Shown here: piece by piece, positions 1 through 64,000 of the stretch
Layout of the letters: every line of letters begins with the position of its first letter
Position numbering within the stretch: the first letter of the stretch is position 1
NCBI GenBank assembly: GCA_026645575.1
Contig: JAPKMW010000003.1
Coordinates: 186,001-250,000, forward strand
Direction: 5' to 3'
From: Caldilineaceae bacterium
Lineage (GTDB): Bacteria > Chloroflexota > Anaerolineae > Caldilineales > Caldilineaceae
DNA length: 64,000 nt
Position numbers and translations under genes: made by a program
Notes under the pieces: generated by a model
What the model was told of the DNA's origin: nothing
The model's input: only the letters and a program-made list of their open reading frames with translations
Databases searched by the model: none

Positions 1-1
1 G

Positions 2-235
2 GACATTAGCACCGAAAATCTGCCCGCCGGGACACGGTTAGCCCTCGGCACTGCCATCATCGAAGTGACACCGGAACCCCATACTGGTTGCAAAAAGTTT
101 GTCGCCCGCTTTGGCCTAGACGCCATGCAATATGTCAACTCACCCATCGGCAAAGCCCTACGCCTGCGCGGTCTCAACGCCAAAGTGGTGCAACCGGGCG
201 TCATCCGCGTTGGTGACATTGTTCAAAAGCTATAA
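2..235 (+). CDS. MOSC-domain protein, C-terminal part only
   Basis: The window opens inside this gene; the last 77 codons are visible. The residues PHTGCKKFVARFG followed by VNSPIGKALRLRG match the C-terminal half of small MOSC-domain proteins, which are related to the C-terminus of molybdenum cofactor sulfurase. The Cys in HTGCKKF sits where the family carries its conserved cysteine. Substrate cannot be told from this part. The stop is followed within 30 bp by a long hairpin with a T-run, so transcription probably ends there. Identification is by family resemblance of the visible segment; the missing N-terminus limits certainty. Confidence 0.75.
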   Translation, partial: DISTENLPAGTRLALGTAIIEVTPEPHTGCKKFVARFGLDAMQYVNSPIGKALRLRGLNAKVVQPGVIRVGDIVQKL

Positions 236-262
236 CAAGCCGAAAAAGCTGCACTGCCAACG

Positions 263-342
263 GAAAAGGTAACACAGATCGGAAAGAACACGGATAACCA
301 AATGAAAGTATCGGTGTTGTTCCCGATCCGTGTTACCTTTTT
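263..342. terminator. Long imperfect hairpin, bidirectional terminator
   Basis: Arms of about 33 bp (from about 263-296 and 309-342) pair with only a few mismatches. An A-run opens the left arm and TTTTT closes the right, as in a bidirectional Rho-independent terminator. The core word GGTAACACAGATC recurs in the hairpin at 35524-35600. Confidence 0.75.
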
Positions 343-398
343 ATCGTTTGCCGGTACTTCGTGGGCCGGCCGCAAAACTTGGATGTAATCACAAGCGT

Positions 399-1277
399 AT
401 GACAACCAATCGTTACGCCATTGCGCGTGAAATCGCCGGACTCAATCCGCAGGCCGACAACCAGCGGATCATGTACTTGTTGAACACCTATGAGCATCCC
501 TGGTTGATGCGCAAGGCGTTGGAATTTGCGCTGTTTCGCACCTATGCCGTTCCCAGTATCAGTCGGCTGCTCAAGGCGACCAATCAGTTCCAGCAACATG
601 GGCAAAAGCGCTATGATGACACCTCGCTCCTGATCTCAACGCTGGTGGAAGAGGGCTATGAGGGCGCGGCGGGCGCCGCCGCCATCGCCCGGATGAATCA
701 TTGGCATGGGCGCTACCGGATCAAAAATGATGACTTTCTCTATGTGCTCTCGGTCTTCATCTATGAGCCGGTGCGCTGGACCAATCGCTTTGGCTGGCGT
801 GCATTGACTCGCCTAGAGCAAGAAGCGATGTACTACTTCTGGCGGGAAGTCGGCGAGCGGATGGGGATTCAGGAAATCCCAGAGACTTACGATGCCTTTG
901 ACGCGTTCAACCGCCGCTATGAGCGCGAACACTTTGTCTATGCCGATTCCAATCATGTGGTGGGCGAGGCGACCGTCCAGATTTTTCTGCACTGGTATCC
1001 CACCTGGCTGCGACCGGCAGTGCGCCAGGGTATTTATGCTTTACTCGATGAGCCGTTGCGCCAGGCCTTTGGCTTTCCCCAAGCGCCGGCTTGGTTACGG
1101 CAATTTGTGCCCAGCGCGCTCAAACAAGGGTTAGCCGTACAGCGGCTTTTGCCGCCGCGCCGCACCCCCTATCACTTTACCAAGGTTCCCAACCGCACCT
1201 ATCCCGATGGCTTCACGGTGGCGACATTAGGGCCGACACATCCAGTTGTCGTCCAAGAACCGGAACAAGAGAAATGA
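399..1277 (+). CDS. MpaB/rubber-oxygenase-like protein (DUF2236 type)
   Basis: A 292-residue protein starting at the ATG at 399; the open frame extends upstream into the hairpin, which argues for this later start. The central block GRYRIKNDDFLYVLSVFIYEP, the following HFVYADSNHVVGEA segment and the RxxxREHF-like region match the oxygenase MpaB / DUF2236 family. That family includes latex-clearing and fungal MpaB oxygenases that use a haem b bound by conserved His residues. The substrate is unknown. It lies 7 bp before the MFS gene at 1285, so the two are probably co-transcribed, which suggests the transporter handles a compound related to this enzyme. That functional link is inference. Confidence 0.7.
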   Translation: MTTNRYAIAREIAGLNPQADNQRIMYLLNTYEHPWLMRKALEFALFRTYAVPSISRLLKATNQFQQHGQKRYDDTSLLISTLVEEGYEGAAGAAAIARMNHWHGRYRIKNDDFLYVLSVFIYEPVRWTNRFGWRALTRLEQEAMYYFWREVGERMGIQEIPETYDAFDAFNRRYEREHFVYADSNHVVGEATVQIFLHWYPTWLRPAVRQGIYALLDEPLRQAFGFPQAPAWLRQFVPSALKQGLAVQRLLPPRRTPYHFTKVPNRTYPDGFTVATLGPTHPVVVQEPEQEK

Positions 1278-1284
1278 TGATCAG

Positions 1285-2475
1285 ATGAACCGTTATCAAA
1301 CCTATTTGGGTCTCGTTGGTTATCTCTTTATCGGCACGGCTGTAAGCCTCATGCCGTCGGTGATGCCGTCGATTACCAATGAGTTTGCCGCTACCGGCAT
1401 TACCCTGGCACTCATCAGCTTGATCTTTCCCGCGCGCGAAGTGGGTAGTTTTCTGGGCAATTTTCTCTCTGGCATCGGCTCCGATCTCGTGGGACGGCGG
1501 CGCCTGGTTTGGATCGCCGCTTTACTGCTGGCAACAGCATTGACCCTGGCCGCGGTGATCAAAATTTGGCCGCTCTTTGTCATGGCCTTTGTCCTGGTTA
1601 GCGCGGCGCAAGCATCTCTCTCCACCGGGATCAATGCCATGATTGCTGATGCCAATCGCGCAGCGCGGGGACGGGCGCTCAATACCCTGCATGGGGTTTA
1701 CGGGGTGGGCGCGGCGATTTCTCCCTTGGTCATCGGCTATTTTCTGGAACAGGGGCTGCACTGGCGCTGGGCCTTGACCGGCATTGCAACAATCTGGCTG
1801 CTCTATGGGTTGGTGGTCTGGCTTTCCTATCGCACCGTTGGGCCGGAAACGGCGGGGACGCAGAAGCGCAAACTGGATCTGACCATGCTTCGGCACGGCC
1901 CTTTCTTAGCTTTGTTCCTGATTGCCTTTACCTACAATGGCGTGGCCTGGAGTCTCTTGGGCTGGGTGGCGCTCTTTATGCAGCAGAGCGCCGGCTTTTC
2001 GACTTTGCTCGCGGTCTCGATGATTTCGGTCTTCTATGTGGCGCTGACCATTGGGCGCTTCCTCTGCGCGGCCTATGCCGAAAAATTGGGCTATGCTACG
2101 CTCTTCCTGATCCTGGCCTGGGGCATCACCCTGACCTATCCGCTGGTGGTGCTGGGCAATCCAATGGTGGTGGCCGTCGGCGTCTTTCTGACCGGGCTAA
2201 GCCTCTCCGGCCTCTTTCCCACAGCGCTGGCCTATGGCTCTCGGCTTTACCCAGAGCAGACCGGCACTGTCACCGGCACCCTGAGCATCGCCATGACGCT
2301 GGGATCGATGGCCCCGCCGCTCTGGACCGGCATCATCGCTGACCGCTGGAGCTTTCAAACAGCGCTAGGGGTGAACTATCTGATGGTGTTGCCACTGGTC
2401 TTTATTGCGCTCTATCTTGGTCGTAGCGAGGTGCGTCAGCCGCCGCCAATTGCAGCGACGGGTGCAACTTCATAA
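1285..2475 (+). CDS. Major facilitator superfamily transporter
   Basis: A 396-residue membrane protein with about 12 hydrophobic segments. The loop motif GSDLVGRRRLVW, after the second segment, is the MFS loop 2-3 signature (GxxxDRxGRR type). The start at 1285 (MNRYQTYLGL) removes a charged, unlikely leader from the longest frame. It follows the MpaB-like gene by 7 bp and is closed by a 26-bp-stem hairpin. No substrate-specific motif is recognised; a drug or metabolite exporter or importer are equally possible. Confidence 0.85.
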   Translation: MNRYQTYLGLVGYLFIGTAVSLMPSVMPSITNEFAATGITLALISLIFPAREVGSFLGNFLSGIGSDLVGRRRLVWIAALLLATALTLAAVIKIWPLFVMAFVLVSAAQASLSTGINAMIADANRAARGRALNTLHGVYGVGAAISPLVIGYFLEQGLHWRWALTGIATIWLLYGLVVWLSYRTVGPETAGTQKRKLDLTMLRHGPFLALFLIAFTYNGVAWSLLGWVALFMQQSAGFSTLLAVSMISVFYVALTIGRFLCAAYAEKLGYATLFLILAWGITLTYPLVVLGNPMVVAVGVFLTGLSLSGLFPTALAYGSRLYPEQTGTVTGTLSIAMTLGSMAPPLWTGIIADRWSFQTALGVNYLMVLPLVFIALYLGRSEVRQPPPIAATGATS

Positions 2476-2477
2476 AG

Positions 2478-2536
2478 CGCTCTTAGCCAGTCCGTGACTG
2501 GCGGCCCAATCGCCAGTCACGGACTGGCTAGGAGCG
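2478..2536. terminator. 26-bp hairpin after the MFS gene
   Basis: Arms 2478-2503 and 2511-2536 pair with one mismatch around a 7-base loop. The core AGCCAGTCCGTGACTGGC recurs in variant form in the hairpins at 22448, 48256, 55483 and 56541. The left arm begins 2 bp after the stop codon. Confidence 0.75.
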
Positions 2537-2547
2537 GGATTGACCTT

Positions 2548-2695
2548 TTACGCGACGTTGCGACAGGCGTAACGTAGTGATCTATGCGCAGGTGTCCAGT
2601 ATCGTCCAGCCGAGGTTGGGTTCACCAACAGCTCCTGGCCTGTCCTGCGCTCCTGCGTCTGCGAGACCGTTAGGCTTCCCTTATGCCTGACGGTC
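2548..2695 (+). other. Gene-free stretch with three short stem-loops
   Basis: Between the MFS hairpin and the lipoprotein gene I see no gene. It holds a TTACGC/GCGTAA stem (2548-2572), a GTTGG/CCAAC stem (2615-2629), and an 11-bp GACCGTTAGGC stem pairing with 2685-2695 and followed by TGTTTAT. The last could end a short leader transcript. I recognise no known riboswitch class. Confidence 0.3.
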
Positions 2696-2742
2696 TGTTT
2701 ATGTCATGTCCCTGGTTTCAGCCCAGGAAAGGATCGAAGCGA

Positions 2743-3135
2743 ATGCTTACCAACCAACGCTACCGCGTTTCAATTGTCTTAGCGCTCCTGTTCATCACAA
2801 CAACGCTCCTCCTCACCGCCTGTCCCACCGAGCGGATACGTCCCACCTTTACCCGCGCCGGGGTTATGCGCGATACGATCTTCTCGGTGGAGGAGCGCGG
2901 TCTGGGCGCCGTGATGGTCTGGGTGACGCACAGTGATCGTGAGGGCTACTGTTTCATCAGCGGCGAACAGGCCGACCTGGCGCGCAGCCTCATCCGCGAA
3001 CATAATGGCGAGGTGCTGATCGAATATCGCGCCGCCGGGGTGCTGGATTCACTCAACCCTTGTGCGAACACAGAGGGGGATCCCCAATTTACGGTCTACC
3101 TGGGCGAATCGATCCGGGCTGTGCCGACCCGGTAG
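2743..3135 (+). CDS. Small predicted lipoprotein
   Basis: A 130-residue protein starting at 2743 (MLTNQRYR). A basic N-terminus and hydrophobic stretch end in LLLTAC, a lipobox, so it should be lipid-anchored on the outer face of the membrane. The remaining ~100 residues contain VMVWVTHSDREGYCFISGEQADLA and a Cys pair, with alternating hydrophobicity suggesting beta structure. I do not recognise a family. It is followed directly by a perfect 28-bp hairpin, so it appears to be its own transcription unit. Confidence 0.65.
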   Translation: MLTNQRYRVSIVLALLFITTTLLLTACPTERIRPTFTRAGVMRDTIFSVEERGLGAVMVWVTHSDREGYCFISGEQADLARSLIREHNGEVLIEYRAAGVLDSLNPCANTEGDPQFTVYLGESIRAVPTR

Positions 3136-3139
3136 GCTA

Positions 3140-3208
3140 CGTGCTGCGTATTGCGTAATTCGTGGCCTGAGCCTGTCGAAGGCCACGAATTACGCAATAC
3201 GCAGCACG
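3140..3208. terminator. Perfect 28-bp hairpin of 7-bp words
   Basis: Arms 3140-3167 and 3181-3208 are perfectly complementary around a 13-base loop. Each arm is a run of degenerate heptamers (TGCTGCG, TATTGCG, TAATTCG), the same word type as at 57969-58030 and 23667-23694. An open frame runs through it into the next gene but is not used there. Confidence 0.75.
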
Positions 3209-3256
3209 AAATTCACCAACCATCTATCGCACCCGATCACAACAAAGGACAGCAGC

Positions 3257-4147
3257 GTGCAACGGTCAGCATTACCCTATCTAGTACTTTTCATTGGTGT
3301 TCTCATTGTTGCTGGCGCTGGGGTACTAAGCAAAGGAGTGATGGAACTAGGCGTGCCGCCGCTGACTGTCGCCGCCGGCCGGCTGACCTTTGCCGCATTG
3401 ATCCTGACGCCGCTGGCCTGGCAGCAGGCCGGGGCTGAGATCCGGCAGATGAGCAGGCAAGAATGGATCTGGGCGCTCGCTGCCGGTCTTGGGCTGGCGA
3501 TTCACTTTGCGGTCTGGATTAGCTCGCTGGCCTACACCTCGGTGGCTTCGTCAACGGCGCTGGTGGCGACCAATCCGGTTTTTGTGGCGCTGGCGTCGTG
3601 GTTGATTCTGCGTGAGCGGCTGGCGGCTGGGGTTTGGCTGGGCGTGCTATTGACCGTGATCGGTTCGGCGCTGATTGGCTTTAGCGATAGCAACGCTGGT
3701 GGTGGCGCCAACCCGCTCCTGGGTGATCTGTTGGCGCTGCTGGGGGCGATGAGTGTGTCGGGCTACTTCCTTGTGGGTCGCCACTTGCGTAAACGGCTGT
3801 CGATCTTGCCTTATATCTGGACCGTCTACAGCGCGGCCGCGGTCATCCTTTTGCTCACGCTGCCGTTGGCCGGACAGTCACTGCTGGGCTTGCCGACGCC
3901 CGCCTACTGGCTCTTGCTGGGGCTGGCGGTGGGGCCGCAGTTGTTGGGGCACACGGCCTTTAACTGGGCGATCAAATATCTCTCGGCAACGGTGGTGACA
4001 GTGGCAATTTTAGGGGAGCCGATTGGATCGGCACTGCTGGCGTGGATCATCTTTCAGCAGCCCTTGCAACCGCTGCAACTGCTCGGCGGCGCAGTGTTGC
4101 TAATTGGCATTGCGGTGACGACGCTGGCCGCACGGAAAACACAGTAG
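3257..4147 (+). CDS. EamA/DMT-family transporter
   Basis: A 296-residue protein with about ten membrane segments in two EamA repeats, the usual length for drug/metabolite transporters (RhaT/YdcZ-like). The start is GTG at 3257, preceded by AAAGGA at good spacing. The much longer open frame is an artefact of reading through the hairpin at 3140-3208. Repeat signatures include ASSTALVATNPVFVALASW and the matching GPQLLGHTAFNWAIKYLSA in the second half. Likely exports or imports small metabolites; substrate unknown. It converges on the flavoprotein gene at 4232 across a shared hairpin. Confidence 0.85.
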   Translation: MQRSALPYLVLFIGVLIVAGAGVLSKGVMELGVPPLTVAAGRLTFAALILTPLAWQQAGAEIRQMSRQEWIWALAAGLGLAIHFAVWISSLAYTSVASSTALVATNPVFVALASWLILRERLAAGVWLGVLLTVIGSALIGFSDSNAGGGANPLLGDLLALLGAMSVSGYFLVGRHLRKRLSILPYIWTVYSAAAVILLLTLPLAGQSLLGLPTPAYWLLLGLAVGPQLLGHTAFNWAIKYLSATVVTVAILGEPIGSALLAWIIFQQPLQPLQLLGGAVLLIGIAVTTLAARKTQ

Positions 4148-4155
4148 GCGCAGTT

Positions 4156-4202
4156 ATCACCGCAAAGGAAAAGGATTCGCTAATCCCTCTATTCGCGGTG
4201 AT
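4156..4202. terminator. Convergent-gene hairpin
   Basis: ATCACCGC at 4156-4163 pairs with GCGGTGAT at 4195-4202, with an inner GGATT/AATCC stem. It lies between the convergent EamA and flavoprotein genes and can serve both. Confidence 0.5.
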
Positions 4203-4231
4203 CGTGTGCGGGTGACAGTTGTCCCATATCA

Positions 4232-5383
4232 TCAAGCAGAAGCGCTAGTTGGGCCGACCACACAGCAGGGTAGCGAGTACTTACGCTGGCGTGGCTGTTG
4301 TACGCTGCGCAGATGGCGTTGCAACTGGCGCACAACCAACGCCGCATCCGCCCCCACCCCTCGCAACGTCGCCGAGGCAAAGGTGCGCTGGTTGGACAAA
4401 CCCACAAAGTATAAACCCGGCACCGTCAGGCTGACCCCATGCTTTTGCAAAACCTGGCCTTCTGCGTCGAGTGCCCCCAGTCCTGCCAAATAGGCAAGAT
4501 TGGGTCGATAGCCGGTGGCAAAAATCACAGCATCAACTGCTTCCGTACCACCATCGTTCCACACGACCCCGTCTTCCGTAAAATGGGCAAAGAGTGGACG
4601 GTGATCAGGTTTACCAGCGGCTAACGCGGCTTGGTAAACGCCAGTATCCAAGACGCGTGGGCCTTTGCCATTGGCCAGCCGTTCCAACCAGGCGCCCACC
4701 GGTAGGTCAAGCCGGAAGCGGTCAAAACCAGTTAACCACCACCAAAAGTGAATATCCCGCCCTTGGGGCCGTTGCTGGACAAAGCGCACCGGTTCGCGCG
4801 TCGCCACGGTCACCCTGGCGACCTGCGCCAGTTCCGTCGCAATCTGGATCGCTGAGTTGCCGGCGCCAACCACCACAACGCGCTTGCCGCGGAAGGGCGC
4901 CGGGTCGCGATAAGCGACGGAATGAAGAACTTCGCCGCCAAAGTGCTGTTGACCAGGGAGCGTCGGCAGGTGGGGCCGGGCAAAAGAACCAGTCGCCGCA
5001 ATCAGGCTGTGCGCTTGAAAGCGTTGGTTATCGGCTGTCATCACCGTAAAGAGGTCATCACTTTGGGTGACTTTGACGACCCGTGCACCAAACTGGATCG
5101 GGAAACCAAAGTGGGCGGCGTAAGCTTCCAGGTAGGCGATCACTTCATTGCGCACCGGGTAGCGTTCCGGGTCGCCGGAAAAGGGTAGCCCCGGCAACGA
5201 AGAAAAACGCGCCGGTGAAAAGAGGCGCAGGCTATCATAATAGTGCGGCCACGAACCGACAGGACGGTCGCCGGCTTCCAAAAGCAGAAAAGATTTACCA
5301 GCCCTTTGCAGGTGATAGGCCGCCGCCAGACCGGCCTGGCCGGCGCCAATGATCAAGGCATCGAATGATTCTTGGAAGTGCAT
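4232..5383 (-). CDS. ArsO-like FAD/NAD(P)H monooxygenase
   Basis: A 383-residue flavoprotein. The FAD-binding motif GAGQAGLAAAYHL is near residue 13 and the NAD(P)H motif VVVGAGNSAIQIA near residue 170. The blocks YYDSLRLFSPARFSSLPG and FASATLRGVGADAA are those I know from the ArsO group of flavin monooxygenases found in arsenic operons. The start at 5383 has AAGGAA upstream at proper spacing. Two operator-like boxes of ArsR type lie in its promoter region (5419-5479). No ArsR, ArsB or ArsC gene lies nearby, so an arsenic role is inference; a general flavin monooxygenase is the alternative. Confidence 0.7.
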   Translation of the reverse strand: MHFQESFDALIIGAGQAGLAAAYHLQRAGKSFLLLEAGDRPVGSWPHYYDSLRLFSPARFSSLPGLPFSGDPERYPVRNEVIAYLEAYAAHFGFPIQFGARVVKVTQSDDLFTVMTADNQRFQAHSLIAATGSFARPHLPTLPGQQHFGGEVLHSVAYRDPAPFRGKRVVVVGAGNSAIQIATELAQVARVTVATREPVRFVQQRPQGRDIHFWWWLTGFDRFRLDLPVGAWLERLANGKGPRVLDTGVYQAALAAGKPDHRPLFAHFTEDGVVWNDGGTEAVDAVIFATGYRPNLAYLAGLGALDAEGQVLQKHGVSLTVPGLYFVGLSNQRTFASATLRGVGADAALVVRQLQRHLRSVQQPRQRKYSLPCCVVGPTSASA

Positions 5384-5418
5384 AGAAAAGTTCCTTTTCG
5401 CTAAAACATCCACCTGTT

Positions 5419-5479
5419 ATATCGACAAATATCAATATTTCATCATGATTATAGCCAACATATCGATATTTGTCAATAT
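5419..5479. promoter_or_regulatory. Twin operator boxes ATATCGA-N6-TCAATAT
   Basis: Two copies of the same near-palindrome, ATATCGA-N6-TCAATAT, lie at 5419-5438 and 5460-5479, 41 bp apart (about four helical turns). They sit in the divergent region between the flavoprotein and the dienelactone hydrolase. The box type resembles ArsR/SmtB-family operators. The cognate regulator is not in the window. Confidence 0.6.
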
Positions 5480-5630
5480 GGGAGATTGATTATGATCCGC
5501 TTTCGTAAACAAATTTCCCCCCAATCTCTTCTGCGGTATAATGCAGCGAATCAATCCACTACTGACAGCAAACTTTGTAGTCACCTGCGCCCCCGCCAGT
5601 CCACATAGTACGGCACAAGGAGAACGCTTT

Positions 5631-6404
5631 ATGTATCAAACCGACATGTACGAAGGGATGCTGGCCGAAACCGTCATGCACCCTGGCGCCAATGGCGAGC
5701 TGATCAACGCCTATATGGCCCGGCCTCTGGGGCCTGGTCCCTTCCCGGCCATGGTGTTGGTTCACCATATGCCCGGTTGGGATGAATGGTATCGTGAGGC
5801 GACACGCAAATTCGCCCATCACGGCTATGTCACCATCTCGCCCAATCTCTACTTCCGCGCTGGCCACGGTACGCCGGAAGATGTGGCGGCCAAAGTGCGC
5901 GCCGACAAAGGTGTGCCGGATGATCAGGTGGTGGCCGATCTGGCCGGCGCCAGGGACTATCTACGCAGCCTGCCCTACGTCAATGGCAAAGTAGGCATCT
6001 TCGGCACCTGTTCCGGTGGGCGCCATGCCTATCTGGCCGCCTGTCGGGCGCCGGGATTTGACGCCATCATTGACCTTTGGGGCGGGCGCGTTGTCATGGC
6101 GCCAGAGGATCTGACGCCCAAAGCGCCGGTTGCACCGATTGACTACACCAAGGACTTGTCCTGCCCCATTCTCGGTCTCTTCGGCGCCGAGGATCGCAGC
6201 CCCACACCGGAACAGGTGGCCCAACACGAAGAAGAACTCAAAAAGCACGGCAAGAACTACGAATTTCACATGTACCCCAACGCCGGCCACGGCTTCTTCT
6301 ACTATGACCGTTCGGCCTATCGTCAGGAACAGGCCGTCGATGGCTGGAAGAAGATTTTTGTCTTTTTGGAAAAATATCTCAGCACACCGGCGAAGTCTGG
6401 ATAG
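5631..6404 (+). CDS. Dienelactone hydrolase family protein
   Basis: A 257-residue alpha/beta hydrolase. The nucleophile elbow is GTCSGGR, with Cys as in true dienelactone hydrolases; the acid is Asp in FGAEDRSP and the base is His in NAGHGFFYY. The start at 5631 is set by AAGGAGA eight bases upstream. The family opens lactone rings in aromatic degradation but includes many esterases of unknown substrate. It is transcribed away from the flavoprotein gene, so the twin operator may govern both. A perfect 30-bp hairpin follows the stop. Confidence 0.85.
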   Translation: MYQTDMYEGMLAETVMHPGANGELINAYMARPLGPGPFPAMVLVHHMPGWDEWYREATRKFAHHGYVTISPNLYFRAGHGTPEDVAAKVRADKGVPDDQVVADLAGARDYLRSLPYVNGKVGIFGTCSGGRHAYLAACRAPGFDAIIDLWGGRVVMAPEDLTPKAPVAPIDYTKDLSCPILGLFGAEDRSPTPEQVAQHEEELKKHGKNYEFHMYPNAGHGFFYYDRSAYRQEQAVDGWKKIFVFLEKYLSTPAKSG

Positions 6405-6432
6405 TCGATTTATCAATCCGTCTGATTTTGAT

Positions 6433-6507
6433 GAGATTAAGAGATACAGAGATTGAGAGATTAGGTTCGCCTAGCAGAATCTCTCAATCTCTGTATCTCT
6501 TAATCTC
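6433..6507. terminator. Perfect 30-bp hairpin of 8-bp words
   Basis: Arms 6433-6462 and 6478-6507 are perfectly complementary with a 15-base loop. Each arm is an octamer series (GAGATTAA, GAGATACA, GAGATTGA). Its right arm ends just before the ribosome binding site of the next gene. Confidence 0.75.
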
Positions 6508-6528
6508 TCTGCAATAGGAGTATTACAC

Positions 6529-6807
6529 ATGTGTACCATGATTGTGCAACAAGTGCCGATGGAGGGCAGCGGCAAGGGCAAAGATGGGTGGTTTGCCGTA
6601 CAGCAGGCGAATGTGTCGTATGATCACCCCTTTAACGCACCGATGGATCATGCCCTGAACATTGATTTTGTCAATGAAGCGCAAGGGGTAGGCGCACGGG
6701 TGGCCGTGGAGTTGAGTGTGGATTCCGCCAAAAAGTTAGTCGAAACCATTATGGCCGTGCTAGCCGAAGCGGAAGCCGGCGGGTGGCTGGATGATGAGCG
6801 CCAGTAA
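6529..6807 (+). CDS. Small conserved protein (DUF6295-like)
   Basis: A 92-residue soluble protein beginning MCTMIVQQVPMEGSGKGKDGW, with an AGGAG sequence upstream. The pattern GSGKGKDGWF, then DHPFNAPMDHALNIDF, then ARVAVELSVDSAKKLVETI matches, as far as I recall, the DUF6295 family, whose function is not known. No signal peptide or membrane segment. It lies between two strong hairpins and so appears to be transcribed as a single gene or by leakage from the hydrolase. Confidence 0.6.
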   Translation: MCTMIVQQVPMEGSGKGKDGWFAVQQANVSYDHPFNAPMDHALNIDFVNEAQGVGARVAVELSVDSAKKLVETIMAVLAEAEAGGWLDDERQ

Positions 6808-6848
6808 GGGCTACCAACCAATCAGCCGCCCCATAAGCGCTGGGTCAC

Positions 6849-6924
6849 TCGTCCCGTCGGGACGGTTGAATTTAGCGGGAAAAGAAGATCCCTCACCCTA
6901 AACTCAACCGTCCCGACGGGACGA
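6849..6924. terminator. 21-bp hairpin
   Basis: A perfect 21-bp stem pairs 6849-6869 with 6904-6924; each arm is itself a near-palindrome (CGTCCCGTCGGGACG). It lies 41 bp past the small-protein gene. Confidence 0.65.
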
Positions 6925-7082
6925 TCTGACTCCTACCCTGTTGATCAAGTGCGTGCTTAACGACACCTGGGTGCTTGTTTACCCCGCACGGATCGCCTAT
7001 GCTGATAGCGTCAGTTATGCCGGGTGGCAGGGCGTCAACGCTTTTGCCTGTCGCCCAGTCAACCACGAAAGGCGAATCAGCG

Positions 7083-8444
7083 ATGACCTATCTAGAAACA
7101 TTACGTCCTCATGGACAGAATGCCCAGAGCGTAGAAGCGCTCTACCAGGAGGCGCGCCGCAGCGGGCAGACAACGGCGTTTGCGCAAGCGGTGCAACAAC
7201 TATATAACGAAGCGCCCGATCAACTACTCTGGCAAGCGTGGTTTTACCGTTTGACGACGAGTCCAGCGGAGAGCGCAACGAAGAGCAGCCCCAACTGGGT
7301 CGTTGCCATTGGCCTGAGTCTGCTATCAGGCATCCTCTTCTGGTTCCTGTCTGGCCCAGGCTTCACGATTGGAAACAATGAGATTCCTTTGATACCGTTT
7401 GTTGCGGCGCCCCTCTGTGCGCTCTTGATCATGGCTTTCCTCACCATGACGCAACAAGTGCCGACAGGGGGACATCGCTACCGCCTGCTGCTCGTAGGCG
7501 CATTACTGGCTGGTGGCGTGATCTATGTAACAACGGTCGGACCAAGGATCGGCGCCATGAGCAACCAGGAGAGCTACCTGATCCTGGCCATTCCCCACCT
7601 GGCGTTACTGGCCTGGGTTGGGGTCGGGGCGTGGGTGTTGTGGCGGAAGCAGGCGGTGGGCGATCACTTTGCTTTTTTGATCAAATCGTTTGAAGCGATT
7701 GTGGTTGGTGGTCTCTTTGTGTTGGCTGGTGGTCTCTTTACCGGTATCAGCTTTGGCCTGTTGGAGACGTTGGGCATCATGGGTGGCGAGTGGCTAGTGC
7801 GCCTCTTTGTTGCGGGCGGCGGTGGCTTGATTCCGGTGCTGGCGGTTGCGCTTACCTACGATCCCACACACACGCCACAGGAACAAAACTTTCAAGAGGG
7901 TATCAGCCGGCTCATCGCCACGTTAATGCGCTTGATGTTGCCGCTGGTGCTGCTCTTCTTGGTTATCTATATAACGTTAATCCCCATGAATTTTTGGCAA
8001 CCCTTTCAGCAGCGCGAGGTGTTGATTGTCTATAATCTGCTGCTTTTTGCCGTAATTGGGGTACTGGTGAGCGCCACGCCCGTGGCCGGTCATCAATTAC
8101 AACCCAATCAGGAACGGTGGCTCCGCCGCGGTTTGTTGACCCTGGTCGGGCTAGCGGTGTTGATCAGCCTGTATGCTTTAACCGCCATCGGCTATCGCAC
8201 CTGGAACGATGGCTTTACGCCCAATCGCGTGACGATCATCGGCTGGAATGTCCTCAATATTGCCTTATTGACCCTGCTCCTGGTGCGCCAAGCCCGCAGC
8301 AGTGCAGAACGTTGGTTACAAGCCATGTATGAAACCTTTGCCCTGGGCGCCAAAGCGTACCTGGCCTGGGCTGTCATCGTCCTGCTCGGTCTGCCCTGGC
8401 TCTTTATGTGGGCCAGTGAACCGATCAATTTCTGGGGGCGGTGA
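7083..8444 (+). CDS. Polytopic membrane protein (DUF4153-like)
   Basis: A 453-residue protein with a ~75-residue soluble N-terminus (MTYLETLRPHGQNAQSVEAL...) followed by about 11 membrane segments. The late motif YRTWNDGFTPNRVTIIGWNVL resembles the 'GLTPNR' region of DUF4153 membrane proteins; that match is from memory. The start at 7083 has AAAGGCG upstream. Function unknown. It ends 48 bp before a 14-bp hairpin. Confidence 0.55.
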   Translation: MTYLETLRPHGQNAQSVEALYQEARRSGQTTAFAQAVQQLYNEAPDQLLWQAWFYRLTTSPAESATKSSPNWVVAIGLSLLSGILFWFLSGPGFTIGNNEIPLIPFVAAPLCALLIMAFLTMTQQVPTGGHRYRLLLVGALLAGGVIYVTTVGPRIGAMSNQESYLILAIPHLALLAWVGVGAWVLWRKQAVGDHFAFLIKSFEAIVVGGLFVLAGGLFTGISFGLLETLGIMGGEWLVRLFVAGGGGLIPVLAVALTYDPTHTPQEQNFQEGISRLIATLMRLMLPLVLLFLVIYITLIPMNFWQPFQQREVLIVYNLLLFAVIGVLVSATPVAGHQLQPNQERWLRRGLLTLVGLAVLISLYALTAIGYRTWNDGFTPNRVTIIGWNVLNIALLTLLLVRQARSSAERWLQAMYETFALGAKAYLAWAVIVLLGLPWLFMWASEPINFWGR

Positions 8445-8492
8445 TTTGCGGTTGCGCGGTTAGCGCAGTCGTGATGGGCTGAGTCATCCTCC

Positions 8493-8530
8493 CACTATCA
8501 CTGCGCGTCCCAGGATGCGCAGTGATAGTG
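8493..8530. terminator. Perfect 14-bp hairpin
   Basis: CACTATCACTGCGC (8493-8506) pairs with 8517-8530 around a 10-base loop. It closes the membrane-protein gene and coincides with the broken left edge of the GH3 remnant. Confidence 0.6.
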
Positions 8531-8737
8531 ACGAGCCTGATCAAACCCACCAACACCACCTTCGGCAGCCCCTATCTACTCTACGAACTGCCCCACCTCC
8601 CCAACCTGATCGCCATCTACAGCGGCGGGGCGGTGTCACAATGCGCGGCGGTCAAGGTCTGGCTGGGTGAGATAGTGGCGCAGGGGGTGTTGTCGGTGAC
8701 GTTGCCGAAGATTCAGATCAAAGCGTTTGAAGGGTAA
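8522..8737 (+). pseudogene. Glycoside hydrolase family 3 remnant, C-terminal tail
   Basis: About 70 codons read TTFGSPYLLYELPHLPNLI then AIYSGGAVSQCAAVKVWLGE and VLSVTLPKI. This is the conserved end of the C-terminal domain of GH3 beta-N-acetylhexosaminidases and beta-glucosidases (SFGSPYLL, SQ.AAV.alfGE, G.LPVTlP). The catalytic domain and most of the protein are absent. The remaining sequence begins at the hairpin at 8493-8530, and a membrane-protein gene lies immediately upstream, so this is a deletion remnant and not a gene start. Confidence 0.7.
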
Positions 8738-8945
8738 TTGGTAAAGTAGAGCCTTTCAGACATACTCGCTGATAGGGATTCCAGTGATATATCTGGTGAT
8801 GAATGCAGTGTTGACGCAATGGTCCAAAACATTTATTTGCATTTTGCTAGAGTTTGCTTGTGAACAATTAAAACGATGACATTTCTATTGCATTGGAGTG
8901 TGCATTATGTGAGATTATCTCAAAGAGCACAAGGAATTTGCAACT

Positions 8946-9905
8946 GTGGTGCCACATTCACGGCTGGTCGGTTCGTATGGTCAAGATGCCTCCGTTGGTG
9001 ATGTAAAGGACGTGGATTTTCTGATCAGAGTTGACGGTGATCCACAAGAGGATGAACCGCAAGCCAACCAGTTGATTCAGGATCTGAAAAAAGTCCTGAA
9101 TGGTCTGCCTGAAGCACTTGGCTATAGCGGATCTACTGGTATTGACATCGAACGCGCTAGGCGCTCTGTGCATGTCTATTTTCAAGCACACGAGTTTCAC
9201 CTGGATGTTGTGCCTTGCATTGCGCCTAATGGTTTTGAAGAGGTTCTTTATGTGCCTGATCGAGGATTTAACCAGTGGATCAAATCGCATCCAGTCGGGG
9301 TGATCAATCTTCTCAGAGAACTAAATGATGGGCATGGTGGCAAAGTCCGCCCCTTGGTCAAATTGCTGAAACATTTTCGTAACTACCATATGAAAACACG
9401 CAAGCCCAAAAGTTATTGGTTGCTCGCACTTGTATTACATCATGTATCCAGAGAAGATGGTCTCGACACATCACAGCCGCTTGCGGTACTCTTTCGAGAT
9501 CTACTTGATGCGATTTACTGCCAATATGCAGTTGCCTTGAACACGAGCGCTACTGCTACGCCTAATATCCCTGATCCCATATTGGGGCATAACGTTTCCT
9601 GGAATTGGGCACGTTCCGGTTCCCATTTTGAAACTTTTATGCGCCGTTTAGATGATGGACGCACCTGGGCAGAACAAGCACTGGCGAGTAATAATCGAGA
9701 CGTCGCCATTGAAAAGTGGCAAAAGGTGTTTGGTGAGGAATATTTCCCGGCGAGTATAGCCGAATCTGCATCAAGATGGGCAGATCTAGGTCTTCCAGGT
9801 AAATCATTTGCCACCAGCACCGGCTTAATTGTGCCAAGTAAAACAACGGCTGGCGTTTCTACCCCGATTCAACGGACAACCTTTCATGGCGAAAGCAAAA
9901 ACTAG
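8946..9905 (+). CDS. CBASS-type nucleotidyltransferase (CD-NTase), damaged N-terminus
   Basis: From a GTG at 8946 the 319 residues read SRLVGSYGQDASVGDVKDVDFLI, the G-S motif plus DVD metal-binding pair of SMODS/CD-NTase enzymes. A third Asp lies in FHLDVVPC, and KSYWLLALVLHHV belongs to the C-terminal helical domain. These enzymes make cyclic oligonucleotides on phage infection. The same frame continues upstream (DYLKEHKEFAT) but meets a TGA at 8910-8912, so about 40 expected N-terminal residues are lost or frameshifted. The coding stretch is richer in A+T than its neighbours. It overlaps the E2-like gene by 20 bp. Confidence 0.65.
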   Translation: MVPHSRLVGSYGQDASVGDVKDVDFLIRVDGDPQEDEPQANQLIQDLKKVLNGLPEALGYSGSTGIDIERARRSVHVYFQAHEFHLDVVPCIAPNGFEEVLYVPDRGFNQWIKSHPVGVINLLRELNDGHGGKVRPLVKLLKHFRNYHMKTRKPKSYWLLALVLHHVSREDGLDTSQPLAVLFRDLLDAIYCQYAVALNTSATATPNIPDPILGHNVSWNWARSGSHFETFMRRLDDGRTWAEQALASNNRDVAIEKWQKVFGEEYFPASIAESASRWADLGLPGKSFATSTGLIVPSKTTAGVSTPIQRTTFHGESKN

Positions 9906-10188
9906 AATCCGTAGCACAACCCATCCACTTAACCTTGCTATACAAGCCGCTCATATCCACCATCGCTTTCTCAATTTTGTCTGCCGAATTCATAAGGGGC
10001 GCGCCATTTGGCGCGATACATTACAGCCACGCATGAGTTCACCGTTGTATCAAGTAGAGATTTCTTACAGACAGATGGATATACCCAAAGTCCGAATTAT
10101 CTCGCCACCTTTAGCACCGAATGCACCTCATCTATACCCAGATGGATCATTATGCCTTATAGTTGCGCCAACCTTATCTATAACATGA
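9886..10188 (+). pseudogene. CBASS-associated E2-like protein, truncated
   Basis: Frame starts at ATG 9886 inside the nucleotidyltransferase end. The segment RFLNFVCRIHKGRAIWRDTLQP, then YQVEISYR and PHLYPDGSLCL, matches the small E2-like proteins coded beside CD-NTases in short type II CBASS. The Cys in GSLCL is the position of the E2 catalytic cysteine. Full-length members continue with a tryptophan-rich C-terminal half (PW..EWL..YE.W pattern), but here the frame stops 11 residues after the Cys. The protein is 100 residues, so it is very probably inactive. Confidence 0.6.
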
Positions 10189-10199
10189 ATACCAACGTC

Positions 10200-10409
10200 A
10201 TGACCAACAATGAAATTCGTCGGACCGGCTTCCAGGTGCTTATCCCAAATTTGGGTGCGATTGGCATGGTGCGTTTCTTGCAACAAAGCGATTTGGGCTG
10301 GGGCGATTACACGAAAGAGCATAGCCAGTGGCTTGGCAATCCCACGCTAGACGAAATCGCCGCTGAAATTAAAACAATGCGGAAAAACTGGCCTCAACCG
10401 GCAGAGTAA
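10200..10409 (+). CDS. Small conserved-looking protein, unknown
   Basis: A 69-residue soluble protein beginning MTNNEIRRTGFQVLI; an in-frame ATG at 10185 overlapping the E2 stop is an alternative start. The core GAIGMVRFLQQSDLGWGDYTKEHSQWLG followed by LDEIAAEIKTMR has the look of small conserved proteins coded near toxin-antitoxin genes. I cannot name the family. Position directly after the decayed CBASS genes suggests it arrived separately. It is followed by an unrelated gene on the other strand. Confidence 0.45.
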   Translation: MTNNEIRRTGFQVLIPNLGAIGMVRFLQQSDLGWGDYTKEHSQWLGNPTLDEIAAEIKTMRKNWPQPAE

Positions 10410-10505
10410 CCCAATCGTCAAGACTTTTGTCGTTAGCACATGGGGTGCAGGGGAAGTCTGCTAATGGCTTCCCCGCTGAATACTCCTCTTCCTTTGCTCC
10501 CTCCA

Positions 10506-10718
10506 TCAATCCACCTCAAGTTCATCCCGCATCAGTTGATCAAGCGAGACGGCAAAGAAATCAGCGATCTTCAAAATGGTAGCGGCGTTGGGTGTTTTTT
10601 TGCCTTGTTCGAGGCTTAACACAAAGGTGTTGCTGACCTCCAGGTACGCGCCAAGCTGCCGTAAGGTCAGTCCCCGGCGCTGGCGTAAGGTTCGTAGTTT
10701 TTCCCCAAATCTTTTCAT
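10506..10718 (-). CDS. XRE-family helix-turn-helix regulator
   Basis: A 70-residue protein that is all one HTH_3 domain: GEKLRTLRQRRGLTLRQLG, then EVSNTFVLSLEQGKKTPNAATILKIADFF. Such single-domain proteins act as dimeric repressors, often of their own promoter or as antitoxins. No toxin gene adjoins it. It is divergent from the coiled-coil gene at 10824, with the promoter at 10739-10767 between them, so it may repress that gene; this is inference. Confidence 0.8.
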   Translation of the reverse strand: MKRFGEKLRTLRQRRGLTLRQLGAYLEVSNTFVLSLEQGKKTPNAATILKIADFFAVSLDQLMRDELEVD

Positions 10719-10738
10719 AGAACATCAATTATTGGGAC

Positions 10739-10767
10739 TTGACGCGCCGCCAAGATCGTGGTATCCT
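10739..10767 (+). promoter_or_regulatory. Sigma70-type promoter TTGACG-N17-TATCCT
   Basis: TTGACG at 10739-10744 and TATCCT at 10762-10767 with a 17-bp spacer, pointing to the gene at 10824. Confidence 0.55.
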
Positions 10768-10823
10768 CTTGCTAACCTATAGCATAGCAAAATGGTTCAA
10801 CCAGATCAGAAGGATAGCACCGT

Positions 10824-11099
10824 ATGGCAACCTACGACCACAAACAAGTCCTCACTGACTACGCCAATGGCAGAATCACGCCGGAGATGGCGGTGGGTCA
10901 CGGCCTGCAACATATCGATCACCGCTATGCCGCCCAAGCTACCCTGCGCACCGAATGGCGCGCTGAACTCCATGCACTGGAGCAGCAGCTTACCGCCGTC
11001 CAGACCACGGTTGACCGGCTTCAAGCGATTATCGACGGTGCGCGAGCAAAACAGAAACTGCGCAATGCGTCTAGCCCCGCCACGCCAACACAAGCCTAG
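10824..11099 (+). CDS. Small coiled-coil protein, unknown
   Basis: A 91-residue protein. The first half (VLTDYANGRITPEMAVGHGL) looks like a small helical unit; the second (ELHALEQQLTAVQTTVDRLQAII) is a heptad-patterned coiled coil. A usable AAGGA lies upstream and a good promoter at 10739. I do not recognise a family. Divergent from an XRE regulator. Confidence 0.5.
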   Translation: MATYDHKQVLTDYANGRITPEMAVGHGLQHIDHRYAAQATLRTEWRAELHALEQQLTAVQTTVDRLQAIIDGARAKQKLRNASSPATPTQA

Positions 11100-11181
11100 C
11101 TTCATCTGTATACCACGGTTTATCATAAGCGGAACCGGCAATTTTACCAAGTTTAGCGCCAAAGCGCGATGGCGTTACTGA

Positions 11182-11210
11182 TTGACGCTTGGTCTGGAAC
11201 GTGGTATAGT
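11182..11210 (+). promoter_or_regulatory. Sigma70-type promoter TTGACG-N17-TATAGT
   Basis: TTGACG at 11182-11187 and TATAGT at 11205-11210, spacer 17 bp, upstream of the antitoxin gene at 11293. Confidence 0.6.
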
Positions 11211-11292
11211 TGTGTCAGGGAAAATGGCTATGCGACCGGCAATTGTGCGTAAAAGTCGGTAGACCATAGGTTGCGTGCGAATGGAGGGCGCA

Positions 11293-11505
11293 ATGACGAC
11301 ACGAGAAAGTATTGCCGTAGAACTACAAAAAATTGACGATGCCTATCTGGAAGAGTTGTATGAAATTATTCAGCAGTTTGCCCAAAATCGGCAATCCAGA
11401 AAAAAGCCAACGTTGATGCACAAATTGCGTGCAATTCAGATCGATGGCCCCGCTGATCTGGCAACAAACTTAGATACATACGTTCTTCCTGAAACACATG
11501 GCTAA
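11293..11505 (+). CDS. Probable antitoxin of a VapBC-type pair
   Basis: A 70-residue protein starting at 11293 behind a strong GGAGG. The N-terminal helix MTTRESIAVELQKIDDAYLEELYEII is typical of small antitoxins encoded before PIN toxins, and the C-terminal tail (PADLATNLDTYVLP) would be the toxin-wrapping extension. The stop overlaps the PIN gene start by 8 bp, so translation is coupled. Family assignment rests mainly on context. Confidence 0.65.
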   Translation: MTTRESIAVELQKIDDAYLEELYEIIQQFAQNRQSRKKPTLMHKLRAIQIDGPADLATNLDTYVLPETHG

Positions 11506-11911
11506 CCAACTCTTTGTTGACACGCTCTTTGTCATTGCGCTGATTAACCGCCGGGATCAATATCATGCACAAGCATCTGCCCTGGCGGAAAGGTTTGACG
11601 GCCACTCATTACTGATCACGCATGCCGTTCTCTTAGAAATTGGCAATGCGTTGGCGCGCGGGTTTAAACACGAAGCAGCCGAGATCATTGAACACCTCCT
11701 AACGTCAGATGAAGTCGAGGTTGTGCCTATCACACCAGAGTTATTTGAAGAAGCCTTTACCCTTTACCGCTCTTATAGCGACAAAGAGTGGGGATTGGTT
11801 GACTGCATTTCATTTGTCGTCATGCGGCGTGCTGGTGTAACCCAAGCCCTTACCTTTGACCGCCATTTTGCACAGGCTGGCTTTCAGGTACTTATGCGAA
11901 TGCTTACCTAA
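11498..11911 (+). CDS. PIN-domain ribonuclease toxin (VapC-type)
   Basis: A 137-residue PIN domain. The acidic residues expected for metal binding are present: Asp in FVDTLFVIA, Glu in VLLEIGNALA, Asp in GLVDCISFVV and Asp in TFDRHFAQAG. PIN toxins cleave RNA, often tRNA or rRNA, when the antitoxin is degraded. The gene overlaps the antitoxin by 8 bp and shares the promoter at 11182. No sign of damage, so the pair is probably functional. Confidence 0.8.
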   Translation: MANQLFVDTLFVIALINRRDQYHAQASALAERFDGHSLLITHAVLLEIGNALARGFKHEAAEIIEHLLTSDEVEVVPITPELFEEAFTLYRSYSDKEWGLVDCISFVVMRRAGVTQALTFDRHFAQAGFQVLMRMLT

Positions 11912-11973
11912 ATTCCTTGTCTATCCAGTACGCCTATCAGGTTCGCCCACAGATGACGAGGGAGGTATTAACC

Positions 11974-12303
11974 ATGGCAGGCATTTCTACATCCATTTCA
12001 CGCAAGGATTTAGAATTTATGGCTGGCGATATTGGGCCTGATCTGGTGCCCTTTTTGCAACCAGAGGATTTGTTGAAAGGCATGGATGCCGAAAAGCAAC
12101 GCCGGCTTTTGGCTTTATTGAGCGTTGAGGAACGTCTTTCCGGCATTAGTCCGGCAGAACGGCTTTCCGGCATTAGCACCGAGGAACTCATCAAAGGCAT
12201 TCATCCAGAGCAACGAAAAGCGCTTTTTGAGTTGCTGCTGAAAATGCTGGCAGCCGGTTTAGAAGAGAAGCCAGAAATGAATGGCAAGAGCAATGGGCAT
12301 TGA
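11974..12303 (+). CDS. Small repeat protein with GIsxEERL-type units
   Basis: A 109-residue protein starting at 11974 behind GGGAGG. Its middle is a run of ~10-residue repeats: VEERLSGISPAERLSGIS then TEELIKGIHPEQ. Such repeats normally form C-terminal tails of Rpn/PD-(D/E)XK and Uma2-type proteins; here they stand alone after a short leader (MAGISTSISRKDLEFMAGDIG). The units are helical and leucine-rich, suggesting a scaffold or binding surface. It follows the PIN gene by 62 bp and is closed by a perfect 20-bp hairpin. Function unknown. Confidence 0.55.
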   Translation: MAGISTSISRKDLEFMAGDIGPDLVPFLQPEDLLKGMDAEKQRRLLALLSVEERLSGISPAERLSGISTEELIKGIHPEQRKALFELLLKMLAAGLEEKPEMNGKSNGH

Positions 12304-12401
12304 CATGGAGCAAAAATTAAAGAGAAATGGTGATGGAAAGGCATTGGACATATCGCCCCTTCCTGAAGTTCATGGCTGACCAACGCTTGGTTGACACCCT
12401 G

Positions 12402-12446
12402 AAACGAAAACAGCCCGACGAGATGATCGTCGGGCTGTTTTCGTTT
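12402..12446. terminator. Perfect 20-bp hairpin, convergent genes
   Basis: Arms 12402-12421 and 12427-12446 pair perfectly around a 5-base loop, with an A-rich left edge and T-rich right edge. Placed between convergent genes, it can terminate both strands. Confidence 0.8.
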
Positions 12447-12490
12447 AACCAAATCCGCGTAACTCCGCGTTTGTCCGCGTCCCCTCCGCC

Positions 12491-15400
12491 TTACGGACGA
12501 ATCTCACCGGCGAACCACGTCCCCGCCGAGACCCAGCCGTTGTCGGAGCCGCCCCAGCCCTGGTTGACATAGAAGGAGCGGTTGTACTCCGTCTCGTTCC
12601 AGCACACAATGAAGCATTTGCGCACGGTGCGGCTGCGCCAGGCGTAGCCATAGGCCAGCGGATAGTGGGTCAGCCAGCCGGTGCCGATGACCGCCGGGGT
12701 GCTGCGGTCCACAATGCTGTCGCGAGCATAGTTGCGCAGCCGGTCTTCATGGATGCCCAGGATGTTGTAATGGGTATCCAAGCGGGTGCCGGTGCGGTTA
12801 TTAAAGTACTGGCTGGCATCATCCATGTTCCACGGATTGGTCGGGCCGCTGCCAAAGGCGCACCAGGTGCCAATGTCATTGCGGATCTCCCAGGTCATGG
12901 CGCGCACGCCGCTATCCATGGTTGCCGGCGCCACGGCATCGGCGCCGGTGCCGCCACCCTGGCGATAGAGACCCCAGCGGGAGGCCCAGTAGGCGTTGCC
13001 ATTGGCGGCCTGGTTGTCGGCCCAGCCAAAGAGCATAGCCCAGGCCGTGCCGCCGCAACCGCTCCAACAGCCGGAGCTATTCGGCGATGAACCAGCCGCC
13101 ATCTGGCTGTAGAGCCGTTGCGCGCCATGCGTACCGGCCCAGAAGTAGTGCCAATCACTCCAGGCGCCGTTGATGGCCTGGACACTCGCCGCGTTCACAT
13201 TGGCCCCGCCCTTGTTGACCAGCGGCAGGAAGAGCTTGTTGCCCGTCTGCGCTCCTGGCAGCGTCTCCCGCGTATCCAGCACCACAAACTTGATGGTCTC
13301 CTGTTGCGCCTGCACTCCCGTCGCACTGGCCGCCTGAACGTTGGCATAGTTGATTTGGGCCGTCAACGGCAGTTCTTTGCCTGGCTCGGCATTTTTGACA
13401 AAGATGCGCAGCGTAGCCGGGACCGTGCCAGTAGAGACAACGCTCCAGTCGATGTAGCCGGCGCCTTCGCCCGTCATTTGCACGGCTGGTTGACCGGCGT
13501 AGAGCAGAGAAACCGTGTAGGTGTTGCCTTTGAACAAGCCTTCGCCAAAGTCGCGGGCCAACTGATCGGTCTCCCAATCCTCGGCGGCTTCCCGTTTGAG
13601 CGCTTCGATATAGACGCCATACGCCTGTGCATAGCCCTGCTTGAGCGCCGCCCACGATTCCCAGCCTTCGACCTTCAGATTGGGGTCAGGGCCAGGGCCG
13701 CTTTCTTGCAACGAGCCGCCAATGCCGCCGGCTTCGCCGTCGTTCTGCGTCTCCTTATTGGGCGTCCATTGGCTGCTGGAAATTTCCACCGGTTTGTCCA
13801 GAACTTTGGGATCGATGCCGCTAATCTTGAGCGCCTGCGTTCCCGGCATGGCGACCAACTCACCTTTTTCATCTTCGCCGGCATAGCTTAGGGCGTCGAG
13901 TTTGTAGAACTTGGCAACCTTCTTGCCCGCCTTGGCCGCTTCACAGGCGACATGCTGCGTCGGCGTCTCGCCGGTGTAGTTCCAGTGGGGAATCGGGTGA
14001 TCGTGCGGGCCAGTGGATACAATGATAAAGCCGCGCCCAGAGGGCTCCCGGCCACCCTGCCCATTCACTACCTGGAACTCATAGTAGGCAACGCCAGTCA
14101 CGTCGGGGCGGTAGAGTTCACGCACCAGATCAGCCAGCCGCGCCTCTTCCCAACCGGGGGCCATCGGCCCGCCGCGCATTTCGGCCAGCAGCTGGCTCGC
14201 TGTGCGCAGGAATTCCAGCGGAACATCGCTCAGTTTCACCGTCCCGGCAGTCGGGTTCGGGTCTACACAGGCGACATCATCGACCCGGATCATGGCCGTT
14301 TCCAACAGCGATTCATTGCCCGCCTTGTCACGGAACATGGCGTAGACATGGGCGAACTCACCCAGCGGGGTCGGCGCCAGTTCCCAATCGATCTCCTTCT
14401 GGAACGTTTGCCACGGTGTTTGACTCAGATCGCGGCTGTTGCCCAGCTTCATTTCCACAATGTCGTTGTAGAATTCCTCATCTTCATAGGGTACAAAGCT
14501 CAGTTTGACCTTGAGACTGGTCGTGCCGGCGGCGCCATTGTTGATCAGGATCTTGGCTTCCGGCTGGAAGGGATCTTCGCTCGGCGTGGCGCCCTGGCTG
14601 GCGACCACCGCGCTGCGATGGTTGTTGGCATCGACGCCCATCATTTTGTAGTAGTAGGGCTGGCCGTTCTTCACCTCTTTGTCCAGATATTCGCCAGTCG
14701 GCGGCACTTCCTGGTTCAGCAATTGCCACGGGCCGTTGGGATTCTCGGCGCGATAGAGAATCATCTGCTGATAACTACGTTTGACATCAAAGCGAATCTT
14801 CACACTGTTGACATCGGCGGTGGCTTCGACAAAGTCGGGCGGCAGGATGTTGTCATCTTTGGCGTTGAAGGGGGTCTTCCGCTTTTCGACTTCCGAACCA
14901 TCATTCTCGCCGCCATCATCAGTGTCGGAATCGTTGGGATTCGTGCCAAGCAAATATTCGCTGTAGTTGTCCAGCCAGTCGAGATCATTGTCAGCGTCGG
15001 GGCTGGTCAGGCCATTTTCCCGCTCGTAGGTGTCGGGCAGGCGGTTTTTATTCTCATCAGGCGCTTCGAGAACGGTGAAGGCGCCAAGCGCTTCCCGTTG
15101 GAACTGGGCATGGTTGACCAGAATCCGCACCTGATAGGAGCCTTCGTCACGCGGTTCGGTCGGCTTATCGCTTTCCTTTTCCTGAATTGGGGCCACTGGA
15201 TTGGCCTGGTTAACCCTCTGGTAGAGACCGGCGTAGAGACCATCACCGGCGGCGCCATCGCCATGCTGACCATCATCAAACAGGGGGACGATACTTTCTG
15301 TCCCATCGGGCGCGGTGACAATGGCCTGCACGGCGGCATCGCCAATCGGCTTTTCCCCAGAGACCAGCGCATAGAGCGGCACGCGTTGGCCGGTGAACTT

Positions 15401-18028
15401 TTGCACAGCGGGCAGCAGCAAGGTCATGGCCGTGATATTGCTATCGCCGCTGACAATGACACGGTAGGGCAGCTCGCCGGGGCTGTAGCTGTTCGGTTCA
15501 TGATTGACCAACAGCTTCCACTGACCGGCCATTGGGTTGGCAATGCGCCAGCCGAGATGGCCGCTGCCAATATTTTTGAAGGTAAAGGGCAGATCCTTTT
15601 CGGTGTAGAGTTTGCCATCAGGCGCCTGCAACTTCAAGGTCAACTGTGGGCAGAACTCCTGGCAACCGCCACTGTTCCACTTGAGGGCGAAGAGCGCTTC
15701 TTTGACCGAACTATCGATCAGCACCGTATGTTCGCGATCAGCCTGCGGTCCACTGGTGATGGTCGGGGGCATGACGCCCTGTTGGTCGAGCAGCCGTTGG
15801 CGCCCTTCGTTGCGCGCTTGGGCATACTCATAGGTGCTGGCGAGGTCAAGGGCGGTGTCGGCAAAGCTGGCCGCGGCGACGTCAGCGCCGGCCGCCAGCA
15901 CGCTGCTGACAAAGACATCATTATAGAAGGCCGCGCCGCCGGTGGCAGTGGCAATGCTCTGCATCAGGGTCTCGTCGGCAGCGGAACCAAAGGCAATGGT
16001 TGTCACCGGGCAACCCGTTCCCTGCACCGCAGCCTGGACATCGCTCCAGAAGAGCGAACTATTTTCCATGCCGTCGGAAAGCAGGACAAAGGAGCATTGT
16101 GGGTTGCCCGTGGGGCTGCCGGTGCGCTGGGTGACGGCGGCATTGAGACCGTCGCCAATGCTGGTGGCGCCGCCGGGGAAGAGGGCGTTGATATAGTTGC
16201 GCGCGTTGGTGCGTACATTGAGATCGACGGATTGCATAGCAAAGGGCGCCGGGCTGACATTGTGGTCAAAAGGCACGACCGACAAACCGTCGCTGTTGCG
16301 GGTAATGTCCACATAGAAATTGGCGGCATCACGAGCGGCTTGCATCTTGCCGTCGCTGCTCATTGAGCCGGAGCGGTCAATGACCAACACCTGATCAACC
16401 TGGTCGGGTGTATATTGCACACTGGCATTGTTCGTGTCCGTGGCAATCGTCGTGGCGGTGCCGGACGCTTCCAGGCGGATTTCCAGATCGTATGTGCCAT
16501 TCGCCGTTTGATTAGGCGCCTGGATCAGCAACCAATATTGCTCCTGAATAAAGCCGCCGGCAGTGATGAGCGCATTCTGCCCATTGACCCGCGCCTTGAA
16601 ATCATTGACCGTCAGACCGGCGACGACCGGGCCTTTGGGGTCGCCGTCGGTGACAACCACCTGGGCCAGGAACTTGCCGGGGCCGTCAAAGGGGCCAACC
16701 TTGGCGACGGCGGTGCTGTTGGGCAGTTTGATGTCGATGACGGGATTGACACATTGGAGCGTCACATCGGCTTGGGCGCTGTTGTTGGTGGCGCCGGCAA
16801 TGGCAACGATGCGGGTGATGCCGTCGTTAAAGAAAGATTGGCTCCAATCGGTGCTATTGCTATTTTCCACATGGCTGGCAAGGACGCCCCCCTTGTCGGT
16901 GATGACATGGAAGAAGGCCGGGCCGTTGTCGGTGTGGAAGGTGGCGTTGATCACTGGGCAGGTGGCGCCGGGGGTGGCGCGATAGTAGCGGGCGCCGTAG
17001 CGACTGAGCGCCTGGTTGGCAAAGGTGGCCGGACTGCCCACGCTAATCACGCCGCCGCCGCTGGTCGTCGGGTTGACCGGGCCGTAGGGCGCCGGGTTGC
17101 CGACCTGATCTTCGTCGATGTAATTGAAGGAAGCGTTGGGTTGGTTGCTCAAATCTTTGACCCAGTTGGCCGCCGTGAAGCGGCGGAAGGCGGCGTCAAA
17201 GTTCGTACCGGCGCCCAGCGTATTCAGGGCGGCGTTGACAGCGGCAATGTCATCCTGCGTCTCCGCCCGTTCCCAGAGAACGCGCAGCGCGTCGATGCCC
17301 CGTTCCGGCTCGTCGGGATCGCTGCCAAAGCGTTCGGTGAAATATTTCCACCAGAGCGCCGAGTTGTAGCGCTGGGGGAAGCTGGTGATATCTACATTGC
17401 TATTGTTGAGATAGGTGTTGACCTGTTGATTGAAGGAGAAGGCCGCCGTTGCGGCATTAACCCAGTTGTCAATCTCGGCAAAGGCCAGGTCTTCCGAGAC
17501 GCGTGCGGTGCCTTCAAAGAGCCAGAAACCGGCGGAGACATCGTCGCCATAGGCCAGTTGAATGCGGTGAAAGAGTTCATGACCGGTGACCTGGGACATG
17601 CCGCCATCGGGCGTGAAACAGCCGTTGTTGACAAACATCCAGTTGACGCCAACGTCGGTGCCGCCATTGCAGGCGGCGTTGCGCACTTCCACGACCAGCT
17701 TGCCGGTAAAGAGCGGCGCCCGAAAGCCTAACGCCACATAGCGGTTCCAATATTGCTCGGTCAGGTCGGCGACCGTGGTGGCCTGGGCCAGGGTCGTGTT
17801 GGCCTGATTGTACCGGACACAGAAGTTGGTGCGGTCTACCAGGTTGGGGAAGTTGGATGGCCCCGCTGGACAGGCCGCTTGGCGCAACGGTGCTGGTTCC
17901 GGCGCCAGGCTCGGCGCTGCCGAAACCGCCAGCGGCATCTGCGGGATGATCAAACTGAGCAAAAGCAGAAAACGAACGAGGTGGACGATAGGTCCTCTAG
18001 GGCGGCGCACGGGTGGTGAATGCGTCAT
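12491..18028 (-). CDS. Giant secreted multidomain protein: zinc protease, VWA, papain-like
   Basis: An 1845-residue protein with a signal peptide (about residues 1-38) and AAGGAG before the start. Near residue 150, HELFHRI is a zincin HExxH motif, followed by WLFEGTARVSED with a plausible third ligand Glu. Near 549, DRSGSMS is an intact MIDAS of a VWA domain. Near 1030, a D-rich run (DADNDLDWLDNYSE) is a thrombospondin-3-type calcium-binding stretch, then a fibronectin-like region. KLFLPLVNK near 1596 is an internal copy of the secreted-protein end motif. From about 1620, GCGGTAWAMLFGW (Cys), WLTHYPLAYG (His) and YVNQGWGGSDNGW (Asn) form a papain-like domain. Probably a surface or extracellular protease and adhesin; target unknown. 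Confidence 0.7.
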   Translation of the reverse strand: MTHSPPVRRPRGPIVHLVRFLLLLSLIIPQMPLAVSAAPSLAPEPAPLRQAACPAGPSNFPNLVDRTNFCVRYNQANTTLAQATTVADLTEQYWNRYVALGFRAPLFTGKLVVEVRNAACNGGTDVGVNWMFVNNGCFTPDGGMSQVTGHELFHRIQLAYGDDVSAGFWLFEGTARVSEDLAFAEIDNWVNAATAAFSFNQQVNTYLNNSNVDITSFPQRYNSALWWKYFTERFGSDPDEPERGIDALRVLWERAETQDDIAAVNAALNTLGAGTNFDAAFRRFTAANWVKDLSNQPNASFNYIDEDQVGNPAPYGPVNPTTSGGGVISVGSPATFANQALSRYGARYYRATPGATCPVINATFHTDNGPAFFHVITDKGGVLASHVENSNSTDWSQSFFNDGITRIVAIAGATNNSAQADVTLQCVNPVIDIKLPNSTAVAKVGPFDGPGKFLAQVVVTDGDPKGPVVAGLTVNDFKARVNGQNALITAGGFIQEQYWLLIQAPNQTANGTYDLEIRLEASGTATTIATDTNNASVQYTPDQVDQVLVIDRSGSMSSDGKMQAARDAANFYVDITRNSDGLSVVPFDHNVSPAPFAMQSVDLNVRTNARNYINALFPGGATSIGDGLNAAVTQRTGSPTGNPQCSFVLLSDGMENSSLFWSDVQAAVQGTGCPVTTIAFGSAADETLMQSIATATGGAAFYNDVFVSSVLAAGADVAAASFADTALDLASTYEYAQARNEGRQRLLDQQGVMPPTITSGPQADREHTVLIDSSVKEALFALKWNSGGCQEFCPQLTLKLQAPDGKLYTEKDLPFTFKNIGSGHLGWRIANPMAGQWKLLVNHEPNSYSPGELPYRVIVSGDSNITAMTLLLPAVQKFTGQRVPLYALVSGEKPIGDAAVQAIVTAPDGTESIVPLFDDGQHGDGAAGDGLYAGLYQRVNQANPVAPIQEKESDKPTEPRDEGSYQVRILVNHAQFQREALGAFTVLEAPDENKNRLPDTYERENGLTSPDADNDLDWLDNYSEYLLGTNPNDSDTDDGGENDGSEVEKRKTPFNAKDDNILPPDFVEATADVNSVKIRFDVKRSYQQMILYRAENPNGPWQLLNQEVPPTGEYLDKEVKNGQPYYYKMMGVDANNHRSAVVASQGATPSEDPFQPEAKILINNGAAGTTSLKVKLSFVPYEDEEFYNDIVEMKLGNSRDLSQTPWQTFQKEIDWELAPTPLGEFAHVYAMFRDKAGNESLLETAMIRVDDVACVDPNPTAGTVKLSDVPLEFLRTASQLLAEMRGGPMAPGWEEARLADLVRELYRPDVTGVAYYEFQVVNGQGGREPSGRGFIIVSTGPHDHPIPHWNYTGETPTQHVACEAAKAGKKVAKFYKLDALSYAGEDEKGELVAMPGTQALKISGIDPKVLDKPVEISSSQWTPNKETQNDGEAGGIGGSLQESGPGPDPNLKVEGWESWAALKQGYAQAYGVYIEALKREAAEDWETDQLARDFGEGLFKGNTYTVSLLYAGQPAVQMTGEGAGYIDWSVVSTGTVPATLRIFVKNAEPGKELPLTAQINYANVQAASATGVQAQQETIKFVVLDTRETLPGAQTGNKLFLPLVNKGGANVNAASVQAINGAWSDWHYFWAGTHGAQRLYSQMAAGSSPNSSGCWSGCGGTAWAMLFGWADNQAANGNAYWASRWGLYRQGGGTGADAVAPATMDSGVRAMTWEIRNDIGTWCAFGSGPTNPWNMDDASQYFNNRTGTRLDTHYNILGIHEDRLRNYARDSIVDRSTPAVIGTGWLTHYPLAYGYAWRSRTVRKCFIVCWNETEYNRSFYVNQGWGGSDNGWVSAGTWFAGEIRP

Positions 18029-18356
18029 TGTCTACACTCCTTGGATGAATCGTGTGAAAGCAAAGGATAAATAACGGGACAGCAACTAACAATTTACTTA
18101 ATATATAGCTCCTTGTCATTATCATTTTGAACTATTCTTAAGTAAGTCAGATGTCATATCACACGACTTGATGTTTGTTAGGCTGCGTTGGGTGATATAA
18201 GGGTAGTATAGGAGCGTAGGAGAGGAATGTGTATGTAGAGCGGCATAGTGTGGTTGTGCAGTTGCGCACACGCTTAAAAAGCAGTTGACAAATCATCTAC
18301 TTTCAGCAGAAACTGTCTTACTGTCCCACTGCCTTACTTATACGATTATGGGCAAC
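18029..18356. other. AT-rich divergent intergenic region
   Basis: No gene seen. The stretch separates the giant secreted protein (minus) from the Uma2 gene (plus) and should hold both promoters. A small TGTGC/GCACA hairpin lies near 18255-18270. I see no recognisable RNA gene or operator. Confidence 0.3.
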
Positions 18357-18367
18357 TATGCTACAAT
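18357..18367 (+). promoter_or_regulatory. Extended -10 element TATGCTACAAT
   Basis: The extended -10 element (TGC-TACAAT) lies 42 bp before the Uma2 start codon. The same 11-mer occurs on the minus strand at 53207-53197 before a response-regulator gene. Confidence 0.45.
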
Positions 18368-18409
18368 GGTAGGCACAATCGTCTGTTCCTATAACAAGGG
18401 AGCGTTCTT

Positions 18410-19234
18410 ATGACTAAACGGCTACGCTGGCCACAGATACCCGAACGGGTCAAATCCAACGAAATTCATTACCCGGAAACGGACGGGAAACCGATGACTG
18501 AGTCTGATTTACACCGTGATATGATGGCCTACCTGATTCGTCTGTTGCAACGCTTTTTTGCCGGGCAGGCAGTCTATGTGAGCGGCAACTTGCTGGTTTA
18601 TTATGAACAGGGCAACCGGTACAAATCAGTGGCGCCGGATTGCTTTGTTGTGCGCGGCATAGATCCGCGCCTGCGCAAAACCTATAAAACCTGGGAGGAA
18701 GGCAAAGCGCCGGAAGTGGTCTTTGAAGTTACCTCCCACAGCACGCAGAATGATGACCTGGGCAAAAAGATGGGGATCTACGCCCAGATGGGGGTGCAGG
18801 AGTATTACCTCTATGATCCTACAGCCGATTACCTGCAACCCTCCTTACGCGCCTTTGTCTTACAGGGGGGCGGCTATGTACCGATGACGCCGGTGCGGGA
18901 AGCGGTGGAGCTTGGTGATCTGGCGTTTGTTCCTGATCCCGCCGAGCCGCCCGAATTTATCAGTCCGCTGCTTGGCCTACGCATTACGTTGGACGAAGGC
19001 AACCAGTTGCAATTTTACGATCTCAGCACTGGCCAACGTCTTCTCTCTGATGAAGAGGCGCGCTATGCTGCTGAGTCCGCCGCCGCAAGCGCTGTACGGC
19101 AGGCGGAACAAGAGGCGCAGCGAGCAGAACAAGAAGCACAGCGGGCGGAGCAGGCAACCCAACGCGCAGCCGAGGCTGAGGCCGAGAATGCCCGGTTGCG
19201 TGCCGAACTCGCCAAGCTCCGTGGTACGCAGTAA
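18410..19234 (+). CDS. Uma2-family PD-(D/E)XK nuclease-like protein
   Basis: A 274-residue Uma2 (DUF820) protein with AAGGGAGC before its start. The nuclease core shows VAPDCFVV and PEVVFEVTSHSTQNDDLGKKM (the D...ExT...K arrangement) and then YAQMGVQEYYLYDP. The C-terminus from about residue 220 is a charged coiled coil with repeated EQEAQRA units. Uma2 proteins are numerous in Cyanobacteria and Chloroflexota; a nuclease role is inferred from the fold and the biological role is not established. It precedes a DNA methyltransferase on the same strand, 72 bp away, but the two need not be a restriction pair. Confidence 0.85.
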   Translation: MTKRLRWPQIPERVKSNEIHYPETDGKPMTESDLHRDMMAYLIRLLQRFFAGQAVYVSGNLLVYYEQGNRYKSVAPDCFVVRGIDPRLRKTYKTWEEGKAPEVVFEVTSHSTQNDDLGKKMGIYAQMGVQEYYLYDPTADYLQPSLRAFVLQGGGYVPMTPVREAVELGDLAFVPDPAEPPEFISPLLGLRITLDEGNQLQFYDLSTGQRLLSDEEARYAAESAAASAVRQAEQEAQRAEQEAQRAEQATQRAAEAEAENARLRAELAKLRGTQ

Positions 19235-19306
19235 ACCTTTGCCTTAACCATTCATCTACCCTGGTGGATTGCACAAGGGTAGATGGCATTCCGCAGAGTA
19301 CGCTTC

Positions 19307-20227
19307 ATGCCCATCAAGAAAACCACCACTTCCGCCTTCGGTATCAGCAAACGCGAATCACACGACGCTTCGGCCTTCTATGCCCGCAATCTCTATCGCG
19401 AGCAACCGACAGACGCGCCTCCGCACGCTAATGGCAATCAACCTAATATCCAATATCCAATACCCAATATCGACACCTGGGCTGACCGCATCTACTGTCA
19501 ATCCGCCGCGGCAATGATGCCTATCCCCGATAACAGCGTCGGACTGGCCTTTACCTCGCCGCCCTATAATGTCGGCAAGGATTATGATGATGACATGAGC
19601 CTGGAGAGCTATCTGGCGTTGATCGGCCAGGTGGCGCGCGAGGTCTATCGCGTGCTCTGTCCTGGTGGGCGCTATGTGGTGAATATTGCCAACTTGGGGC
19701 GCAAACCCTATATCCCGCTGCACGCCTACTTTTATGAGCTCCACCAACAGGTCGGTTTTCTGCCCATGGGCGAGATCATCTGGCGCAAGGCCAAGGGCGC
19801 GAGTGGCAACTGTGCCTGGGGTAGTTGGCAGAGCGCCAAGGCACCCCGGCTGCGCGACCTGCATGAGTATCTGCTGGTCTTTACCAAAGAAAAATTCGCC
19901 CGCCCCGACAAAGGCGAATCGGACATTAGCCGTGATGAGTTCATGGCCGCCACTCTCTCCATCTGGGAGATCGGCGCTGAATCGGCCAAGCGGGTGGGCC
20001 ACCCGGCGCCCTTTCCGGTGGCCCTGGCGGAGCGGGTGATCCGGCTCTATTCGTATGTGGGCGATGTGGTGTTGGATCCCTTCATGGGGTCGGGAACGAC
20101 AGCGGTGGCAGCGGTGCAAAATCAACGCCATTATGTGGGCTTTGATATTTCTGAAGAATATTGTACACTCGCAACAACCAGGATCAATGCTATTCAATGC
20201 CAAAACTCTACGAGTACTTCGGGTTAA
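19307..20227 (+). CDS. DNA methyltransferase, SPPY (beta-class, probably N4-cytosine)
   Basis: A 306-residue enzyme. The catalytic motif [11 protein letters not shown] comes first and the AdoMet motif [14 protein letters not shown] near the end, the order of beta-class methyltransferases; SPPY usually marks N4-cytosine specificity. The N-terminal ~45 residues are not conserved-looking and include [10 protein letters not shown], which is the translation of tandem AATATCC heptamers at about 19442-19472. No restriction endonuclease of known type adjoins it, so it is either an orphan methylase or works with an unrecognised partner. Its end overlaps the DUF4160 start by 31 bp. Confidence 0.8.
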
Positions 20228-20502
20228 TCGTTTTCTTTTACTCGAATGAGCATGAGCCGATCCATGTTCACGGCAAATATCAGAACACCGAGGGTAAGGC
20301 CGAACTGATCATTGCTGAGGGTAAAATTGTAGAAATTCGTTATGCCAATGTGAAAGGGCGTAGACCGCTTGATGCAAACCAATTTCGCGATTTCCAAGTG
20401 GTCGTTGAACACTTTGCTGAGGAGATCATTCAAAGATGGATCGACTACTTTATCTTACACAAAACGGTTCCTTCTCAAACCATCCGGCGGCGGCTCCGCT
20501 GA
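20197..20502 (+). CDS. DUF4160 protein, toxin-antitoxin-like
   Basis: A 101-residue protein beginning [23 protein letters not shown], with the HVHGKY motif and [23 protein letters not shown] typical of DUF4160. DUF4160 genes usually precede DUF2442 genes, as here, and the pair has been proposed as a toxin-antitoxin-like module; I know of no settled activity. It starts within the methyltransferase end and overlaps the next gene by 67 bp, so all three may be translationally coupled. Confidence 0.8.
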
Positions 20503-20759
20503 ACCTTGCCGATGACGAGGTGATCGATATCGAAGAAGCGCAATATATGGAGCGCTACAAGCTAATGCTACGCTTTAGCAATGGCATGAAGCGGGTTGTT
20601 GACTTCGAGCCATTTCTCACAACCTCAACCAATCCGTTAATTCGGAAATATCTGAATTTGAGCAACTTTCAAAATTTTGTCCTTGAGTATGGAAATTTGC
20701 ACTGGAACGATTATGATCTATGTTTTCCAGTCGTTGATCTATATGAAGGACACATATAA
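20436..20759 (+). CDS. DUF2442 protein, partner of DUF4160
   Basis: A 107-residue protein; the block ERYKLMLRFSNGMKRVVDFEPFL and the ending LHWNDYDLCFPVVDLYEGHI are DUF2442 features (the W..D.D...D-LY pattern). The first ~30 residues are coded inside the DUF4160 gene. Family members resemble DNA-binding antitoxin-like proteins in operon structure. Followed after 58 bp by the protein A plus C39-like cassette. Confidence 0.75.
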   Translation: MDRLLYLTQNGSFSNHPAAAPLNLADDEVIDIEEAQYMERYKLMLRFSNGMKRVVDFEPFLTTSTNPLIRKYLNLSNFQNFVLEYGNLHWNDYDLCFPVVDLYEGHI

Positions 20760-20817
20760 AGAAATGAGGATTGTCTAGTGCTTGTTGATGCCCAACTTAT
20801 GAAAACGGAGTTTTCCT

Positions 20818-21198
20818 ATGTTTCCAGTTTTATATGAATACGCTGATAGTTGGCCAACAGAAGGGCCGCTACAAATTAAAGCGCAATTTGTCCAAGAGAT
20901 CACGGTAAAACCCGATGATGCGCGACGCACCGCCAATGCTTACTTGGGTCTTGATGTAAGTATGGCCTTGCGGGCCAGCAACCCAATGCTGATGTTGGGT
21001 GGTAAGCGCCCTCTCTGGCGTCTTTTTATTGATCTCCATTGGTATAAGCAGGGCAAAATTGCCACGCTTGGCACTCTAGATGTCGATGCTCTGAATGATG
21101 AAGTCATTCCCTTAGCTAACAACGAAATCGAAAACCTACGGAATAAAGCAAATGACCTTATTGGCCGTCTCGCATCAGCCACAGAAACAGGAGTCTGA
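20818..21198 (+). CDS. Protein A of the A/C39 cassette, copy 1
   Basis: A 126-residue soluble protein beginning MFPVLYEYADSWP. I recognise no named family. It is clearly homologous to the gene at 60146-60538: both share VLYE, a central AxRxANxYLxxDVxMA, the GxRPxWR segment, GxxDVDA and VIPL, then a helix with AN.L..RL. Predicted beta-rich body with a C-terminal helix, no signal peptide. Its last 47 bp overlap the start of the C39-like gene, exactly as in copy 2. It could be an inhibitor, chaperone or substrate of that protease. The region is richer in A+T than the SDR gene downstream. Confidence 0.7.
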   Translation: MFPVLYEYADSWPTEGPLQIKAQFVQEITVKPDDARRTANAYLGLDVSMALRASNPMLMLGGKRPLWRLFIDLHWYKQGKIATLGTLDVDALNDEVIPLANNEIENLRNKANDLIGRLASATETGV

Positions 21199-21625
21199 TT
21201 GCTTGGCTGCTTGTAGTGCAATGGTGCTTGATTATCTGCATGTACCGTATACCTATCCTCAACTTCTTCGACTATTACAAATTCAATCATTCGGGGCCTG
21301 GTTTAGGAATATTCAATTTCTACAGGCGCTGGGTCTCACTGTGTCAGTGGGGTATGGCAACGTCGAAACGCTGGAAATGTATCTGGATGTGGGCCTACCC
21401 ATTATTACCTATGTGAATACTGGGTTTCTAACCTCCTACTGGCCGGAAAGTACAAACCATGCTGTGGTAGTCATCGGAATTGAGGATGAAAATATCTATT
21501 TGAATGATCCCTTTTTCCAGGTTGCACCCCAAGTCCTGTCATTAAACGAATTTTTATCGGCCTGGATCGAACAAAAACAGCTATACGCAATCATCGGACT
21601 CACCACAATCGACACACCGAAATAG
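21152..21625 (+). CDS. C39-like papain-fold cysteine protease, copy 1
   Basis: A 157-residue single-domain protein. The segment ESDCLAACSAMVLDYL carries the likely nucleophile Cys, NHAVVVIGIED the His, and IYLNDPFF the Asn/Asp, the order of peptidase C39 domains. C39 domains usually form the N-terminus of bacteriocin exporters; here there is no transporter, no signal peptide and no membrane segment, so it is cytoplasmic. The start is fixed by homology with copy 2 (LLAVSH in both). The 47-bp overlap with protein A implies coupled translation. Confidence 0.7.
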   Translation: MTLLAVSHQPQKQESDCLAACSAMVLDYLHVPYTYPQLLRLLQIQSFGAWFRNIQFLQALGLTVSVGYGNVETLEMYLDVGLPIITYVNTGFLTSYWPESTNHAVVVIGIEDENIYLNDPFFQVAPQVLSLNEFLSAWIEQKQLYAIIGLTTIDTPK

Positions 21626-21634
21626 GAGGAACTC

Positions 21635-22423
21635 ATGGGCGACTACACAGGAAAAACTGTTATTGTTACCGGCGGGGCCAAGGGCATTGGCCGCGCCATT
21701 AGTTTGAGCTTTGCCAAGGCTGGCGCCAATACGGTTTGCGCCGACATTGATCTGAAAGCTGGGGCGGAGATTACTGAACTGGCGCAGGGCGCCGAGGGCA
21801 AGTTGCTCTTTGTCAAGGCCGATGTGAGCCAATCGGCGGAATGCAAAGCACTGGTCGAGCGCACCGTGGCCGAGTTTGGCGGCGTTGATATTCTCTGCAA
21901 CAACGTGGGCATCCAGCCGACCAGCAGTTACCTGCCGGCCCACGAACTGCCGGAAGAGATGTGGGATCGCATTATCAATGTCAACCTCAAGAGCCGTTTC
22001 TTGATGACCAAATATTGTGTGCCGGAGATGAAGAAACGGGGCGGCGGCGCCATTATCAACACCGCCAGCGTCCAGGGCATCCAGTCAGCAATGGGCGTGG
22101 CGCCATACGCGGCCAGCAAGGGGGGCGATCTCTCGCTTACCCGCCAACTGGCGCTGGAATATGCCAAGGACAACATCCGCGTCCTGGCCGTCAACCCCGG
22201 CACGATTGAGACGCCGTTGGTGGCCGAAGCTGCTGAGGCCATGGGCGAGACCGTGGACAGCCTGCGGGCGCGCTGGGCTGCCTGCCACCCGCTGGACCGC
22301 ATTGGGCAACCACAGGAGATCGCCAACGTGGTCCTCTTCCTTGCCAGTGACAAAGCCTCCTTCATGACCGGCTCTTATGTCAATGTCGATGGCGGGATGT
22401 TGGCGAAAGGCGCGTGGGCCTAG
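21635..22423 (+). CDS. Short-chain dehydrogenase/reductase
   Basis: A 262-residue classical SDR. The cofactor motif TGGAKGIGRA is near residue 12, NNVG near 90, the catalytic Ser in INTASVQG and YAASKGG (Tyr/Lys) near 153, and the C-terminal MTGSYVNVDGGM. The acidic residue in CADIDL after the second strand suggests NAD(H) preference. Substrate unknown, probably a sugar or polyol. It follows the C39 gene by 9 bp behind AGGAGG but has higher GC, so it is likely ancestral sequence beside an inserted cassette. A perfect 25-bp hairpin follows. Confidence 0.88.
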   Translation: MGDYTGKTVIVTGGAKGIGRAISLSFAKAGANTVCADIDLKAGAEITELAQGAEGKLLFVKADVSQSAECKALVERTVAEFGGVDILCNNVGIQPTSSYLPAHELPEEMWDRIINVNLKSRFLMTKYCVPEMKKRGGGAIINTASVQGIQSAMGVAPYAASKGGDLSLTRQLALEYAKDNIRVLAVNPGTIETPLVAEAAEAMGETVDSLRARWAACHPLDRIGQPQEIANVVLFLASDKASFMTGSYVNVDGGMLAKGAWA

Positions 22424-22447
22424 GAATTTTGGATTGCTATCAAGTCT

Positions 22448-22504
22448 GCTCGTAGCCGGTCCGTGACCGGCGTTCAGGTCGCCGGTCACGGACCGGCTAC
22501 GAGC
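22448..22504. terminator. Perfect 25-bp hairpin
   Basis: Arms 22448-22472 and 22480-22504 pair perfectly. Core CGTAGCCGGTCCGTGACCGG is a variant of the word at 2478 and 55483. It separates the convergent SDR and DUF3037 genes. Confidence 0.8.
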
Positions 22505-22512
22505 GGGTAAAT

Positions 22513-22887
22513 CTAAAATCGCAAATCCAAAATCAATTTGCTCAAGGCGGCGGCTGGGTCTTCACAGAGACCGGAGTGGACGGGTGAACTCTGAATAACC
22601 GTACTGTGGGGGGCGACAAGCCAGTGAAAGCGTTCGGCGCGATCAAAGTGGGCAAAGGGTCCTTCACCAGCACAGATGCGGGGAATCAAGTCGAGGTGGT
22701 CGCGCACGGTGGCAATTGACAGGTAAGGCGCCAACGCTCGCAGCCGTTCTTCCTCTAGATGGATTTCAGCCGCCAGAAAACGTTTGGTGCGACAAAAGAG
22801 AATAACGCCGGCCTGGATAAACTCGCACCGCTCCACACGTGGCGTCACCTGGATGTAGGCATAATCATACGAGTGCAGCACGGGCAT
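22513..22887 (-). CDS. DUF3037 protein
   Basis: A 124-residue protein with SYDYAYIQVTPRVERCEFIQAG and LFCRTKRFLAAEIHL, typical of DUF3037. It overlaps the HipA-like kinase gene by 23 bp at its start. DUF3037 genes are commonly coded next to HipA-like kinase genes, so the pair probably forms one functional unit. No biochemical role is known to me; the arrangement suggests a regulator or substrate of the kinase. Confidence 0.75.
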   Translation of the reverse strand: MPVLHSYDYAYIQVTPRVERCEFIQAGVILFCRTKRFLAAEIHLEEERLRALAPYLSIATVRDHLDLIPRICAGEGPFAHFDRAERFHWLVAPHSTVIQSSPVHSGLCEDPAAALSKLILDLRF

Positions 22888-23647
22888 TCACGGCCTCCTG
22901 CACAAAAATATCAGCGGATGCTAGCCGGGCATTCAGATAGGCCAGGTAGCCGGCGCGATGTTCATCGGGGGTGGCAAATTGGCTTTCCGTGCCCAGCCAA
23001 CCGCCGGGAATCGCGTCGGTGATCTGCCGCAAGATGGCCTCTGTGAGCAAGGGGCGTAGACGTTCATTAGCTTCTCGCACCTTGCTGGCCCGCGGTAACA
23101 ACACATGCTGGCGAATAAAGGCAAAGGGCGAACGGCTACGCTCCAGGTAGTCACTCCAATCGTGATGAAAATAGAGGGCGGCGCCGTGGTCGATGAGCCA
23201 GAGTTCTTCTTGCCAAAGCAACATATTAACATTGCGCGGTGTGCGATCCACATTGGTGACGTAGGCGTCGAACCAAACGATGGCCGAAGCCAGATCTGCG
23301 CTCACCGGTGGTTTTAACAGTGGGTTGTAGGCAAAGGCGCTGGGCAGATAGCGCAATGCCAAATTCAAGCCGCCGCTGGCCTGAATCAAGTCGCGAATTT
23401 CCGGGTGCGGCTCCGAGCGGCCCAAAACCGGGTCGAGTTCGATAAAGACGATCTCCGGTAGGCGCAGCCCCAATACGCGCGCAATTTCGCCGGCCACCAA
23501 TTCGGCAATCAACGCCTTTGGCCCTTGCGCCGCCCCCACAAATTTCATAACATACAACTCCCCATCATCGGCTTCTACCACTGCCGGGACGGAACCGCCT
23601 TCGCGCAAGGGGTGGATATAGCGCGTTGCTGTCACTGTTCTGATCAT
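22865..23647 (-). CDS. HipA-like kinase
   Basis: A 260-residue protein beginning MIRTVTATRYIHPL. Kinase-like signatures: YVMKF (ATP-binding Lys), YVTNVDRTPRNVNMLLW (catalytic loop, D..R..N) and LWLIDHGAAL (metal-binding D of a DFG-like motif). HipA proteins phosphorylate targets such as glutamyl-tRNA synthetase and act as persistence toxins; here there is no HipB antitoxin and instead a DUF3037 gene overlaps the end. It is about 60% of the length of E. coli HipA and lacks its N-terminal subdomain, as in the HipA-like DUF3037 partners. Confidence 0.75.
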   Translation of the reverse strand: MIRTVTATRYIHPLREGGSVPAVVEADDGELYVMKFVGAAQGPKALIAELVAGEIARVLGLRLPEIVFIELDPVLGRSEPHPEIRDLIQASGGLNLALRYLPSAFAYNPLLKPPVSADLASAIVWFDAYVTNVDRTPRNVNMLLWQEELWLIDHGAALYFHHDWSDYLERSRSPFAFIRQHVLLPRASKVREANERLRPLLTEAILRQITDAIPGGWLGTESQFATPDEHRAGYLAYLNARLASADIFVQEAVNARAALV

Positions 23648-23666
23648 GCCAAGAACCAATCTTCTT

Positions 23667-23694
23667 ACGAATCACGAATTACAAATTACGCAAA
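23667..23694. repeat. Short heptamer tandem repeat (STRR-like)
   Basis: Four degenerate heptamers in a row: ACGAATC, ACGAATT, ACAAATT, ACGCAAA. They sit between the divergent HipA-like and GNAT genes and have no inverted partner nearby. Confidence 0.6.
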
Positions 23695-23714
23695 TAGTAG
23701 CGCAGGAGTAACGA

Positions 23715-24245
23715 ATGGACAAGCTTGCACAGGTAAAAATCGCGCCTTTGGTGGTCAATGGTCAATTGATCCGTTTTGTCCAAGCTGAATTTACGGATGC
23801 ACCGGCGCTGCTGGCGGTTATTTTGGCGGCCTATGCTGAATTTTTAGGCAAGCTGGATCCGCCTTCCGGCGCTTTTGCCGAGACCGAACAGTCGATTGCG
23901 GCAAAGCTGACCAAGGGCGGGGCAATCAAAGCGGTGGTTGATGGCGCAGCGGGCAGCGAATTAATCGGCTGCGTCCTTTACGAACCCCAAGGTGCTTTTA
24001 TGTACTTTGGCCGGTTAGCGGTCCTGCCGGCCTGGCGTCGCTTTGGCGTGGCACGTGGGTTGATTGCGGCGGTAGAGGAACAGACTAAAGGTGCTGGATT
24101 GAGCCGGGTGCAAATTGGTGTTCGCCTGGTGCTGCCGGCGCACCAGGCTTATTATGAAGCGCTGGGCTACCAGCTGATTGAATATGCCTGTCACCCCGGT
24201 TTTTCGCAACCCACCTCTGTCACAATGGAGAAACAGGTGGTTTAG
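23715..24245 (+). CDS. GNAT-family N-acetyltransferase
   Basis: A 176-residue protein starting at 23715 behind AGGAG. The acetyl-CoA motif is RLAVLPAWRRFGVARGLI near residue 100, and the C-terminal AYYEALGYQLIEY is the usual GNAT motif B. The substrate cannot be told. It stands alone, divergent from the HipA-like gene and closed by a perfect 20-bp hairpin shared with the convergent subtilase gene. Confidence 0.85.
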   Translation: MDKLAQVKIAPLVVNGQLIRFVQAEFTDAPALLAVILAAYAEFLGKLDPPSGAFAETEQSIAAKLTKGGAIKAVVDGAAGSELIGCVLYEPQGAFMYFGRLAVLPAWRRFGVARGLIAAVEEQTKGAGLSRVQIGVRLVLPAHQAYYEALGYQLIEYACHPGFSQPTSVTMEKQVV

Positions 24246-24269
24246 ACAAGAGCAACGCAAGCGCTGTCG

Positions 24270-24315
24270 GAGCAACAAAAAGGTGTGGCGTTCAGGCCAC
24301 ACCTTTTTGTTGCTC
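24270..24315. terminator. Perfect 20-bp hairpin with A/T runs
   Basis: Arms 24270-24289 and 24296-24315 pair perfectly around a 6-base loop. A5 and T5 tracts are inside the arms. It lies between convergent genes. Confidence 0.8.
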
Positions 24316-24366
24316 TTTTCTTTGACAAATGATTAAGCGATTGGAGGGAATCGCTCAATCACGCTG

Positions 24367-27300
24367 TTACCGGCGCACCATCGGCAAGTAGAGCTGGTTC
24401 TTTGGCCCGACATTGGTGACGCAGCTCTGGCTCACATCAATGTCTTTGGAACCGATCACCACATTCCCATAGTTGTCGGTAATTTCGACCCGCATGGTGT
24501 GTTGATTATCGGCGCCGCAGAGGTATTGATGGCTGGTCTGCGCCCCAACCGAGATGACATAGGGGCTGCCATCGCCAAAGTCCCACCGGTATTGCACCGT
24601 TTTCGGGAAGAGGGTGTTGGCACTCCGTTGTTGCAAACCATAGGCCACCGCCGCGCTAAATTGCTGCAAGGTGCTGCTGGTCGCCACGGTGTTGGTAATC
24701 TGCACCGTGGTTGGCGCCGGTGCCCAGGTCCAATCCAGGAAGGCGCCGAGCAATTCGCTACGCGTGGTGGGGGTCACACCAAGGCTGGCGTTAAAGCTGT
24801 TGCTCATCCCTTCCAGACCAAAGGTGGCATAGACGCTGCGCCCGGAGTAGATGATGCCGGGTTCTTCCAATGACGGTTGTAGCCGATGGCCCATGGCGAC
24901 GGTGCCATTGTAAAGATTGTTTGGCCCTTGGTAATAGAGAAGCGGCGTACTGGTGAAGTTTTTATCAATGCCATTCGGATCTTCCGAGCCATCGTGGGAG
25001 CGATTGTCAATCTCATCCACAAAGGCTTGATTGTCTAATACTTTTGGTACAATCTGGCCGCGGATCTCGCCGCCGGGGTTGGCGGTCGTGTGGACATTGA
25101 TATAGAGACCCCCACTAGCCATCTGCTGCACTTCGGTCACAGTCAAGCTCGGTGAGATGACGCCGGAGACGCGCAAGGTATTGGTGACCAAGCGGGGCAA
25201 TGTCAAGCCGCCCAGGGTCGCCAGGTTCCGAATGACGGGGCCATTGACGCCCGCTCCCCCAACGTGGATATGCATACCCGTAACGGTAATCGGTTGGGTG
25301 GTTGAAGGCGTTACTGTGACCCGGAAATCCGTGTAGTTGCTATCAATATCATGGAAGATCGAGAACGAACCTTTGGTTAGCGTCGTGACCGGTGTCACTT
25401 CCTGCGTGCCGGAGAGCGGACCGGTGGCAGCCACCTGGCGCGGTTTCGTCAGATCCACTACGGTATTGGCAAGGAAGTCCGGAGCATGATTGGTCGGGCG
25501 AATCAACGCTTGTGGCGTGGCAGCGCCGGAAAGGCTATCCTGAATCCAGTTCGCGCCCAACCGTGCTGAGTAGAAGAAATCTGGATTGCTTGGATCTGTT
25601 ACATCATTGTCAATGGTCGCGGCCATATCTTGGCCCATGACAATGACGGAACCGCCGGCATTCAGATATTCCACCAGTTTGTTCATGTCCAGATCAGCCA
25701 ATCCGGCGCCACTGACAAAGTTATCTCCAGTGAAATAGACGATGGCACGGTAGGCGCTCAAGGTGGCGGCGCTCGGTAACGCCGTAACCGTCGGTCGATA
25801 GTCCAGTACCGTATAAGTGTACCCCAGTTTTTGGAGCGCATCGATATAGTACCAGCGGTAGTCCGTAGTGGGGAAACCAAAGGAAGCGCCAGTCGAGCTG
25901 AAATCACCATCGATAAGCAATACATCGGCGACCGGTGTGGCCGATATGACGCGCGCCCAAGCCGGCATATGGGCATCGTGTGTAGGGCCATCCATGATCA
26001 CAAAGCCTTGATTATCGCCCATTCCCAGACCGTTTACCGAGTTGAAAGTAACGGCAATTTTTTTGCTTTCTCCCGGATTGAGGCTGAGGGAAGTCACACT
26101 GGCGGTGACGCCGGGTAGAGCTTTGGTTTGGGTTGGTGCAAAACCATTGCCCGTATAGAGCGTACTCAACGTGTAGGTTTCCGCCGCCGCCGCCACACTC
26201 GTCACGGTCACCGTGATTGTCTTTTGTGTGCCAGTGGGGACAAAGCCAAAGCTCAAACTGGGCGGCTCAAGAATGACGCCAGGGTCAGCCGCTTTTGCCA
26301 AATCCAGGCGACCGGCGCCCATGTCAAGTGGCTGAGCCGGTGTTCTGCCATCAGCTTGGTAAACATCCATGTACTTTGAAGTTGACATCAAGGCCGACTT
26401 GATCGCCGCCACTGACCAAGTGGGGTGGATCTGCTGCAAGAGGGCCGCCGCACCGGTAACATGGGGCGCCGCCATCGATGTACCAGATACCTGACCATAG
26501 CCCAGATGGCGCGCTTCGCCAGTTGCGCCATCTGTATAGCCCTGGGCTAGAATGTTAACACCTGGTGCAGCAATATCAGGCTTTAAAGTGCCGCCAACAC
26601 CTGGACCGCGGCTGCTAAAGCCGATGATGCGATCGGGTTTGCTCCCGGATTGAAAGGTATTTTTGGTATCCAGTTGCAGAATAGCAGCAGCGGCGCCATT
26701 CGTATTGTAGTGGCTAATTAGCCGGTCACCATTGGTTTTACCGATAAAGACGGCAGCGATAGTAACTTGGTCAGCATTGGCGCCAGCACCCATATTCATA
26801 ATATCGTCGCCACCGGTAGCATGGTTGTAAACCATAACAAAGGTAGCGCCGGCTTGTTGTGCATTAAAGACCTTCAAACTGAAATCACAGGAACCGCGGC
26901 TAATGAGCGCCGCCTTGCCACTGAAGGCGTCAGCCGGCCAAGCATTACAACCAAGAACGTTAGCCGGATCGACAACACTGCCAGGCAAATACGGGAAATC
27001 CGTGATGGTGTTGACAGGAAGATTTCCGCCAAAGGATGCAGAGCCAAAAGGCATTGGCGCGATGCTGGGTGTGTTTAGAATACGTACGCTACCAACGGCT
27101 AAGGTTCCGCCGGTTGTGCTGGCGGCGACGTTGATATAGTGGGGTGATGGATGATCGCCGGTCCCCAAGCCAGGGCCAGAATTGCCATTGGACATCGAGA
27201 CAAAGATGCCGGCTTTCGTAGCATTGATCAAGGCCGTATCCAATGGGTCAAATTCACCGCCAATGCTGCGGGGACCGCCGCCCCACGAGTTGTTGACCAC

Positions 27301-28299
27301 ATCGGCGCCATCTTGCACAATATCTTCTAAGGCGGCGATACCTTCGGTGTCGTAAAAGGAACCAATGCCATTGACGCTCTCATAGAAGACGCGATAGCTC
27401 ATCACATAGGCGCGCGGCGCCACACCACTGATCGTGCCGACATTGAACCCATTATAGGTAGCGGTGACAACGCCGCCAGCCGCCGTTGAGGAGGTGTGCA
27501 TCCCATGCGACGTGCCGGCGACACCCGGCCACGGGTTCTCATCACCAGCCGCCGGCGGATCCCACGTGCGGAAGTAGGCGCGCGAGGCGATGATCTTGCC
27601 GTTGTTGTTGGCGGTTAGCCCCAAGCCGTTGGGGCCGTAGCCGGGCGGGTAACTGTAGCCGGCGCCATTCATCATCGGCGCCAGATGGTGGACGCCGCCA
27701 TCCATGGAAGCAACCTTGATGCCGGCGCCGCCATTGGCGCGCCCCCCCACGGCATTCCAGAGGATGGGCGCGTTAATCAACGTCGTGCTAGTGTAAAGCT
27801 GCGTATAATGCGGCGTGTCAAAGTAGACATTCTTGACGCCGGGCAATTTGACCAGCGTGCGCAGGGCGTTGGCCTTCGGCGTGGCGCCAGGATTGACCGC
27901 CAAGCCATTGAAGACGATCTGGTAGGTCGCCTCTTCGGTAACGCCGGCCTCGTTGCGGAAGGTAGCCACCGTCGCGTCAGTGAGCGCCGCCTTCATGTTG
28001 CTCACAAAGGTGGCCTGTTCCGCGCGCAACTGGTTGATATACGCCTGCGCAGCGACTGAGTTGGCGTCGAGCTTGCCATTGACAGCCGCCGCGGTCACAT
28101 CGGTCAAATAAGCGGCGGCAAGGGGGGGCGTGTCCAATTCAACAATGAGACGAGGCGATTCAGCAGCGGCCTTCTCTGCCGGGGCAGAGGGACCATCATT
28201 GACCACGGGGGGTTGTACTTCGGCATGAGCGATGGGTGTGATCATCATACTGAAGATGACGATCACAGCGATCATGCGCATGACCCGACCTTGAAACAT
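24367..28299 (-). CDS. Secreted subtilase (S8) with PA, CHRD and PKD domains
   Basis: A 1310-residue protein starting at 28299 behind AAAGGAGA, with a signal peptide ending near PIAHA. The catalytic triad is visible: Asp in VASMDGG (about 196), His in SHGMHTS (about 263) and Ser in GTSMAAPH (about 606); a PA-type insert lies between His and Ser. A CHRD domain (LSGTQEVTP to NPGGEIRGQI, about 955-1085) is inserted downstream, then a PKD domain (WDFGDGSP, about 1239). It ends LYLPMVRR, the putative surface-sorting tail of these proteins. Likely an extracellular protease for protein degradation. Promoter at 28411-28439. Confidence 0.88.
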   Translation of the reverse strand: MFQGRVMRMIAVIVIFSMMITPIAHAEVQPPVVNDGPSAPAEKAAAESPRLIVELDTPPLAAAYLTDVTAAAVNGKLDANSVAAQAYINQLRAEQATFVSNMKAALTDATVATFRNEAGVTEEATYQIVFNGLAVNPGATPKANALRTLVKLPGVKNVYFDTPHYTQLYTSTTLINAPILWNAVGGRANGGAGIKVASMDGGVHHLAPMMNGAGYSYPPGYGPNGLGLTANNNGKIIASRAYFRTWDPPAAGDENPWPGVAGTSHGMHTSSTAAGGVVTATYNGFNVGTISGVAPRAYVMSYRVFYESVNGIGSFYDTEGIAALEDIVQDGADVVNNSWGGGPRSIGGEFDPLDTALINATKAGIFVSMSNGNSGPGLGTGDHPSPHYINVAASTTGGTLAVGSVRILNTPSIAPMPFGSASFGGNLPVNTITDFPYLPGSVVDPANVLGCNAWPADAFSGKAALISRGSCDFSLKVFNAQQAGATFVMVYNHATGGDDIMNMGAGANADQVTIAAVFIGKTNGDRLISHYNTNGAAAAILQLDTKNTFQSGSKPDRIIGFSSRGPGVGGTLKPDIAAPGVNILAQGYTDGATGEARHLGYGQVSGTSMAAPHVTGAAALLQQIHPTWSVAAIKSALMSTSKYMDVYQADGRTPAQPLDMGAGRLDLAKAADPGVILEPPSLSFGFVPTGTQKTITVTVTSVAAAAETYTLSTLYTGNGFAPTQTKALPGVTASVTSLSLNPGESKKIAVTFNSVNGLGMGDNQGFVIMDGPTHDAHMPAWARVISATPVADVLLIDGDFSSTGASFGFPTTDYRWYYIDALQKLGYTYTVLDYRPTVTALPSAATLSAYRAIVYFTGDNFVSGAGLADLDMNKLVEYLNAGGSVIVMGQDMAATIDNDVTDPSNPDFFYSARLGANWIQDSLSGAATPQALIRPTNHAPDFLANTVVDLTKPRQVAATGPLSGTQEVTPVTTLTKGSFSIFHDIDSNYTDFRVTVTPSTTQPITVTGMHIHVGGAGVNGPVIRNLATLGGLTLPRLVTNTLRVSGVISPSLTVTEVQQMASGGLYINVHTTANPGGEIRGQIVPKVLDNQAFVDEIDNRSHDGSEDPNGIDKNFTSTPLLYYQGPNNLYNGTVAMGHRLQPSLEEPGIIYSGRSVYATFGLEGMSNSFNASLGVTPTTRSELLGAFLDWTWAPAPTTVQITNTVATSSTLQQFSAAVAYGLQQRSANTLFPKTVQYRWDFGDGSPYVISVGAQTSHQYLCGADNQHTMRVEITDNYGNVVIGSKDIDVSQSCVTNVGPKNQLYLPMVRR

Positions 28300-28410
28300 G
28301 CGAGCTTCTCCTTTGCGCAATGCACTTTCTGAAGATGATCTTAAAAACAAAAGCTGTTTCTGTTGGGGTGAAATGCAGCCAATACAAAGGTAGTAAAGAC
28401 TGTCCTATGT

Positions 28411-28439
28411 TGTATATCACAAAATCGAACAGTTTGCAA
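28411..28439 (-). promoter_or_regulatory. Promoter of the subtilase gene
   Basis: On the minus strand TTGCAA (28439-28434), a 17-bp spacer and TATACA (28416-28411) lie about 110 bp before the subtilase start. The rest of 28300-28590 holds nothing else that I can identify. Confidence 0.5.
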
Positions 28440-28593
28440 ATAACTTACAAAATGTATCCTAGATCCAAAACTGAGCATTATTTGTTTCCAGAAATACAAG
28501 TATGTAAGGAGACTGTCCCTGGTTATGCAGCAGTTGCCTGGCGCTGTCGTTACAACCAGTCCTATTGAACTTACGCAGGCAAAACGAACGACC

Positions 28594-28628
28594 AGAGGCC
28601 CGACTTTTGCAAAAAGTCGGGCCTCTGC
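28594..28628 (-). terminator. 16-bp hairpin after the GAF gene
   Basis: CAGAGGCCCGACTTTT pairs perfectly with 28613-28628 around a 3-base loop; it lies about 110 bp past the stop of the GAF gene. Confidence 0.6.
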
Positions 28629-28734
28629 CTGTTGCAACTTCTATCATAAGTGCTGTGCGGCGGGTTTTGGTTAACGAGCGGACAATTGGCTCGTGCTAGG
28701 CAATGGTGGAGAGGATGAGACTTGTCGGAATGGT

Positions 28735-29952
28735 TTAGAGCATAATGGCAATCACATTCGCGATGGTGCGTAGGACAATCATGTCGCCCTCTTCAAATTG
28801 GCGTTGTGCTTCCAATGCCACAATTTGAATGACCCCGAGTGTCCGTTCGTTGCGAATAATCGGCGTCACCAGGGCGCGACCGGCTTCATTATAATAAAAG
28901 CGCTCCAAACTTTCGGCATTGTCATCAGGATTGTAAAAGATCGGCTGTCCTGCCTGCATTGTCCAGTCAATAATGCTACGGATATAAGGGTGCAGTTCGG
29001 CGTAGCTATTTGCTTCTTTGGCCCACAGTTGGTTATTGAGATAAATTAGCACATCAACCCGACCAAAGGTGTCCCCAATCCCGTTGATCAGATTTTCAAT
29101 GAGGGCGTCAAAGCTGTGAACTGAGGTGAGGGAACGGGTAAACAACTGTAAACTGAGCAGTTGATTGGCGCGATCATCTAGTTCGTGGCGCAACTTAGCA
29201 ATCTGCAAAATGCGGGCCAAGGTATGAGCAATGGCATGAAAATCCTGGCAAAGTTCCGGATCATCAAAACCGGCTGTACACTCTGTACCCAGGAGAATGG
29301 CGCCGACCACGCGTTCCTGTGAGCGCGTCGGCAGGACACGATCCTGGGTGCGCAAGGGCAGGATCATCAAGGCGCCATCCAACGGCATCCAGGGAAATTC
29401 TTCGGCGCGGGGACGTTTCGCGCGCTGAATATCGGGAATGATCAAATAATCCGGTTCATCGGGATCAAGCCGCGGGAGGAGCGCCCGCGCCAACACTCCC
29501 CATAGGGGAAAGGGGCAACTTTTGCCCACAAAGCGCCAAGCATTTGGCACCCCCCGTAAACTTTGGTAGGTATAGGGGCCTAATTCTGCTTCGCCTAAAA
29601 TAAAGACCGCAAAGCGTAAAGGCGCCTTTTCCCAAACAACATCCAGGCCAACTTCTAGTACATCGGCAATGTCCACTTGGACATTGGTATATTCGGTAAT
29701 GCGTTGCAACAACTCAAGTTGATGAATCCGTTGACGTAAGCGTTTCATCTGCTCGCGCAAATGTTGCTGTTGCCAGCCTACCTGCTGTTGCAGCAATGAG
29801 GGTTGTTGGTATTCGTCTCCTCTGGGCGCGCCATGCGTCAATGGGGTCTCAGGGGGAGCGAAGCGCCGCTGATTCATCTCGGTTAGCGCGCCCAATTGTT
29901 CAACTTGCTCTAAAATTTGTTGTAACAGTACAGTAATTGTTTGTTCGTTCAC
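28735..29952 (-). CDS. Tandem-GAF-domain signalling protein
   Basis: A 405-residue protein; the GTG at 29952 has GAGGAA at good spacing and is preferred to the longer frame. After an N-terminal coiled coil rich in Gln and Leu (QQQVGWQQQHLREQMKRLRQR), a GAF-like domain spans about 110-260 and a second, clearer GAF about 270-405 (YNEAGRALVTPIIRNERTLGVIQI near the end). No kinase, cyclase or HTH output domain follows, so it must act through a partner. It is divergent from the REC-adenylate cyclase gene, which may be that partner (inference). Confidence 0.75.
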   Translation of the reverse strand: MNEQTITVLLQQILEQVEQLGALTEMNQRRFAPPETPLTHGAPRGDEYQQPSLLQQQVGWQQQHLREQMKRLRQRIHQLELLQRITEYTNVQVDIADVLEVGLDVVWEKAPLRFAVFILGEAELGPYTYQSLRGVPNAWRFVGKSCPFPLWGVLARALLPRLDPDEPDYLIIPDIQRAKRPRAEEFPWMPLDGALMILPLRTQDRVLPTRSQERVVGAILLGTECTAGFDDPELCQDFHAIAHTLARILQIAKLRHELDDRANQLLSLQLFTRSLTSVHSFDALIENLINGIGDTFGRVDVLIYLNNQLWAKEANSYAELHPYIRSIIDWTMQAGQPIFYNPDDNAESLERFYYNEAGRALVTPIIRNERTLGVIQIVALEAQRQFEEGDMIVLRTIANVIAIML

Positions 29953-30099
29953 TGCGTTCCTCGCGAAAGTGTAGCCGCCAGCTTGCCAGATTGTCGCCCA
30001 GTGCATGCCTGAGCGATGCCAAGTGCAAGCCCGATTGCCACGAAAAGGCTGTTTGTGCGAGCCAACAGCCAACAAGGCGCCGCTTACCAACTTTTGTGG

Positions 30100-30175
30100 T
30101 AACTACCAAGCCCGCTCCTCGTTATGCCTAACAGGCAACTGGCGACCGACTAGGAGCGGGTGGGTTTGGTAGTTA
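30100..30175. repeat. Long hairpin between divergent genes
   Basis: TAACTACCAAGCCCGCTCCT pairs with the segment ending at 30175 with a small bulge, and an inner GCCT/AGGC stem is present. Unlike the other hairpins, this one lies 5' of both flanking genes, about 10 bp before a promoter. The arms belong to the GCTCCTAGCC word family. Confidence 0.65.
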
Positions 30176-30179
30176 CGTT

Positions 30180-30208
30180 TTGCGTAAGATCTAACTCTAT
30201 ACTATAAT
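30180..30208 (+). promoter_or_regulatory. Promoter TTGCGT-N17-TATAAT
   Basis: TTGCGT (30180-30185) and a consensus TATAAT (30203-30208) with a 17-bp spacer, about 80 bp before the cyclase start codon. Confidence 0.6.
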
Positions 30209-30290
30209 CTATCATGAAGTAAGGTAATAGTAAATTTTAGCGACGTTGTCGTCAAGCTTTTGACATAGAGAATTGACTAATAAGGATGCT

Positions 30291-31376
30291 ATGGAAGCAA
30301 TCAATCCGCCATCATTAGAAACCTTCAAGATACTTTTGGTTGATGATGAACCGAGTACACTGCAATTGGTGCGTAAGATTTTGCAGGCTGATGGTCATAA
30401 AATCTACGAAGCGGCTGATGGGGTGCAAGCGATAGAGGTCTTTGAAGCGACCCAACCCGACCTCGTATTGCTGGATGTGGTGATCCCCAAGATTGACGGG
30501 CTGGGCGTCTTACAAGAGATTCGCCGCCGGGATCGCCTGGCTGGGGTCATCATGGTCAGCGCGCTCACCTCGGAACAACTGGCCGTCAGGTCGATGTTGA
30601 GTGGCGCCGATGATTATGTGAGCAAGCCCTTCAAGTTAAGTACCATTCGGCTCAACATCCGCCAGGTGATGGATAAGGTCTATTTGCGACGGCACAACGC
30701 TACCTTACAAGATCAATTGTTGCACGCCAACGAAAAGTTGCGCCATTACATGGCTGATCCGCTGGTGGAAACACTCATGGCCAGCCCATCCTTGCCCAGC
30801 CTGGGGGGGGAACGGCAGGTTATCACCATCTTGTTTATGGACTTTTGCAATTTTTCGGCCACGTCTCAACACTTTGCGCCTGATCAACTATTACAATTGT
30901 TAAATGCCTACTTTGCTGAGCTGGCGACGGCGATCTTCGAAAATGGCGGTTATATGGATAAGATTATGGGCGATGGCTTTATGGCGCTCTTTAATGTCCC
31001 CTCCGCCCTGCCAGATCATGCGTCAATGGCCGTGCGGGCGGCGCTGCAAATGCGGCGGCAGCTTTTGCGTAAAAACGAGTTACACGAAGTGCGGATGAAT
31101 ATTCGCGTCGGCATCCACACGGGCGAAGCGGTGGTGGGCAATATTGGCACGCCGCGCTTAATGAATTATACGGCAATCGGCGAAGCCGTTAATCTTGCCA
31201 AACGGCTGGAAGAATCGAGCGAACCAGGGCAAATCCTGTTAAGCGCCGCCACCCGCAACCTCCTCAACTTCCAACGGTTAGATGTGGATACCATTCAAGT
31301 AACGGCTTTAGGACAACGCAAATTTAAAGGGTTTGAGAAGCCGGAAGACATTTACGCCATCATTGACGCCATTTAA
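30291..31376 (+). CDS. Response regulator-adenylate cyclase (REC-CYC)
   Basis: A 361-residue protein. The receiver (about 12-130) has LVDDEP, the phospho-acceptor Asp in LVLLDVVIP and Lys in VSKPF. After a coiled-coil linker, the class III cyclase domain (about 170-355) shows the metal-binding Asp in ILFMDFCNFS and IMGDGFMALF, the adenine-recognising Lys in YMDKIMGD, and the transition-state Asn/Arg in GEAVNLAKRLEE. All catalytic residues seem present, so it should make cAMP in response to phosphorylation. The start at 30291 has AAGG upstream. No sensor kinase adjoins. Confidence 0.88.
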   Translation: MEAINPPSLETFKILLVDDEPSTLQLVRKILQADGHKIYEAADGVQAIEVFEATQPDLVLLDVVIPKIDGLGVLQEIRRRDRLAGVIMVSALTSEQLAVRSMLSGADDYVSKPFKLSTIRLNIRQVMDKVYLRRHNATLQDQLLHANEKLRHYMADPLVETLMASPSLPSLGGERQVITILFMDFCNFSATSQHFAPDQLLQLLNAYFAELATAIFENGGYMDKIMGDGFMALFNVPSALPDHASMAVRAALQMRRQLLRKNELHEVRMNIRVGIHTGEAVVGNIGTPRLMNYTAIGEAVNLAKRLEESSEPGQILLSAATRNLLNFQRLDVDTIQVTALGQRKFKGFEKPEDIYAIIDAI

Positions 31377-31404
31377 TCCAATCAAATGATGGAAAAATCT
31401 GTGG

Positions 31405-31671
31405 TTATGGGAAGTAACGATAAATATCACGACGGTGCAGACAACGAACAAAGGTGACAGTATCATTTTACATGGTGATACCAATGCGATAATCACCGAT
31501 CCGAATGTGATAGTCTGGTCCGTCAGCGGTTAACCGCTTGATGTTGCTGATCTCACGAAGACTGTTTACACGTTCAACTTGTTCAATTAACGTCTGAACC
31601 TGCTGTAGAAGTGTTTTCTTGCGAATCTTGCGTAAATCTTTGCTAAAACTTTGTCGGAATTGAACGTTCAT
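31405..31671 (-). pseudogene. RelE-type toxin broken by one in-frame stop
   Basis: From the ATG at 31671, the frame reads FRQSFSKDLRKIRKKTLLQQV ... YHIRIGDYRIGITM and meets TAA at 31470-31468. The same frame then continues NDTVTFVRCLHRRDIYRYFP to a second TAA at 31405, and this is precisely the expected RelE C-terminus, including the catalytic Arg/Tyr tail. A single nonsense change therefore removes the last 19 residues, so the toxin is probably inactive. It overlaps the antitoxin by 4 bp (ATGA). Confidence 0.8.
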
Positions 31672-31877
31672 GCCTTGCCGACCAAAAGCTGAAAGATGTC
31701 ATCCCGAGCGACAAGCTCGGTCTCCTCCCCTTCTTTGATAGCACGTACTATCGCGGCGTCTTCCATAGCTTCGGCAACGACGGCTGTAAACCAATCGCGC
31801 CGTTGATCAAGTACTTCAACCAATACTTCGCGAAGGAGGGTTTTGAGTCGATCCTCATCCGATAGCTGTGTAATCAT
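31668..31877 (-). CDS. Antitoxin paired with the RelE remnant
   Basis: A 69-residue acidic protein (QLSDEDRLKTLLREVLVEVLDQRRDW, then IKEGEETELVARDDIFQLL) of the kind encoded before RelE/ParE toxins in Chloroflexota and Cyanobacteria. Start overlaps no other gene; its stop is shared with the toxin start (ATGA). It is intact while its toxin is broken, the expected order of decay, since losing the antitoxin first would be lethal. Confidence 0.65.
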   Translation of the reverse strand: MITQLSDEDRLKTLLREVLVEVLDQRRDWFTAVVAEAMEDAAIVRAIKEGEETELVARDDIFQLLVGKA

Positions 31878-31958
31878 GATGGTCTCCAGATTTAACTTAC
31901 TTGCATAATCTTGTGGAAAGTATAACCGAGTTATGCATTCCAGGCAACGTTCAAGACT

Positions 31959-32117
31959 TCACGCTATGGTAAACTCAGTGTGTTGACGGGCAAAAGGCGA
32001 AAGATACGCCAGCACAATATCACTCTTGGGAACGCCTAGCGCGACTAATTCATTTTTTATCAGGTTGAGGTGGTGGTCTACTTTTGCCATCGGACAATCA
32101 CCTTCCCCTCAGGTTCA
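31959..32117 (-). pseudogene. XisI-like remnant (C-terminal tail)
   Basis: Reading from about 32117 the frame gives EGKVIVRWQK; after a one-base shift the other frame gives LNLIKNELVALGVPKSDIVLA then YLSPFARQHTEF to a stop at 31959. This matches the end of XisI-type proteins (GKIWIQ..., ELV.LGVPK.DIVLGF..P..R..TEFA), related to the fdxN-element excision factors and usually paired with XisH. Only about 50 residues remain and a frameshift divides them. The upstream edge abuts the stop of the DUF4145 gene, suggesting that gene's arrival removed the rest. Confidence 0.6.
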
Positions 32118-32762
32118 TCACTGACCTTGGCTTTTTCTTTTCATTCGCATTTGAGTCAAACTACTCGCTTTGTAATCTAATTCGTAGATAAAATTAAGTA
32201 AATCTTCGCAAATTTCTATAGCCAAATTGAGTTCGGAGTATGACGGTGCAGCAAGTTCATGTGCAGCTTCATTGCCAAGAAAACGCATACTGTGAAGATG
32301 GGTAACAATATTTTGAGGTAGAATGCTTGATAGATTATTTATTTTGGACTCTAAATTTCTGCCTCCAATATTTTTGTCAGCGCAAATGCCTTCAAGTAGG
32401 GTACGAATTCCGATTGCACCCAATACCATTGCTTCATTGTTGACTGCATTCAAGGTTTCTTCGTAAATACTAGTAAGTTTCTTAGGCAGATTCCTAAATT
32501 TCTTTGCTTCAAAATGGCTATATTTTCTTGGAGGGAAGTACTCATATGTGTAGCGGCGATTGCCATCTTGATCTTCCATCCAATCTGAAGTATAAGATTG
32601 TTCAAGTGTACCGTGCCCACAACCTGCACATATCCAAAATTTATATCCAATCCATTCCGAACCGTCACCGTATTCGCGATAACTCTCTCCTTCGCAAACA
32701 TGAGTAGTGTCTCTTTTGCAAAAGTTACAAAAAATATTCTGCACCGATTGTGATGTACTCAT
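32118..32762 (-). CDS. DUF4145-domain protein with N-terminal zinc ribbon
   Basis: A 214-residue protein. CNFCKRDTTHVC and FWICAGCGHGT form a four-Cys zinc ribbon near residues 12-52. The C-terminal half is a DUF4145 domain, with GAIGIRTLLEGICADK and MRFLGNEAAHELAAPS; this family is related to HEPN proteins and often serves defence or RNA-related roles. The gene is clearly richer in A+T than the ABC permease gene next to it, suggesting transfer. Function in this genome unknown. Confidence 0.75.
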   Translation of the reverse strand: MSTSQSVQNIFCNFCKRDTTHVCEGESYREYGDGSEWIGYKFWICAGCGHGTLEQSYTSDWMEDQDGNRRYTYEYFPPRKYSHFEAKKFRNLPKKLTSIYEETLNAVNNEAMVLGAIGIRTLLEGICADKNIGGRNLESKINNLSSILPQNIVTHLHSMRFLGNEAAHELAAPSYSELNLAIEICEDLLNFIYELDYKASSLTQMRMKRKSQGQ

Positions 32763-32809
32763 ATTAATTTGCTTTTCACTGTATAAGTTTTGTCATTGAT
32801 TTAACTATG

Positions 32810-33751
32810 CTACCCCTTCACCGCCCCCTCAATCATCGCCTGGAAAAAGATCCGCCGCGTAAATAAAAAGAGCACCACCACCGGCAGCGCGATCACAATA
32901 CAGGCCGCGGCCACTACCTGGAAGTTGATAATATTCTGGCTCAGGAAATCATACAGCCCAAAGATCGCCGGTTTGAGCTCATTCTTGGCGAGCAGCAGGT
33001 AACCGGCCAGGAACTCATTCCAGACACTGACAAAGGTGAGCAGAAAGATCGACAGCAACCCCGGCAGCGCCAGCGGCATCAAGATCAGCCGGAGCGCTTG
33101 CAGCGCCGTACAGCCGTCGATAAAGGCCGCTTCCTCCAGATCGCGTGGGATGGCGTCGAAAAAGCCTTTGGCGATCCAAACACTGAGCGGTAGGAAGAAG
33201 CCGATATAGACCAGCACAATAAAGATGCGGTCATTGTAAAAGGGCAACCCTGCCTTGCGTAGATCAACGCCCATCTCATAGAGCGCCAACAGGTTGGTTA
33301 GCAGTGGAATGCCGGTAATGGCGAGAATGCTCACCATCAAAAAGTCGCGACCGGGGAAGCGATAGCGCGACACGGCATAGCCCGCCATCCCCGCAAAGAC
33401 GACCACCAGCAGCGACGAGAGGGTGGCGTAGAGCAGCGTGTTTGGTATGTAGATGCGTAACAGGTTGCCGGTCAACTGGAAATACAAGGGCCAGTTGGGG
33501 CTGGGCTTGGGGGCCAGCACTCGTTCATAGCCCTCCACCGCCCAGCGACAAGCCGTGACGGCAAAGCTGTTTGTCGGCGTGTCACAGGGGAAGAGGACAG
33601 GCGGTTTGCGCAAGACATCCTGCTCTTCCTTGAAGGAGATCAACACCGTCGTGAAGATTGGTAGGAGGACAACCAGACAGATCAGCGTCAACGCGCCATG
33701 AATGGCCCATTGTTCCCAGTGGTGACGCACATGAGTTTTTCTCGCTGCCAT
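32810..33751 (-). CDS. ABC sugar transporter permease (MalG-like)
   Basis: A 313-residue CUT1-family permease with six membrane segments. The coupling loop contains DAIPRDLEEAAFIDGCTALQAL and RLILMPLALPG, the EAA motif that docks the ATPase. The start at 33751 has AGAGG upstream. It belongs with the MalF-like permease at 34529 and the binding protein at 35639, but a HigBA cassette separates it from the first permease. No ATPase gene is in the operon, as is common for CUT1 systems sharing an MsmK-type ATPase. Confidence 0.9.
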   Translation of the reverse strand: MAARKTHVRHHWEQWAIHGALTLICLVVLLPIFTTVLISFKEEQDVLRKPPVLFPCDTPTNSFAVTACRWAVEGYERVLAPKPSPNWPLYFQLTGNLLRIYIPNTLLYATLSSLLVVVFAGMAGYAVSRYRFPGRDFLMVSILAITGIPLLTNLLALYEMGVDLRKAGLPFYNDRIFIVLVYIGFFLPLSVWIAKGFFDAIPRDLEEAAFIDGCTALQALRLILMPLALPGLLSIFLLTFVSVWNEFLAGYLLLAKNELKPAIFGLYDFLSQNIINFQVVAAACIVIALPVVVLFLFTRRIFFQAMIEGAVKG

Positions 33752-33815
33752 TCCATCTACCTCTTTCTCCAACGTCAGAAATTAACTCATTACTACCTGC
33801 TCACTGTTCAACACT

Positions 33816-34097
33816 TTACCTAGCAGCCAAGCGAATTTGTAGCGTATGGCCCACTGCGTCCGCATAAGCTTTCAGTGTCGATAAGGTAACATTCTCCGCA
33901 TGGTTCTCAATGCGTGAGATGGCAGATTTTTTTGTTCCTAATTGGTGGGCGACTTGTTCTTGGGTTAACCCGGCACTTTCGCGCGCTTGGCGCAGTAGAA
34001 CGCCAATGCGGAAATCGCTGTAACCTGAATCAAAATCAGCGGCAAATACTGGATCGGTTGCCTTTCGTTTGGTGATATAGCGTTGTAGATCACTCAT
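33816..34097 (-). CDS. HigA-type antitoxin (XRE HTH)
   Basis: A 93-residue protein. [21 protein letters not shown] begins an HTH_3 domain, continuing [35 protein letters not shown]. Start at 34097 overlaps the HigB gene end by 8 bp. It represses the pair's own promoter by family analogy and neutralises HigB. Here it sits between the two permease genes of a sugar ABC operon. Confidence 0.85.
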
Positions 34098-34449
34098 CGT
34101 TTCTCTCCTGTTGCTCAAAATAGTCACGCTTGCGTGCCTCCGCTAAATGAATCTCAGCCATAGGGGTCTTTTGTGTTTTCTTGGCAAAACCATTCGTCAG
34201 AATAATCAGCGTTGCACCATCAAAGAAACCTAATAAGCGAAAGATGTTCCCACCTAGTTGTACACGCACTTCCCAAATGTCAGCTGTGTTAACTAGCTTC
34301 TTGAAATATTGTGGTGGTACAACTGGCAGATCTTCCACTAGTTGTAAAACCCAGGTCACTTTCTGTGCCTGTTTGCTATCTAGTGCATCAAGAAACTCTT
34401 CTACTGGACAGCGTCCAGTACGAGTGCGATAAAATCTAATCGTTCTCAT
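34090..34449 (-). CDS. HigB-like toxin (RelE superfamily, Gp49/DUF891 type)
   Basis: A 119-residue protein: [23 protein letters not shown], then [38 protein letters not shown], the core of phage-derived Gp49-like HigB toxins. These are ribosome-dependent mRNA endonucleases. Toxin-first gene order is the normal HigBA order. The frame looks intact, with basic residues R/K in the C-terminal helix preserved. Confidence 0.85.
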
Positions 34450-34528
34450 GAACTTATGTTAACACAAATGTGAACTTGTTGCAAGCACAAATTTCTATCA
34501 GAGCGAGGTGTAGTTGCTGTAAACCATT

Positions 34529-35494
34529 TTATACAACTCTTTCCTCAACACGCGAGAAGCGCAACGTCCCCACGATCAACAACCAGTTCACCACCGCGAT
34601 CAACATCGCCACCGCCGCGGCCCGACCAAATTGTCGTTCGCCCCAACCGATGGAGTAGAGCAGATAGCTCAACACCTCGGTTGACGTGCCGGGGCCGCCG
34701 CCGGTGAGGGTGAAGACCATGCCCACGCCATTCATGCCGCTCAGGGTCAGGTTAAAGAGCGCCACTACCAGCGTCGGCAGGATCAGCGGCAGGATGATAA
34801 AGCGCAACACCTGACGCCGGTTGGCGCCGTCGATGCGGCTGCTCTCGACAATTTCATGGGGAATTGTCTGCATGGCTGCTAGCAGTAGAATGATGATAAA
34901 GGGTAGCGCGCGCCAACAGGAAGCCAGAATCAGGTAGATCATGGCCGGCGTCGGTGGGAAGGGGAAGTCGCCAAACCACGACTGCGGCGGTACAGCGGTC
35001 AGAATCGACAGTCCATTGGGCGGAAAGAGGGCCGGATTTTGCGTAATGCCGGAGAGCAGCCCATAATCGGGCACCACCAGCAGCCGCCAGACGATCCCGG
35101 CGATAATATCGGCGATCACCCACGGAATGTAGAGCAAAGTGATGTAGAGACCAGAGAGGCGCAACTTGCGATTGAGCAACAGTGCAATGCCCAGCCCTGC
35201 TGCCAGTGTTAAGACCACATAGCCGACTAAGAAGACAATGGTGTGGCCGATGCTCTCCATAAAGAGACTCATGTTCCAGAGGCGAGCATAGTTCTTTGTA
35301 GCCACATATTCCCAGCCACTCGGTTGCCGTTCATGAAAACTCAACCAGACGGTGTAGAGACCGGGGTAAACTTGAATCACGAGGAGGGTCACAATGGTGG
35401 GCAAAAGCAACCAGAAGGGCAACCAATGCCGAAAATGCCGGGAGCGCCGTCGCGCTTTTGCCTGACGCGTCGGCACTGATAGTGCAGATTCCAT
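34529..35494 (-). CDS. ABC sugar transporter permease (MalF-like)
   Basis: A 321-residue permease with six membrane segments after a basic N-terminus (RQAKARRRSRHFRHWLPF). The EAA coupling motif is IPHEIVESSRIDGANRRQVLR near residue 235, followed by the late GGGPGTSTEVLSYLLYSIG block typical of CUT1 MalF-type partners. It lies behind the binding-protein gene, from which a 17-bp hairpin separates it, an arrangement that usually leaves the binding protein more highly expressed. Confidence 0.9.
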   Translation of the reverse strand: MESALSVPTRQAKARRRSRHFRHWLPFWLLLPTIVTLLVIQVYPGLYTVWLSFHERQPSGWEYVATKNYARLWNMSLFMESIGHTIVFLVGYVVLTLAAGLGIALLLNRKLRLSGLYITLLYIPWVIADIIAGIVWRLLVVPDYGLLSGITQNPALFPPNGLSILTAVPPQSWFGDFPFPPTPAMIYLILASCWRALPFIIILLLAAMQTIPHEIVESSRIDGANRRQVLRFIILPLILPTLVVALFNLTLSGMNGVGMVFTLTGGGPGTSTEVLSYLLYSIGWGERQFGRAAAVAMLIAVVNWLLIVGTLRFSRVEERVV

Positions 35495-35523
35495 GAATAA
35501 AACCTTTACCCAGAAAAAGCTTC

Positions 35524-35600
35524 AGGTAACACAGATAGGGAGAAACACAGATTGATCTTATTATAAAGGACATCCGTATTCTTCCCTATCTGTGTTACCT
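35524..35600 (-). terminator. Intercistronic hairpin of the ABC operon
   Basis: AGGTAACACAGATAGGG (35524-35540) pairs perfectly with 35584-35600; a third partial copy (CTATCTGTGTTAC) follows at 35601. Same word family as 263-342. Lies between binding-protein and permease genes, so partial termination or mRNA protection is likely. Confidence 0.65.
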
Positions 35601-35638
35601 CTATCTGTGTTACTTACGATTGTCGATTAGCACGACTG

Positions 35639-37021
35639 TCAACCACCCGCATTATATTCATCCTCGACCGCCTGCAACATGGTGGGGATGTCGGCGGCGG
35701 GGTCTTCTTTGATCAACTTATAGATTGCCGTGGTGATCAGCTTACGGGCTTCCCCGCGCCGATCCAGCGAACCGTACCAGGGATGACAGGCGCTTTGGGC
35801 GTTGACCTCGGATGCTTGTTGATAGAAAGGGGTCTGGAACGTTTCATCGGATTGAGTGCTCTTGAGAACAGGGAAACCGCCGCCCGGCCCCAAAACCCAC
35901 GCCGGGTTTTGCTCGGCGCTCATGATCCAGTTGATGTACTCATAGGCGCCTTCGACGTTTTTGGCCCCGGTGGGAATGCCAAAGGCCGAGACATCAATGC
36001 TACAGCCCGGCTTCTGCCCTTCGGCGGCCAGGAAGGGGGCCAGATAGACATCCCCTGCGGCGATGGCGTCCAGCATATCCTCTTCGTTCTTCTTTTCATA
36101 CTTAGTGCCGTTGGGCGCACTCAGCGGGTTGACATAGCGATAGCCAAAGATCCCGGTGGGAAAGGAGCCGGCAGAGGCATCCTTAAAGGCTTCTTCTTCC
36201 TGGAATTGACCAGCAAAGGCGATCTCTGGCGCATAGCCCTTGGCGACAATGTCGCGGATAAAGGTGATAGCCGCCACATTTTCCGGCGTGTTCAAGGTCA
36301 TTTTGCCCTGGCCGTCGTCAAATTTGCCGCCAAAGGAGCTGATCGTCGTCCACATAAAACGGCCCAGCGCTTCGCCGTCAAAATCGGTGGAGCCAAAGAA
36401 GGTGATAGCGTAGAGACCCTCACTCTTGAGTGCCTCGGCCTGGGTCATAAATTCTTCCGGCGTCTTGGGGTAGCCATTGGGGAAGCGATCTTTCCAAACA
36501 AAGACTACCTGCGTCAACTGCGCCACCGGAATGCAGTACAATTTGCCGTCTGGTCCCTTACAGGCATCTACGGCATTCGGGTCAAGGTCGGCGAACCAGG
36601 ATTGCGCCTGCGCCCACTCGGTCAGATCCTGCAAGGTGCCATTCTGGTGATAGGTGACAATGTCGCCACTGCCCACATGCATCAGATCCGGCACTTCGCC
36701 GCCGGCTTGCACCGCCGTGATCAGCTCCGTGACCATCTTGTCAAAGGCTTTGGGTTGATTGACCCAATTCCATTTGCCGGCAAAGGCTTCGTTAAACTGC
36801 GGAATGGTATTGCGCAGATATTCGTTGCCCACCCGTTCGTCACTCTTGGGATCTTCGTTATTCTGGTCATATTGATACCAGGTGACAAAATCTTGAACTT
36901 CGGCTGGCGCTGCCCCATCCGCCGCCGGGGCCGATACGGCGCCACCTTGAGGCGCCGGACAGGCTGCTAAGACCAAACAACTGACAACCAAAACGACTAG
37001 CAGAGACCAATAACGCCGCAT
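35639..37021 (-). CDS. Extracellular sugar-binding lipoprotein of ABC transporter
   Basis: A 460-residue family 1 solute-binding protein. The signal peptide ends in the lipobox LVLAAC and is followed by a short Ala/Pro linker; AAGGAGC precedes the ATG. The body has the usual features (NTIPQFNEAFAGKWNW near the start, DLMHVGSGDIVTYHQNGTLQDLTEW, and the C-terminal INWIMSAEQNPAW). It delivers an oligosaccharide or polyol to the permeases downstream; the ligand is not readable. The divergent amidohydrolase may act on the imported compound. Confidence 0.9.
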   Translation of the reverse strand: MRRYWSLLVVLVVSCLVLAACPAPQGGAVSAPAADGAAPAEVQDFVTWYQYDQNNEDPKSDERVGNEYLRNTIPQFNEAFAGKWNWVNQPKAFDKMVTELITAVQAGGEVPDLMHVGSGDIVTYHQNGTLQDLTEWAQAQSWFADLDPNAVDACKGPDGKLYCIPVAQLTQVVFVWKDRFPNGYPKTPEEFMTQAEALKSEGLYAITFFGSTDFDGEALGRFMWTTISSFGGKFDDGQGKMTLNTPENVAAITFIRDIVAKGYAPEIAFAGQFQEEEAFKDASAGSFPTGIFGYRYVNPLSAPNGTKYEKKNEEDMLDAIAAGDVYLAPFLAAEGQKPGCSIDVSAFGIPTGAKNVEGAYEYINWIMSAEQNPAWVLGPGGGFPVLKSTQSDETFQTPFYQQASEVNAQSACHPWYGSLDRRGEARKLITTAIYKLIKEDPAADIPTMLQAVEDEYNAGG

Positions 37022-37098
37022 AGTCTAATGCTCCTTGCTTCTATGGGATCTTGTGAATTTGGAAACTGCACAACCCTGTGCAGGGAAGACAAAAAGGA

Positions 37099-37180
37099 GG
37101 ACAGTTGGCCTTCGGGCGAAGGTTTGTCAAGCGGGTGTCTCGGTCTGGGGCGCCGAACTCATCCCCCTTGTCAACTGTCC
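37099..37180. promoter_or_regulatory. Inverted GGACAGTTG pair, possible operator
   Basis: GGACAGTTG at 37099-37107 and its reverse complement CAACTGTCC at 37172-37180 flank the middle of the divergent region. The second copy overlaps the -35 and spacer of the promoter at 37168-37196. A loop-forming repressor site is possible. Confidence 0.4.
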
Positions 37181-37196
37181 ATCTGTATGATATATT
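37168..37196 (+). promoter_or_regulatory. Promoter TTGTCA-N17-TATATT
   Basis: TTGTCA (37168-37173) and TATATT (37191-37196) with a 17-bp spacer point to the amidohydrolase gene at 37298. Confidence 0.55.
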
Positions 37197-37297
37197 ACCG
37201 TACCCCAATTTTCTGTAATCTATCCAGCGAAGTGAACAGCGGATTCTTGATGACACTACTTGATGACAAGGCAAGATGACAAGGAAAGGTGAGTTTG

Positions 37298-38101
37298 ATG
37301 ATCATTGAGTGGAATACCCACCTCTTTAGCCGAGATACAGCGCGCTATCCCTTTCACCCACGAGCAACCTATATCCCCGATCCTAGCGATTGGTCAGACG
37401 ATCCGCTAGCCGACTATCTGGCGCACATGGCGGCGCATGGCATTGACAAAGCCGTTCTCGTCCACCCGGAACCCTATGGCGATGATCACCGGCTGGTATT
37501 GGACGCCCTGCAACGGGAGCCGCAGCGCTTGCTGGCAACCAGCCTCTTCTATCCCCGTGATGCTGATGCACCACAAAAGCTGACTGATTTGGTGCGCCAG
37601 GAACCGAAGATCATTTCCACGCGCTTTCATGCCCATCGCGGCACGCAGGCTTATCTCGCCAGTTTTGCTGAACCGGAAGTGCGTGCCCTTTGGGAAACCG
37701 CCGGCGCATTGGGGTTGATCATTGAATTGCACATCGGGCCGAACTACGCCAGAGAAGTGGCAGAGGTGATTCGAGCCTACCCAGCCTATCCCGTCCTCAT
37801 TGATCACCTGGCCGAGCCAAATATGGGTAACGCTGTCGAGTTTGCTGATGTGTTGGCGTTGGCGAAATTTGATAACGTCTACATGAAGTTGTCGGGCATT
37901 AACCATTTCTCCACCGACGCACCGCTCTATCGCGACGCCAAACCTTTTACGCGCTGGGTGGCCGATGCCTTTGGGCCGGATCGCCTGGTGTGGGGCAGTG
38001 GGACGCCGCAGATTGTCGATACCCATTTGGATCATTGGTCGGCGACTGCGCGGGAGAAGGTGAAAGGTGGCAATTTGGCGCAATTACTGCCGTTTGCTTG
38101 A
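37298..38101 (+). CDS. Amidohydrolase family 2 protein (TIM-barrel hydrolase)
   Basis: A 267-residue protein starting at 37298 (MIIEWNTHLFS) behind AAAGGTGA. N-terminal NTHLF replaces the usual D-x-H metal motif; other expected residues are the VLVHPEPYG strand end, His in IELHIGP, VLIDHLAEP (DHLaxP) and the C-terminal LVWGSGTPQIV, where the usual Asp is absent (W-G-S/T-D in the family). The family includes gluconolactonase-like and 2-pyrone-4,6-dicarboxylate hydrolases. Divergent from the sugar ABC operon, so a sugar lactone is a reasonable substrate guess. Confidence 0.75.
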   Translation: MIIEWNTHLFSRDTARYPFHPRATYIPDPSDWSDDPLADYLAHMAAHGIDKAVLVHPEPYGDDHRLVLDALQREPQRLLATSLFYPRDADAPQKLTDLVRQEPKIISTRFHAHRGTQAYLASFAEPEVRALWETAGALGLIIELHIGPNYAREVAEVIRAYPAYPVLIDHLAEPNMGNAVEFADVLALAKFDNVYMKLSGINHFSTDAPLYRDAKPFTRWVADAFGPDRLVWGSGTPQIVDTHLDHWSATAREKVKGGNLAQLLPFA

Positions 38102-38196
38102 GGAGTGATGACAGGGGTGGCTTATGGTTGATTGTTTCGACACGCCATGAACAAGTGTGCTTTGTAATTCAATAGTATGTCCTAAGGAGGTTGCTC

Positions 38197-38284
38197 CTTC
38201 AAACGAAGGAAGCCCGCCTGTCATTCTGAAAGAACCTCTCGGTCGTAATAGACGAGAGGTTCTTTCAGAATGACAGGCGGGCTT
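38197..38284. terminator. Perfect 32-bp hairpin
   Basis: Arms 38210-38241 and 38253-38284 pair perfectly around an 11-base loop; a small CCTTC/GAAGG hairpin precedes it at 38197-38209. It separates the convergent amidohydrolase and helicase genes. The rest of 38102-38354 is empty. Confidence 0.8.
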
Positions 38285-38354
38285 CTAGAGTTCCCTAGAA
38301 ACCTCATTATTCGCCATGTCGCGTGATGATCAACGCCGTCGGCTGCGATTTTTG

Positions 38355-40190
38355 CTACCCACGCTCATCTTCGGCAGATACATTGTAGACTGCCCACCCT
38401 TCCCCATAGTCCCGGTAGGCGGGATGGCGATTGAGCACTACCAAACTCTGGCGTGTGCGGGTCATCGCGACATAAAAGAGATAGGGGCTTTGCGCCTCCC
38501 AAAAACTGTCATCTTCCGGCGTCAGTAGAATGACATGGTTGAGTTCCCAACCTTTGAAACTGTGAATGGTGCTGACTTTCAGGCGGAGATCGCCATCGGC
38601 AAAGGTGCGTTTGCGGTAGCGTTCCCGTTTGCGCCCCACGCCGCCGTCATCCTCGGCCAAGACATGGTTGACCGCCAGGTTTTGCTTGGCAAATTGCCGC
38701 ACCAGCGCCCAGCCATCGCGCTGGTTGGGCGTCAGAATCACAATATCCGCCGGTTTTACGCCATGCTCTTTGATCAACGTATGGACAGTGGTGGCTGCCA
38801 GTGCGTAGGCTTGCGCCGGTGACGTTACATTGTGCCAGAGTAGCGGAAGCGGTTGCGCATCCGGCGCTGTGGTTGCGTTGACCGGTGTGGTTTCAATGGC
38901 TACAGGCACCGCTGTTGGCGGCAGAAATTGTTCGGCAAAGCGATTCGCTTCTTTGGCAATCACCGCCGGCAAGCGGTAGCTCTGCTTCAATTCACGCCAA
39001 CGGCCACGGAATTTGGTATTACTCATCTTTTCCAACCAACTGTCATCGCGCAGATAGACATTCTGGCGGCGGTCGGCGACAAAGAGTAGCTCATCGTTTG
39101 GCGTCAGGAAGTGACAGAGGGTGTCGTAGTAAGTCCGTGGAAAATCCTGTCCTTCGTCGATCAGAATGGCGTCATAGCGCCGTTCTTTGCTGTTGTGACC
39201 AACCTGAATCAGTTCCGTCACCAGTTCGGGGGTCATCTCATCAAGCAGTTGCTGGGGGCGCCGATTGCCGACCAGTGGCCATTCAATGCTGTTTTCCATC
39301 AAGAAGTTTTTGCAGAAGCCGTGAAAGTGATGAAATTCGAGGTTGCGCCAGGGGAAGTTGACGGCGGTTTGATTGACAAGGCGCCGAATATATTGCCACA
39401 AGGTGACATTAAAGGTGACAACCAGCACCCGTTTGCCGGCGGCGGCCAGGTTAGCGGCCCGTTGGGCAATGACCAGCGTTTTGCCGCTGCCGGCGACGCC
39501 ATGCAGCCGTTGATGTTGTCCCGCCGCCGGCAAGACATGGCGACGCTGCTCTTCGGTTAACACCAGGGCTGAGTCGGCTACGGCCAAGTGGTTGGGCGGC
39601 GCCAGCCAAAAGCGCAGCGCTGCCAACCAGTCAGTTGGCAATGGCGCGTGATTCGAGCGAATGGGCATGGGGAGACAAAGCGAAAGATCGCCACTTTCCA
39701 GGGCATCGCGGCCAAAGACAACGCCCCGCCCTGGCGCCAGCGGGCAAAAGGAGCGGGCCGCATTGGTATTGACTAGTGGAAAGTAGACTGCCACCCGAAA
39801 TGCCGATAGGGTGCGACGATCGCGTTTGACGCTTTCGCCAATGAAGGGGGCATAGAGATTGAGCAAATTTTCAATATAATGTTCGGCCCGGCGCACAGGG
39901 TTTAAAACCGCACGCGTCTTTTGCTCACTCCGCTGCGTATAGCGTTGATAGCGACCTAACTGTTCACGGCGATAGTGGCGTAAATCCCACGAATGGACAT
40001 CAAAGAGGGTCAGGCCGACATTGGGGTGAAGGACGGCCAGCGTCGGATAGTCGCCATTTAGAAAAGGTTGTTCGTAGATCTCCCACGGCGCTGGCAACTT
40101 TTCGCGTAGAAAAGTTGCTAGATACTGAACCTCATCAGTGGGGGGCGGTGACACTTGAAGGAGGGCAGGCTCAGAAAGTACACGGTTCAC
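38355..40190 (-). CDS. NERD-domain UvrD/Rep-like helicase
   Basis: A 611-residue protein. The N-terminal ~150 residues resemble a NERD nuclease-related domain (VGLTLFDVHSWDLRHY). The helicase part has motif I GVAGSGKTLVIAQRAA near 230, motif II AILIDEGQDFPRTYY near 340, motif III-like ELLFVADRRQNVY, motif V VSTIHSFKGWELNHVIL and motif VI YVAMTRTRQSLVV, all of superfamily 1A. Such proteins are found in chromosomal accessory regions and some phage-defence loci; a repair or defence role is inference. It stands alone between hairpin and a gene-free stretch. Confidence 0.85.
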   Translation of the reverse strand: MNRVLSEPALLQVSPPPTDEVQYLATFLREKLPAPWEIYEQPFLNGDYPTLAVLHPNVGLTLFDVHSWDLRHYRREQLGRYQRYTQRSEQKTRAVLNPVRRAEHYIENLLNLYAPFIGESVKRDRRTLSAFRVAVYFPLVNTNAARSFCPLAPGRGVVFGRDALESGDLSLCLPMPIRSNHAPLPTDWLAALRFWLAPPNHLAVADSALVLTEEQRRHVLPAAGQHQRLHGVAGSGKTLVIAQRAANLAAAGKRVLVVTFNVTLWQYIRRLVNQTAVNFPWRNLEFHHFHGFCKNFLMENSIEWPLVGNRRPQQLLDEMTPELVTELIQVGHNSKERRYDAILIDEGQDFPRTYYDTLCHFLTPNDELLFVADRRQNVYLRDDSWLEKMSNTKFRGRWRELKQSYRLPAVIAKEANRFAEQFLPPTAVPVAIETTPVNATTAPDAQPLPLLWHNVTSPAQAYALAATTVHTLIKEHGVKPADIVILTPNQRDGWALVRQFAKQNLAVNHVLAEDDGGVGRKRERYRKRTFADGDLRLKVSTIHSFKGWELNHVILLTPEDDSFWEAQSPYLFYVAMTRTRQSLVVLNRHPAYRDYGEGWAVYNVSAEDERG

Positions 40191-40608
40191 GATGATTGGC
40201 TCCTATTACGACAAGGCGATCGCAAAGGCGATCAAGACAAGATGGCTAACGAAATGACTACGGTTGAACAACGTAAAGGATACGTTATGAAAAAGCATGG
40301 TCGATGTGCAGCTATTATTGCATGGGGTATGTCAGGTGTCAATGCGATGAACAGTTTAACTCTCTCGCTCCTTTGACGTAATTTGTTCACTTGAATATGA
40401 TTAGATCATATTAGCCTGCGGAATTTGTTGCAATTCCCCTGGCGCTGGACTGAGCTATTGGTGGTAGACGCGTCAAGCCATCGGTGGAGCGCAGTTTTAC
40501 GGCCAATCTGCAATTTTACTTTTGCGTAAAAGGGATTGATCAATCAGTTGTGGTATACTGCTCAGGTTTTGGTTTCAGAATGATTGTCAATAGTAAGTTG
40601 AGGAAACT
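40191..40608. other. Gene-poor stretch with one possible 29-residue ORF
   Basis: The only candidate is a frame at 40287-40376 on the plus strand: MKKHGRCAAIIAWGMSGVNA then MNSLTLSLL, with AAAGGA upstream. It looks like a short hydrophobic peptide but has no recognisable family. No RNA gene or repeat is evident. Confidence 0.25.
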
Positions 40609-41538
40609 ATGTTCAGCCTGAATAGTCGTGAAGGGTCATCACTCCTCTTCCCACGCAAATTTTCGTTTGTTTGGACTGATGTAACATCTTTATCCAAAGC
40701 ATGGGTGCTCTTTTTTGTCGCCACCATGCTAGTTCTGTCCTTGCAGACGGCTGGGGTCTTTCAGCGTCCGTTTGAAACCAAAGTCGCTTTTCTTTATGTC
40801 TACTACTATAGTTCTTCGACTGAGGATCTGGAAAGCGCACTTTGGTGGGCGCCTTGGCCGAACAATCTGGTGGGGCGCCTAGGTTGGTATCGGCAAGGCT
40901 TGCACGAAGTCACCCACTATCGCACGCACATCCAATCGTTGGCAACCCAAGAAGCGCCGGCGATTCTAATTGCCGCCGCCATTGCGAATCAGGGGAACAG
41001 CCCGCAACGTCCCTTTGGTTGGGATGGCTTTGAACGTCTGCAAGCGTGGTTTGGTGCGCGCTTTGATTGGCAATTGAAACAATGGACATGGGCCAGGCGC
41101 CAGTGGGATGATTTTTTTGAAGCGCCCAGCGTCGGCATCGGTCAGATCCAACCGGAGGAGGCGCGGCGTCTGGTCGCCTATGCCGGCGACCGGCTCAATC
41201 TCTTTAGCGATCAAGTCAGCATTGGACTGATGCAAGCCAAACTGCAAAACGCCCACCAGATGTTTGCCCAGTTAGATCTGAATCAAACCGAACTCTTTGC
41301 CTTACTGGCTTTGAGCAATAATGACAGCAGCGACGGCGCCGGCACATTGGCGCTTTTTCAGCGCTTCAACGCCGATTTGAGCGAATTGCTCAGTTACGAC
41401 CAGACCAGCCGCATCCAGTTGGCGCGCATGATGACCTACCTGGATTATTTACACCGTGAGGAATGCTGGGAATTGCCCAATGGCGTCAACACCGATTACC
41501 TGTGGTGGCTCATTCACAACGCACGCCCAATGCCGTAA
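40609..41538 (+). CDS. Membrane-anchored protein, possible lysozyme-like fold
   Basis: A 309-residue protein behind GAGGAAACT. One N-terminal membrane segment (AWVLFFVATMLVLSLQTAGVF) anchors an exported domain. The segment EAPAILIAAAIANQGNSPQ followed by APSVGIGQIQPEEARRLVAY looks like the core of lytic transglycosylase or goose-type lysozyme proteins (catalytic acid plus S-xGxGQI). The match is partial and the first Glu is my guess at the acid. The C-terminus is helical with ALLALSNND and a late Cys. Peptidoglycan cleavage is possible but not shown. Confidence 0.4.
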   Translation: MFSLNSREGSSLLFPRKFSFVWTDVTSLSKAWVLFFVATMLVLSLQTAGVFQRPFETKVAFLYVYYYSSSTEDLESALWWAPWPNNLVGRLGWYRQGLHEVTHYRTHIQSLATQEAPAILIAAAIANQGNSPQRPFGWDGFERLQAWFGARFDWQLKQWTWARRQWDDFFEAPSVGIGQIQPEEARRLVAYAGDRLNLFSDQVSIGLMQAKLQNAHQMFAQLDLNQTELFALLALSNNDSSDGAGTLALFQRFNADLSELLSYDQTSRIQLARMMTYLDYLHREECWELPNGVNTDYLWWLIHNARPMP

Positions 41539-41698
41539 TCATTCGAGCCGCCCACAGCGTTGTTGTTATAGGACCGGCGCCACGCAATGCGCCGATCTTG
41601 TTCTGACCTTTGTATTACAAAATGCCGGCGTGAGTTACCTGACCTGGATATTTTGACAAATTGCCCACCTGTCGTGTATGGTATCCATCATTCAATGG

Positions 41699-41771
41699 CA
41701 GTCGACCGCAACGCAGCCAAAGTGAAATGAAGCCACACTGGGCTATGCGACGAAACGACGGCGGACGACTG
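41699..41771 (+). promoter_or_regulatory. Structured leader upstream of the ribosomal-protection gene
   Basis: CAGTCG (41699) and CGACTG (41766-41771) close a long imperfect stem with inner pairs CGCA/TGCG, AGCC/GGCT and AGTG/CACT. It precedes a leader ORF and the GTPase gene, an arrangement expected for attenuation. Confidence 0.45.
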
Positions 41772-41816
41772 AATGGCGCAACAACCGGATTTTTACGATA
41801 GAGAAAGGAGGATTCT

Positions 41817-41939
41817 ATGTGTCAACTCAGAAATAGCCAGCAATCCAATCGACAATCAAAACAGGTAAATAACCAAATGCGTAACCAGGGAATCCACCTT
41901 TATGAATATCGTCAACATCGGGATTGTCGCACATGTTGA
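41817..41939 (+). CDS. Leader ORF overlapping the ribosomal-protection gene
   Basis: A 40-codon frame starts MCQLRNSQQSNRQSKQVNNQ and ends in DCRTC. It follows the strongest Shine-Dalgarno of the area (AAAGGAGG, 5-6 bases from the ATG) and overlaps the first 38 bp of the GTPase gene in another frame. The peptide is rich in Gln, Asn and Arg. Known tet(M)-type genes carry leader peptides that couple drug-stalled ribosomes to expression; a similar role is inferred here from position, not sequence. Confidence 0.45.
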   Translation: MCQLRNSQQSNRQSKQVNNQMRNQGIHLYEYRQHRDCRTC

Positions 41940-43875
41940 TGCCGGCAAGACCACACTGACCGAACGCATCCTCTTTGAAACCAAGGTCATCAGCAAGATT
42001 GGCCGTGTTGATCACGGCAATACCCAGACCGATTCGCTGGCACTGGAAAAACGCCGCGGCATCACCATCAAAGCCTCGGTCGTCTCCTTCTTTGTCCAAG
42101 ACTTAAAAGTCAACCTAATTGACACGCCCGGCCATGCCGACTTTATCGCCGAAGTGGAACGTTCCTTTAGCGTTCTCGACGGCGCCATTCTCGTCATCTC
42201 TGCCGTGGAAGGGATTCAGGCGCAGACCAAATTCCTCATGGCGATCCTCAAGCAACTTCGCATTCCCACGATCATCTTTATCAACAAGATCGACCGGGCG
42301 GGCGCGCAGTCGGAAACGCTCATCAAGCAGATCAAGGCCAAACTGACTCCGGCGGTTATTGCCCTGAACCGCCCCGAACAGCTTGGCGACAAGGACGCGT
42401 TCATTGTCGCCAACCGTTTCAGCGCCGCCCAAGATCAGCCATTTTGGGAAGCTTGTATCGATCTGCTCACCCAGCACGATGACCATTTGTTGGAAGCCTA
42501 CCTCGACCAGGGCCATGTGACCGAAACCCAACTCCGCCACGCCTTGACCAGCCAGATCAAGGCCGCTAGGCTCTACCCGATCTTCTTTGGTGCGGCCATG
42601 ACGGGCGTCGGCGTGCCGGAATTGCTGGCGGCGGTCGGCGGGTTCTTCCCGTGCCACAACGATACCGGCGATACACCCTTGTCCGCCGTCGTCTTTAAGA
42701 TCGAACGGGAAGCTTCCGGCGAAAAGATTGCCTATGTCCGCCTCTTTTCAGGCCGGATCCAGGTTCGCGCCGAGGTGACGGTAGGCCGGAAAAGCTACGG
42801 GAATGCGATCAGCACGCAAAGCCACAAAGTGAAAAAGCTCCACGGTTTTCGCATGGGGAAAAGTGTCCAGTGCGCCGAAGTGGCGGCCGGCGAGTTTTGT
42901 AAAATCTGGGGCCTACCAGATGTGAAAATCGGTGATGTCATCGGCGCCTGGTCGGAGCAGATCAAGGATCTCCATTTTGTGGCGCCCCAGATGGAGGCGC
43001 GCATCGAGGCACAACCGCCGGAAAAGAATCATGACTTGTACCACGCCTTGACGGAACTGGCCGAAGAAGATCCGCTGATCAACGTCAGTCGCGACGCGTT
43101 CCACCATGAAATCTATCTGCGAATCTTTGGCGAAGTGCAAAAAGAGGTGCTAACCGAGATGCTGCAAGAGCAGTATGGGTTGACGGTCCACTTCGCCGAG
43201 ACACGGGTTGTCTGTATCGAAAAACCCATTGGCACAGGGCAGGCTTTTGAGATGATGGACGACGGCGAGAATCCCTTTGTGGCGACCGTCGGCTTCCGGG
43301 TGGAACCAGGCCCGCCGGGTAGCGGCATCACCTATAGCTATGAGGTGCAACTTGGCTCCTTGCCGCACCCGCTTCACCGCGCCATTGAAGAGACGGTTCG
43401 TGAAACCTTAAAACAGGGACTCTACGGCTGGGAAGTCCACGATCTGGCGGTGATCCTAACCCATTCCGGTTATAGCAGCGTCGCCACCACCGCCAGTGAT
43501 TTTCGCTTGCTCGTGCCGCTGGTGTTGATGGCGGCACTGGTCGAGGCGGGAACGGCGGTCTATGAGCCACTGAATGAGTTTGACCTGAGCGGCCCGCTTC
43601 ATGCCGTCAGCCAGGCCATGTTCAAGTTGACCATCGCCAAGGCGACCTTTGACCGCCCCATCCTCGCCAGTGACAGCTTTCAGTTAACTGGAACGTTGCC
43701 GGCCGCAACAACCGAAGCGTTTAAACGCGAGGTGTATGCCTTTGCCGGCGGCGAGGGTCTCTTTATCACCCGTGCCGCCGGCTATCGCCAAATCGAGCCG
43801 CCCTTCCCCACCCGCAAACGGGCAGATTGTAATCCCTTGAATCGCAAAGAGTATCTCTTTAATGTTGGCCGGTAA
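41902..43875 (+). CDS. Tet(M)/EF-G-like ribosomal protection GTPase
   Basis: A 657-residue translational GTPase, close to the 639 residues of Tet(M). G1 AHVDAGKTTL (residue 9), switch motif RGITIK (about 52), G3 DTPGHADF (about 74) and G4 INKIDRAG (about 128) are intact; the N-terminus NIVNIGIVAHVDAGKT is typical of Tet(M)/Tet(W)/OtrA-type proteins. These release tetracycline from the ribosome. C-terminal EF-G domains IV and V are recognisable (YSYEVQLGSLPHPLHRAIEE, then FDRPILASDSF). Whether it confers resistance is unknown; many environmental homologues are untested. Confidence 0.85.
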   Translation: MNIVNIGIVAHVDAGKTTLTERILFETKVISKIGRVDHGNTQTDSLALEKRRGITIKASVVSFFVQDLKVNLIDTPGHADFIAEVERSFSVLDGAILVISAVEGIQAQTKFLMAILKQLRIPTIIFINKIDRAGAQSETLIKQIKAKLTPAVIALNRPEQLGDKDAFIVANRFSAAQDQPFWEACIDLLTQHDDHLLEAYLDQGHVTETQLRHALTSQIKAARLYPIFFGAAMTGVGVPELLAAVGGFFPCHNDTGDTPLSAVVFKIEREASGEKIAYVRLFSGRIQVRAEVTVGRKSYGNAISTQSHKVKKLHGFRMGKSVQCAEVAAGEFCKIWGLPDVKIGDVIGAWSEQIKDLHFVAPQMEARIEAQPPEKNHDLYHALTELAEEDPLINVSRDAFHHEIYLRIFGEVQKEVLTEMLQEQYGLTVHFAETRVVCIEKPIGTGQAFEMMDDGENPFVATVGFRVEPGPPGSGITYSYEVQLGSLPHPLHRAIEETVRETLKQGLYGWEVHDLAVILTHSGYSSVATTASDFRLLVPLVLMAALVEAGTAVYEPLNEFDLSGPLHAVSQAMFKLTIAKATFDRPILASDSFQLTGTLPAATTEAFKREVYAFAGGEGLFITRAAGYRQIEPPFPTRKRADCNPLNRKEYLFNVGR

Positions 43876-43907
43876 TGTTTTGTGAAATCAAACGGCCTAC
43901 CATATCA

Positions 43908-43954
43908 ATGGCCGTGGGTAGTGGGTTGTCCGCAAACCTGCTACCCACGGCCAT
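43908..43954. terminator. 14-bp hairpin after the GTPase gene
   Basis: ATGGCCGTGGGTAG (43908-43921) pairs perfectly with 43941-43954. It lies 33 bp past the stop codon. Confidence 0.65.
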
Positions 43955-44112
43955 CATTGTTTGTTCCGGTTGTGTTGAAGTGCGCACCACGGCTGTTGTT
44001 TGGTAAATTTTTGTCAAAAATTTGCTACCATACTCTTGAGGGTTGATGTATAGTAGCGTTGGACGTCGCATCATCAGCCAGACAATCAACATTGATATGG
44101 GAGGCAGAATTT

Positions 44113-46479
44113 ATGAATCTTCGTTTCCGCCAGTTGCGCACCACGCTCCTTTGCGGTTTGGTTTGCTTGCTCTGTTCCGGCCTGAACCGCGACCTTGTGG
44201 TCCAAGCCGCCCCACCCCGTCAGTCGCTCATCCTCCCCAACCCGATCCTCTTTGTCACCCAAGTGCCGATTGTGACTGATTTCACGACGATTGGCTCGAC
44301 CTTTGGCAACCACCTGGGGAGCATGGCGAGCGTCGGGCGTGGCGGCGATCTGTGGATTCGTTATCCCGATGGCACGTTGAAGAATCTCACCGCGGTGGCG
44401 GGTTATGGGATTGCGACGGGGCTACAGGCCGGGACGGATGCGATTGCTGTGCGCGACCCGGCGGTCCACTGGAGCGGAGCCAAAGCCATCTTTAGCATGG
44501 TGATGGGCGCGCCAACGGAACAATTTGACACTACGGGGCAGGACGCCCGCTGGCAGCTCTATGAGATCACTGGGTTGGGTCAAAACGAGACGCCAGTCAT
44601 CACCAAAGTGCCTAACCAACCGGCAGCGTTTAACAATATCAGCCCGATCTATGGCAGCGACAACCGGATCATCTTTACTACAGATCGGCCACGCAACGGG
44701 GCGGCGCATCTCTACCCGCAATTGGATGAATACGAGTTATCGCCAACGGTTACGGGGCTGTGGAGCCTTGACCCGGCGACCGGCGATCTGCGCTTGCTCA
44801 ACCATGCCCCGTCGGGTAATTTTACCCCGATTGTCGATTCCTATGGACGCCTCATCTTTACCCAGTGGGATCACTTACAGCGCGACCAACAGGCTGACGC
44901 CGACGATGATGACAGCAAGGGGGATAATCAATGTAATGACGCCGGCACACGCTTTGGCACCTTTAACTACAGCGATGAAAGCGCAAGCGCAATCTACACC
45001 TTGGGCGTGCGCAGCGAAGTTTTTCCTGAGCCGCGCAAATGTCGCCAAGACCTGTTGGCCGGCACGAACATTCAGGGGCACGACTTGAATCACTTCTTTC
45101 CCTGGATGATCCAGCAGGATGGCAGCGAGGGCGAGATTCTCAACCACCTGGGTCGCCATGAATTGCATAGCTACATCGAGCGCGTCTTTAGCAATGACGA
45201 CAATCTGGAAGACTATTACGGCCAATTCAGCCGCTTTAATCCCAACCCCATCCTGAACATGTTCCAGATCAAAGAAGATGGCGTTATCCAGGGCCGTTAC
45301 TATGGCGTCGATGCGCCGGAGTTTGGCACCCACGCCGCCGGCGGCATTGTCCGTCTCGATGCCCAGCCGACCGTAAATGCCGACAACATCCGGATCACCT
45401 ATGTCACCCGGCGCGCCGCCAGTGACGATCCCAACCATCCTGGCCTCTTCCGGGAAGCGCTGCCGTTGAGCAACGGCGCCTTGTTGGCCGTCCACACGGC
45501 CGATGCTGGTGAGGAAGCGGGCAACAACACAACCAATTCCAGTTATGAGTTTCGTATCAAGCTGTTGACCCAAGGCGGGGACGGCTTTTCGACCGCCGGC
45601 ACACCGGTAACCACCGGCATCGCCAAGCGCCTCAGCTACTGGTCGCCGGATGAGTTAGTCAGCTACAACGGTATTTTGTGGGAACTCAACCCGGTTGAAG
45701 TGCGCGCCCGTCCGGCGCCGCCGTTGACCAAAGCGCCGGCCCTCGGCGCGCCCGAACAGCAGATGGTGACACAGGCCGGCGTCGATCTGGCGGCGCTCCA
45801 AGCCTATCTGGTACAGAATGACCTGGCCCTGGCGGTAGTGCGCAATGTCACTGAGCGTGATGATTTTGACTTTCAACAACCCTTTAATCTGCGGGTGCCG
45901 GGTGGTGCGGAAATGCTCAACCCCGACAGGCCCGGTACGGTCTACAGCGTCACCACCCTGCAATTCTTCCAGGGCGATCAGTTGCGGGGCATGACCGGCT
46001 GTTGTGACACTCAACCCGTGGCCGGACGGCGGGTCATCGCCCAATTTTTGCATGATCCGGCGGCTGTCCGGGCTAATGCCACCCTGCCGGCCAATGGGGC
46101 AACCGGTCAGATGCGAGTGGCCGCTGATGGTTCCGTGGCCGCGTTTGTTCCCGCCCGGCGCGCCCTTACCTGGCAGTTGACCAATCCTGACGGGGTCGGG
46201 ATTGTCCGCGAACGCTACTGGATCACCTTCCAACCTGGTGAGATTCGCACCTGCCCGGCCTGTCATGGGCCAAGCGACCGCGACCAGGCGGGGAATCTGC
46301 CGGTGACCAATGCGCCGGCAGCATTACTGACCTTGTTACAGCAGTGGAAGAGCCAACAGAATGAGCAGCCGACCGCCACGCCAACACCCGTAAACATACC
46401 GGGGGCAACACCGACCGCCACACCAACGAAAAACCCTGCGCTGAAGCAAAATTTGTTTTTGCCGACAACCCTACGGTAG
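44113..46479 (+). CDS. Secreted HzsA-like protein with haem c site
   Basis: A 788-residue protein with a signal peptide (to about residue 35) and GGGAGG before its start. The body resembles proteins annotated as hydrazine synthase alpha subunit-like, with beta-propeller segments (NRIIFTTDRPRN, RLIFTQWDHLQRD) and RHELHSYIERVF. Near residue 715, RTCPACHGPSDRDQAGN gives one CxxCH haem c motif. It ends in a Thr/Pro linker and NLFLPTTLR, a variant of the surface tail. True hydrazine synthesis is very unlikely here; homologues are widespread and uncharacterised. Probably an extracellular or cell-surface redox protein. Confidence 0.7.
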   Translation: MNLRFRQLRTTLLCGLVCLLCSGLNRDLVVQAAPPRQSLILPNPILFVTQVPIVTDFTTIGSTFGNHLGSMASVGRGGDLWIRYPDGTLKNLTAVAGYGIATGLQAGTDAIAVRDPAVHWSGAKAIFSMVMGAPTEQFDTTGQDARWQLYEITGLGQNETPVITKVPNQPAAFNNISPIYGSDNRIIFTTDRPRNGAAHLYPQLDEYELSPTVTGLWSLDPATGDLRLLNHAPSGNFTPIVDSYGRLIFTQWDHLQRDQQADADDDDSKGDNQCNDAGTRFGTFNYSDESASAIYTLGVRSEVFPEPRKCRQDLLAGTNIQGHDLNHFFPWMIQQDGSEGEILNHLGRHELHSYIERVFSNDDNLEDYYGQFSRFNPNPILNMFQIKEDGVIQGRYYGVDAPEFGTHAAGGIVRLDAQPTVNADNIRITYVTRRAASDDPNHPGLFREALPLSNGALLAVHTADAGEEAGNNTTNSSYEFRIKLLTQGGDGFSTAGTPVTTGIAKRLSYWSPDELVSYNGILWELNPVEVRARPAPPLTKAPALGAPEQQMVTQAGVDLAALQAYLVQNDLALAVVRNVTERDDFDFQQPFNLRVPGGAEMLNPDRPGTVYSVTTLQFFQGDQLRGMTGCCDTQPVAGRRVIAQFLHDPAAVRANATLPANGATGQMRVAADGSVAAFVPARRALTWQLTNPDGVGIVRERYWITFQPGEIRTCPACHGPSDRDQAGNLPVTNAPAALLTLLQQWKSQQNEQPTATPTPVNIPGATPTATPTKNPALKQNLFLPTTLR

Positions 46480-46670
46480 TCAGACGCCCGTCCAAAATAG
46501 GTCATTCATCCCGCCGCACTTGGGACGCCGCCCCATGACGGCGGGACGTTCCCCACGCGATTGGTTGGCATCCCCCGCCGATCAATACGCTGACACGAGC
46601 AACGGATAACTTTCAGGATGCATAGCACCAAGGTGTATAATGGTGTTGTTCATAAAAACATTCCCAACCG

Positions 46671-47173
46671 CTGGGGCTGAACCTCGCCACGCTGCTCGCC
46701 GCTCTCACCACTGAGGCGCAAAGCACCATCGCCGATGTACGTCGCCTGGTCTACCAACTGCGTCCGCCCGCTTTGGATGAATATGGGCTGCTCTCGGCCC
46801 TGCGCGAATATCTGCACCGCATGGCGCCGAAAGGGACAACGATCACACTGCAAGCGACCGAAACGTTACCCATCCTGCCCGCCGCTGTCGAAGTGGCGGC
46901 GTATCGCATTGTGCAGGAGGCGGTCAACAACGTGGTCAAACATGCGCGAGCATGTACGATCACCGTGACGATAGTGTTGCAACAGAATACGAAATTGCCA
47001 CTTTCCCCCAGTGTAGAAATTTGCGATAATGGCGTGGGCTTACCTGCTGATCACGGGATTGGGATTGGTCTCCATTCGATGCGCGAGCGGGCAGAGGAAT
47101 TGGAGGTAGTCATGTGATCGGCCAGCGAAGCGAGGGTGGAACCCAGGTGATAGCAAAGTTGCCGATTGGATAA
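46671..47173 (+). pseudogene. NarL-type sensor histidine kinase fragment
   Basis: The frame reads ATLLAALTTEAQSTIADVRRL, VYQLRPPALDEYGLLSALREY and, further on, VAAYRIVQEAVNNVVKHARA, the dimerisation-to-ATPase part of HisKA_3 kinases, then GIGLHSMRERAEELEVVM and a stop. In a shifted frame the true end follows: IGQRSEGGTQVIAKLPIG to a stop at 47173. The catalytic His region and the sensor part are missing and one frameshift separates the end, so this is a remnant. It adjoins a beta-lactamase-fold gene. Confidence 0.8.
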
Positions 47174-47206
47174 GTGCGGGATGCACAATTGCGACCAGGA
47201 ACAATC

Positions 47207-48244
47207 ATGACACAAACACAACTCCAAGAAACACTCAATTTATCGTTGGATGCCCACGCATTTTCAGGCGTTGTCTCTGTGCGCCAGGCAGGGCAAACCC
47301 TTTTTGAACGCGCAGCGGGCTATGCCGACCGCAGCAACAGAATCGCCAATACCCTGGACACCCGCTTTGGCATTGCCTCTGGGACGAAATTCCTCACGGC
47401 GTTGGCGATTGGCAAACTGATTGCCGCCCAGAAACTGACGCTATCCACGCGCTTGTGCGACTGTATTGAACTCAATTTCCCCCACTATACGCCCGATATC
47501 ACCATTCAGCACTTGCTCACCCATACTTCGGGCATCCCAGACTATTTTGATGAAGAGAAGTTCACCGACTTTGATCACTTCTCGGTCAGCCGCCCCTGGT
47601 ACGAATTGAAGGGACCGCGCGACTACCTCGCTATTTTTCCTGATGAACCGATGAAGTTTCCACCCGGTAGTCAATTTTCGTACTCAAATGGCGGTTATAT
47701 TCTCCTAGGCGTAGTCATCGAAGCTGTGACCGGCTTGAGCTATCAAGCGTATGTTGACCAGGCGATCTTCAAGGCTATCGGGATGGAGCGTTCAGGCTTT
47801 TTTGCTTTCAATCAGCTACCCGAAAACACTGCATTCGGTTACATCGAAGAGGCGGAGGGGTGGCGGACGAATATCTACAATCTACCCATCGTGGGAGCTT
47901 CGGATGGGGGCGCTTATACGACCGTGGCCGATCTGGCGACTTTGTGGCAAGCGTTTTGGGCCAATGCAATCTTGCCGCAAGAATTGGTTGCGCTCTATGC
48001 AAGCCCCTATGTACAGGCGGATGTGGAGAGTCCGTATTGGCATTACGGTCATGGGCTGTGGATCGATGATCCAGCCGCTGGCGAGCGGAAGGTTTATATC
48101 ATGGGTGGGGATGCCGGAGTGTCATTCTTCTCGAGCGTGCGGCGCGCTAGCGATCTACAAATCACGGTGATCTCGAACAAGAGCAATGGAACCAGGTCCG
48201 TCGTGCGCGACATCGATCGATTCTTCGGCTTCGTAACAATATAA
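47207..48244 (+). CDS. Beta-lactamase-fold serine hydrolase (class C type)
   Basis: A 345-residue protein starting at 47207 behind AGGAAC. The active-site Ser-x-x-Lys is FGIASGTKFL (SGTK) near residue 62 and the Tyr-x-Asn motif is FSYSNGGYILLG near residue 153; the third motif may be MGGDAGVSFF. These belong to the serine beta-lactamase and D-alanyl-D-alanine carboxypeptidase-like family (EstB/class C). No signal peptide, so it is cytoplasmic or exported by another route. It could be an esterase or peptidase; resistance to beta-lactams is not implied. Confidence 0.85.
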   Translation: MTQTQLQETLNLSLDAHAFSGVVSVRQAGQTLFERAAGYADRSNRIANTLDTRFGIASGTKFLTALAIGKLIAAQKLTLSTRLCDCIELNFPHYTPDITIQHLLTHTSGIPDYFDEEKFTDFDHFSVSRPWYELKGPRDYLAIFPDEPMKFPPGSQFSYSNGGYILLGVVIEAVTGLSYQAYVDQAIFKAIGMERSGFFAFNQLPENTAFGYIEEAEGWRTNIYNLPIVGASDGGAYTTVADLATLWQAFWANAILPQELVALYASPYVQADVESPYWHYGHGLWIDDPAAGERKVYIMGGDAGVSFFSSVRRASDLQITVISNKSNGTRSVVRDIDRFFGFVTI

Positions 48245-48255
48245 CGCCGTCCACT

Positions 48256-48315
48256 GCGCTTGGCGAGTCCGTGACTCGCGGCTGGGCTGGGGCGAGTCAC
48301 AGACTCGCCAAGCGC
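48256..48315. terminator. 24-bp hairpin after the hydrolase gene
   Basis: Arms 48256-48279 and 48292-48315 pair with one mismatch. Core GGCGAGTCCGTGACTCGC is a variant of the word at 2478. Confidence 0.7.
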
Positions 48316-48510
48316 TTACTGTATTCTTTTACGGACCCTTAGGCTTCTGATTGCTCACCTAGCCGCGCAAAGTGCGATTGTGCGGGCGCGTAAGGCGGGG
48401 TTACAGTAAGCCGACATTTGCCCCCTTCCCGGCGGTCTCGCTGGCCTGTGCGCAAATCCGCTGAAATTAGAAAATTGCTTACCCAAACAGAATTGCGAGA
48501 ATTTACCTTC

Positions 48511-49581
48511 ATGACAATGGCAACTATACGCGGCTGGCAACCCCAACAAACCTGGCTCTTTGTCGTCGGCGCCTTAGAATGGAAACATCCGGATCAGTTT
48601 GCGCCATTCCCTAAAGAAAATCGGCGGGACGCTGCGCTGGTGCGCTACTTCACGGAACAGGGTGTACCAGACGAACAGATCCTTTATCTCCAAGATCAAC
48701 AAGCCACCTTAGCCCAAATTGAGCAGGCGTTGACCAGCCACCTGCCAAAGGCGCAAAAGGGAGATCTACTCTTTCTCTACTATTGTGGACATGGCTACAA
48801 ACTAGATTCAGGTGATACCTGTTTTGCCTGCTACGATGCCGGCGACAAGGGAATCGCCGGCTGGGACGCGGCCACGATTCCCGCTGCCATTGAGCAGCAC
48901 TTCCCTGGTCGGCGGGCGTTTCTGGCCGCCGATTGCTGTTGCTCCGGCGGCTTGACCGAAAGCGTTGAAGCCCAGGCCGATCGCATTGCCTACGCCTGCC
49001 TCACCTCTTCCTCGGCCAACGAATCCTCCACCGGCAACTGGACCTTTACCGAAGGGCTGCTCGACGGCCTACGCGGCGAAGCCTATAGCGATGCCGATAA
49101 CAGCCAGGGGATAACCCTGTTGGAAGTAGCGAACCAGATCATTGCCGACATGGCGTTTGCCGAAGAGCAACGCACCTCGTTTATGACAACCGCCGGCTTT
49201 GATCCGCACATGATATTGGCTCCCGCCCGACGCAAAACCGATGCACGGATTGGCGAACGGGTGGAAGTTCTCAGCGGCGGCGACTGGTACAAAGCGCGCA
49301 TTATTGCCGCCGATGCTCAAAGCGACACCTACAAAGTGCATTACTACGGCTGGGAAACCAGTGATGATGAGTGGGTCAACCCAAGCCAACTGCGCACGAC
49401 GGATGTTACCCACTATGCAATTGGGGAAACCGTAGAGGTGAAATGGCAAGGCGACTGGTATCCGGCTATCATTCAAGGGGTCCAGGGCAATCTGCATCTG
49501 ATCCACTATGTGGACTATGCCGCGACTTGGGATGAGTGGGTGGGGCCAAGGCGGATGCGGCGGGGTGAAAAAGGTGGGTAG
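48511..49581 (+). CDS. Caspase-like protease with two C-terminal Tudor/Agenet-like domains
   Basis: A 356-residue protein. The C14 caspase fold has strand FLYYCGHGYKLD with the catalytic His near 95 and LAADCCCSGGL, where the catalytic Cys is the middle of three, near 141. The C-terminal third has two similar ~48-residue units: GERVEVLSGGDWYKARIIAA...GWETSDDEWV and GETVEVKWQGDWYPAIIQG...AATWDEWV. They resemble Tudor/Agenet-type SH3-like barrels, which in eukaryotes bind methylated Lys or Arg. Bacterial orthocaspases are known; this fusion is unusual. Substrate and role unknown; cell death or defence is a common guess. It converges with the response-regulator cluster. Confidence 0.75.
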   Translation: MTMATIRGWQPQQTWLFVVGALEWKHPDQFAPFPKENRRDAALVRYFTEQGVPDEQILYLQDQQATLAQIEQALTSHLPKAQKGDLLFLYYCGHGYKLDSGDTCFACYDAGDKGIAGWDAATIPAAIEQHFPGRRAFLAADCCCSGGLTESVEAQADRIAYACLTSSSANESSTGNWTFTEGLLDGLRGEAYSDADNSQGITLLEVANQIIADMAFAEEQRTSFMTTAGFDPHMILAPARRKTDARIGERVEVLSGGDWYKARIIAADAQSDTYKVHYYGWETSDDEWVNPSQLRTTDVTHYAIGETVEVKWQGDWYPAIIQGVQGNLHLIHYVDYAATWDEWVGPRRMRRGEKGG

Positions 49582-49650
49582 ATGTGCCGACCAGAAAAAG
49601 AACCCCTGGAGGCTGGGGTCTTTGTTTCTGTTGTCATGCGTTTTCTCGGC

Positions 49651-50337
49651 TTACATGTATTGGGCTTGACCGGTCTGGCTGCGGCCTTGGATGAAGTTGA
49701 GGTAGGTGGCGGCATCCTTGCGGCTGCGCAGGTTGAGTTTTTTCAGCACGTTGTGAACATGGTTCTTTACCGTGCCGACGCCGATGATCAAGTTGTCGGC
49801 GATCATCTGGTTGGAATGACCTTCGGCCAGGAAGCGGAGGATTTCGCACTCGCGCTCGGTCAGGTTGGCATAAAGCGTCGATTTGGGTTCAAAGCGAGCG
49901 GTCAGGCGGCTCAACTTGTTGAGGTGCAGCATTAAGGCGGCAGTAATGGCCGGTGAAACCAGTGGCTTGCCCTTGCAGACAGCTTCGATGTGCTTGGGCC
50001 ACTGTTGCACACCTTCCTGCGCCAGGGCATACCCGGCCGCGCCGGCGGCAATGTAACTCAAAATCTGCTGTGGATCATTGGGTAGACCCGTTATAATCAC
50101 TTTGGCCGGCACCGTTTGCTGGCGCAGACGTTTGATCAACTTGAGCGCGCCCTGCTCCGGCAGGCTGGCGGAAACAAGAATGACATCACAATTATCCGCG
50201 CTGACACGCGCAAGCCCTTCGTTGATCGAATTCATAAGGTTGATCACACGCATGTCTGCTTCTTTGTTCAAAAGAGCAGCAGCTTGACTGGCGAGGGCTT
50301 GATTTTCATGAATGATGAAAATTCTTGTGCGGTTCAT
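49651..50337 (-). CDS. LuxR-type regulator with degenerate receiver
   Basis: A 228-residue protein starting at 50337 (MNRTRIFIIHENQ). The C-terminal HTH is intact: NLTERECEILRFLAEGHSNQ then MIADNLIIGVGTVKNHVHNVL. The receiver has HE in place of the acidic pair, VILVSASLP with Ser where Asp should accept phosphate, and Ala where the conserved Lys lies, so it cannot be phosphorylated in the usual way. It is a sister of the protein at 52442 by its HTH. Last gene of the cluster. Confidence 0.8.
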   Translation of the reverse strand: MNRTRIFIIHENQALASQAAALLNKEADMRVINLMNSINEGLARVSADNCDVILVSASLPEQGALKLIKRLRQQTVPAKVIITGLPNDPQQILSYIAAGAAGYALAQEGVQQWPKHIEAVCKGKPLVSPAITAALMLHLNKLSRLTARFEPKSTLYANLTERECEILRFLAEGHSNQMIADNLIIGVGTVKNHVHNVLKKLNLRSRKDAATYLNFIQGRSQTGQAQYM

Positions 50338-50495
50338 AAAGCTTTCTTCTCCTGGTTGATAGGGTCGGTTTAGCGGTAGTGCTTTTAACACTATGGGGGT
50401 GCGAATCACTTTGGTAAGGCAAGGATACCCGATTCGTCCCTACTTTTACACGACCCCTGCGCCAGTCTTTGATTGCCGCACAGGGTAAGATGGGG

Positions 50496-50580
50496 CCTGT
50501 CGGATCCGACAGGGTGTGAAAAAAGGCACAAGCACTTTTTTTTATCGCTCCCAGCGCGCCACGGACGCACGAGGAGCGAT
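50496..50580. other. Palindrome and short inverted repeat
   Basis: CCTGTCGGATCCGACAGG (50496-50513) is a perfect 18-bp palindrome, and ATCGCTCC/GGAGCGAT arms follow at about 50547-50580. They lie between two regulator genes and could be an operator or a weak terminator. Confidence 0.3.
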
Positions 50581-50589
50581 GAAAAGTGT

Positions 50590-51222
50590 CTACTTCTTGC
50601 CGCGCTTAATGGCCCAACTAATGGCCTCGGCGCGCGAGGTGACACCTAATTTGTCGTAGATATTGGTGAGGTGAAAACGTACGGTGCGTTCACTGAGGGT
50701 TAATTCGGTGGCAATGCGGTTGTTGGTCCAGCCCTCGGCCACTAGTTTGAGTACTTCCTCTTCTCGTTCGGTCAGATCAATCAAATCGCGTTGTTTTTTG
50801 CGCGTGATCGTCGCCATGCGTGCGACCGCTCGTCGGCTCAACCAGCCCTCTTCGCCATTGGCAACCCCGTGGATGGCCTCGATAATGGTATCGAGCGCCT
50901 CTTCCTTGGTCAAATAGCCGGCCGCGCCATTGGCCAGGAGATTCATAATATACTCTTCGTCGTCGTGGGCGCTTAGGGCCAGCACACGCACCGGCAGCCG
51001 CGCCGCCTCCACTTCTTGCGCCACTTCGACGCCGCTCTTACCCGGCATCTCCATGTCCAGCAGCAACACATCCGGCTTGAGCCGTTTGATCAAACCCACC
51101 GCGTCATCCCCACGCTCTGCCTCGCCCACCACATGAATATCCCCCGACTGTTCCAACAACATGCGGATGCCGGAGCGAACAATGGGGTGGTCGTCAATCA
51201 TCAAGACACGAACTTTTTTCAT
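50590..51222 (-). CDS. NarL-family response regulator
   Basis: A 210-residue protein starting at 51222 (MKKVRVLMIDDHP). The receiver is canonical: Asp in LLLDMEMPG, Ser/Thr in LALSAHD and Lys in YLTKEEA. The LuxR HTH is DLTEREEEVLKLVAEGWTNNR then IATELTLSERTVRFHLTNIY. It should be the phosphorylated DNA-binding output for the kinases in this cluster. It follows the REC-histidine kinase gene across the octamer repeat block at 51253-51371. Confidence 0.9.
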   Translation of the reverse strand: MKKVRVLMIDDHPIVRSGIRMLLEQSGDIHVVGEAERGDDAVGLIKRLKPDVLLLDMEMPGKSGVEVAQEVEAARLPVRVLALSAHDDEEYIMNLLANGAAGYLTKEEALDTIIEAIHGVANGEEGWLSRRAVARMATITRKKQRDLIDLTEREEEVLKLVAEGWTNNRIATELTLSERTVRFHLTNIYDKLGVTSRAEAISWAIKRGKK

Positions 51223-51252
51223 CTTGCAGCTTTCGTTTGGGCGGTAAAAGAT

Positions 51253-51371
51253 AGGTAGACAGGTAGACAAGTAGACAAGTAATCAGGTAGACAAGTAAAC
51301 AGGTAGACAAGTAAACAGGTAGACAGGTAAATATGACCTACGCACCACTTTACCAGTCTACCTGTTTACTT
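51253..51371. repeat. Octamer tandem array with inverted partner
   Basis: Ten units of 8 bp (AGGTAGAC, AAGTAGAC, AAGTAAAC variants) fill 51253-51332. The last 23 bp (51309-51331) pair with 51349-51371 with one mismatch, forming a hairpin just after the kinase gene's stop codon. Confidence 0.8.
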
Positions 51372-51379
51372 ACGGCCTC

Positions 51380-52435
51380 CTACTCTGGCAGCGGTCGATT
51401 GGCCGTGACCTGGATCAGCGTTCCCGCACCAGGGGCTGACGTAACTTTGAGCCGGCCACCGATAGCTTCGGCGCGCTCAATGGCATCTAGTAGGCCGATG
51501 CGGCCGGTGCGGGCAAAGTCAATCCAGTGGTGCGGCGGTGTAAAGCCAAGGCCATCATCAATGACCTTTAATTGTACCTGCTCTGCGGTCAGGCGCAAAC
51601 TAACGCGCACGTTGGTGGCTTGAGCATGGCGAGCGACATTATCGAGCGCCTGTTGGAAGATACGGTAAAAGGCGAGGCGCATCCGTTCCGAAAGGCGCTG
51701 TTCGTCGGCATCCAGATCGAGCATAATATTAAGGTGTGGGAACTGGCTTTGAAAACGGCGGACATGGGCGCGAATAGCTTTTTCCAGACCAAAGGGGCCT
51801 AACGCCGGCGGGCGCAGATCGACACAGAAGGAGCGCACCGACTCAATTACCGTTTGCAGACCACCCTGGACAAAGGTCAATTGGTTTTGGGCCGCTTCAT
51901 CGGTCAAGCCGCCAAGAAGCACGCCCAGATGAAAGCGGAGACCAATGAGATCCTGAAGCGGTCCTTCGTGTAAGCGTTGGGCCAGCCGCAACCGTTCGGC
52001 TTCGCGGCTATCGGTTAACCGTTGGCGGGTCTCAATGGCTTCAGCGCGGATCTGTTTTTGTTGTAGCGCGTAACGGATGGTGCGTTCAAGGAGGGCGGCG
52101 GTCAGTTCGCCTTTGATCAGATAATCGACAGCGCCGGCCTGCATTGCTTTAAGGTCAATCGTGCGGTTATCCTGGCTGGTCAGCAAAATCACTGGGCCTT
52201 GGCACCCTTGGGCCAGACTGCTCCGCAGCAATGCCAAGCCATCTTCCGCACCGATCTGCTCATTCAGCAAATAGATGTCATGTTGATTGCGCTTCATAAC
52301 AGCCAACGCCGCCTCAGCGCTGTTCACCCACTGGAGATCCAGAGGGGAAAGAGACCAATTGCACAACAATTCGCGAGTTAGGAGAAACTCTTCTTCATTA
52401 CCCTCCACCAGCAGAATGCGTAACGGGTTGCTCAT
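51380..52435 (-). CDS. Histidine kinase (HisKA_3) with degenerate receiver
   Basis: A 351-residue protein. The N-terminal receiver has LLVEGNEEEF and IYLLNEQIG, with Asn where Asp should be, and keeps Lys in YLIKGE. Then a HisKA_3 domain with catalytic His in RLAQRLHEGPLQDLIGL and an HATPase_c domain (IFQQALDNVARHAQATNVRV, then DDGLGF and GLLDAIERAEAIGG). The unphosphorylatable receiver suggests constitutive or protein-interaction control. It follows the LuxR regulator gene by 6 bp. Confidence 0.85.
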   Translation of the reverse strand: MSNPLRILLVEGNEEEFLLTRELLCNWSLSPLDLQWVNSAEAALAVMKRNQHDIYLLNEQIGAEDGLALLRSSLAQGCQGPVILLTSQDNRTIDLKAMQAGAVDYLIKGELTAALLERTIRYALQQKQIRAEAIETRQRLTDSREAERLRLAQRLHEGPLQDLIGLRFHLGVLLGGLTDEAAQNQLTFVQGGLQTVIESVRSFCVDLRPPALGPFGLEKAIRAHVRRFQSQFPHLNIMLDLDADEQRLSERMRLAFYRIFQQALDNVARHAQATNVRVSLRLTAEQVQLKVIDDGLGFTPPHHWIDFARTGRIGLLDAIERAEAIGGRLKVTSAPGAGTLIQVTANRPLPE

Positions 52436-52441
52436 AATACA

Positions 52442-53152
52442 TTAAGACTCAAACTGAGTTTTACTCGGTAGCAGGCTTACTGAAAGAAATTCGTTCTCTT
52501 CATGCTGTTGGAGCAAGGAGAGATAGAGGGCTGCATCTTTCCGGCTGCTAACATTCAACTTGTCAAAGATACTGTGAATATGGTTTTTGACGGTGCCCAC
52601 TTCGATGACCAACTGTGCGGCAATCTCCTGGTTGGTCAGGCCTTGAGCGATCAAGTTTAAAATCTCGCGTTCGCGCTCGGTCAATTCATCGTACTGTTCC
52701 GGCACAACGCCCACATCTTCGAGAATTTCGGATAGATTGGCAATACGATTCATAAGTGCCGCCACCACTTCCGGTGCGACAAAGGCTTCCTGGTTAAAGG
52801 TAGCGCGAATACGTAGGCGCAATTCATCCAGCGAATCCTGCAAGAGGGTGTAGCCGGAAGCGCCGGCCTCAATATAACGCATGATCACAGCTTCGCTGTC
52901 CGCCAGTCCCAGGACAATAATCCGGAGATTCGGGTAAGCGCTTTTGACTTCTTCAATTAGTTGCAGTGCGCTCTCTTCATAAAGATGCGCGTTGACCAAC
53001 AGGAGGTCGCTCTCGGCTGTCGCCAGTTCTTGTTGCGCTTCCTGGGCATTATGCACCAGCGCCATCACTGTCATATCCGGCTCTTTGTTGAGCACCAGAG
53101 CCAACGCTTCACCCGCCAGATGAATTTTGTCAACAACAATAATCCGAATCAT
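52442..53152 (-). CDS. LuxR-type regulator with degenerate receiver
   Basis: A 236-residue protein starting at 53152 (MIRIIVVDKIHLAG). The receiver has LLLVNAHLY, with Asn in place of the acceptor Asp, and lacks the conserved Lys (YTLLQDS). The HTH is ELTEREREILNLIAQGLTNQE then IAAQLVIEVGTVKNHIHSIF, with a C-terminal extension. An earlier ATG at 53206 falls inside the likely -10 element, so it is not the start. Sister of 49651. Confidence 0.8.
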   Translation of the reverse strand: MIRIIVVDKIHLAGEALALVLNKEPDMTVMALVHNAQEAQQELATAESDLLLVNAHLYEESALQLIEEVKSAYPNLRIIVLGLADSEAVIMRYIEAGASGYTLLQDSLDELRLRIRATFNQEAFVAPEVVAALMNRIANLSEILEDVGVVPEQYDELTEREREILNLIAQGLTNQEIAAQLVIEVGTVKNHIHSIFDKLNVSSRKDAALYLSLLQQHEENEFLSVSLLPSKTQFES

Positions 53153-53196
53153 TGGCGTCTGATGTAAGTTCCCGATGAAATGTGCTTGTGCCTGCG

Positions 53197-53207
53197 ATTG
53201 TAGCATA
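53197..53207 (-). promoter_or_regulatory. Extended -10 element TATGCTACAAT (minus strand)
   Basis: The same 11-mer as at 18357-18367, here on the minus strand 45 bp before the regulator start at 53152. Confidence 0.45.
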
Positions 53208-53367
53208 ATTTGCCATAGAAAAGTAGCGTACTGTTTGTTGTCTTCATTCTAGTTTCTGTTACTCGCCATTCTATTGATCAAGGTACAAGGTGAGGGTACA
53301 TACGAAGATACAAGATGGTTCAATGGTTCGCAAACTTGAGCGGTAGGGAAACCGCACCTACTAACCA

Positions 53368-53733
53368 TTACCCACGCATAACCCGGCGAATTGTGGGGAT
53401 CAGGGATTGGGGCGCTTGTTCTTTGACAATGTAATAGGTTGCGCCGGCAGCCAGGATTTCGGTAATAAAGGTTTCCTCTTTATGTCCAGAGATCACAACC
53501 GTCACCAGCGCCGGGTACTCTTTGTGGAGGTGCTGTACAAATTCCAGCCCATTCATTCCTGGCAAGGAGAAATCGACCAACACAATATCAGGGGCGGTTT
53601 GCGGGATTTGTAGGAGCGCCGCTTCTCCAGAATCCGCCTCGCCACAAATATTGATATCAGGTTCGCGCTGCAAGATGAGCGCGTAACTCTGTCGAATGAT
53701 TGGGTGATCTTCAACAATAAAAACGTGAACCAT
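53368..53733 (-). CDS. Stand-alone receiver domain protein
   Basis: A 121-residue protein that is only a receiver: VEDHP acidic residues, Asp in IVLVDFSLPG, Ser in VVISGH, Lys in YIVKEQA. It should accept phosphate and act by protein contact, for example as a phosphate sink or adaptor between the kinase at 53777 and the regulators downstream. Confidence 0.85.
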   Translation of the reverse strand: MVHVFIVEDHPIIRQSYALILQREPDINICGEADSGEAALLQIPQTAPDIVLVDFSLPGMNGLEFVQHLHKEYPALVTVVISGHKEETFITEILAAGATYYIVKEQAPQSLIPTIRRVMRG

Positions 53734-53758
53734 ACGTGCCTCAGGTCGTAGACAGATG

Positions 53759-53785
53759 AGCAGGTAGACAGAGTGTCTACCTGTT
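53759..53785. repeat. Short hairpin of the GTAGACAGG word
   Basis: AGCAGGTAGACA (53759-53770) pairs with 53774-53785 with one mismatch and is of the same word as 51253 and 61620. Its right arm codes the last codons of the kinase gene. Confidence 0.55.
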
Positions 53786-54847
53786 CACCAACGCCTTCGG
53801 AACAGTAAGCGTTACGCTGGCGCCCTGACCGCTTTGCGACACAACTGTCAACTGTCCACCAAAGAGATTTAAGCGTTCTTGGATACTGGACAGGCCAAAG
53901 CTGCCGGGTTTGCGTACCGGTTGTTCCTGATTGGTCAACGGAAAGCCGATCCCTTCATCGGCAACACAGACACTGATTGTCTCATCTTTTTCCGTTAAAC
54001 TCAAATAGGCGCGCTTGCTTTGCGCATGTTTGACTACATTAAAGAGCAACTCACGCGTAACTTGGAAGAGCAACACGGCTAGCTCACTGTTGGGGGGCCG
54101 GCAATCTTCCTGGAGATCCAGACGCACATCCAGCCCATGCATCTCGGCCATATGGCCGGCCAGCCAGCGAAAAGCGGCAAGCAACCCTTCCCGTTGCAAC
54201 ACTGGCGGGCTGAGTTCAACCGTCAGTGAACGTGTCGCTTGAATGGCTGCTTCCGCCAATTCTTGAATCACCTCTAAATGCTCTTGTAGCACCGGGTGGG
54301 CGCTGGGCGGGGCATCAAGAATGAGCAAATGGGTACGTAACTGAATGCCATGCAGCATCTGTTGAATATGATCATGCAGAATTTGCGAAATGCGTTGCCG
54401 CTCCCGTTGTTCAGCCAGGGTAAGCGCAGAAGCCAGTTCGCGTAATTGCAGGTTCTTGTTGGCAACAGCGCGCAGTAAGGTTACTTTATCAATGGCTTGG
54501 CGAATGGCATGGGTGAGCGCCGTGCGGGTGATATGGTTTTTGACCAGGTAATCCTGGGCGCCTTCCCGCATCGCTTCAACAATCACTTCAGGGCTTTCCA
54601 GCGCAGTCGTGACAATGACCGGAATAAAGCGTTCGGTAAAGAAGGGTAAGAGCGCCAGACCATCGCCATCAGGCAGGCGATAGTCGAGCAGTACACAATC
54701 GGGACGCAACTCGTTACAGAAACGGAGCGCATCCTGCCCGGTGGATACCTCATACACCTGGTATTCTTGCCCTAGATGACGGCGAATGGCCTCGCGGTCG
54801 ATCTCGTCATCCTCCACCAGCAACAGGTCAATCACAGTTGCGCTCAT
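53777..54847 (-). CDS. Response regulator-histidine kinase (REC-HisKA_3)
   Basis: A 356-residue protein. The receiver is canonical (LVEDDEID; Asp in CVLLDYRLPD; Lys in YLVKNH). It is followed by a coiled-coil linker, HisKA_3 with His in ISQILHDHIQQML and HATPase_c (FQVTRELLFNVVKHAQS, ADEGIGF, FGLSSIQERLNLFGG). The gene starts inside the stop of the preceding receiver gene (ATGA), so the two are coupled. Compare the kinase at 51380, whose receiver has lost its Asp. Confidence 0.88.
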   Translation of the reverse strand: MSATVIDLLLVEDDEIDREAIRRHLGQEYQVYEVSTGQDALRFCNELRPDCVLLDYRLPDGDGLALLPFFTERFIPVIVTTALESPEVIVEAMREGAQDYLVKNHITRTALTHAIRQAIDKVTLLRAVANKNLQLRELASALTLAEQRERQRISQILHDHIQQMLHGIQLRTHLLILDAPPSAHPVLQEHLEVIQELAEAAIQATRSLTVELSPPVLQREGLLAAFRWLAGHMAEMHGLDVRLDLQEDCRPPNSELAVLLFQVTRELLFNVVKHAQSKRAYLSLTEKDETISVCVADEGIGFPLTNQEQPVRKPGSFGLSSIQERLNLFGGQLTVVSQSGQGASVTLTVPKALVNR

Positions 54848-55296
54848 AGCTGCTCCTCTGGCGGGAATTCGATCATCCGCCAGTACATGCTCAATAACTC
54901 GACAAGATCGATAAAATTTTCACCGGCGCGTTGCTTTAGAAAATAGCCGGCGATCTGCGCATTGTAAGCGGCCAGCTTATCCTGGTCGCTATCCGATGTG
55001 GTCAGCACAAAGACGACACTGGCCATTAAATGCGGATCCTGGCGTAGCGTATGGAGAAACTCAACGCCATTCATTCGTGGCATATTAAGATCGAGCAAGA
55101 TGAGATAAGGTGCGCGTAACCGTGTTTTGCCGCATTCGCCCCGCAGAACACAAAGAGCATCAAAGCCATCAGAGACAATCGTAATCGGATTCCTTAAATT
55201 CTGCCGGCGAAAGGCGCGCACAATCGCTTCGGCATCGACTTCGTCGTCTTCCACCAATAACAGATGAACCGCTTCATTTAACCGTTCATGTACCAT
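54844..55296 (-). CDS. Rcp1-type single-domain response regulator
   Basis: A 150-residue protein starting at 55296 (MVHERLNEAVHLLLVEDDEVD). Asp lies in LILLDLNMPRMNG, Thr in FVLTTSDS and Lys in GYFLKQRAG. The insert between strands 3 and 4 is that of Rcp1-like receivers partnered with phytochrome-like kinases in other bacteria. It is first in the operon and overlaps the kinase gene by 4 bp (ATGA). Between it and the stress-protein gene there is 556 bp with only two hairpins and no gene that I can support. Confidence 0.85.
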   Translation of the reverse strand: MVHERLNEAVHLLLVEDDEVDAEAIVRAFRRQNLRNPITIVSDGFDALCVLRGECGKTRLRAPYLILLDLNMPRMNGVEFLHTLRQDPHLMASVVFVLTTSDSDQDKLAAYNAQIAGYFLKQRAGENFIDLVELLSMYWRMIEFPPEEQL

Positions 55297-55482
55297 CGGC
55301 CCTGTATTGTTCTGTTCTTGAAATAAGGATAGAGTGTTAAAAAGCACAAAACCTCTTAAACACCCACCAACGCATCAATTTGAGCCAAGACCCGCCCTTT
55401 CGGATCATAACCCAATGCGATCATATCATATTTAGCTGATGCTATCAATCTGGTGAGCATGGTGATGAGTGTTTATTTTCTA

Positions 55483-55539
55483 GTAACTACTCCGCTCCTA
55501 GCCACTCACGGACTGGCTAGGAGCGGACTGAATAGTTAC
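55483..55539. terminator. Two-part hairpin of the GCTCCTAGCC word
   Basis: TCCGCTCCTAGCCA (55491-55504) pairs with 55514-55527 and GTAACTA (55483-55489) with 55533-55539. The left half resembles 30100 and 56541. Confidence 0.65.
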
Positions 55540-55695
55540 ATTTTCTAGACGGTTCTATTGTGTGCGTGTAATCGTAATGCTTGTCAACAGGGGCAAGTAC
55601 AACCGGGGTAAGGCGTTCTCTTCAGCTTCACGATGGGTCCCTAATAACTGACGAAACACAGACGCTATACCGCTGTTATGCCTACGCCATTGTCG

Positions 55696-55750
55696 AACCA
55701 AAGCGGAGTTACGCCCTGGATGTAATTTGGGGCATAACTCCGCTTTGGTT
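55696..55750. terminator. 20-bp hairpin after the stress-protein gene
   Basis: Arms 55696-55715 and 55731-55750 pair with one mismatch. It lies about 100 bp past the stop of the stress-protein gene on the minus strand. Confidence 0.6.
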
Positions 55751-55852
55751 AAGAAGAAGTCAAAGGTTGACCATCCAAAATAGGGAAAAGAATGGCGAAA
55801 AGTGATAAATGGATGGTAAGTGTATGGGTAGTGAAAATCGGCAAGGGCAGAA

Positions 55853-56401
55853 TTATCTTGCTGGCCCCATTGTTGCCAGTAAACGTTCGGCTTCGTTCGC
55901 CACTTCGCTATCGACCATAATCTCATAGCGTTGCGCCCGAATACTGCCAACAGAAGTGAAGTCGCGTCGACCGCCGGAGAAGGCATAGAAGAGCAAGCCA
56001 AAAAGGGCGCCTACAATCGCGCCGAAGATCAAGCCATAAAAGGCCAGTGTCAACGCCGAGACTAGGGGCGTGATCAAGCTAAAAAGACCAAAGATAAAGC
56101 CAATAAAAATCCCCGTGGCGGCCCCGCCCAGGGCGCCGTTAAGCAAGGCGCGTCCCCAGCCTAAGCGCCCGGTCACTTGTTCTTCAAAACGCAATCCTTC
56201 AGCCACAATTGCTACCCGTTCAACCGGAAAGCGCTGATCGGACAGATAATCGACAGCGCGTTGCGCTTGGCTATAGTTCGTGTACGTTGCCACTGGTCGG
56301 CGGGCAGCCGGCGCATTGGCTATATGCTGTCCTTCATTATCCTGTCTGTCATACGTTGCGACACCTGGCGCTGCTGTGCCTGTTGTAGTTGAAGTATTCA
56401 T
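55853..56401 (-). CDS. General stress protein 17M-like membrane protein
   Basis: A 182-residue protein starting at 56401 behind AAGGAGC. After an Ala/Thr-rich N-terminus comes a YflT-like domain (ATYTNYSQAQRAVDYLSDQRF then PVERVAIVAEGLRFEEQV), then a Gly-rich pair of membrane segments (NGALGGAATGIFIGFIFGLF and AFYGLIFGAIVGALFGLLFY) and a C-terminal RAQRYEIMVDSEVANEAERLL. This matches Bacillus GspA/YflT-type stress proteins, which are induced by heat and salt. Likely a stress-response membrane protein of unknown action. Confidence 0.75.
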   Translation of the reverse strand: MNTSTTTGTAAPGVATYDRQDNEGQHIANAPAARRPVATYTNYSQAQRAVDYLSDQRFPVERVAIVAEGLRFEEQVTGRLGWGRALLNGALGGAATGIFIGFIFGLFSLITPLVSALTLAFYGLIFGAIVGALFGLLFYAFSGGRRDFTSVGSIRAQRYEIMVDSEVANEAERLLATMGPAR

Positions 56402-56540
56402 TGAAGCTCCTTGTTCGCTCATCGTCGGGTATCATTTCGTTGAATATCATTGTTCTTCCTTTCCAGCGTATCAACAAAGAAAACGTCTGGTCTAGTGCTT
56501 AGTACAGCGCAAAGGTACATCGAGAGTTATATTTTTAGCG

Positions 56541-56599
56541 TAGCTACTAAGCCTGCTCCTAGCTGGTTCGTCACTGACCAGGAGCGGGCTTGGTAGCTA
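56541..56599. terminator. 20-bp hairpin after the GH109-like gene
   Basis: TAGCTACTAAGCCTGCTCCT (56541-56560) pairs with 56580-56599 with two mismatches. Same word family as 30100 and 55483. It lies just past the stop of the minus-strand gene at 56713. Confidence 0.65.
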
Positions 56600-56712
56600 T
56601 GCTCATTGATTGGGTGTTGACTGTAAAGACCAATAAGGGCAGTGTGCATTGCACAGGGCAACCAAATTCCAGCTTTGGCGCTATCCTGTATTCGGTGCAA
56701 GGCACGCTGCGC

Positions 56713-57918
56713 CTACCCCTGATAACGGCGAAAGTTGGGAAAGTCAATGGGCCGACTGCGTTGCGCTACGGATTGATCAGAAAGCGGGCCGGGAACGCTC
56801 CATTCGACCGCGTCATAGACATCAATATCGGGTGGCAAGCCTTCGTGCAGCGTCTGCAAGAGACGGTAGATCATAATAAAATCCATGCCGCCATGACCAC
56901 CCCGCTTACGCGCCAGTTCACCCAAATTCGTCCACAGCGGATCTTCCCACTGCGCTTTATACTCCTCAATTGGTAGCCAGGCTTCATGTTTGCCCATGCC
57001 ATCCAAATAGAGGCGGGGGGGATAGTCACGAAAAAGCCCTTTGGTGCCGCCGATGAGAAAGCCGCGATCATAGGGGCGTGGGGTATGCGAATCATGTTGC
57101 AGCAGAATCGTGCGCCCCTGCACGGTGCGGATCAGACTGCTGTTCATGTCCCCACAGCGGTAGATCTCCTGTCGTTTCGGGTCGCTGGCGGGCAACGCTG
57201 CATCGCGATAGGCGCTCAGGCCAATTTCCCGGCTGCTCATCGAGACAAGATAGTCAAAGCGGTCATTGGCGCCGATGCCCAAAATTTTTGCTACTGGGCC
57301 TAAGCCGTGGGTGGGATAAAGATTGCCGTCACGCTCAATGTGCGCCCGTCGGCGCCATAATCCTTCGCTGCGGTCTTCCAGCAACATCGCACGCAAATCG
57401 TGAATGTAAGCACATTCGGCGTGGGTCAATTCACCCAATAGCCCGGCATCGACCATGCGCTTGACCAACGTCTCCCAATAGTCATAGCAACAGTTTTCCA
57501 ACATGATACAGTGGCGGCGCGTCCGTTCGGAAGTTTCCACCAGTTGCCAGCACTCCTCCACCGTTGTCGCCACCGGCACTTCGACCGCCACATGCTTGCC
57601 CGCCTCCATTGCCGCCAGGGCATAGGGGGTGTGGGTCGTCCACGGCGTGGCAACGATCACCAAGTCCAAGTCGATTGCCAAAAGATGGCGCCAGCTATCT
57701 TTCCCACTCAGCGCGGTTGGCGCCGGTTGCCCCGCACTCGTAATTTGACTGGTCGCTTTGGCCACAGCCTCTTCGCTTACATCCGCCACCGCCGCCACCT
57801 GGACGCCGTCACAGGCGAGCATCTCGTGGAGCAACGAACGACCACGGCCACCAACCCCAATAAAACCGACGCGTACCACCTCACAGCGTTCAAAAGGAAT
57901 GCCGTGCATTGAAGTCAT
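56713..57918 (-). CDS. Gfo/Idh/MocA protein of GH109 type (NAD-dependent glycosidase-like)
   Basis: A 401-residue protein starting at 57918 behind GAAGG. The NAD-binding motif is VGFIGVGGRGRSLLHE; EVPVATTVEECW follows as in oxidoreductases of this family. The later blocks ENCCYDYWETLVKRMVDAGLLG, YPTHGLGPVAKIL, DMNSSLIRT, HDSHTPRPYDRG and RGGHGGMDF match glycoside hydrolase family 109, enzymes that remove N-acetylgalactosamine using NAD. It has no export signal. Forms a divergence-free run with the Gfo/Idh gene at 58080. Confidence 0.8.
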   Translation of the reverse strand: MTSMHGIPFERCEVVRVGFIGVGGRGRSLLHEMLACDGVQVAAVADVSEEAVAKATSQITSAGQPAPTALSGKDSWRHLLAIDLDLVIVATPWTTHTPYALAAMEAGKHVAVEVPVATTVEECWQLVETSERTRRHCIMLENCCYDYWETLVKRMVDAGLLGELTHAECAYIHDLRAMLLEDRSEGLWRRRAHIERDGNLYPTHGLGPVAKILGIGANDRFDYLVSMSSREIGLSAYRDAALPASDPKRQEIYRCGDMNSSLIRTVQGRTILLQHDSHTPRPYDRGFLIGGTKGLFRDYPPRLYLDGMGKHEAWLPIEEYKAQWEDPLWTNLGELARKRGGHGGMDFIMIYRLLQTLHEGLPPDIDVYDAVEWSVPGPLSDQSVAQRSRPIDFPNFRRYQG

Positions 57919-57968
57919 ATGAGCCTTCATTTCATTTGGTAAACTAGGAACAGGAGAATCTCATAGTA

Positions 57969-58030
57969 ATTTCATTACGTGTTACGTGTTGCGTGAACCG
58001 CTTGACGCAACACGTAACACGTAATGAAAT
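57969..58030. terminator. Perfect 26-bp hairpin of heptamers
   Basis: Arms 57969-57994 and 58005-58030 pair perfectly. Each is a series of heptamers (ATTACGT, GTTACGT, GTTGCGT). It lies between two Gfo/Idh genes, immediately past the upstream gene's stop. Confidence 0.75.
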
Positions 58031-58079
58031 TTAGTTATACTCTCATCTATGCGCGAGTTGAGTATATATAGATACGGGG

Positions 58080-59345
58080 TTAAATATCCATGCTATCATT
58101 AATGTCGCGCTGGTACTCGTCCAATTCCTCGTTGAGTACCTCGTCTAGCGTCACCAGACGACCGGCCACGCCCGATTCCAGAATGGAGTAGGAGACCGCC
58201 ACTGAGCGCGTACCCTGGTAGAGATCCACTTCCACGGGGCGCTCCCCGAGAATGCCACGGGCGAAGTCATCATATTCGACGGCGAGCAACTTGCGGTCGA
58301 TCTGCTCGAAGGGGAACTCATATTTCCAGAGGCGGTCGCCACCAAAGAGGGTCGCTGTGGCAATGTCGAGATGGAAATCGGGAACGAGATCAAGAATACG
58401 GCCATCGTCGATCTTCTCGTGGCCCAGGCGGTGCAAGACCAGGTGATGGCCGCTGCGGTCATTGGGCATATCCATGGAGCCTTTAGAGCCATGAATTTCG
58501 CGACACCAGATGCCTTTGCCATGCCCGGCGTGATTCTCAATGTACTGGCCAACGGCGCCGCTGGCAAAATTGACCGTGGCGAAACAGGCGTCTTCCGCCG
58601 TCGCTTCAAAGTCCGCCGGCATCTTGCGCTGGAACTTGGCATAGATCGGATTGGGCGCCGATTGCGGTTTCTCGCCGGCGCCAGCGGGATTGTGGCGCAT
58701 CTTCTCAAAGAGACGCGTTTGGGCGTAGACACTCTTGATCTCGCCCATGAAATACTCCATGATGTCAGCAAAGTGGACGCCAACATCGAGCAGCACGCCG
58801 CTCTGATCCTTCTGATGGCGCCAGACCGAGATGAGCATTTGGTTGCCTTGCGCGCCAACGGTGGTGTGGATCATAAAGCGGGGCTGACCGATAATGCCGC
58901 CGTCGAGGAGCGCTTTGGCCAGGCGGTTGATCGGGTCGCGCCGGTAGTTTTCGGCCACACTCATCACCAGTTGTTTGTCGGCGGCGGCCTTGCGCATGAT
59001 GTTGCTGGCGCGCACCGTCAAACCGACCGGCTTTTCGATCATGGCATGAAAGCCATGGTGGATCGCCTGTACGGCCAGCGCATGGTGAAAGCGGGGGGTG
59101 GTCGTAATATCGACCGCCTTCACCCCCAGCGGCGCCAGATCATCCATCTTGCCGACGACCGTGGGGCGCTTGCCAAAGTGTTCGGCAGCCTGGTCGGCCA
59201 GCGATTCGGCGTTTTCCAACACCGGGTCGCAGGCGCCGATCAGGTCAAATTGGTTGAGGCCAGCCCGGTGCAATTCGGCCAGGCCATACATGTGGCGATG
59301 GCCCATGCCACCGCAGCCGACAATGGCTAAAGGAATTTTGGACAT
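58080..59345 (-). CDS. Gfo/Idh/MocA-family oxidoreductase
   Basis: A 421-residue enzyme starting at 59345 behind AAGGAAGAG. The Rossmann motif is LAIVGCGGMGHRHMYGL, with EKPVGLTVRAS (the EKP motif) near residue 115. The C-terminal sheet domain is present, ending EVLNEELDEYQRDIND. These enzymes oxidise or isomerise sugars and cyclitols with NAD(P). Its neighbours (second Gfo/Idh, PhyH) suggest a catabolic island for a sugar derivative. Substrate unknown. Confidence 0.88.
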   Translation of the reverse strand: MSKIPLAIVGCGGMGHRHMYGLAELHRAGLNQFDLIGACDPVLENAESLADQAAEHFGKRPTVVGKMDDLAPLGVKAVDITTTPRFHHALAVQAIHHGFHAMIEKPVGLTVRASNIMRKAAADKQLVMSVAENYRRDPINRLAKALLDGGIIGQPRFMIHTTVGAQGNQMLISVWRHQKDQSGVLLDVGVHFADIMEYFMGEIKSVYAQTRLFEKMRHNPAGAGEKPQSAPNPIYAKFQRKMPADFEATAEDACFATVNFASGAVGQYIENHAGHGKGIWCREIHGSKGSMDMPNDRSGHHLVLHRLGHEKIDDGRILDLVPDFHLDIATATLFGGDRLWKYEFPFEQIDRKLLAVEYDDFARGILGERPVEVDLYQGTRSVAVSYSILESGVAGRLVTLDEVLNEELDEYQRDINDSMDI

Positions 59346-59444
59346 TGGTTCTCTTCCTTCTAAAATTTGCTGTATTGACAAATAACACCGACAGCGTAGA
59401 ATGATTTAAACAACTGCTCAGTCGAAACGAAAGGTGACACAATC

Positions 59445-59726
59445 TTGAAAACTTACTCAATCACCAAAGCCCGTACTCATTTCAGCAAACTGCTCCATGT
59501 AATTGAACAAGAAGGTATTATTCAACTTACGCGTCGTAACAAAGTCGTCGCCTTTTTGTTTTCGCCAGGTGAGTATGAGCGATTATCGCAAAATAGACAA
59601 ACTGGTTTTTGGGACGCTTATTTGGCCTTTCGTCAACGGCTTGAGCAAACCGATCTGGATCTTGACCCTGCTGAAATTTTTGCAAATGTGCGCGATCAAG
59701 CGCCTGGTAGTGAAGTGCGTTGGTAG
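59445..59726 (+). CDS. Phd/YefM-type antitoxin, orphan
   Basis: A 93-residue protein starting TTG at 59445 behind AAGGTGA. MKTYSITKARTHFSKLLHVI then RRNKVVAFLFSPGEYERLSQ is the Phd/YefM antitoxin fold. No toxin gene follows: the next gene, on the opposite strand, ends 2 bp away. It is thus an orphan, or it pairs with something unrecognised. It lies at the edge of the second A/C39 cassette. Confidence 0.75.
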   Translation: MKTYSITKARTHFSKLLHVIEQEGIIQLTRRNKVVAFLFSPGEYERLSQNRQTGFWDAYLAFRQRLEQTDLDLDPAEIFANVRDQAPGSEVRW

Positions 59727-59727
59727 C

Positions 59728-60192
59728 TTATGGCGGTGCTAACCCTATAACCCCGTAAAGATTTTTCTCTTCATACCAGGCTAAATTAAACTCAGCCAGC
59801 GCGATTACTTGTGGCGCTTCGGGAAAAGCTGGGTCATTCAAATAGATAGTTTCTCCTTCTATGCCGATAACGACAACTGCATGAATCATCTCCTGGTAAT
59901 CCCAATAGGACAACATCTGGGTGTTAAGCGAGACAATCACGGGTAAGCCTGTGTCCAGATAAGCCTGCAATTGTTCAGGGCTACCGTAATCGATAGTCAC
60001 GGATAAACCGTAGGCAGACTCTAGATGATGTAAGTTACGAAAGAGTGTACCAATTGGCATAGTGCGTAATACTTGCAACAAGCGTTCATATCGCACCGGC
60101 ACCTGTAGATAATCCAAAACCATTGCCGTACAAGCAACCAGACAGTCAGCCTGTCGGCGCTGTTTCCAGTGTGAGACGGCTAGCAAGTTCAT
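59728..60192 (-). CDS. C39-like papain-fold cysteine protease, copy 2
   Basis: A 154-residue protein with start at 60192 (MNLLAVSHWKQRRQADCL). The likely Cys nucleophile is in ADCLVACTAMVLDYL, the His in MIHAVVVIGIEG and the Asn/Asp in IYLNDPAF. Clear homologue of the protein at 21152. No signal, membrane segment or transporter. It overlaps protein A copy 2 by 47 bp, as copy 1 does. It ends 2 bp from the end of the antitoxin gene at 59445. Confidence 0.7.
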   Translation of the reverse strand: MNLLAVSHWKQRRQADCLVACTAMVLDYLQVPVRYERLLQVLRTMPIGTLFRNLHHLESAYGLSVTIDYGSPEQLQAYLDTGLPVIVSLNTQMLSYWDYQEMIHAVVVIGIEGETIYLNDPAFPEAPQVIALAEFNLAWYEEKNLYGVIGLAPP

Positions 60193-60538
60193 TGGCTCTG
60201 TCCTGCATTGTTTGAATTTGAGTAGGGGTGAGGGGAATGACAGCACCTGTCATCGCGTCTACGTCAATAGCACCAACTTGCGCCACTCTGCCCCATTCGC
60301 TTAAGAGTAAGCTGGTTGTCATGCGCCAGATTGGTCGTTCACCCCAGATTAACACTGGTTCGTCAGCCACAATTGCCATTGCGACATCCATACTGAGATA
60401 GCCGTTAGCATGGCGCTTTGCTTCTTTAGGCGAAACGGGAATGGTACCAGTAAAGGTTTTGCCCATAAAGCGACCTTCAATCTGTAGCTCACCTTTTTCC
60501 GGCCAAACGCCTTCCCATTCATAAAGGACTTGAATCAT
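60146..60538 (-). CDS. Protein A of the A/C39 cassette, copy 2
   Basis: A 130-residue protein beginning MIQVLYEWEGVWPEKGELQIEG. It shares VLYE, an AxRxANxYLxxDVxMA block, GxRPxWR, GxxDVDA and VIPL with protein A copy 1, and both end in a Thr/Gly-rich tail (TAPTG here). No known family recognised. Its gene overlaps the C39-like gene by 47 bp, the same number as copy 1. Confidence 0.7.
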   Translation of the reverse strand: MIQVLYEWEGVWPEKGELQIEGRFMGKTFTGTIPVSPKEAKRHANGYLSMDVAMAIVADEPVLIWGERPIWRMTTSLLLSEWGRVAQVGAIDVDAMTGAVIPLTPTQIQTMQDRANELASRLTLETAPTG

Positions 60539-60578
60539 TTTGTTGCTCCTGCCATAACAACCCTACGAGCATCTTTGA

Positions 60579-61601
60579 TCAGTCTATCACACCGCCCGTC
60601 GCCCGCAACAACGTCTCCTGCACCAGCAACTCATGCGATAACGGGCGATCTGGCGGCTGTTGACCGGTAATCGTCGCCAAAAACGCCACCAATTCCAGAT
60701 CATGGGTATCCTGCCGCCCCTGGTCAGGTAATTCGATGATATGCAGACCCTTGTCATAACCGCCGCCGGCCTCTTCCAGACAGAGGCGCAACAGTTTCGC
60801 CGGCTCAAAGGGATCGACTATGATCGCGCTGCCCTTTGTGCCGTAGACCTCAAAGCGGCGCGCCATGGGTCGCGGCTCCATCGCCGCAATGTCGATAAAA
60901 GCGATGGCCTTCTCAAACTCAAAGACGCCCAGCGTATTGTCCTTAAAGGTGGGGACAACACCAGTGTCATTGCGCAAAAAGGCGGTGACTTTGGTGGGGC
61001 GTCCCAGCAGCCAGACCACCTGATCAAGCATGTGGCCGCCCAGGTCATAAAAGATACCGCCCTGGTGATAGCTGATAGTATCGCGCGTGTTATAGCCTAA
61101 GCCCACCTTCTCCGGTGGAATCCAGGTGGACATATGGGCGCGCACCGAAAAAACGTCACCTAGCAGGCCGCTTTTCACCCACTCGGCAATCTGGCGAAAG
61201 CCGTGGTGGTAGCGGAACATATAGCCCATCTGCACCTGTAGCCCTTTTTGCTCGGCCTTCGCGATAATGCGTTGCCACTGCGGCCAGTTGTCACCAGCCG
61301 GTTTGTCATACCAGGCATGTTTGCCGGCGTCGATAATCGCTTCGGTGTGATCCAGGCTCTCGCGGTTCAACCCTTCTGAGGCAATGCCCACAATCGTGGG
61401 ATCATTCAACATTTCCGCAGCGCTGTCATACCAGTGTAGACCCTTGTAAATGGGATCTTGTTCGGTGACAATGCGCCGCCGCTCCGGGTCTGGTTCAAAA
61501 ACCCCCGCCACTTCCACTGCGGGATGATTGACCATTGCCAGCATTTTCGACCCAGCGTGACCATGTTTGGTGCCATACTGGGCCAGACGAATCTTTGTCA
61601 T
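60579..61601 (-). CDS. Gfo/Idh/MocA-family oxidoreductase
   Basis: A 340-residue enzyme starting at 61601 (MTKIRLAQYGTKHGHAG). The N-terminal Rossmann fold lacks a plain GxGxxG: the first loop is GTKHGHAGSKM, as in a distinct subgroup of the family. DKPAGDNW replaces EKP and FYDLGGHMLDQVVWLLG is the substrate-side helix. The likely role is oxidation or epimerisation of a sugar. The octamer repeat array at 61620-61764 lies between it and the PhyH gene. Confidence 0.85.
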   Translation of the reverse strand: MTKIRLAQYGTKHGHAGSKMLAMVNHPAVEVAGVFEPDPERRRIVTEQDPIYKGLHWYDSAAEMLNDPTIVGIASEGLNRESLDHTEAIIDAGKHAWYDKPAGDNWPQWQRIIAKAEQKGLQVQMGYMFRYHHGFRQIAEWVKSGLLGDVFSVRAHMSTWIPPEKVGLGYNTRDTISYHQGGIFYDLGGHMLDQVVWLLGRPTKVTAFLRNDTGVVPTFKDNTLGVFEFEKAIAFIDIAAMEPRPMARRFEVYGTKGSAIIVDPFEPAKLLRLCLEEAGGGYDKGLHIIELPDQGRQDTHDLELVAFLATITGQQPPDRPLSHELLVQETLLRATGGVID

Positions 61602-61619
61602 GTTGGTTCTTTCGTTTTT

Positions 61620-61764
61620 GGGTAGATAAGTAGACAAGTAAATAGGCGTTTCCATGAAGCTTACCTGTCTACCTGTCTACCTGTTTACCTGTCTACCTGT
61701 CTACCTGTTTACCTATCTACCTGTCTACCTGTCTACCTGTTTACCTGTCTACCTGTCTACCTAA
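61620..61764. repeat. Octamer tandem array (TTACCTGT/CTACCTGT) with inverted arm
   Basis: Thirteen 8-bp units fill 61661-61764 in the order T,C,C,T,C,C,T,C,C,C,T,C,C by first base (TTACCTGT or CTACCTGT, with slight variation). The inverse word (GTAGATAAGTAGACAAG) stands at about 61622-61640. It lies just past the stop of the PhyH gene on the minus strand. Confidence 0.85.
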
Positions 61765-61767
61765 AGA

Positions 61768-62733
61768 TTACGCGCAGACCGGGTTCTCCGTCGTCCAGCG
61801 GTTAAACTTGCCCATGCCTTCCGTCGCCAGCTTATAGCGGGCGTCGGCCCAGAGTTGATCCCAGGTGGCGGGATCGTGTAGTTCACTTTCGGGGTTTTGA
61901 CGGCTGCGGGCGATAAAGCCGGGGAAGGCGCCGCGTCCGGTCGGCTGGCCGATGGGGTTGTAGCGCAGGTCAAAGCTCCAACGAATATTTTCGCTGTTGT
62001 TGGAATGGGAAGCATGGACGGTCAATTTGGTCATAAAGAGCGCGCTGCCCCGCTTCATGGGCAGGGAAACTGCCTTGCCGTCAAGCAATTTACCGGGAAT
62101 CTTCAAGCCAATGTCACTGGGGCAATGGTCGAGCAAGCCCTGGTTGTGGCTGTTCGGCCAGACGCAGAGACAGCCATTTTCCACCGTAGCGTCCCAGAGG
62201 GGGAACCAGACCGTCAGAATTTCGCTATTGTCCGCTTCCGCGTTGACCACGCCATTGTCCTGATGTACCGGCGTCTTGCCCAGTTGCACCTGCCCTTTTT
62301 CATTGATAGGACAGAGATGTTCCGGCGGTTTCAGGCGCACATGTTGCACCGGGTTGGAATAGATCTCCGGCCCGATGATCGATTCGACGGCGTCGAGCAG
62401 CTTTTCATTGCGCAACATGCGGAAGACCGCCGGGCCGGCCCAATAGGGTGTATCAACCTTGACATCGGCCTGGGGCAAGGAAAAGTCAAAATATTGGGCA
62501 TGAACCTTGCCGCTCTCTTTGTAAATTTCGATCAAGCGCTGGCCAAAGGGCAGATCCGCATAGGTGGATGAAATCTCGCCCTTGGCATAGAGTTCGTCCG
62601 CCAGCTTGTCCAACACCACTTTGTACTCTTCGATGATCGGGTCAATATCTTCCGCCGGATCAAAGAGATCCTCGACCACTAGATAGCCGTCACGCTGGAA
62701 TTGGGCGACCTGTTCGGCAGTCAAAAACGCCAT
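61768..62733 (-). CDS. Phytanoyl-CoA dioxygenase family protein (PhyH)
   Basis: A 321-residue Fe(II)/2-oxoglutarate oxygenase. The iron ligands are His and Asp in TPVHQDNGVV near residue 155 and His in LTVHASHSNNS near 247; Arg in NIRWSFDLRY binds 2-oxoglutarate. The N-terminal FQRDGYLVVEDLF is typical of the family. Members hydroxylate many small molecules and are greatly expanded in Chloroflexota and marine bacteria. In this run with Gfo/Idh enzymes it probably acts on a sugar, polyol or taurine-like compound; that is inference. Confidence 0.88.
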   Translation of the reverse strand: MAFLTAEQVAQFQRDGYLVVEDLFDPAEDIDPIIEEYKVVLDKLADELYAKGEISSTYADLPFGQRLIEIYKESGKVHAQYFDFSLPQADVKVDTPYWAGPAVFRMLRNEKLLDAVESIIGPEIYSNPVQHVRLKPPEHLCPINEKGQVQLGKTPVHQDNGVVNAEADNSEILTVWFPLWDATVENGCLCVWPNSHNQGLLDHCPSDIGLKIPGKLLDGKAVSLPMKRGSALFMTKLTVHASHSNNSENIRWSFDLRYNPIGQPTGRGAFPGFIARSRQNPESELHDPATWDQLWADARYKLATEGMGKFNRWTTENPVCA

Positions 62734-62778
62734 TGTTTGCCTCCTTCGTCTACGCTAAATTGATTGATACAACAACTG

Positions 62779-63492
62779 TTACCGGGAAAAGGACGGATGA
62801 TGCGCGTCAAGGTGTGCAGTGACAAGTTGATCGCTGGCATACTCCGTAATCAACAAGGTTAAATCGGTCAGGGCATTGGCAACATCCGCTTGCCCGTTGG
62901 TATGATGCGCCTCGATCACCAGCAGCGCTGTCGTTGTATCCGGTTGGGCGGCGCTTTCGGCGCTCTGGCGCCAACACCAGCGGCGGGCCAACACCATACC
63001 GGTTTCATCAGCAAAGACCACTTCACCGGGTTCAGGGTGAACAACTTCCTGGCTGCCCAATTCGGTAAAGCGTTCATGACCGGTTGCGAAACGTACCGTC
63101 ACCGGTTCGCTCACAGCGCGCCAGTCAAAGACCGCCACCGGTAAGGCATAGCGGATACTGACTAGATTGCCAATATCAACGAGCAAATTGATAGTGGGAA
63201 TGTCGCCAGCCTTGGACAAACGACGCAGCAACGCTTCTGCGGCACAGCGAATTTGCGTCGGGTTGACGCCAAAGCGGCGAAAGGCCGAACGCCAGGCGGC
63301 CAAGGACGGTACATCGCTCAAGGATTCCGGCAGACGGGCGCGCACAACGGCCTGTTCCTGTTGATAGCGCGCCAGCAAAGCCGGTGGGGTAGGCCCGTTC
63401 CGCAAGTTTGCGGCAAAGAGCACACCGGCCTGGATGGTAGGATACGCAGCCAGCAAGTTAGCATCATAGTGAAAAAGCGCTTTTGTCTTCAT
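62779..63492 (-). CDS. B3/B4-domain protein (PheT B3/B4-like)
   Basis: A 237-residue protein consisting of a B3/B4 tRNA-binding/editing domain such as occurs in phenylalanyl-tRNA synthetase beta chain, here free-standing. Typical blocks are SLAAWRSAFRRFGVNPTQIRCAAEALLRRL, NLLVDIGNLVSIRYALPVAVFD, GEVVFADETGMVLARRWCWRQS. Free-standing B3/B4 proteins are thought to edit mis-acylated tRNA or bind RNA; function in this genome is unknown. Not part of the catabolic genes by content. Confidence 0.85.
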   Translation of the reverse strand: MKTKALFHYDANLLAAYPTIQAGVLFAANLRNGPTPPALLARYQQEQAVVRARLPESLSDVPSLAAWRSAFRRFGVNPTQIRCAAEALLRRLSKAGDIPTINLLVDIGNLVSIRYALPVAVFDWRAVSEPVTVRFATGHERFTELGSQEVVHPEPGEVVFADETGMVLARRWCWRQSAESAAQPDTTTALLVIEAHHTNGQADVANALTDLTLLITEYASDQLVTAHLDAHHPSFSR

Positions 63493-63592
63493 AGTTTCCT
63501 ATTCTATCATAGCTCTATTGGACGTACCAATAGCGTTTACGCGCCACCAGGGCTGTACGATAAATTCTCAGCGTACAGTAAGCTTGGTAGGG

Positions 63593-63621
63593 TTGACTAT
63601 TTGGCAAAAATATCATATATA
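63593..63621 (+). promoter_or_regulatory. Promoter TTGACT-N17-TATATA
   Basis: TTGACT (63593-63598) and TATATA (63616-63621), 17-bp spacer, about 40 bp before the start of the last gene in the window. Confidence 0.55.
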
Positions 63622-63659
63622 ATTGTTGCGTTTTTGTTTTATTGCGTAAAGGAGATTTG

Positions 63660-64000
63660 ATGAGCGGGCCAATGCGTCTACCATCGCCACCCCAGTTTGC
63701 CAGACTTAGCCTGATCTGTCTTTGGGTGCTGAGTCTAGTATTGCTCGATCTGACGACGACAGCGCCGGTTGTTACCGCGCAGTCCCCAGTACCGGCCATT
63801 CGTTATGCCTCTTCCTCTAGAACGGTTTATATTGGCAGCCCCTACAGCGCCAGCAACCCGGCAGAGGCGCCCTATGTCACCTACCCGTCGCACCCCAATG
63901 CGCCAAAATTGACGATCACGCTGCCCGAACTGGCCATATGGTTGAATAAACCAATGTTGATCACCGATCTGGGCAATGGAGTCTGGTTGGTCAAGTTGAA
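63660..64000 (+). CDS. Secreted protein, 5' part only
   Basis: Starts at ATG 63660 behind AAAGGAGA and runs off the window. A signal peptide (LSLICLWVLSLVLLDLTTTAPVVTAQ) ends near residue 40. The mature part begins SPVPAIRYASSSRTVYIGSPYSA and continues SNPAEAPYVTYPSHPNAPKLTITLPELA. About 113 residues are visible and no domain is recognisable. Like the giant protein and the subtilase, it is probably an extracellular protein. Confidence 0.65.
   Translation, partial: MSGPMRLPSPPQFARLSLICLWVLSLVLLDLTTTAPVVTAQSPVPAIRYASSSRTVYIGSPYSASNPAEAPYVTYPSHPNAPKLTITLPELAIWLNKPMLITDLGNGVWLVKL

Follow-up and report, generated by a model that had tools for sequence, protein, structure and literature searches.

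A gene pair encoding a PepSY-like protein and a single-domain C39 cysteine protease in Chloroflexota, a putative toxin-antitoxin-like module

Among described systems, type II toxin-antitoxin pairs with antitoxins of the Phd/YefM, AbrB/MazE or AF2212 type are among those closest to the locus analyzed here, which encodes a small protein, called A, and a peptidase of the C39 family. In both cases two small co-directional genes frequently overlap and the antitoxin-like one comes first, and the likeness extends to the presence of several copies, to antitoxin heads on some A proteins and to the retention of A as C39 decays. The difference lies in the parts: the putative toxin is here a papain-like C39 protease and the neutralizing part is PepSY-like. 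To our knowledge, proteases are rare among the toxins proposed for toxin-antitoxin systems. Staphopain and staphostatin also combine a protease with an inhibitor, however, staphopain is secreted and staphostatin is of another fold. The PepSY proteins YpeB (5boi), YpmB (2gu3) and the vibriolysin propeptide (3nqz) are secreted or membrane proteins, whereas A is cytosolic as judged from its sequence, separate from its protease and below the cut-off of the PepSY family PF03413.

PepSY domains are known chiefly from secreted proteins, and a role as inhibitor has long been suspected for them (see also PMC6393860). A protease beside, or fused to, a DNA-binding protein is likewise found in the COG2856 (ImmA-type) zinc protease-Xre systems, predicted to be toxin-antitoxin-like; according to the available part of PMC2701414 this metalloprotease is thought to cut the repressor, whereas in A-C39 the protease is of the cysteine type and its partner is PepSY-like. 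In Cpe1-Cpi1, a pair of papain-like effector and immunity protein, Cpe1 is linked to T6SS/CDI delivery (available part of PMC12136450), whereas A-C39 has no delivery domain and the partner gene comes first. Tox-PL-C39 domains occur in polymorphic toxins (PMC3482391, in part), and archaeal PepSY and C39 genes have been remarked on separately (PMC6393860 and PMC4158269, both in part). The literature comparison drew on the available parts of PMC6393860, PMC4158269, PMC8756737, PMC3482391, PMC2701414 and PMC8832971. In the titles and starts of abstracts surveyed, mostly of open-access literature, no description of an A-C39 or PepSY-C39 pair was found, nor one of a toxin-antitoxin system with a C39-protease toxin, with a PepSY-like neutralizer or with both, in line with a preliminary description of the locus, which knew of none.

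The window, a stretch of 64,000 nucleotides from a Caldilineaceae bacterium, contains the pair twice, on opposite strands. Copy 1, on the plus strand, consists of A at 20818-21198 (126 aa; a PepSY-like putative antitoxin or inhibitor) and the gene of the C39 papain-like cysteine protease at 21152-21625 (157 aa; putative toxin; PF03412, E = 1.5e-13). The two overlap by 47 nt (21152-21198), and the last base of the A stop codon lies one base before the catalytic Cys codon of C39. In copy 2, on the minus strand, A is located at 60146-60538 (130 aa) and C39 at 59728-60192 (154 aa when started at the ATG matching that of copy 1; PF03412, E = 5e-12). The overlap (60146-60192) again measures 47 nt, a figure that depends on this homologous ATG being the C39 start; an in-frame GTG upstream, at 60246, gives an alternative protein of 172 aa. 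Since the A proteins are 42% identical to each other and the C39 proteins 54%, the two pairs are diverged copies and not chance ORFs. These coordinates agree with the preliminary description, which had reported two homologous, equally overlapping pairs without a membrane segment; indeed, no long hydrophobic segment was found in the window pairs, with a peak 19-residue Kyte-Doolittle mean of 0.89-1.39. Scanned for promoters and terminators, copy 1 gave no more matches than shuffled sequences did, and inverted repeats 5′ of A were short pairs.

Both window C39 proteins match PF13529 as well as PF03412, exceeding the curated cut-offs, and the C39 profile, the Cys-His-Asp triad and the oxyanion Gln assign them to the peptidase C39 fold. 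Among the 118 intact C39 sequences compared (see below), the catalytic Cys is kept in 117, the His in all 118 and the Asp in 117. The window C39 proteins, 154 and 157 aa long, consist of a single domain and show neither the ABC exporter fusion of bacteriocin-exporter C39 peptidases nor a T6SS/CDI trafficking domain of the Cpe1 type.

Protein A had been considered a member of no recognized family. The A protein of copy 1 matched no Pfam family, and the sole Pfam match of copy 2, Cas_csx3, was below its cut-off (E = 0.059); this Csx3 likeness, which also appeared in PADLOC (0.016), was taken as chance. A resembles PepSY folds weakly. A PF03413 match was not found by Pfam for the window A proteins, and the best score of any A (20.4 bits, locus L200) stays under the curated cut-off of 24, while the relative P0049 bears a precomputed PF03413 match. 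In a minority of the relatives of A, Pfam identifies an antitoxin head (Phd/YefM or AF2212-like), and no DNA-binding head was recognized by Pfam on the window's two copies. For L222, L225 and L226, the AbrB-like head matched neither NCBIfam nor Pfam and was labeled by sight and from the names of two relatives. In L064 and L117, A has extra N-terminal segments that look antitoxin-like by sight and lack a Pfam match. Other A proteins (L024, L052, L059, L086 and further ones) are extended at the C-terminus (e.g., PPYQPR...EYLAKNVPPAP), and their genes do not overlap C39; in L024, a portion of the extension was modeled as strands with high confidence. In L009 (1138-1882), a 213-aa protein with two A-like domains precedes what resembles, by sight, an internally deleted C39 remnant. 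The idea that a GG in the loop of the copy 1 A protein mimics a substrate was dropped, GG being present in only 3 of the 141 readable A loops.

For the comparison across genomes, 60 stretches around C39 matches and 40 around further C39 matches were gathered, plus 40 around A matches that lacked an obvious listed C39 or represented extra A copies. The C39 set, made up of the fetched stretches, the search loci and the window's two copies, comprised 148 distinct groups, 118 of them intact under the criterion applied; loci that were the same or nearly so entered once, C39 pieces missing the N-terminus lie outside the 118, and the places examined are the stronger matches of the class-sample list, with the weaker ones outside the counts. 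Directly upstream of 113 of the 118 intact C39 genes, from the window and from related genomes, lies an ORF matching the A profile. In three more, the ORF upstream has a head resembling AbrB and a tail that by sight looks A-like, and the remaining two start no more than 180 nt from a contig end. The two adjacent genes that characterize type II toxin-antitoxin systems are thus present in 113 + 3 of the 118. In L224, outside this set, the contig end truncates the C39 gene, and neither A nor any other ORF lies directly upstream of 2491. For L237 and L238, the two weakest C39 matches of the phylum sample, no A match was found; in L238 the C39 sits inside a 494-aa protein, and both are taken as probable members of other C39 families. 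These three loci slightly reduce our confidence in a toxin-antitoxin-like reading. L173 and L035 show an A-A-C39 series, and tandem pairs occur as well. An A-C39 fusion (P0135) was left unused, being incomplete for both proteins and located on a contig of 1074 bases.

The 47-nt overlap, proposed as a conserved feature, is the commonest value among the 112 pairs measured (33 pairs), however, 66 pairs overlap by other lengths, and 13 do not overlap. One of the 66, at 353 nt, is an artefact of start choice; the others range between 4 and 65 nt. Since the reading phase is the same in 93 of the 99 overlaps, it is mostly this phase that is preserved, and not the exact length.

In six pairs A and C39 share a frame and are separated by a single stop codon. 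Reading this stop as glycine allowed both to be modeled as one linked chain, from an alignment of 6 joined and 88 single-gene rows, the placement of which proved correct on checking. The model reached a pLDDT of 94.6 and a pTM of 0.91, and the latter value, for a linked two-protein chain, suggests a firm predicted contact between A and C39.

When the loci were viewed from the side of A, 158 intact A genes had an intact C39 beside them in 103 cases, a C39 remnant in 30 and no detected C39 in 25, proportions that are not rates, as the loci were partly picked for lacking C39. Even so, the outcome named beforehand as one that would speak against the module, A usually occurring without C39, did not arise. 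Setting aside four remnants near locus ends, L039 (contig end) and the first A of the A-A-C39 series in L173 and L035 left 23, three of which are weak matches (L157, L175 and L190; E above 1e-3) and one of which contains masked bases (L152). These 23 C39 remnants show frameshifts, truncations, interruptions and single stops, some of which may be draft-assembly errors. The converse, an open C39 beside a broken A, was seen in one doubtful case (L213). Because the C39 start mostly lies within A, deletions are biased in this comparison, whereas point changes are not. For three pairs of A genes without detected C39, dN/dS was 0.04-0.15, two of these with saturated dS, and solitary A genes therefore seem to be under purifying selection. 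Loss of C39 with retention of A is what would be expected if C39 were harmful without A. A Fisher value of 4e-12 for the lopsided decay was set aside, since the loci came from the best rows of two ranked lists and were selected in part for the absence of C39. The solitary A genes of L170 and L192 are followed by ORFs that resemble, by sight, MNT nucleotidyltransferase and HEPN proteins, which may reflect partner exchange or chance.

Source names of the nearest A relatives indicate Caldilineaceae (Chloroflexota). Distribution was followed in order, class and phylum samples of G001, the genome holding L001, a Caldilineaceae MAG. The C39 profile (A4) matched 12 of the 46 genomes of the order (E ≤ 1e-20). 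In the class sample 67 of 396 genomes matched it (E ≤ 1e-10), with as many as 8 matches in one genome when fragments are counted, and in the phylum sample 5 of 400 did (E ≤ 1e-8), the starting genome among these 5. With the best 10 candidates per genome considered, a narrow A profile (A3) was present in at least 3 of 400 phylum-sample genomes and a wider one (A5) in at least 76 of 396 class-sample genomes. Phage and plasmid records, searched with one C39 query each, gave no match, and neither did viral contigs when scanned once with one short pattern. Among 92 nearest neighbors picked from loci of at least 4.5 kb, 76 did not exceed 600 aa, and the scan covered 69 of the 76; the most frequent Pfam family among those listed occurred at most three times, and the families, among the 25 of 69 listed, were varied and many of them metabolic. 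With neighbors this varied, the pair seems to stand as a unit of its own. The preliminary description had expected a mobile toxin-antitoxin-like or protease-inhibitor module. Mobility remains putative for a pair that is patchy and repeated with varied neighbors yet without a match in the phage, plasmid and viral data searched, whereas the toxin-antitoxin-like or inhibitor part is backed by near-constant pairing, antitoxin heads fused to some A relatives, lopsided decay of C39 and the predicted contact, together with intact catalytic residues.

It is probable that A and C39 constitute a cytosolic type II toxin-antitoxin-like module with C39 as protease toxin and the PepSY-like protein as antitoxin. 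C39 would be an active papain-like cysteine protease, harmful to its own cell when free. From the pairing, the decay and the linked-chain model we infer that A, first in the operon, would bind C39 and keep it inactive. Where A is headed, it may, alone or in complex with C39, also repress its own promoter via the N-terminal antitoxin DNA-binding domain. Loss or degradation of A would release C39, and the freed protease might cleave one protein of the cell or several, perhaps at glycine-glycine like other C39 enzymes. We lean, if only slightly, toward the more specific reading of an undescribed toxin-antitoxin family centered on one Chloroflexota class, in which a cytosolic C39 toxin cuts essential proteins at glycine-glycine and a PepSY-like antitoxin carries swappable Phd/YefM, AF2212 or AbrB/MazE heads. 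If true, a single inhibitor fold would serve in propeptides outside the cell as well as in an antitoxin within it, and proteases and PepSY domains would be linked to intracellular conflict. With the module, protease inhibition by a PepSY-like protein could be tested directly; it would also add a family in a little-studied bacterial group and provide a case of one neutralizing domain with exchangeable DNA-binding heads.

One alternative is a regulated housekeeping protease with a dedicated cytosolic inhibitor, arranged like staphopain and staphostatin and acting on a physiological substrate without self-harm. Such a role is unlikely given the patchy occurrence (67/396 and 5/400 genomes in the class and phylum samples), multiple copies per genome, varied neighbors, differing antitoxin heads and a C39 that is often lost while A stays. 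The toxin-antitoxin anatomy and the multi-copy, patchy distribution would suit anti-phage abortive infection, in which A senses infection and frees C39, resulting in death or arrest. This function, compatible with a toxin-antitoxin-like module, is conceivable and at present rather doubtful, as PADLOC models match neither A nor C39, save Csx3 at 0.016 for one A, and as the neighbor families, among the 25 of 69 listed, are varied and often metabolic.

Two further readings are an effector-immunity pair and peptide maturation. Papain-like effectors with adjacent immunity genes exist (available part of PMC12136450), and C39 could by analogy be delivered to rivals, with A as immunity protein. This is highly improbable, because the window C39 has no trafficking domain, A precedes C39, as opposed to most immunity genes in that part of PMC12136450, which follow the toxin, and the DNA-binding heads on A better match autoregulation. 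Just as hard to credit is a function in peptide maturation, in which C39 would trim a double-glycine leader with A as helper or precursor: C39 is single-domain, an ABC transporter family is absent among the families listed (25 of 69) for the 69 scanned neighbors, and just 3 of 141 A proteins have GG in the loop.

As for the surroundings of the two pairs in the window, Pfam matches confirmed that copy 1 directly follows DUF4160 and DUF2442 genes and that copy 2 lies beside a Phd/YefM antitoxin gene (59445-59726, plus strand; PF02604, E = 6.4e-10), positioned tail to tail with it. This gene is a neighbor of copy 2 and a putative member of the module. The Gfo/Idh neighbors of copy 2 were assigned by resemblance within the window. 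Copy 2 is syntenic in L001, where the overlap is also 47 nt, a Gfo/Idh gene (by scan) precedes the pair and a Phd-like gene (by sight) follows it, placed as in the window. Before copy 1, Uma2 (PF05685), N6/N4 DNA methylase (PF01555), DUF4160 and DUF2442 genes form a series at 18410-20759 (plus strand), possibly a defense or toxin-antitoxin-like cluster. Past copy 1 by one gene (an SDR), at 22513-23659 on the minus strand, the genes of a HipA_2-like kinase (PF20613, 2.3e-20) and of a DUF3037 protein (1.2e-35) overlap, a pair that also has toxin-antitoxin-like anatomy. The minus strand further encodes a VWA protein of 1845 aa at 12491-18028 and a subtilase with PA and CHRD domains of 1327 aa at 24367-28350.
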